From the NCBI GenBank assembly GCA_024278345.1, contig JAJRTK010000346.1:1-13053 (forward strand): a stretch of 13,053 nt of DNA, read 5' to 3'. A model generated the notes under the pieces. It searched no databases, was not told the DNA's origin, and worked only from the letters and a program-made list of their open reading frames with translations. Position numbers and translations under genes: made by a program. Position 1 is the first letter of the stretch. Each line of letters begins with the position of its first letter. This DNA comes from a bacterium (GTDB taxonomy: Bacteria; CSSED10-310; JAJRTK01). This document shows positions 1-13,053 of the stretch, piece by piece.

Positions 1-1241
1 ATTGCGCCGAGTCCCTTGCAATCGGCCAGCCCGTTAAACTTCAGGTCCGTCCCGTCCTGGATGCACAAGACCGTCTGCTGCGCCTTCATCCGCCTGATGG
101 TCTGCTCGCGGTGCGGCGCGAGGATGTTGTCCATCGTGAGCGCCGAGTCGTCCGGTTGGTCGATGAAACGGTAGTAGCCCTTCACCGCCGCCCAGTCTCC
201 CTGCGCTACGCCAGAAAAAGCCCGTAGAGGTTCTTCTGCTTGGATCATTGCACTTTGCACGAGCCGTTTACTCCAGCGCCTGTCGCCCAGAGACGCACCA
301 CCAAACTCCTGCTTCGCCCAGCGGTTGCTCTCAAGGCCGGCCCCCACCGGCAATGGACCCAGCCCGCTGTGCTCAGCCAGGCCCATCCGCTGCCGAAAGT
401 TCTTGTCCAGTTCATACATGTAGACGTCTTTGACCGTCTCCGGCCTCTGTCTCTCGCGGTCCTGACGGCCCCGCCCCTGGGTCGAGCCAACACGAATCCA
501 GTTGGCCGCCTGAAAACACGTTCCGGCGTGCTCCGCGGTATCAACGAAGGTCTCCACCAACCAAGGATGATAGCCGTAACGGGCCACGAAGTCACTAGGC
601 AGTCGCTGCATCGCCATGCCCAAGACTCGCGAAGCCAGGTTGTGGCATCGCACCGAGGGGCGGATGAGAAAGCGACTCAAGCCCACCACCCGATCCAACT
701 GCATCCGCCGAGTCTGCGTCGCCCAGCCGATCCAGCGATCACGGCACCGCAGATGAAGTGCGGCCGATGCGAAGGCCAGCCCGCCCAGAATACCGTGTTC
801 GGAACCGAGCAAATATCGCAGTTATCGACCGACGAATGGTCCCGCCCCTCGAGGATGCTCACGAATCAACAACTCGTTCCAAAGCCGCATCTGCTCTTCG
901 CTCTCGACGAGTATCAGCTCGAGGTCCCGGACTTCGCCCGCACTTTGTGGTACGCCTTAAGGTGGCGGCACACTCTCCCCCAAACGACGAGGCGTGGATG
1001 GACCCGTCTTCGTAGCGGGAGCAGGCAGCTCAAACAAGCCGCGGGAGGATAGGACCCGAAGCGCCTTCAGGCAAGTAGAGCGCTGCCCGCAACCACGTGC
1101 GTCAAGGAAGCCAAACTCCCTGCAAAGGTCATCGGCCAGCGCAGTGCGATGCATCTGGGGCTGTGCTGCCACGAGTCTCCGAACGTAATCGACTGCGTCG
1201 GGCCGAGCAAGCCACCTCAGGATGTTGCTCCGGGGTACCAT
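1..1241 (-). pseudogene. Decayed DruA-domain/Tn5-IS4-type transposase, 5' part; continues beyond the window start
   Basis: One minus-strand reading frame runs from ATG at 1241 to the window edge (about 413 codons), broken by two in-frame TAA stops at 957-959 (codon 95) and 822-824 (codon 140). Before the first stop is a DruA/DUF4338-type N-terminus (LCREFGFLDARG, then GLFELP). After the second come WIGWATQTRRMQLDRVVGLS, RYGYHPWLVETFVDT, GTCFQAANW and GRGRQDR, all typical of that domain. From about residue 303 the Tn5/IS4-type N-terminal domain begins (EFGGASLGDRRWSKRLV, then GDWAAVKGYYRFID and ILAPHREQT), and QDGTDLKF near residue 393 should hold the first Asp of the DDE catalytic triad. The frame is intact apart from the stops, so decay is recent or still at the point-mutation stage; the second stop is explained by CAA (Gln) to TAA. 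The remaining DDE residues lie outside the window. Family assignment is firm; inactivity is inferred from the stops. Confidence 0.85.
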
Positions 1242-1371
1242 GACGCCATCATAGCCACCATGGTTTACTTTGTTCAGTCCTACTTATAGGGAATGGGCCA
1301 TCCACGCAAGGCGGGACACTTCAAGGATTGTGGAAATCCAATCGTCTGGGCAACGCCTCGCTCCGCTCGGC

Positions 1372-1441
1372 GGGTCACGTTTGCGTGACTCGAAGGGTCA
1401 CGTTTGCGTGACTCGAAGGGTCACGCCGTGCGTTACCCGAA
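1372..1441. repeat. Tandem repeat: two identical 23-bp units plus a diverged 24-bp third
   Basis: Units at 1372-1394 and 1395-1417 are identical (GGGTCACGTTTGCGTGACTC, then GAA). The third, 1418-1441, keeps GGGTCACG and CCGAA but has changed in the middle. Each full unit contains the dyad GTCACG-TTTG-CGTGAC, so each could form a 6-bp stem with a 4-base loop in either strand. There are no spacers between units. The function is unknown: protein-binding sites or replication-slippage products are both possible. Confidence 0.85.
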
Positions 1442-1449
1442 GGTCGTCT

Positions 1450-1540
1450 GGGGACTCTGTCCCCCGCCCCCTGGCAGGGCTTTGCCCTGCACCCACCAGG
1501 GAGCCAGCTCATCTTCCCGTTGCAACGAAGGGCAACGGGA
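1450..1540. repeat. Cluster of three perfect hairpins in intergenic DNA
   Basis: Three perfect inverted repeats stand in a row. They are GGGGAC-TCT-GTCCCC (1450-1464), GCAGGGC-TTT-GCCCTGC (1474-1490), and a 9-bp stem TCCCGTTGC...GCAACGGGA (arms 1515-1523 and 1532-1540, 8-base loop). The first two have exactly three-base loops. None is followed by a clear T-tract on either strand, so they are not obvious terminators. They resemble bacterial intergenic palindromic repeats (REP-like) in design, but I recognise no named family. Confidence 0.75.
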
Positions 1541-1546
1541 TCCCAG

Positions 1547-1701
1547 CCCACGTTTTTGTACGCTACGCGTGTTCCTTTTTTTTCTGTTCTGTCCCGCCAT
1601 GCGTGGATACCCCGAGGCGCAAACCAATGCGCTTTCCCTACCCCTATCCACATTTTCGTGCGCTGCGCGCTTTTATCGGGTGGCCAAAACGATGACCACC
1701 C
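1547..1701. repeat. Diverged 27-bp direct repeat pair and stem-loop
   Basis: Positions 1547-1573 and 1647-1673 match at 20 of 27 bases exactly 100 bp apart, all but one difference being a transition. The core is CCAC-TTTT-GT-CGCT-CGCG, which looks like a decayed CACG/CGTG hairpin. Between them lies a 5-bp stem (GCGCA/TGCGC, 1617-1632). At 1678-1701 arms GGGTGG and CCACCC enclose a loop, and the minus strand extends the stem to 8 bp with one G-U pair. This stem-loop sits 53 bp downstream of the minus-strand gene ending at 1754, but no T-run follows it, so terminator function is doubtful. Positions 1242-1371, next to the pseudogene, show nothing else I can name. Confidence 0.6.
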
Positions 1702-1753
1702 CCGGCCTTCCGGCATGCTTGCCCAGGGTTTCGCCCCATGGGCGCCTCTTTTC

Positions 1754-2194
1754 CTACGCCAGGGTGGCCAGGAGCAGTGGAATCCAGATCTGGATGACGA
1801 TGGCGGCAAGGCCAATGGCCGCGATGATGAACAGGATGAAGTAGAGCTTCTTGAGAGCGCCAAGGGCACTCATCAGATGTTCGATGTCGCTTCCTTCGGT
1901 GTCGGCAACCAGCCGGAAACTTGAGGCGGCATGCCTGGTGAACAGTCCCAAAGCCAGGCATAGGGCTCCAAAGAGGAGAACCGTTCCCGACGCCTTCTGC
2001 AAGAGCGAAGTGTCGATTTCTCCCGGCAGTTTTCCCAGAATCTTGTTGCCTTCATAAAGTAGGTAAACCGCACCAGCGGCTGTGGCAATTCCCAGCAGAC
2101 TGAAAAAAATGCCCACGTTGCGCATGTACTGGGCAAGGTTTCTGAAAACTGTATTTTCTTCCGCCGTGAACTCGTAGGAGGAGGCCTTGGACAT
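1754..2194 (-). CDS. Small integral membrane protein of unknown function (146 aa)
   Basis: I do not recognise the family. The protein has a polar N-terminal stretch of about 27 residues followed by three hydrophobic segments at about residues 28-48, 70-87 and 116-143. A short charged segment of about 25 residues, ending in a Glu/Asp-containing stretch, separates the second and third. There is no cleavable signal peptide and no catalytic motif. The ATG at 2194 is supported by AGGA about 8 bases upstream and by a sigma-70-like promoter about 45 bp upstream. It is transcribed alone, divergently from the sigma-factor operon, with a hairpin-rich gene-free stretch downstream. Its divergent position leaves open co-regulation with that operon, but nothing shows a functional link. 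Confidence 0.75.
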   Translation of the reverse strand: MSKASSYEFTAEENTVFRNLAQYMRNVGIFFSLLGIATAAGAVYLLYEGNKILGKLPGEIDTSLLQKASGTVLLFGALCLALGLFTRHAASSFRLVADTEGSDIEHLMSALGALKKLYFILFIIAAIGLAAIVIQIWIPLLLATLA

Positions 2195-2238
2195 GGTCTG
2201 TTCCTGCTGGAGTTGGGGTTTTGGGTGCTCTATGGAAA

Positions 2239-2268
2239 ATGTTAGCTGCCCCTTTCAGGTCCTGTCAA
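2239..2268 (-). promoter_or_regulatory. Sigma-70-type promoter for the membrane protein gene at 1754-2194
   Basis: Read on the minus strand, a perfect TTGACA (2263-2268) is followed by an 18-bp spacer and TAACAT (2239-2244), which matches four of six -10 positions. Transcription would start near 2230, giving a leader of about 35 bases before the ATG at 2194. Confidence 0.6.
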
Positions 2269-2286
2269 CGCGATGGACCATGGAAT

Positions 2287-2300
2287 CGATCCTGGGATCG
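2287..2300. promoter_or_regulatory. Short perfect dyad between divergent genes, possible operator
   Basis: CGATCC-TG-GGATCG is a perfect 6+6 dyad. It lies 37 bp upstream of the sigma-factor start codon and just upstream of the -35 box of the divergent promoter. The position suits a regulator site for either gene. The assignment rests on symmetry and location only. Confidence 0.3.
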
Positions 2301-2336
2301 GTGTAACCTAAAAGGGAGATTCTGGGTAATCAAGAC

Positions 2337-2972
2337 ATGGGATTGGCGACGATTCAGATGCATTTAGGCCAGTGGAAGGCTCCATCGGCCCCTTCGACCG
2401 CCGGCCAAAGGGTGGAACGAAAACTGCTCGAGGCCGCGCAAAACGGGGATGACGCAGCTTTTGGGCGCTTGATTGAGAGGCACCAACAGCCCCTCTTGCG
2501 CTATCTGTGCCGGTTGGTTCGGAGGAGCGATGTAGGGCAGGATCTTTGTCAGGAGACTTTCTTGCGAGCCTGGCGTCACCTGGAAAAACTGGACTCAAAC
2601 CGATCCTTGGCTCCCTGGCTCTACCGTGTGGCCACGAATTTGGCCCTCAACTATTTGGAGAGGCGGAGTTGGCGGTTCCTGCCTCTCCTTCGCCGGGGCC
2701 GGGACGGGGGCACTGTAGAAATGGAGATCCTGTCAGAGGCTGCCGGCGCCGACGAATTGATGGCGCGTCTTCAAAGTATCGAAACCGTTCAGGAGCACTT
2801 GGAGAAACTTGCTCCGCACCATCGAGCCGTCTTGTTGTTGTATTATGGTGAGGACCTGAGTTGCAGGGAGCTTGCCCGGGCGCTGGACGTTACCGAGTCG
2901 GCGGCCAAGGTTCGGCTATTTCGGGCCAGGAAGCGTTTCAAAACATTACTGTCGCAGCGAGGCGATTCATGA
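2337..2972 (+). CDS. ECF-type RNA polymerase sigma factor (211 aa)
   Basis: An alternative sigma factor of the extracytoplasmic-function class, which directs RNA polymerase to a small regulon. Region sigma-2 covers about residues 28-112: AFGRLIERHQQPLLRYL, then the region 2.2 signature DLCQETFLRAWRHL at 69-82, then PWLYRVATNLALNYLERR. A 35-residue linker follows. Region sigma-4 is at about 146-205, with the DNA-recognition helix around ELARALDVTESAAKVRLFRAR. There is no extra C-terminal domain. The ATG at 2337 has only a distant purine-rich stretch (AAAGGGAG, about 20 bases upstream), so the true start could be internal, such as the GTG at 2412, still ahead of sigma-2. The gene overlaps the anti-sigma gene by ATGA, indicating translational coupling. 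The activating signal is unknown. Confidence 0.92.
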   Translation: MGLATIQMHLGQWKAPSAPSTAGQRVERKLLEAAQNGDDAAFGRLIERHQQPLLRYLCRLVRRSDVGQDLCQETFLRAWRHLEKLDSNRSLAPWLYRVATNLALNYLERRSWRFLPLLRRGRDGGTVEMEILSEAAGADELMARLQSIETVQEHLEKLAPHHRAVLLLYYGEDLSCRELARALDVTESAAKVRLFRARKRFKTLLSQRGDS

Positions 2973-3490
2973 ACTGCCAGGAAGTCCGCGAACGGGTGCT
3001 GGGGAGCGGAAGCACCGAAGCCGCGCCTTTCGAGGTGAAACAGCATTTGAGGGAATGCCGGGATTGTGCCCTGGAAGCTCAGATCAGCGAAGCTCTTCTG
3101 GGCGCCATCGCGGCCATGGAAACCCCGCGAGCCGATCTTGTGGGCGCTATTCTGGCCCGGCGGAGGAGCCGGGCTTCCTGGCCCACCACGCTGTTGCAGA
3201 TGGCGGTCTTCCTGGTGCTGACTCTCTGTTTGGGCCAGCTCTTTCCAAAACTCCTTGTCTGGGTCCCCGGAGCCTCGTCTGTCGATGCCTTTCTGACCTG
3301 GCCCATCGAAAAAGCCTCCTGGGTTTTGGCATGGTTCGTCGGTGGCTTTGACGCCCTGGGCGAACTGGTGCATGGCTACGTGAAGCCTCTCCAAGGAGGG
3401 CTTTTTCGCGGCCTCGCCGGGCTTCTGATTCTAGCGGGCTTGAATCTTGGGATGCTCGTTCATTCCGGAAAAAGTGGAGGCGCGGCGTAA
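2969..3490 (+). CDS. Membrane-anchored zinc-binding anti-sigma factor (173 aa)
   Basis: Predicted to hold the preceding sigma factor inactive at the membrane. The N-terminal cytoplasmic segment has the zinc-binding anti-sigma signature His26-x3-Cys30-x2-Cys33, preceded by Cys3, as in ZAS-family proteins. A hydrophobic span follows at about 73-98, a weaker one near 112-128, and a third at about 145-164. The start is the ATG at 2969, which overlaps the sigma stop codon as ATGA. GAGG six bases upstream and the zinc motif beginning at residue 3 support it over any longer form. The extracytoplasmic part is short and has no sensor domain I recognise, so the signal may come through the next two gene products. 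The regulatory role is inferred from family and gene pairing. Confidence 0.85.
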   Translation: MNCQEVRERVLGSGSTEAAPFEVKQHLRECRDCALEAQISEALLGAIAAMETPRADLVGAILARRRSRASWPTTLLQMAVFLVLTLCLGQLFPKLLVWVPGASSVDAFLTWPIEKASWVLAWFVGGFDALGELVHGYVKPLQGGLFRGLAGLLILAGLNLGMLVHSGKSGGAA

Positions 3491-4024
3491 ATGGGGTACG
3501 GAACCTGGATCATGCCCTTTGGTGCCGCGGATTCGGCGGCTTTGAGTGATGCCATTTCCGGGCTCGTTCTGATTCTCGGCATCGCCATGGCCGTCGGTTT
3601 GGCCGTGTTGGCCATGGGCGCCGCCTCAATTGTCTTGTCCGCCCTGCTGCCGGGAGTGGTGCGGCGAACCGCGGTGGTCCAGGCCGCGCAGCCGTTCCGG
3701 ACCATGCTCCTGGGAGCCATCAATATTGCCGGTCTCCTTGTCCTTACCGCGATACTGGGAGCTCATCCTCTCGGTGGGCTGCTAGGGCTCTTGCTCCTGG
3801 TTGTGTTGGCTTTTTCCGGCTTGCTGGGGTTGGTGGGTCTGGGGTGGAATGTCGCCGCTTTTTTCTCGCCTCCGGAAGGCCCGCCGGGCCGTCGGCAACT
3901 GGGAGCGGGAGGCGGGCTCCTGGTGCTCGCCTGGTTCTTTCCCATTTTGGGCCAGGCCTTCGCCATCTTTTGCCTCTGTGCCGCGGTGGGCGGTGTTGTC
4001 TTGGGAGCTCGCCAGCGGTATTGA
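3491..4024 (+). CDS. Multi-spanning membrane protein, function unknown (177 aa)
   Basis: The ATG follows the anti-sigma stop codon with no intervening base (TAAATG), so the two are almost certainly co-translated. The product is very hydrophobic, with likely membrane segments at about residues 21-53, 71-90, 94-126 and 139-173. The first and third are long enough to be hairpins. It is rich in Gly, Leu, Ala and Val. Two short charged or proline-rich turns stand out: VVRRTAVVQAAQPFR (57-70) and SPPEGPPGRRQ (126-136). I recognise no family or catalytic residues. Its place between an anti-sigma factor and an exported protein suggests a role in signal relay or in anchoring or exporting the latter. 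Confidence 0.75.
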   Translation: MGYGTWIMPFGAADSAALSDAISGLVLILGIAMAVGLAVLAMGAASIVLSALLPGVVRRTAVVQAAQPFRTMLLGAINIAGLLVLTAILGAHPLGGLLGLLLLVVLAFSGLLGLVGLGWNVAAFFSPPEGPPGRRQLGAGGGLLVLAWFFPILGQAFAIFCLCAAVGGVVLGARQRY

Positions 4025-4044
4025 CCAGGAGAGGCGAAACTTCC

Positions 4045-4051
4045 AAGGAGG
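4045..4051 (+). promoter_or_regulatory. Strong ribosome binding site fixing a TTG start
   Basis: AAGGAGG lies nine bases before TTG at 4061. It decides the start of the large exported-protein gene, since no ATG is near and the signal peptide begins directly after this TTG. Confidence 0.8.
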
Positions 4052-4060
4052 GGCTAGACG

Positions 4061-6232
4061 TTGAGCGGAGCGCGGAATTGGGCGGTCATGATCGTGGTCC
4101 CGGGCCTGATGTGGGCGGCTGTGGCCAGCGGTGCCGAGTGTGTGCGGCTCCAGGTGCGCTGGAAAACGGGCAATTATGGATTTTCAGGTTCGGCCCGCTG
4201 GCCCCGACGCCCTTCGGGGCTCCAGCTCTCCATGTTTGAGGTGGACGCGATGCTCGGCGGCCTCAAGGGAGAGATCGAGCGCCGGTACCGGGCATTGAGC
4301 ACTGGAGAGCTACCTGTTTCCCCCTTGGAAACTGAAACCTTTGGTGAGCTCTTGGATCGACTGGAAGAGTTGCGGGACCAGGGCGATTCGGCTGCTCACC
4401 CCGAGATCGAAGGCCGGATCTGGGAAGCCCGCGGCATCCTTCAGGCCGCTTTGTCGGAGATCGCTGAGGAACTTGCTCCCTTGAGGGCGCGACACCGGGA
4501 GCTTGTGGAGCTTTCGGCCCAGGCCAAGGAGGAGATGAGGTCCTTCCTTGACACCGAGTGCGGCGGAGCAGTTGGTGGCGGTTTTCAGTTCTCAAATGGT
4601 GGAGCTCTTCCCAAAGTTCCTCGGCTTACGATTCCCCGCCTGCCGGACTGGCTTGCATTCAGCCACGCGTTGAGCCTCCAGGCGGGAGTGGCTTTCGTCT
4701 GGTGGCCGCCGGGCCACGGGGTTTCAGGTGTGGCGACTCTTGCGGCGGTTGCTTTTTACGCCTGGGTGGGTGCGCCGTCCGCGGTCGATGCCGCCTTGGC
4801 GGAGGAGCCTCGGAGCGGGGTGGGCGGGTTTTCGTGGGAAGAGGATGCCTGGCCGCTCACCGCGGGGCCTTCGAGAGCCTTTTCCGCCAAGGAAGGCTTT
4901 TGGGGATCGGGTTCGGGATTTCATAGCACGCTTCTGGAGAAGATTGCCGCTGCCGATTCAGATCCACCTGGCGGAGAGATGGCGGGTGGCGTCACCTTGG
5001 GGGATCAGGTGCCGGAAATGTCGGAGGACAGGGCGAGTAGCGTGCGCAGGCCTGCGCGCGATGGGAGCGGAACTCAACAAAAATCTTCACCGACATTCGC
5101 TGAAAAAGGGGATCGGAGGGGCGACGATAGCTCAAAGAGTGCTGGTTCGGCTTCGGGGAGGCTCCTTTTCTGGCAGCGATTCATCAGGGGCCTTGGCGGA
5201 GTGAGGCGGAGGGGCTCTTGGGCGGTGGAGAACTTTGCGCTACGCGCCCGGGGTTCCTTGGATTACCCTGGGGAAAGTCTCTATCTTTTTGGAGAGGAGG
5301 CGTGGCGTAACTATAAGATTGAGCTCGATTTCTTGTTGGAAGGCGGCGAGTTTGAAACAGGGCTCCTGCTCCGGAGCCAGTCTGAGGAGAACACCTATGT
5401 TTTGCGTATTCGAGGCGAGCTTGCCCCTGGCAAGGCCTACCATCAGGCGGTTGATCTGGTTCTTCGGAGTGGAGGCCGGGTGCGGAGGGTTGTTTGTGGT
5501 ACGGAGCGGCGGATACCGGTGAACCAGTGGATTCGCCTGGCGGTCCGGGTGGAATGGAGTCGGTTTCAGCTCTTCCTTGATGGCCTGGAGGTTTTAGACT
5601 GTTGGGACGACAACCTGGAAACCGGCGGTGCCAGCTTGCGGTTGGCGGGGCGGACGGAGGCTCGTTTTGACAATATCGTCGTCCGGGAGATTCCGGTGGC
5701 TGGTTCACCGTGGCGGGAAAGAGGGGCCAAGGGGGGGAGCCTTTTGAGGGAGCGGGAGGGCTGGAGTCGAAGCGGAGGCCGGTTCGATCTGGAGGATGGA
5801 TTGGTGCAGGGGCTTGCGGCTTCCAGGGAGCCGGTCTGGTTTTTCAGACCGGTTTCGGCGAGCCGTGGACCGTACAGCGTGGCCATTCGCGTCGTGGGCG
5901 CAGCAGGCGGCGGCGGGCTTTTTCTAGGGCAGGGACAGCGGATGGTGGCGGCTGTTGTGGTTCCCGGCGCGGAGCCTGACCGTGGCCGCTTCCGGATCTT
6001 GGTTCGCCGGGAGGGCAAGTGGGAGCCCGTCCTGACTCGGGCGGTTCCTGTTGTCCGCCACCAGTGGGTCCGGATCGAGGCGGAGATCGCCCAAGGGGCG
6101 CTGATCGTCAAGATCGACGACAAGGTCCTTGCGCGATGGGTAGGGCCGCTAGCCCGGATCGAGCGCGTGGGGATTCTTGCCTATGGCCGCGGGCGACTGT
6201 TGGCCGATACCTTGGTGGGGCCAAAGCCATGA
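4061..6232 (+). CDS. Large exported protein with coiled coil and two LamG/DUF1080-like domains (723 aa)
   Basis: Residues 1-25 form a signal peptide (positive start, hydrophobic core IVVPGLMWAAVA, small residues SGA at the likely cleavage point). Residues 64-165 are charged and helix-prone (coiled coil). Residues 200-245 hold hydrophobic stretches, the second of which (about 222-245) could cross a membrane. Residues 250-367 are low-complexity, rich in Gly, Ser and charge. Residues 370-545 resemble a concanavalin-type jelly roll of the LamG/3-keto-disaccharide hydrolase (DUF1080) kind: YKIELDFLLEGGEFETGLLLRS, NQWIRLAVRVEWSRFQLFLDG and ARFDNIVVREI. Residues 565-723 look like a second, diverged copy (HQWVRIEAEIAQGALIVKIDDKVL). 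Such folds usually bind or cleave carbohydrate; no catalytic residues can be pointed to. As last gene of the sigma operon, it is a candidate effector or sensor at the cell surface. Confidence 0.8.
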   Translation: MSGARNWAVMIVVPGLMWAAVASGAECVRLQVRWKTGNYGFSGSARWPRRPSGLQLSMFEVDAMLGGLKGEIERRYRALSTGELPVSPLETETFGELLDRLEELRDQGDSAAHPEIEGRIWEARGILQAALSEIAEELAPLRARHRELVELSAQAKEEMRSFLDTECGGAVGGGFQFSNGGALPKVPRLTIPRLPDWLAFSHALSLQAGVAFVWWPPGHGVSGVATLAAVAFYAWVGAPSAVDAALAEEPRSGVGGFSWEEDAWPLTAGPSRAFSAKEGFWGSGSGFHSTLLEKIAAADSDPPGGEMAGGVTLGDQVPEMSEDRASSVRRPARDGSGTQQKSSPTFAEKGDRRGDDSSKSAGSASGRLLFWQRFIRGLGGVRRRGSWAVENFALRARGSLDYPGESLYLFGEEAWRNYKIELDFLLEGGEFETGLLLRSQSEENTYVLRIRGELAPGKAYHQAVDLVLRSGGRVRRVVCGTERRIPVNQWIRLAVRVEWSRFQLFLDGLEVLDCWDDNLETGGASLRLAGRTEARFDNIVVREIPVAGSPWRERGAKGGSLLREREGWSRSGGRFDLEDGLVQGLAASREPVWFFRPVSASRGPYSVAIRVVGAAGGGGLFLGQGQRMVAAVVVPGAEPDRGRFRILVRREGKWEPVLTRAVPVVRHQWVRIEAEIAQGALIVKIDDKVLARWVGPLARIERVGILAYGRGRLLADTLVGPKP

Positions 6233-6320
6233 CTGGCTGCCGATGCGAGGCGCGGGCTGAAGCCAACTTCCGCTCCGGTGACCCATGGTCCCGCTTTACG
6301 TGGATACCGGCGGTTTTCCG

Positions 6321-7319
6321 CTACATTTGGCGCGGCGTAGCCAGATCGATGGGAAGTGATGGATCGAGACTGCCCAGGACCCGAAGATAGGCCGCATAGC
6401 GCTCCGCTGCCCGAGGGTTTTCCGGCAGGCCCGCCCGGACGCCGCAGTCTTCTTCCGTGAGATGGAGGCAGTTGGAAAAGTGGCACGGGCCGGTTGCTTC
6501 AAGGCCGGGGTAGAGACGCGCCAGTTGACGCGGTTCGAGGTCCGCGGGTTCGAAAACGCGGATGCCGGGGCTATCCACCAGAAAGCCGCCTTCGGGAAGC
6601 CTTAGGATCCGTGAGCGGCTGGTGATGTGTTGGCCTCTTCCCGTCACGTGGACCACTTCTCCCACCACCAGTTTGGCTTCGGGGATCAGGCAGTTGATGA
6701 GACTGCTCTTGCCGACGCCCGAATGGCCGATGAATGCCGAGGAACGATTGCGGAGCGCTTGCCTCAGCTCATCCATGCCCAGCCCGCTCTTCGTGCTCGT
6801 TTCCAGGCAGGGCATGGAGAGTCGCCGATAAATCGTCAGCAGGTGCGATGGAATGTCCGAGGGCACGAGGTCGATCTTGTTCAAGACCAGGATAGGCCTG
6901 AGACCCGTGGTGGCGGCGGCCACGAGGAAGCGATCCACGAGGCCTGGCCGAAATGGCGGGTCTTGTGCCGCGGCCACCACCACGAGCTGCTCGAGGTTGC
7001 TGAAAAGGAGCTGATTCTTGCCACCGCCTTCGGGGGAGGATCGCCGGAACTCACTCCTTCTTGGAAGCAGCTCTGTCACCACCGGCATACTGTTCCGCCC
7101 CGAGCCATAGCGAATTTCGTCGCCGACGACGATGCGACCGACCCGGCGGTAGAAGGCGCGGGGCAAGGCGACGCGGATCGCTTGGTCCTTGGGACGCGGT
7201 TCCGAAAGGGTGCCGGGCTGGACTCGCAGCTCGCGCTGGTAGGAAATAAGGACTGTACCAACTTCTCCAGGTTGGCCGAAGTTGCGGTTGCTTTTCCGTT
7301 TGTGTCTCTTGCTCGTCAT
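6321..7319 (-). CDS. rsgA: Ribosome small-subunit GTPase RsgA (332 aa)
   Basis: A circularly permuted GTPase that acts in the cytoplasm in late maturation of the 30S subunit. An OB-fold N-terminal domain (about 15-100) is followed by the GTPase domain with motifs in permuted order: G4 NKID (147-150), G1 GHSGVGKSS (198-206), switch region TGRGQHITSRS (226-236) and G3 DSPG (249-252). The C-terminal zinc knuckle has Cys279, Cys284, His286 and Cys292 (CHFSNCLHLTEEDC). All expected motifs are present and the length is normal. The basic N-terminus KRHKRKSNRN suits RNA contact. It is last in the minus-strand run, 70 bp after the rodZ-like stop, and converges on the exported-protein gene with an 88-bp gap in which I see no clear terminator. 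The ATG at 7319 has only a weak upstream GGGA. Confidence 0.95.
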   Translation of the reverse strand: MTSKRHKRKSNRNFGQPGEVGTVLISYQRELRVQPGTLSEPRPKDQAIRVALPRAFYRRVGRIVVGDEIRYGSGRNSMPVVTELLPRRSEFRRSSPEGGGKNQLLFSNLEQLVVVAAAQDPPFRPGLVDRFLVAAATTGLRPILVLNKIDLVPSDIPSHLLTIYRRLSMPCLETSTKSGLGMDELRQALRNRSSAFIGHSGVGKSSLINCLIPEAKLVVGEVVHVTGRGQHITSRSRILRLPEGGFLVDSPGIRVFEPADLEPRQLARLYPGLEATGPCHFSNCLHLTEEDCGVRAGLPENPRAAERYAAYLRVLGSLDPSLPIDLATPRQM

Positions 7320-7389
7320 TCAGTCCCGGGTTTCGGCGGGCGCATGCCCGTTGCGGTCTGTTCGCCTCTGGCGGCTGGAGGTCGGCCGG

Positions 7390-8304
7390 TCACCGTCTCT
7401 TGGCCAAGAGGGTGCCATAGTCGTCCGGATCGAGGAGAATCTTGATGATCTCGCCTCTCTTGCCCAGGGGCTTGAAAAGCTTGCCGCCGATGGAAAGGCG
7501 CACGGCGCCAGCATTTCCCGTCCACAGGTTGGTAGGCTCATCAAGCAGGAGCTCCGTCGTCTCGTTCTTTTCAAGAAGAAGCGTCTTGGACCATCCGCCG
7601 GGTCTGCTCATCCGCAGCCACGCCTCTTCAGTGGCAAGGATTTCGAGGACGGGAGCCGAGTCGGAATCGCCCGCAGGTCCTGGCTTTTCTTGCGAGCCCG
7701 GGGGATCGAGCTCTTGGGCGGCGGCGCTCTCGACGTTGGAAGGAGTCGGTGGTTCGATCCTTTCCCCATGGGGAATGCCTGCCGACCCCTGGGCGGCGGG
7801 ACCTTTTTTTCCTTCTTTTTGCTGTCTGTTTGACGCGATCTTCTCAGTTGTCACAAACGTTTGCGAGGAAGTGGGATCCCGGTTGTAGACATAGTGCCAG
7901 ACAGCCCACGCAATGCCGCCCAGCAGACAGAGGAGGAGCAGGGCCATGAAATAGGGTGTCAGCTTGGGAGGATCGGGGTGTGTTACCGAGAGCACCGAAC
8001 TGTGGGGCGCCGGCAGGGAAATGTCCACGGCCATTTTCGACACGATGTCTTCAACAAGGTTAGCATCAGTCATCCCGATGCCCTTGAGATAGAGGCGCAA
8101 GAAATTTCGAGCGTAAAGTCCGGCGGGCAAAAGATGGAGCTTGCCCGCTTCGATGGCCTCAAGATAAGTTCGGAGGACGCGCGTCTCCGCCGCCAGATCA
8201 TCGAGGTCGAGGCCAGCCTCTAGCCGCTTCTTCTTGAGCTTTTCATGAAGCGGAACCGCGGATTGTGGCCGTGAGTCCAGCCCTTTTGGGCCATCGTTCA
8301 GCAT
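7390..8304 (-). CDS. rodZ: RodZ-like membrane protein: HTH, one membrane span, C-terminal DUF4115 (304 aa)
   Basis: RodZ links the MreB cytoskeleton to the envelope and helps set cell shape. Residues about 18-90 form the Cro/CI-type helix-turn-helix (LHEKLKKKRLEAGLDLDDLA, then YLEAIEAGKLHLLP and ARNFLRLYLKGIG). Residues 118-138 are one transmembrane helix. Residues 140-225 are a Pro/Gly/Gln-rich periplasmic linker. Residues 226-304 form the DUF4115 beta domain (AWLRMSRPGG, TNLWTGNAGAVRLSIGGK, PLGKRGEI). This domain order is diagnostic. The ATG overlaps the stop codon of the upstream aminomutase gene in the 7-base string ATGCTGA and has no clear ribosome site, so translation is probably coupled. 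The first 18 residues are not part of the conserved domain. Role in shape is from family knowledge; mreB is not in the window. Confidence 0.85.
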   Translation of the reverse strand: MLNDGPKGLDSRPQSAVPLHEKLKKKRLEAGLDLDDLAAETRVLRTYLEAIEAGKLHLLPAGLYARNFLRLYLKGIGMTDANLVEDIVSKMAVDISLPAPHSSVLSVTHPDPPKLTPYFMALLLLCLLGGIAWAVWHYVYNRDPTSSQTFVTTEKIASNRQQKEGKKGPAAQGSAGIPHGERIEPPTPSNVESAAAQELDPPGSQEKPGPAGDSDSAPVLEILATEEAWLRMSRPGGWSKTLLLEKNETTELLLDEPTNLWTGNAGAVRLSIGGKLFKPLGKRGEIIKILLDPDDYGTLLAKRR

Positions 8305-9464
8305 CGGCGGCTCGGGTGGTTCAGCGTTCCACTGCTCGTTGCCAAAACTTGGATTCCTGGTGAAAACTCCGACTTGAGCACGTCCGTTACAAGTCCGGGC
8401 CGGCTATGGCAAGCCCGGGAAGATGAGACGTTCCGACGGGAGTTGGGGTAACTGAAAAGCTGACCCAGGTAGTTTCGAAAGGTCGTTTGCGCAGATGTTT
8501 CTTCCACGATGACCGTAGGGGAGAGCTGGACCTTTCCGCCGCCGCCAGGCAGATCAAGGACGAAGGCCGGGATGGCAAGGCCAGAGGTGTGTCCTTGGAG
8601 CTCAGCCATGATCTCCAATCCGCTGGCGAGATCCGTGCGGAAATGGTCCGTTCCCGCCGTGAGATCGCCCTGCATAAGCTGGTAGGGTCGGATTCGGAGG
8701 CGGAGCAGCTCGCGAAAGAGCTCTTGCAGAACTTCCGTCGAGTCGTTGACGTTTCGCAGAAGCACGGTTTGGGCCAGGAGAGGAACTCCGGCGTCCGCCA
8801 GCATGGAGCAGGCCTCCCGCACTCCAGGATCGAGTTCGTCCGGATGGTTGACATGGACCATCAAGTAAAGCGGTTGAAAACGCTTGAGCAGCCCTACAAG
8901 GGCGTCCGTGATACGCTCCGGCATCACCATGGGAATGCGTGTGCCAATCCGGACGATCTCCACCTGGCGAATCTCAGACAGCCGATCCAGAACGGCGGCG
9001 AGTTTTCTATCCGATAGAAGGAGTGGATCTCCTCCCGACAGCAGTACATCCCGTACTTGGGGCATGGACGCGATGGCGTCCAGCGCCGTCTCCAGCCATC
9101 CAGCAGGTGCCGGCATCGGCTGCCCCACCCGGCGCTTGCGCGTGCAGAAACGGCAGTAGGCCGCGCATTGGTTGGTGAGGAGCAAAAGCACGCGGTCGGG
9201 ATATTTTTTGATGAGATTGGGGACGATTTCTAGCTCTCTTTCCGCCAGCGGGTCGGTGAGACCCACGGCATCATCGAGCTCCATGGGCGTGGGCAGATAC
9301 TGCCGGGATACCGGGCCTTTACCGCCTTCGGCCTGGATTCGCGCTTCGACGTGGGGCGGGATGCGCATGGGATAGGCTTCCAGTACTTCGTCCAGTCTTT
9401 CGCAAGAGAGGCCCAAGCGTTGGTGAAGCTGCCCAGAAGTCTGGATGGTGTTCTTGAGGTTCAT
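8298..9464 (-). CDS. kamA: Lysine 2,3-aminomutase-family radical SAM enzyme (KamA/EpmB type, 388 aa)
   Basis: A PLP- and [4Fe-4S]-dependent enzyme moving an amino group from C2 to C3 of lysine. With the start at 9464, the radical-SAM cysteines are Cys100, Cys104 and Cys107 (CAAYCRFC); SGGDP is the SAM-contacting motif. The PLP lysine is Lys311 in PGGGGK. Asp267 (GDLTAGTDHF) and Asp304 (LDLPGGGGK) match the two lysine-binding aspartates of classical aminomutase. E. coli EpmB lacks the PGGGGK form, so this is closer to KamA, though an EF-P-modifying role is possible; no acetyltransferase (ablB) or epmA is adjacent. The usual Trp-rich N-terminus is missing. An alternative ATG at 9578 adds 38 residues without family similarity, partly encoded by a dispersed repeat, so I prefer 9464; neither start has a good ribosome site. 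About 45 non-conserved residues extend the C-terminus. Confidence 0.85.
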   Translation of the reverse strand: MNLKNTIQTSGQLHQRLGLSCERLDEVLEAYPMRIPPHVEARIQAEGGKGPVSRQYLPTPMELDDAVGLTDPLAERELEIVPNLIKKYPDRVLLLLTNQCAAYCRFCTRKRRVGQPMPAPAGWLETALDAIASMPQVRDVLLSGGDPLLLSDRKLAAVLDRLSEIRQVEIVRIGTRIPMVMPERITDALVGLLKRFQPLYLMVHVNHPDELDPGVREACSMLADAGVPLLAQTVLLRNVNDSTEVLQELFRELLRLRIRPYQLMQGDLTAGTDHFRTDLASGLEIMAELQGHTSGLAIPAFVLDLPGGGGKVQLSPTVIVEETSAQTTFRNYLGQLFSYPNSRRNVSSSRACHSRPGLVTDVLKSEFSPGIQVLATSSGTLNHPSRRC

Positions 9465-9479
9465 GCCATGAGCAAGGGG

Positions 9480-9519
9480 GTTGTGTTCCGCTCCCGTCAG
9501 CGTCCGTCCGGCCGCCGCC
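9480..9519 (-). repeat. 40-bp element shared with 12261-12300, just upstream of the aminomutase gene
   Basis: Matches 12261-12300 at 36 of 40 positions in the same orientation, including an exact 19-base core (plus strand GTTGTGTTCCGCTCCCGTC). It ends 16 bp before the preferred aminomutase start. Minus-strand reading gives GACGGGAGCGGAACACAAC. Either a dispersed repeat or a shared control site; see findings. Confidence 0.75.
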
Positions 9520-9590
9520 GGGAGCCGTTTCACCGCCTTCGGTTTCCGTGCCCCGGGGAAGCGCGGCACGACCCGCATGTCGGTGGAGAA

Positions 9591-10343
9591 TTAGACTCTG
9601 GGGTAGAAAGCCAAGAGCACGTAGCCAAACCGGATCTGATCGCCACTCTGGATTGGCTCGGGCCGGCCTGGCACGAGCCGGTTCTCGTTGATGAAAGTAC
9701 CGCCTCCCACACCAACTTCTTCCGTGACGTAGAAACACCCGTCCCGGTAGTCGAGCCAGGCGTGTTGCCGCGACACGGAGTTCAAGATATCTTCGTCCGT
9801 GAGATCGATGTCAGGACTGATTCCCGTGGCGGCGTCACGCCGGCCCACCAGCACCTGCTCGGAGTTGATGGGGAAGAGGTTGCCCCGTTCCACCGACTTG
9901 AGATTGCCCAGGAGGCTGTCGGCGCCCTTAGTCTTGGGAATATGGGGACTGGCCGTTTCCAGATGAATCTCGCCGGAACGGTACTGCTCTTCCAACAGGC
10001 GATGCATGTGGCGCAACCGCTGGGAGTACTTCCGCATGATGCGGATGGCGATTTCCGTGTTCCGCTTGAGCATCTCGTCGAAATCCGCCGGCGAGATCTG
10101 CAAAATTTCCACATCTTCAGCAATCTCCGCCGAAGCGGTTCGCGGCTGCCGTTCCAGGAGCGCCATTTCGCCGAAAAAATCACCCTTTTCCAGCGTAGCC
10201 AGATCGATGCGGTTGCCCTCCACCGTCCGGTAGATAGCCACCTTGCCAGAGATGATGACGTACATGATTTCGCCGTGATCACCTTCGGCAAAGATGAGCT
10301 CCCCCGCCGGGCATTTGAGGATCTTGTCTTCTATCCTGGTCAT
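9591..10343 (-). CDS. Cyclic-nucleotide-binding domain fused to FHA domain (250 aa)
   Basis: A two-domain signalling protein with no DNA-binding helix-turn-helix or enzyme domain. Residues 1-115 form a Crp-type cNMP-binding fold: GELIFAEGDHGEIMYVIISG, then the phosphate-binding cassette FFGEMALLERQPRTASAE (56-73) with the conserved Glu59 and Arg68. A helical linker (about 95-155) follows. Residues 155-250 form an FHA domain with GR (167-168), SRQH (191-194) and Asn219 in GGTFINEN, the residues that normally hold phosphothreonine. It could couple a nucleotide signal to a phosphorylated partner; no kinase is nearby. The ATG at 10343 has GGGAGGG seven bases upstream and begins right at the cNMP fold. 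Upstream in-frame codons exist, but the extra 67 residues have no domain. It is separated by gaps from both neighbours, so it may be its own transcription unit. Confidence 0.85.
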   Translation of the reverse strand: MTRIEDKILKCPAGELIFAEGDHGEIMYVIISGKVAIYRTVEGNRIDLATLEKGDFFGEMALLERQPRTASAEIAEDVEILQISPADFDEMLKRNTEIAIRIMRKYSQRLRHMHRLLEEQYRSGEIHLETASPHIPKTKGADSLLGNLKSVERGNLFPINSEQVLVGRRDAATGISPDIDLTDEDILNSVSRQHAWLDYRDGCFYVTEEVGVGGGTFINENRLVPGRPEPIQSGDQIRFGYVLLAFYPRV

Positions 10344-10350
10344 GGATTTA

Positions 10351-10357
10351 CCCTCCC
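10351..10357 (-). promoter_or_regulatory. Ribosome binding site for the cNMP/FHA gene
   Basis: Minus-strand GGGAGGG seven bases before the ATG at 10343. It supports this start over the 67-residue-longer form beginning at 10544. Confidence 0.7.
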
Positions 10358-10463
10358 ACAACGGAGCAACCGGGATTTTTCTTGCGGAATCGCCGCGGGC
10401 AGCCAAAAACGCCCCCCCGGACGAGGAAGGAGGAACAACGCCCGGTCCCGCCCATCGCCGAAG

Positions 10464-10504
10464 GTGCCCAAACGACAAGGGCACGGGCCATGATGAATTG
10501 GCCC
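10464..10504. other. Two back-to-back stem-loops in the 237-bp spacer before the cNMP/FHA gene
   Basis: GTGCCC (10464-10469) pairs with GGGCAC (10479-10484) over a 9-base loop. Directly adjoining it, GGGCCA (10485-10490) pairs with TGGCCC (10499-10504) over an 8-base loop. Both stems are perfect. They lie about 120-160 bases before the start codon on the minus strand and 77 bases past the preceding stop codon. With no T-tract they may be a leader structure, a processing site or a weak terminator. Confidence 0.45.
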
Positions 10505-10580
10505 CGCGGCAGAGCAGACGTGAGATGTTCAGGACCAAGGCCACCTATACCCGAGCCGCGGAGGAAAGGCAACCTTCACT

Positions 10581-12170
10581 TTATTCCTCAAAGCCGGCAC
10601 GAGTCAGCTTCCCGTTGGCGATGGCCGCATCCACATCCGCCTTGAGAGGACAGTCCCCAAGGAAATCGCAGTTGGGACAAAACTTGTTGAGCTTGGGAAG
10701 AAACTCCTCGTCGCTACGGATCTGGCCCACGAGCTCCAGTACTTGGCTCTCGACCTCTTCCAGTTGTTCGTCCGTGCGGCGAGTCTTGAGCGCCTGGCCA
10801 TGAGCAAGCATGTAGATGCCCAGATCCACGTTCTGCCCGTACTGTTGTTTGCAAGCCCAGGCATAAATCCCCAGTTGGAAATCGCCATCCACCTCCTCTT
10901 GGGTCCGCCTGTTGGATTCAGTCTTGTAGTCCCAAACCGTCAGCTTGCCGGTCTCGTCGCGATCGACGCGGTCGATGAAACCATTGAGAATCGCCTGTTG
11001 CCCCACCGGGTATTCGAAGAACTCCTCGATGCCATGAGCCACGATGCGACCCGTGGGCGCCACGAATGACCCGTGGTACTGCCGGAGCATTTCAAGACCC
11101 TTCTCCTGATACCGAGCTTTCTCGCCTTCGCTTCGATATCCTTCCTGGTATTTGAAGAACTCTTCTTGGTAAATGCTCAAAAGGCCTTCGAGGGTCTCTT
11201 CACCCTGGTAGCCGGGAGCATGGAAGCTCTCTAACGTACCGTGGATCGCGTTCCCAAGATCGAAGTAGGGCTTCGGCTCTCCACGGACCCGCTCCACGTA
11301 CACCTTGTGGTAGGCCCGAGGGCAGCGCTGGTAGGAAGAGAGCATACTGTAACTTGTCCGGAGACGCTGGGAATACTCCTCCGGGCTTTCCCCAGCAAGC
11401 TCTCGCGGAGTCTTCGGCCAGGCCGAACAGTTTTCCAGCCAGTCGCAGAAACGGCAGCCGGGGCCGCGGTGGCTTGGGAATTCGTCGGACTCCGCGGCAC
11501 TCTTCAACCGATCCAGGGTCTCTTCAACCCGCTGAAAATCCCTATCACCAAAGGTGAGGCTGATTCTCTGCTGGTTTTGAAGATACCAAAAGGTGAGCCG
11601 CAAAGGCTCCCCAAGCCTCGCAAGCTTCCGGTCACCTGCCGCGGCAAAAAAAGTCATGGCCGCGGCAATATCTCGCTTCAGAAAAAAATCCGTCGCCGGC
11701 GGCCGGCCACTCTTGAAGTCGATGAGCTCCAGGCCGCCGCCAGGAAGCTCGTCAATCCGATCGACAACCGCATTGATCCAGACTCCCGAAATCGCCGTAC
11801 CGCAGAAGGTCTTGGCCGCTGCCACACGGGCCGAGGAAGCCGCTTGCACCGCCCTGTATCGCCGGAGCTGAACCATTGCACGATCCAGCGCCTCCCGGGA
11901 CTCCTCCACCGAAGAAAAAAGATCCTCTTTCCAGATCTGCCGCAACAACTCTTCCAGCCGCTCTGGCGGCGGGCCGCACTTTTGGAGCTTCTCCTTGTGG
12001 TAACCATCGAGCGCCGTATGGAGAAACCGGTCGATGGCGAGCGCGGGCGAACCGGATCCAAACCCACTAACCCCGCCGCCTCGCGCAGCGCCCGTTACCT
12101 GAAGATGATACCTCAAGGGGCACTTGACGAAGTTTCGCACCTTTGAAGGGCTTGTTTTCAGAGAACTCAT
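10581..12170 (-). CDS. Protein with two tandem PD-(D/E)XK (RecB/Cas4-type) nuclease domains (529 aa)
   Basis: Two consecutive RecB-type nuclease domains without a helicase. Second half (about residues 270-529), complete: Cys283 (YQRCPRAYH), motif I His310 (GNAIHGTLE), motif II Asp400 (FIDRVD), motif III Asp414/Lys416 (DYK), Gln432/Tyr436 (QLGIY), and Cys498, Cys501, Cys507 (CPNCDFLGDC). First half: Cys17 (KCPLRYHL), His51, Asp137 (VVDRID), Asp151/Lys153 (DFK) and Cys239, Cys242, Cys248 (CRFCDWLENC), but the Gln-x3-Tyr motif has become Ala with Phe. The cysteine sets match the 4Fe-4S 'iron staple' of Cas4 and AddB. Such nucleases process DNA ends in repair or CRISPR adaptation; no CRISPR or AddA partner is here. 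The ATG at 12170 has AAGGA ten bases upstream and precedes LKTSPSKVRNF, where the fold begins; a GTG at 12203 would add 11 residues. Activity of the first half is uncertain. Confidence 0.88.
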   Translation of the reverse strand: MSSLKTSPSKVRNFVKCPLRYHLQVTGAARGGGVSGFGSGSPALAIDRFLHTALDGYHKEKLQKCGPPPERLEELLRQIWKEDLFSSVEESREALDRAMVQLRRYRAVQAASSARVAAAKTFCGTAISGVWINAVVDRIDELPGGGLELIDFKSGRPPATDFFLKRDIAAAMTFFAAAGDRKLARLGEPLRLTFWYLQNQQRISLTFGDRDFQRVEETLDRLKSAAESDEFPSHRGPGCRFCDWLENCSAWPKTPRELAGESPEEYSQRLRTSYSMLSSYQRCPRAYHKVYVERVRGEPKPYFDLGNAIHGTLESFHAPGYQGEETLEGLLSIYQEEFFKYQEGYRSEGEKARYQEKGLEMLRQYHGSFVAPTGRIVAHGIEEFFEYPVGQQAILNGFIDRVDRDETGKLTVWDYKTESNRRTQEEVDGDFQLGIYAWACKQQYGQNVDLGIYMLAHGQALKTRRTDEQLEEVESQVLELVGQIRSDEEFLPKLNKFCPNCDFLGDCPLKADVDAAIANGKLTRAGFEE

Positions 12171-12180
12171 GGCGCTGGCG

Positions 12181-12188
12181 TCCTTCCC
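12181..12188 (-). promoter_or_regulatory. Ribosome binding site for the double-nuclease gene
   Basis: Minus-strand GGGAAGGA ends ten bases before the ATG at 12170. The alternative GTG at 12203 has no such sequence before it. Confidence 0.6.
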
Positions 12189-12260
12189 GTAATTGGAGCC
12201 CACCAGAGGGATCGGTCCATCTGATCCCGGCAGGGCGTTATGTCAGCAATCTTTTCTTGA

Positions 12261-12300
12261 GTTGTGTTCCGCTCCCGTCGCCGTCCATCCGGCCGACGCC
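12261..12300 (-). repeat. 40-bp element shared with 9480-9519, upstream of the double-nuclease gene
   Basis: Second copy of the element described at 9480-9519 (36 of 40 identical). Here it is 90 bp upstream of the start codon of the nuclease gene, in the same orientation relative to the gene as the other copy. Confidence 0.75.
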
Positions 12301-12690
12301 ACTCGCCTTTTTATCGCACCAAAATCCGCTCGCTGCCCTGGTGCCGCATACCTCGGTCACCGAAAACCGAAGCATCGTCTCTCCGTGCCAGCCCGGCGGC
12401 CATCGATTTCCGGTCTCCAGGACCCGGTTCGGCGATTCTTTGCCGCGAGCTTATGCCAAGGAGGGGGGCAGGCACAAGGGGGGAGTGGCTTTCGCGAAAG
12501 GATCTGCTCCGAAGAGCCTGGCCAAGCTGGCGTTGGAAGAGACCGGGGCACCGGTCATCGGTGGTCGGCGGAGCCTACTATTCCTCCGGCTGGCACCGGC
12601 CACCCGCCAAAACTAAAGAGGCGTGAGGAACTCGGTGCTTTTCATTGCAACGGGTCCTTGCTAGATCCCTGGCGAGGGTCTGATGCCGAG
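12301..12690. other. Gene-free stretch with no recognisable feature
   Basis: Several overlapping open frames occur here on both strands, but none has a family signature, a convincing ribosome site or a natural protein composition. AAGGAGG at 12459-12465 is not followed by a plausible gene. I see no RNA gene. Confidence 0.45.
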
Positions 12691-12702
12691 CGTAAGCGAG
12701 AC

Positions 12703-12818
12703 GCGGCCCAAAGGGCCGCAGCGCTCCCAGCGGAGGTGCCGGAACCGGAGCGTAGCGGAGATAATCGCCGCAGGCGATAGCCGGAGCCTCCGCCGGGTTC
12801 CAGGGCCGCAGGCCCTGG
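12703..12818. repeat. Array of five short perfect hairpins, all with three-base loops
   Basis: In order: GCGGCCC-AAA-GGGCCGC (12703-12719), CGCT-CCC-AGCG (12722-12732), ATCGCC-GCA-GGCGAT (12764-12778), CGGA-GCC-TCCG (12782-12792) and CCAGGGCC-GCA-GGCCCTGG (12800-12818). Stem sequences differ but the loop size is constant, and two loops are GCA. The same design occurs at 1450-1490. The array does not encode a credible protein. It looks like a palindromic intergenic repeat cluster of unknown family. Confidence 0.75.
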
Positions 12819-12840
12819 GCTGTGCCAAAGATTCCGCGGG

Positions 12841-12859
12841 GTGGCCGAGACGATGACCA
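12841..12859. repeat. Copy of a motif also found at 1680-1698
   Basis: GTGGCCGAGACGATGACCA here and GTGGCCAAAACGATGACCA at 1680-1698 differ at two of 19 positions. Both copies border hairpin clusters. After this copy the sequence becomes visibly less GC-rich up to the window end, with no convincing gene. Confidence 0.6.
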
Positions 12860-13053
12860 AGGCCTCCTTAGACCCACTGGGAATCAGCCCTCATCCATTG
12901 AAATCACTAGATTCTCAGGTTATGGGTCACAGGATGAATGAGTCTCAGTACATCGCAATCAGCATGTCAAGGATTGATGAATATCGATTTCAAGGTGCTT
13001 GGCGGGCCGTCATTAATGGATGCTGAACCTGGAATCGTCGATTTGAAGGGAGA

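Follow-up and report, generated by a model that had tools for sequence, protein, structure and literature searches.

A tandem PD-(D/E)XK nuclease with one intact and one decaying active site, linked to a second ComEC in candidate phyla

The gene at positions 10581 to 12170 of the window (the whole stretch of DNA that was analysed, 13,053 nt from a bacterium of candidate division CSSED10-310) encodes a nuclease composed of two Cas4/AddB/AdnA-type PD-(D/E)XK/Fe-S domains born of an internal duplication. Judged from the aligned residues, one intact and one decaying active site per chain is a family-wide pattern, and in relatives the gene is both adjacent to and co-occurrent with a second, divergent type of ComEC, referred to here as ComEC2. 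Overall, the nuclease probably handles DNA on its entry into the cell. Our preferred reading, to which we assign a probability of roughly 55%, is that of a cytosolic enzyme serving a second ComEC DNA-uptake module, in which the C-terminal domain would be catalytic and the N-terminal domain would be a pseudonuclease arm that holds DNA.

Two homologous nuclease domains on one chain

An internally duplicated Cas4/AddB-type domain had been proposed in an earlier note on this DNA, and the comparisons made here agree with that proposal. Specifically, PF12705 (PDDEXK_1) is matched twice in the nuclease (Pfam; 193.7 bits, E 6.9e-57, cut-off 22), and the N and C halves are homologous to one another, with 24% identity over 255 aa in BLASTP (E 2.5e-14) and a probability of 100 (E 2.4e-41) in a half-versus-half profile comparison with HHalign. 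With respect to fold, an AlphaFold2 model of the full-length protein, built on an alignment from 15 relatives (pLDDT 89.5, pTM 0.77), accounts for the entire chain as two nuclease domains, and the C domain predicted on its own reached a pLDDT of 91.9. The earlier note had also asked for a structural comparison of the halves. When each predicted half was compared separately with PDB structures, the RecB-nuclease fold was found in both, with the nuclease domain of AdnA matching the N half at Z 19.4 (VIA-align; 234 residues, 2.6 Å) and the C half at Z 19.3 (235 residues, 3.4 Å). AdnA was followed in the structure ranking by AddB, ACE1, Cas4, Dna2, RecE and Exo5.

The gene, its domains and its motif residues (the latter taken from a residue table) are listed below. 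Residue numbering is counted from the ATG at 12170; an alternative GTG start at 12203 would give an ORF at 10581-12203 of 540 aa, 11 residues longer.

10581..12170, (-): tandem PD-(D/E)XK/4-Cys (Fe-S type) nuclease gene, 529 aa, ATG at 12170
11418..12161, (-): N-terminal domain, residues 4-251; AdnA/Cas4-type fold, four Cys, His-Asp-DxK present, Gln-x3-Tyr gone
12120..12122, (-): Cys17, putative first Fe-S ligand of the N domain
11712..11720, (-): Asp151-Phe-Lys153, D-x-K of the N domain
11652..11666, (-): Ala169...Thr173, where the N domain has lost Gln-x3-Tyr
11427..11456, (-): Cys239, Cys242 and Cys248 (C-x2-C-x5-C) of the N domain
10641..11363, (-): C-terminal domain, residues 270-510; same fold as the N domain, full catalytic set and four Cys
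11322..11324, (-): Cys283, putative first Fe-S ligand of the C domain
11241..11243, (-): His310, C domain
10971..10973, (-): Asp400, C domain
10923..10931, (-): Asp414-Tyr-Lys416, D-x-K of the C domain
10863..10877, (-): Gln432...Tyr436, Gln-x3-Tyr of the C domain
10650..10679, (-): Cys498, Cys501 and Cys507 (C-x2-C-x5-C) of the C domain

The Cys, His, Asp and Asp-x-Lys motifs claimed for both halves could all be located, as C17, H51, D137, D151, K153, C239, C242 and C248 in the N half and as C283, H310, D400, D414, K416, C498, C501 and C507 in the C half, which also has Q432 and Y436. The C...C-x2-C-x5-C spacing is common to both cysteine sets. The H-D-DxK-QxxxY set is complete in the C domain, whereas the N domain is without QxxxY. 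At this lost motif the earlier note had seen Ala and Phe; a gap-free alignment agrees on Ala169 but places Thr173 at the second position, with the Phe at 174. The description of the first active site as degraded is accurate to the extent that Gln-x3-Tyr has been lost, but the degradation is mild in the window protein, because this is the sole catalytic loss there, and is far clearer in relatives. Since the H, D and DxK residues are still in place, residual catalysis by the window N domain is possible.

Several more familiar identities were considered for this protein and rejected. CRISPR-associated Cas4 was set aside on a TIGR00372 score of 58.5 bits versus a cut-off of 65, with no repeat array and with no cas gene in the scan of window proteins, and an AddB subunit on a TIGR02786 score of 42.7 bits versus a cut-off of 486.5, with no helicase-like N-terminal part or AddA partner. 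Against a phage gene, the top-ranking phage matches (440 records) have one domain and align with the C half alone. Against a plasmid gene, there were just 6 matching plasmid records; one of them, a helicase, extends over most of the query as two separate segments at 23%. A scan of viral contigs for the nuclease returned three weak or partial loci. On one contig filed as viral (L187; IMG/VR contig 3300007906_000012, 4981 bases) lies a partial close relative of the tandem nuclease, the best segment of which has 44% identity.

Distribution and decay of the first domain across the family

The earlier note had suggested a search for homologues of the same two-domain layout and an inspection of their neighbours, and both yielded results: homologues were found, and recurrent neighbours were identified. 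Full-length homologues with both domains were recovered first by a search among relatives, at 31-34% identity. A profile (alignment) scan of 84,980 species genomes next yielded 16 loci, versus none for a single-protein query, with labels of candidate division CSSED10-310, Schekmanbacteria, Auribacterota (Erginobacter, Euphemobacter, Tritonobacter), Lindowbacteria, Endomicrobia, Aegiribacteria and Ozemobacter. The window's own genome falls with the records that bear the CSSED10-310 label. Further members were present in a sample of 386 diverse genomes, and the homologues span at least six candidate or little-studied phyla.

The two domains differ sharply in what they have retained. In the C domain, the H, D, D-x-K, Q-x3-Y and four Cys residues are all kept in 15/15 aligned members, and the last domain is intact in every additional member checked as well. 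In the N domain of the same 15 members, the four Cys and the first Asp are kept throughout, whereas the D-x-K Asp has become Asn or Ala in six, the His is gone in four, and no more than two have an intact QxxxY. Across many relatives this D-x-K Asp is replaced by Asn, Ala, Val, Phe, Gln or Tyr. The four N-domain Cys residues are nonetheless kept wherever they are covered, even where all catalytic residues are gone (L060, G259), and genomes of the f77, f110 and f137 groups have N domains that retain the four Cys but have lost essentially all of the catalytic residues. Only three two-domain N domains with an intact QxxxY were tabulated (two of Lindowbacteria type, and G249), and catalytic completeness of both domains is confined to Lindowbacteria-type members and G249. 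In a tree, the C domains form a single clade (100/100) apart from the N domains, the branches of which are generally longer; the presence of several long branches leaves the deeper order unsure.

Longer chains also exist. Five tandem domains on one chain were found in three Ozemobacter-type genomes: L045:5925-9905 encodes 1326 aa in which Pfam counts five PD-(D/E)XK/4-Cys domains (434.9 bits), L048:1894-5856 encodes 1320 aa with the same five-domain layout, and the nuclease of G137 is split across contig ends. QxxxY occurs only in the last domain of these chains, and the third domain lacks both the His and the D-x-K Asp. Two further architectures were observed among relatives. A related two-domain nuclease in G036 and G061 carries an insert of ~470 aa within its N domain, and at L042:8053-11472 and L117:1053-4634 this insert-bearing form lies immediately 5′ of a second-type ComEC. 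In addition, a genome of the same phylum as the window (G001) encodes a catalytically complete four-Cys PD-(D/E)XK domain N-terminal to a RecQ helicase with RQC and HRDC (L041:6839-10129).

Taken together, a last domain that is always intact and a first domain that keeps only its Cys throughout make a division of labour well motivated, as far as residue conservation can indicate. The earlier note had proposed such a division; its suggestion of an end-measuring role finds no specific support in these data. If instead both domains cut, the protein would be a single-chain counterpart of the AddAB/AdnAB pairs, with one active site per strand. Retention of H51, D137, D151 and K153 in the window N domain would fit such an enzyme, as would the Lindowbacteria-type members and G249 with their two complete sites, but in many relatives the N-domain D-x-K Asp has been replaced and the His lost while the four Cys are always retained, and we regard two cutting domains as improbable.

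Association with a second ComEC

In terms of gene neighbourhood, the earlier picture of a standalone nuclease without a partner is not supported, as relatives display operon neighbours belonging to a second ComEC module together with co-occurrence across genomes. Neighbour genes were clustered across loci and the recurrent clusters then identified by Pfam as ComEC (Competence plus DUF4131), tandem helix-hairpin-helix (HhH, ComEA-like), metallo-beta-lactamase (MBL) and DHH phosphoesterase. The nuclease adjoins ComEC2 and/or its MBL in 13 loci from 12 genomes and seven families, with 4-nt gene overlaps in several of the linked loci; we estimate that random placement in a few-megabase genome would bring such genes within ~10 kb of each other in ~1% of cases. 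The G002 genes run in the order ComEC2, HhH, MBL, nuclease and DHH, where the first three junctions overlap by 4, 11 and 4 nt and the last by 0 nt, and the order in G007 is identical. The genome G005 has MBL-nuclease-DHH at the start of one contig and ComEC2-HhH close to the end of another, and G003 has HhH-MBL-nuclease. Elsewhere the arrangements are nuclease-ComEC2 (G036, at two loci, G060 and G061), ComEC2-nuclease-MBL (G070, Endomicrobia), ComEC2...MBL-nuclease...canonical-type ComEC (G231, G359 and G091) and nuclease-ComEC2-HhH-MBL (G249). Some loci are less tightly arranged: an MBL-HhH fusion lies ~4 kb upstream of the nuclease in G259, and the nuclease is unlinked to the module in Auribacterota-type genomes (L049, L051, L052, L055 and L057) and in Ozemobacter, which counts against the module reading.

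Two unusual fusions were observed among these genes. The G259 protein (L162:4500-6587, 695 aa) joins a metallo-beta-lactamase to four ComEA-like helix-hairpin-helix units, and an Endomicrobia second-type ComEC (L059:2381-5767) carries a staphylococcal-nuclease (SNase) domain at 188-261, before its Competence domain.

ComEC2, a protein of 930-1300 aa, is the ComEC type linked to the nuclease; nearly all genomes with the module also have a canonical-type ComEC. In a previous survey, every strain except one had just one ComEC in its proteome (PMC6299819). Over the 386 genomes, full-length matches to a ComEC2 profile scored >550 bits and canonical ComEC below ~260 bits, with a few split matches at 310-390. 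By this measure the tandem nuclease is present in 19 genomes, ComEC2 in 20 and both in 16, where ~1 would be expected (Fisher p 5e-22, a value inflated by relatedness). At the family level, ComEC2 is present in 10 of the 11 nuclease-bearing families, and two genomes (G004 and G006) have neither nuclease nor ComEC2, though sister genomes of their families have both. Against the module reading, ComEC2 was undetected in nuclease-bearing G257 (Aegiribacteria) and G124, and some genomes (G001, G025, G084 and G184) have ComEC2 without the tandem nuclease.

The module proteins also have distinctive features of their own. The C-terminal MBL domain has lost its HxHxDH motif in 21/21 ComEC2 proteins, and 13/17 of the separate MBLs retain that motif. 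By hydropathy, every MBL, HhH and DHH protein checked has one N-terminal membrane helix, and the nuclease has no convincing one. The DHH motifs are intact in most copies of the DHH protein.

With respect to the window's own genome, an assembly of 550 contigs, the nuclease occurs together with ComEC2, the ComEA-like HhH protein and an intact separate MBL. ComEC2 and HhH are on contig C466, the MBL, with an intact HAHADH, ends 40 nt from the edge of C121, and a canonical-type ComEC is on C17. The nuclease is on C276, apart from these module contigs, which counts against the module reading. It starts 850 nt from the contig edge with an interspersed repeat in between, and nuclease and MBL may be neighbours across an assembly gap. 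Within the window, the nuclease gene sits upstream of CRP-FHA, KamA-like, RodZ and RsgA genes, and the surroundings include the following features.

9591-10544, (-): cyclic-nucleotide-binding and FHA domain protein, 36 bp downstream of the nuclease gene
3-812, (-): N-terminal fragment of an IS4-family transposase at the edge of the contig
1290-1613, 9480-9536, 12251-12317 and 12615-12677: interspersed repeat, recurring on C17, C466 and C494

The repeat copy at 9480-9536 falls inside the called start of the KamA-like ORF, which therefore probably begins further in. As functional partners, the CRP-FHA, KamA-like, RodZ and RsgA genes were rejected on their absence beside the nuclease in relatives. 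In agreement with the earlier note, the window showed neither a helicase or cas gene nor a CRISPR-like repeat array. Elsewhere in this genome, a 2460-aa ORF on contig C494 (L008:4159-11541) encodes a single polypeptide in which an AddB-like part is fused to an AddA-like UvrD helicase-nuclease.

These observations bear on whether the protein might be a general DNA-repair nuclease that processes ends in the manner of AddB or AdnA, with its helicase encoded elsewhere and its proximity to competence genes reflecting recombination of imported DNA instead of uptake. The nuclease domains of AdnA, AddB and Dna2 are indeed its nearest folds, a related single domain is joined to a RecQ helicase in G001, and the window copy is not close to ComEC2. 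However, the genome already has the fused AddB-AddA helicase-nuclease, the recurrent neighbours are ComEC2, MBL, HhH and DHH, a helicase was looked for in the conserved neighbour clusters and none was identified, and the genome-wide co-occurrence partner is ComEC2. A repair function is on this evidence unlikely, though it is the strongest competitor of the uptake role that we prefer. A defence nuclease (solo-Cas4 or ACE-like) that destroys foreign DNA from a post beside the DNA entry genes appears very unlikely. The PADLOC Cas4 models match the protein (E 2e-17) and the Argonaute-associated Cas4-family ACE1 matches it in fold (Z 14-17), yet the NCBIfam Cas4 score is under its cut-off (58.5 versus 65), the surroundings of the nuclease showed no cas genes and no other defence genes, and its partners are import genes that form a conserved module.

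Proposed mechanism and relation to known systems

In the DNA-uptake role that we favour, the module would comprise ComEC2, a membrane-anchored ComEA-like HhH protein, a membrane-anchored MBL, the tandem nuclease and often a membrane-anchored DHH phosphoesterase. The Fe-S cluster type predicted for the nuclease is usually cytosolic, and because the protein also has no export signal, it would be expected to meet a strand that is already inside. There it might trim or digest the single strand leaving the ComEC2 channel. The C-terminal PD-(D/E)XK domain would be the catalyst, and the N-terminal domain, a pseudonuclease or one in the making with no apparent cutting role in most members, could act as a cluster-stabilised DNA-binding arm that holds the strand or feeds it to the catalyst. 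By analogy, the separate membrane-anchored MBL may replace the dead ComEC2 nuclease domain in trans, and the DHH protein could finish short fragments or oligonucleotides. A module of this kind would be a DNA import-and-processing system, perhaps one for feeding on DNA and not for transformation. Digestion as food is the purpose that we prefer, although pre-recombination trimming or policing of incoming DNA would fit nearly as well.

Individual parts of this scheme have counterparts in known systems. The AdnA and AddB nuclease domains share the fold of both window domains (Z 19.4 and 19.3 for AdnA, ~14 for AddB) and the H-D-DxK-QxxxY motifs, and AddB shares the four-Cys Fe-S signature. The AddAB and AdnAB helicase-nucleases likewise have two nuclease domains acting in one machine; unlike them, the tandem nuclease is without a helicase or helicase-like domain and has both nuclease domains on one chain, the first of them decaying. 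Cas4, solo-Cas4 and ACE1 (PF01930 and the Cas4-like part of PF12705) are single-domain Fe-S PD-(D/E)XK nucleases that match weakly in sequence and well in fold, in contrast to the two to five domains per chain and absence of CRISPR context seen here.

On the uptake side, ComEC passes one strand, and its MBL domain degrades the non-translocated strand outside (PMC8579336, PMC12455585). A DNA-uptake channel coupled to an MBL nuclease is common to ComEC with a C-terminal MBL nuclease and to the module described here, which differs from the canonical case in having a second divergent ComEC with a lost MBL site, a separate membrane-anchored MBL and a tandem Fe-S nuclease. In Streptococcus pneumoniae, the ComEC MBL domain has lost its metal ligands and EndA degrades the strand in trans (PMC8579336). 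EndA thus resembles the module as a separate nuclease accompanying a ComEC MBL domain without metal ligands, but it is extracellular and of another nuclease family; in function the separate MBL comes closer to it, and the tandem nuclease probably resides in the cytosol.

In open-licence full texts we found no paper on a tandem PD-(D/E)XK/Fe-S chain or on such a nuclease linked to ComEC, and neither 'tandem' nor 'competence' occurs in the text of a Cas4 phylogenomics paper (PMC5704561). The same literature contained no characterised two-domain AddB-like family, the discovery of which, with a known partner, would have undercut the earlier note's proposal. Taken alone, the nuclease domain is an ordinary PF12705 member; what is new is the chain layout, the decay pattern and the ComEC2 module.

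More broadly, and more tentatively than for the nuclease itself, these candidate phyla may possess a second, dedicated import system, consisting of a divergent nuclease-dead ComEC, an MBL anchored on the outer side of the membrane and, inside the cell, two to five Cas4-like Fe-S domains on one chain, with cutting expected from the last domain alone, together with a membrane-anchored DHH phosphoesterase. Such a system would import DNA to digest it and would be distinct from the canonical ComEC kept for transformation. How the unwanted strand is degraded in bacteria with a nuclease-dead ComEC has been described as an open question (PMC8579336), and the recurrence of a nuclease-dead second ComEC with defined candidate nucleases beside it allows this question to be tested directly. 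For pseudoenzyme evolution, too, the nuclease family offers a clean natural experiment: its duplicated domain has lost predicted catalytic residues in many lineages and never its four Cys, which argues that the cluster they are expected to bind may have a job besides cutting.
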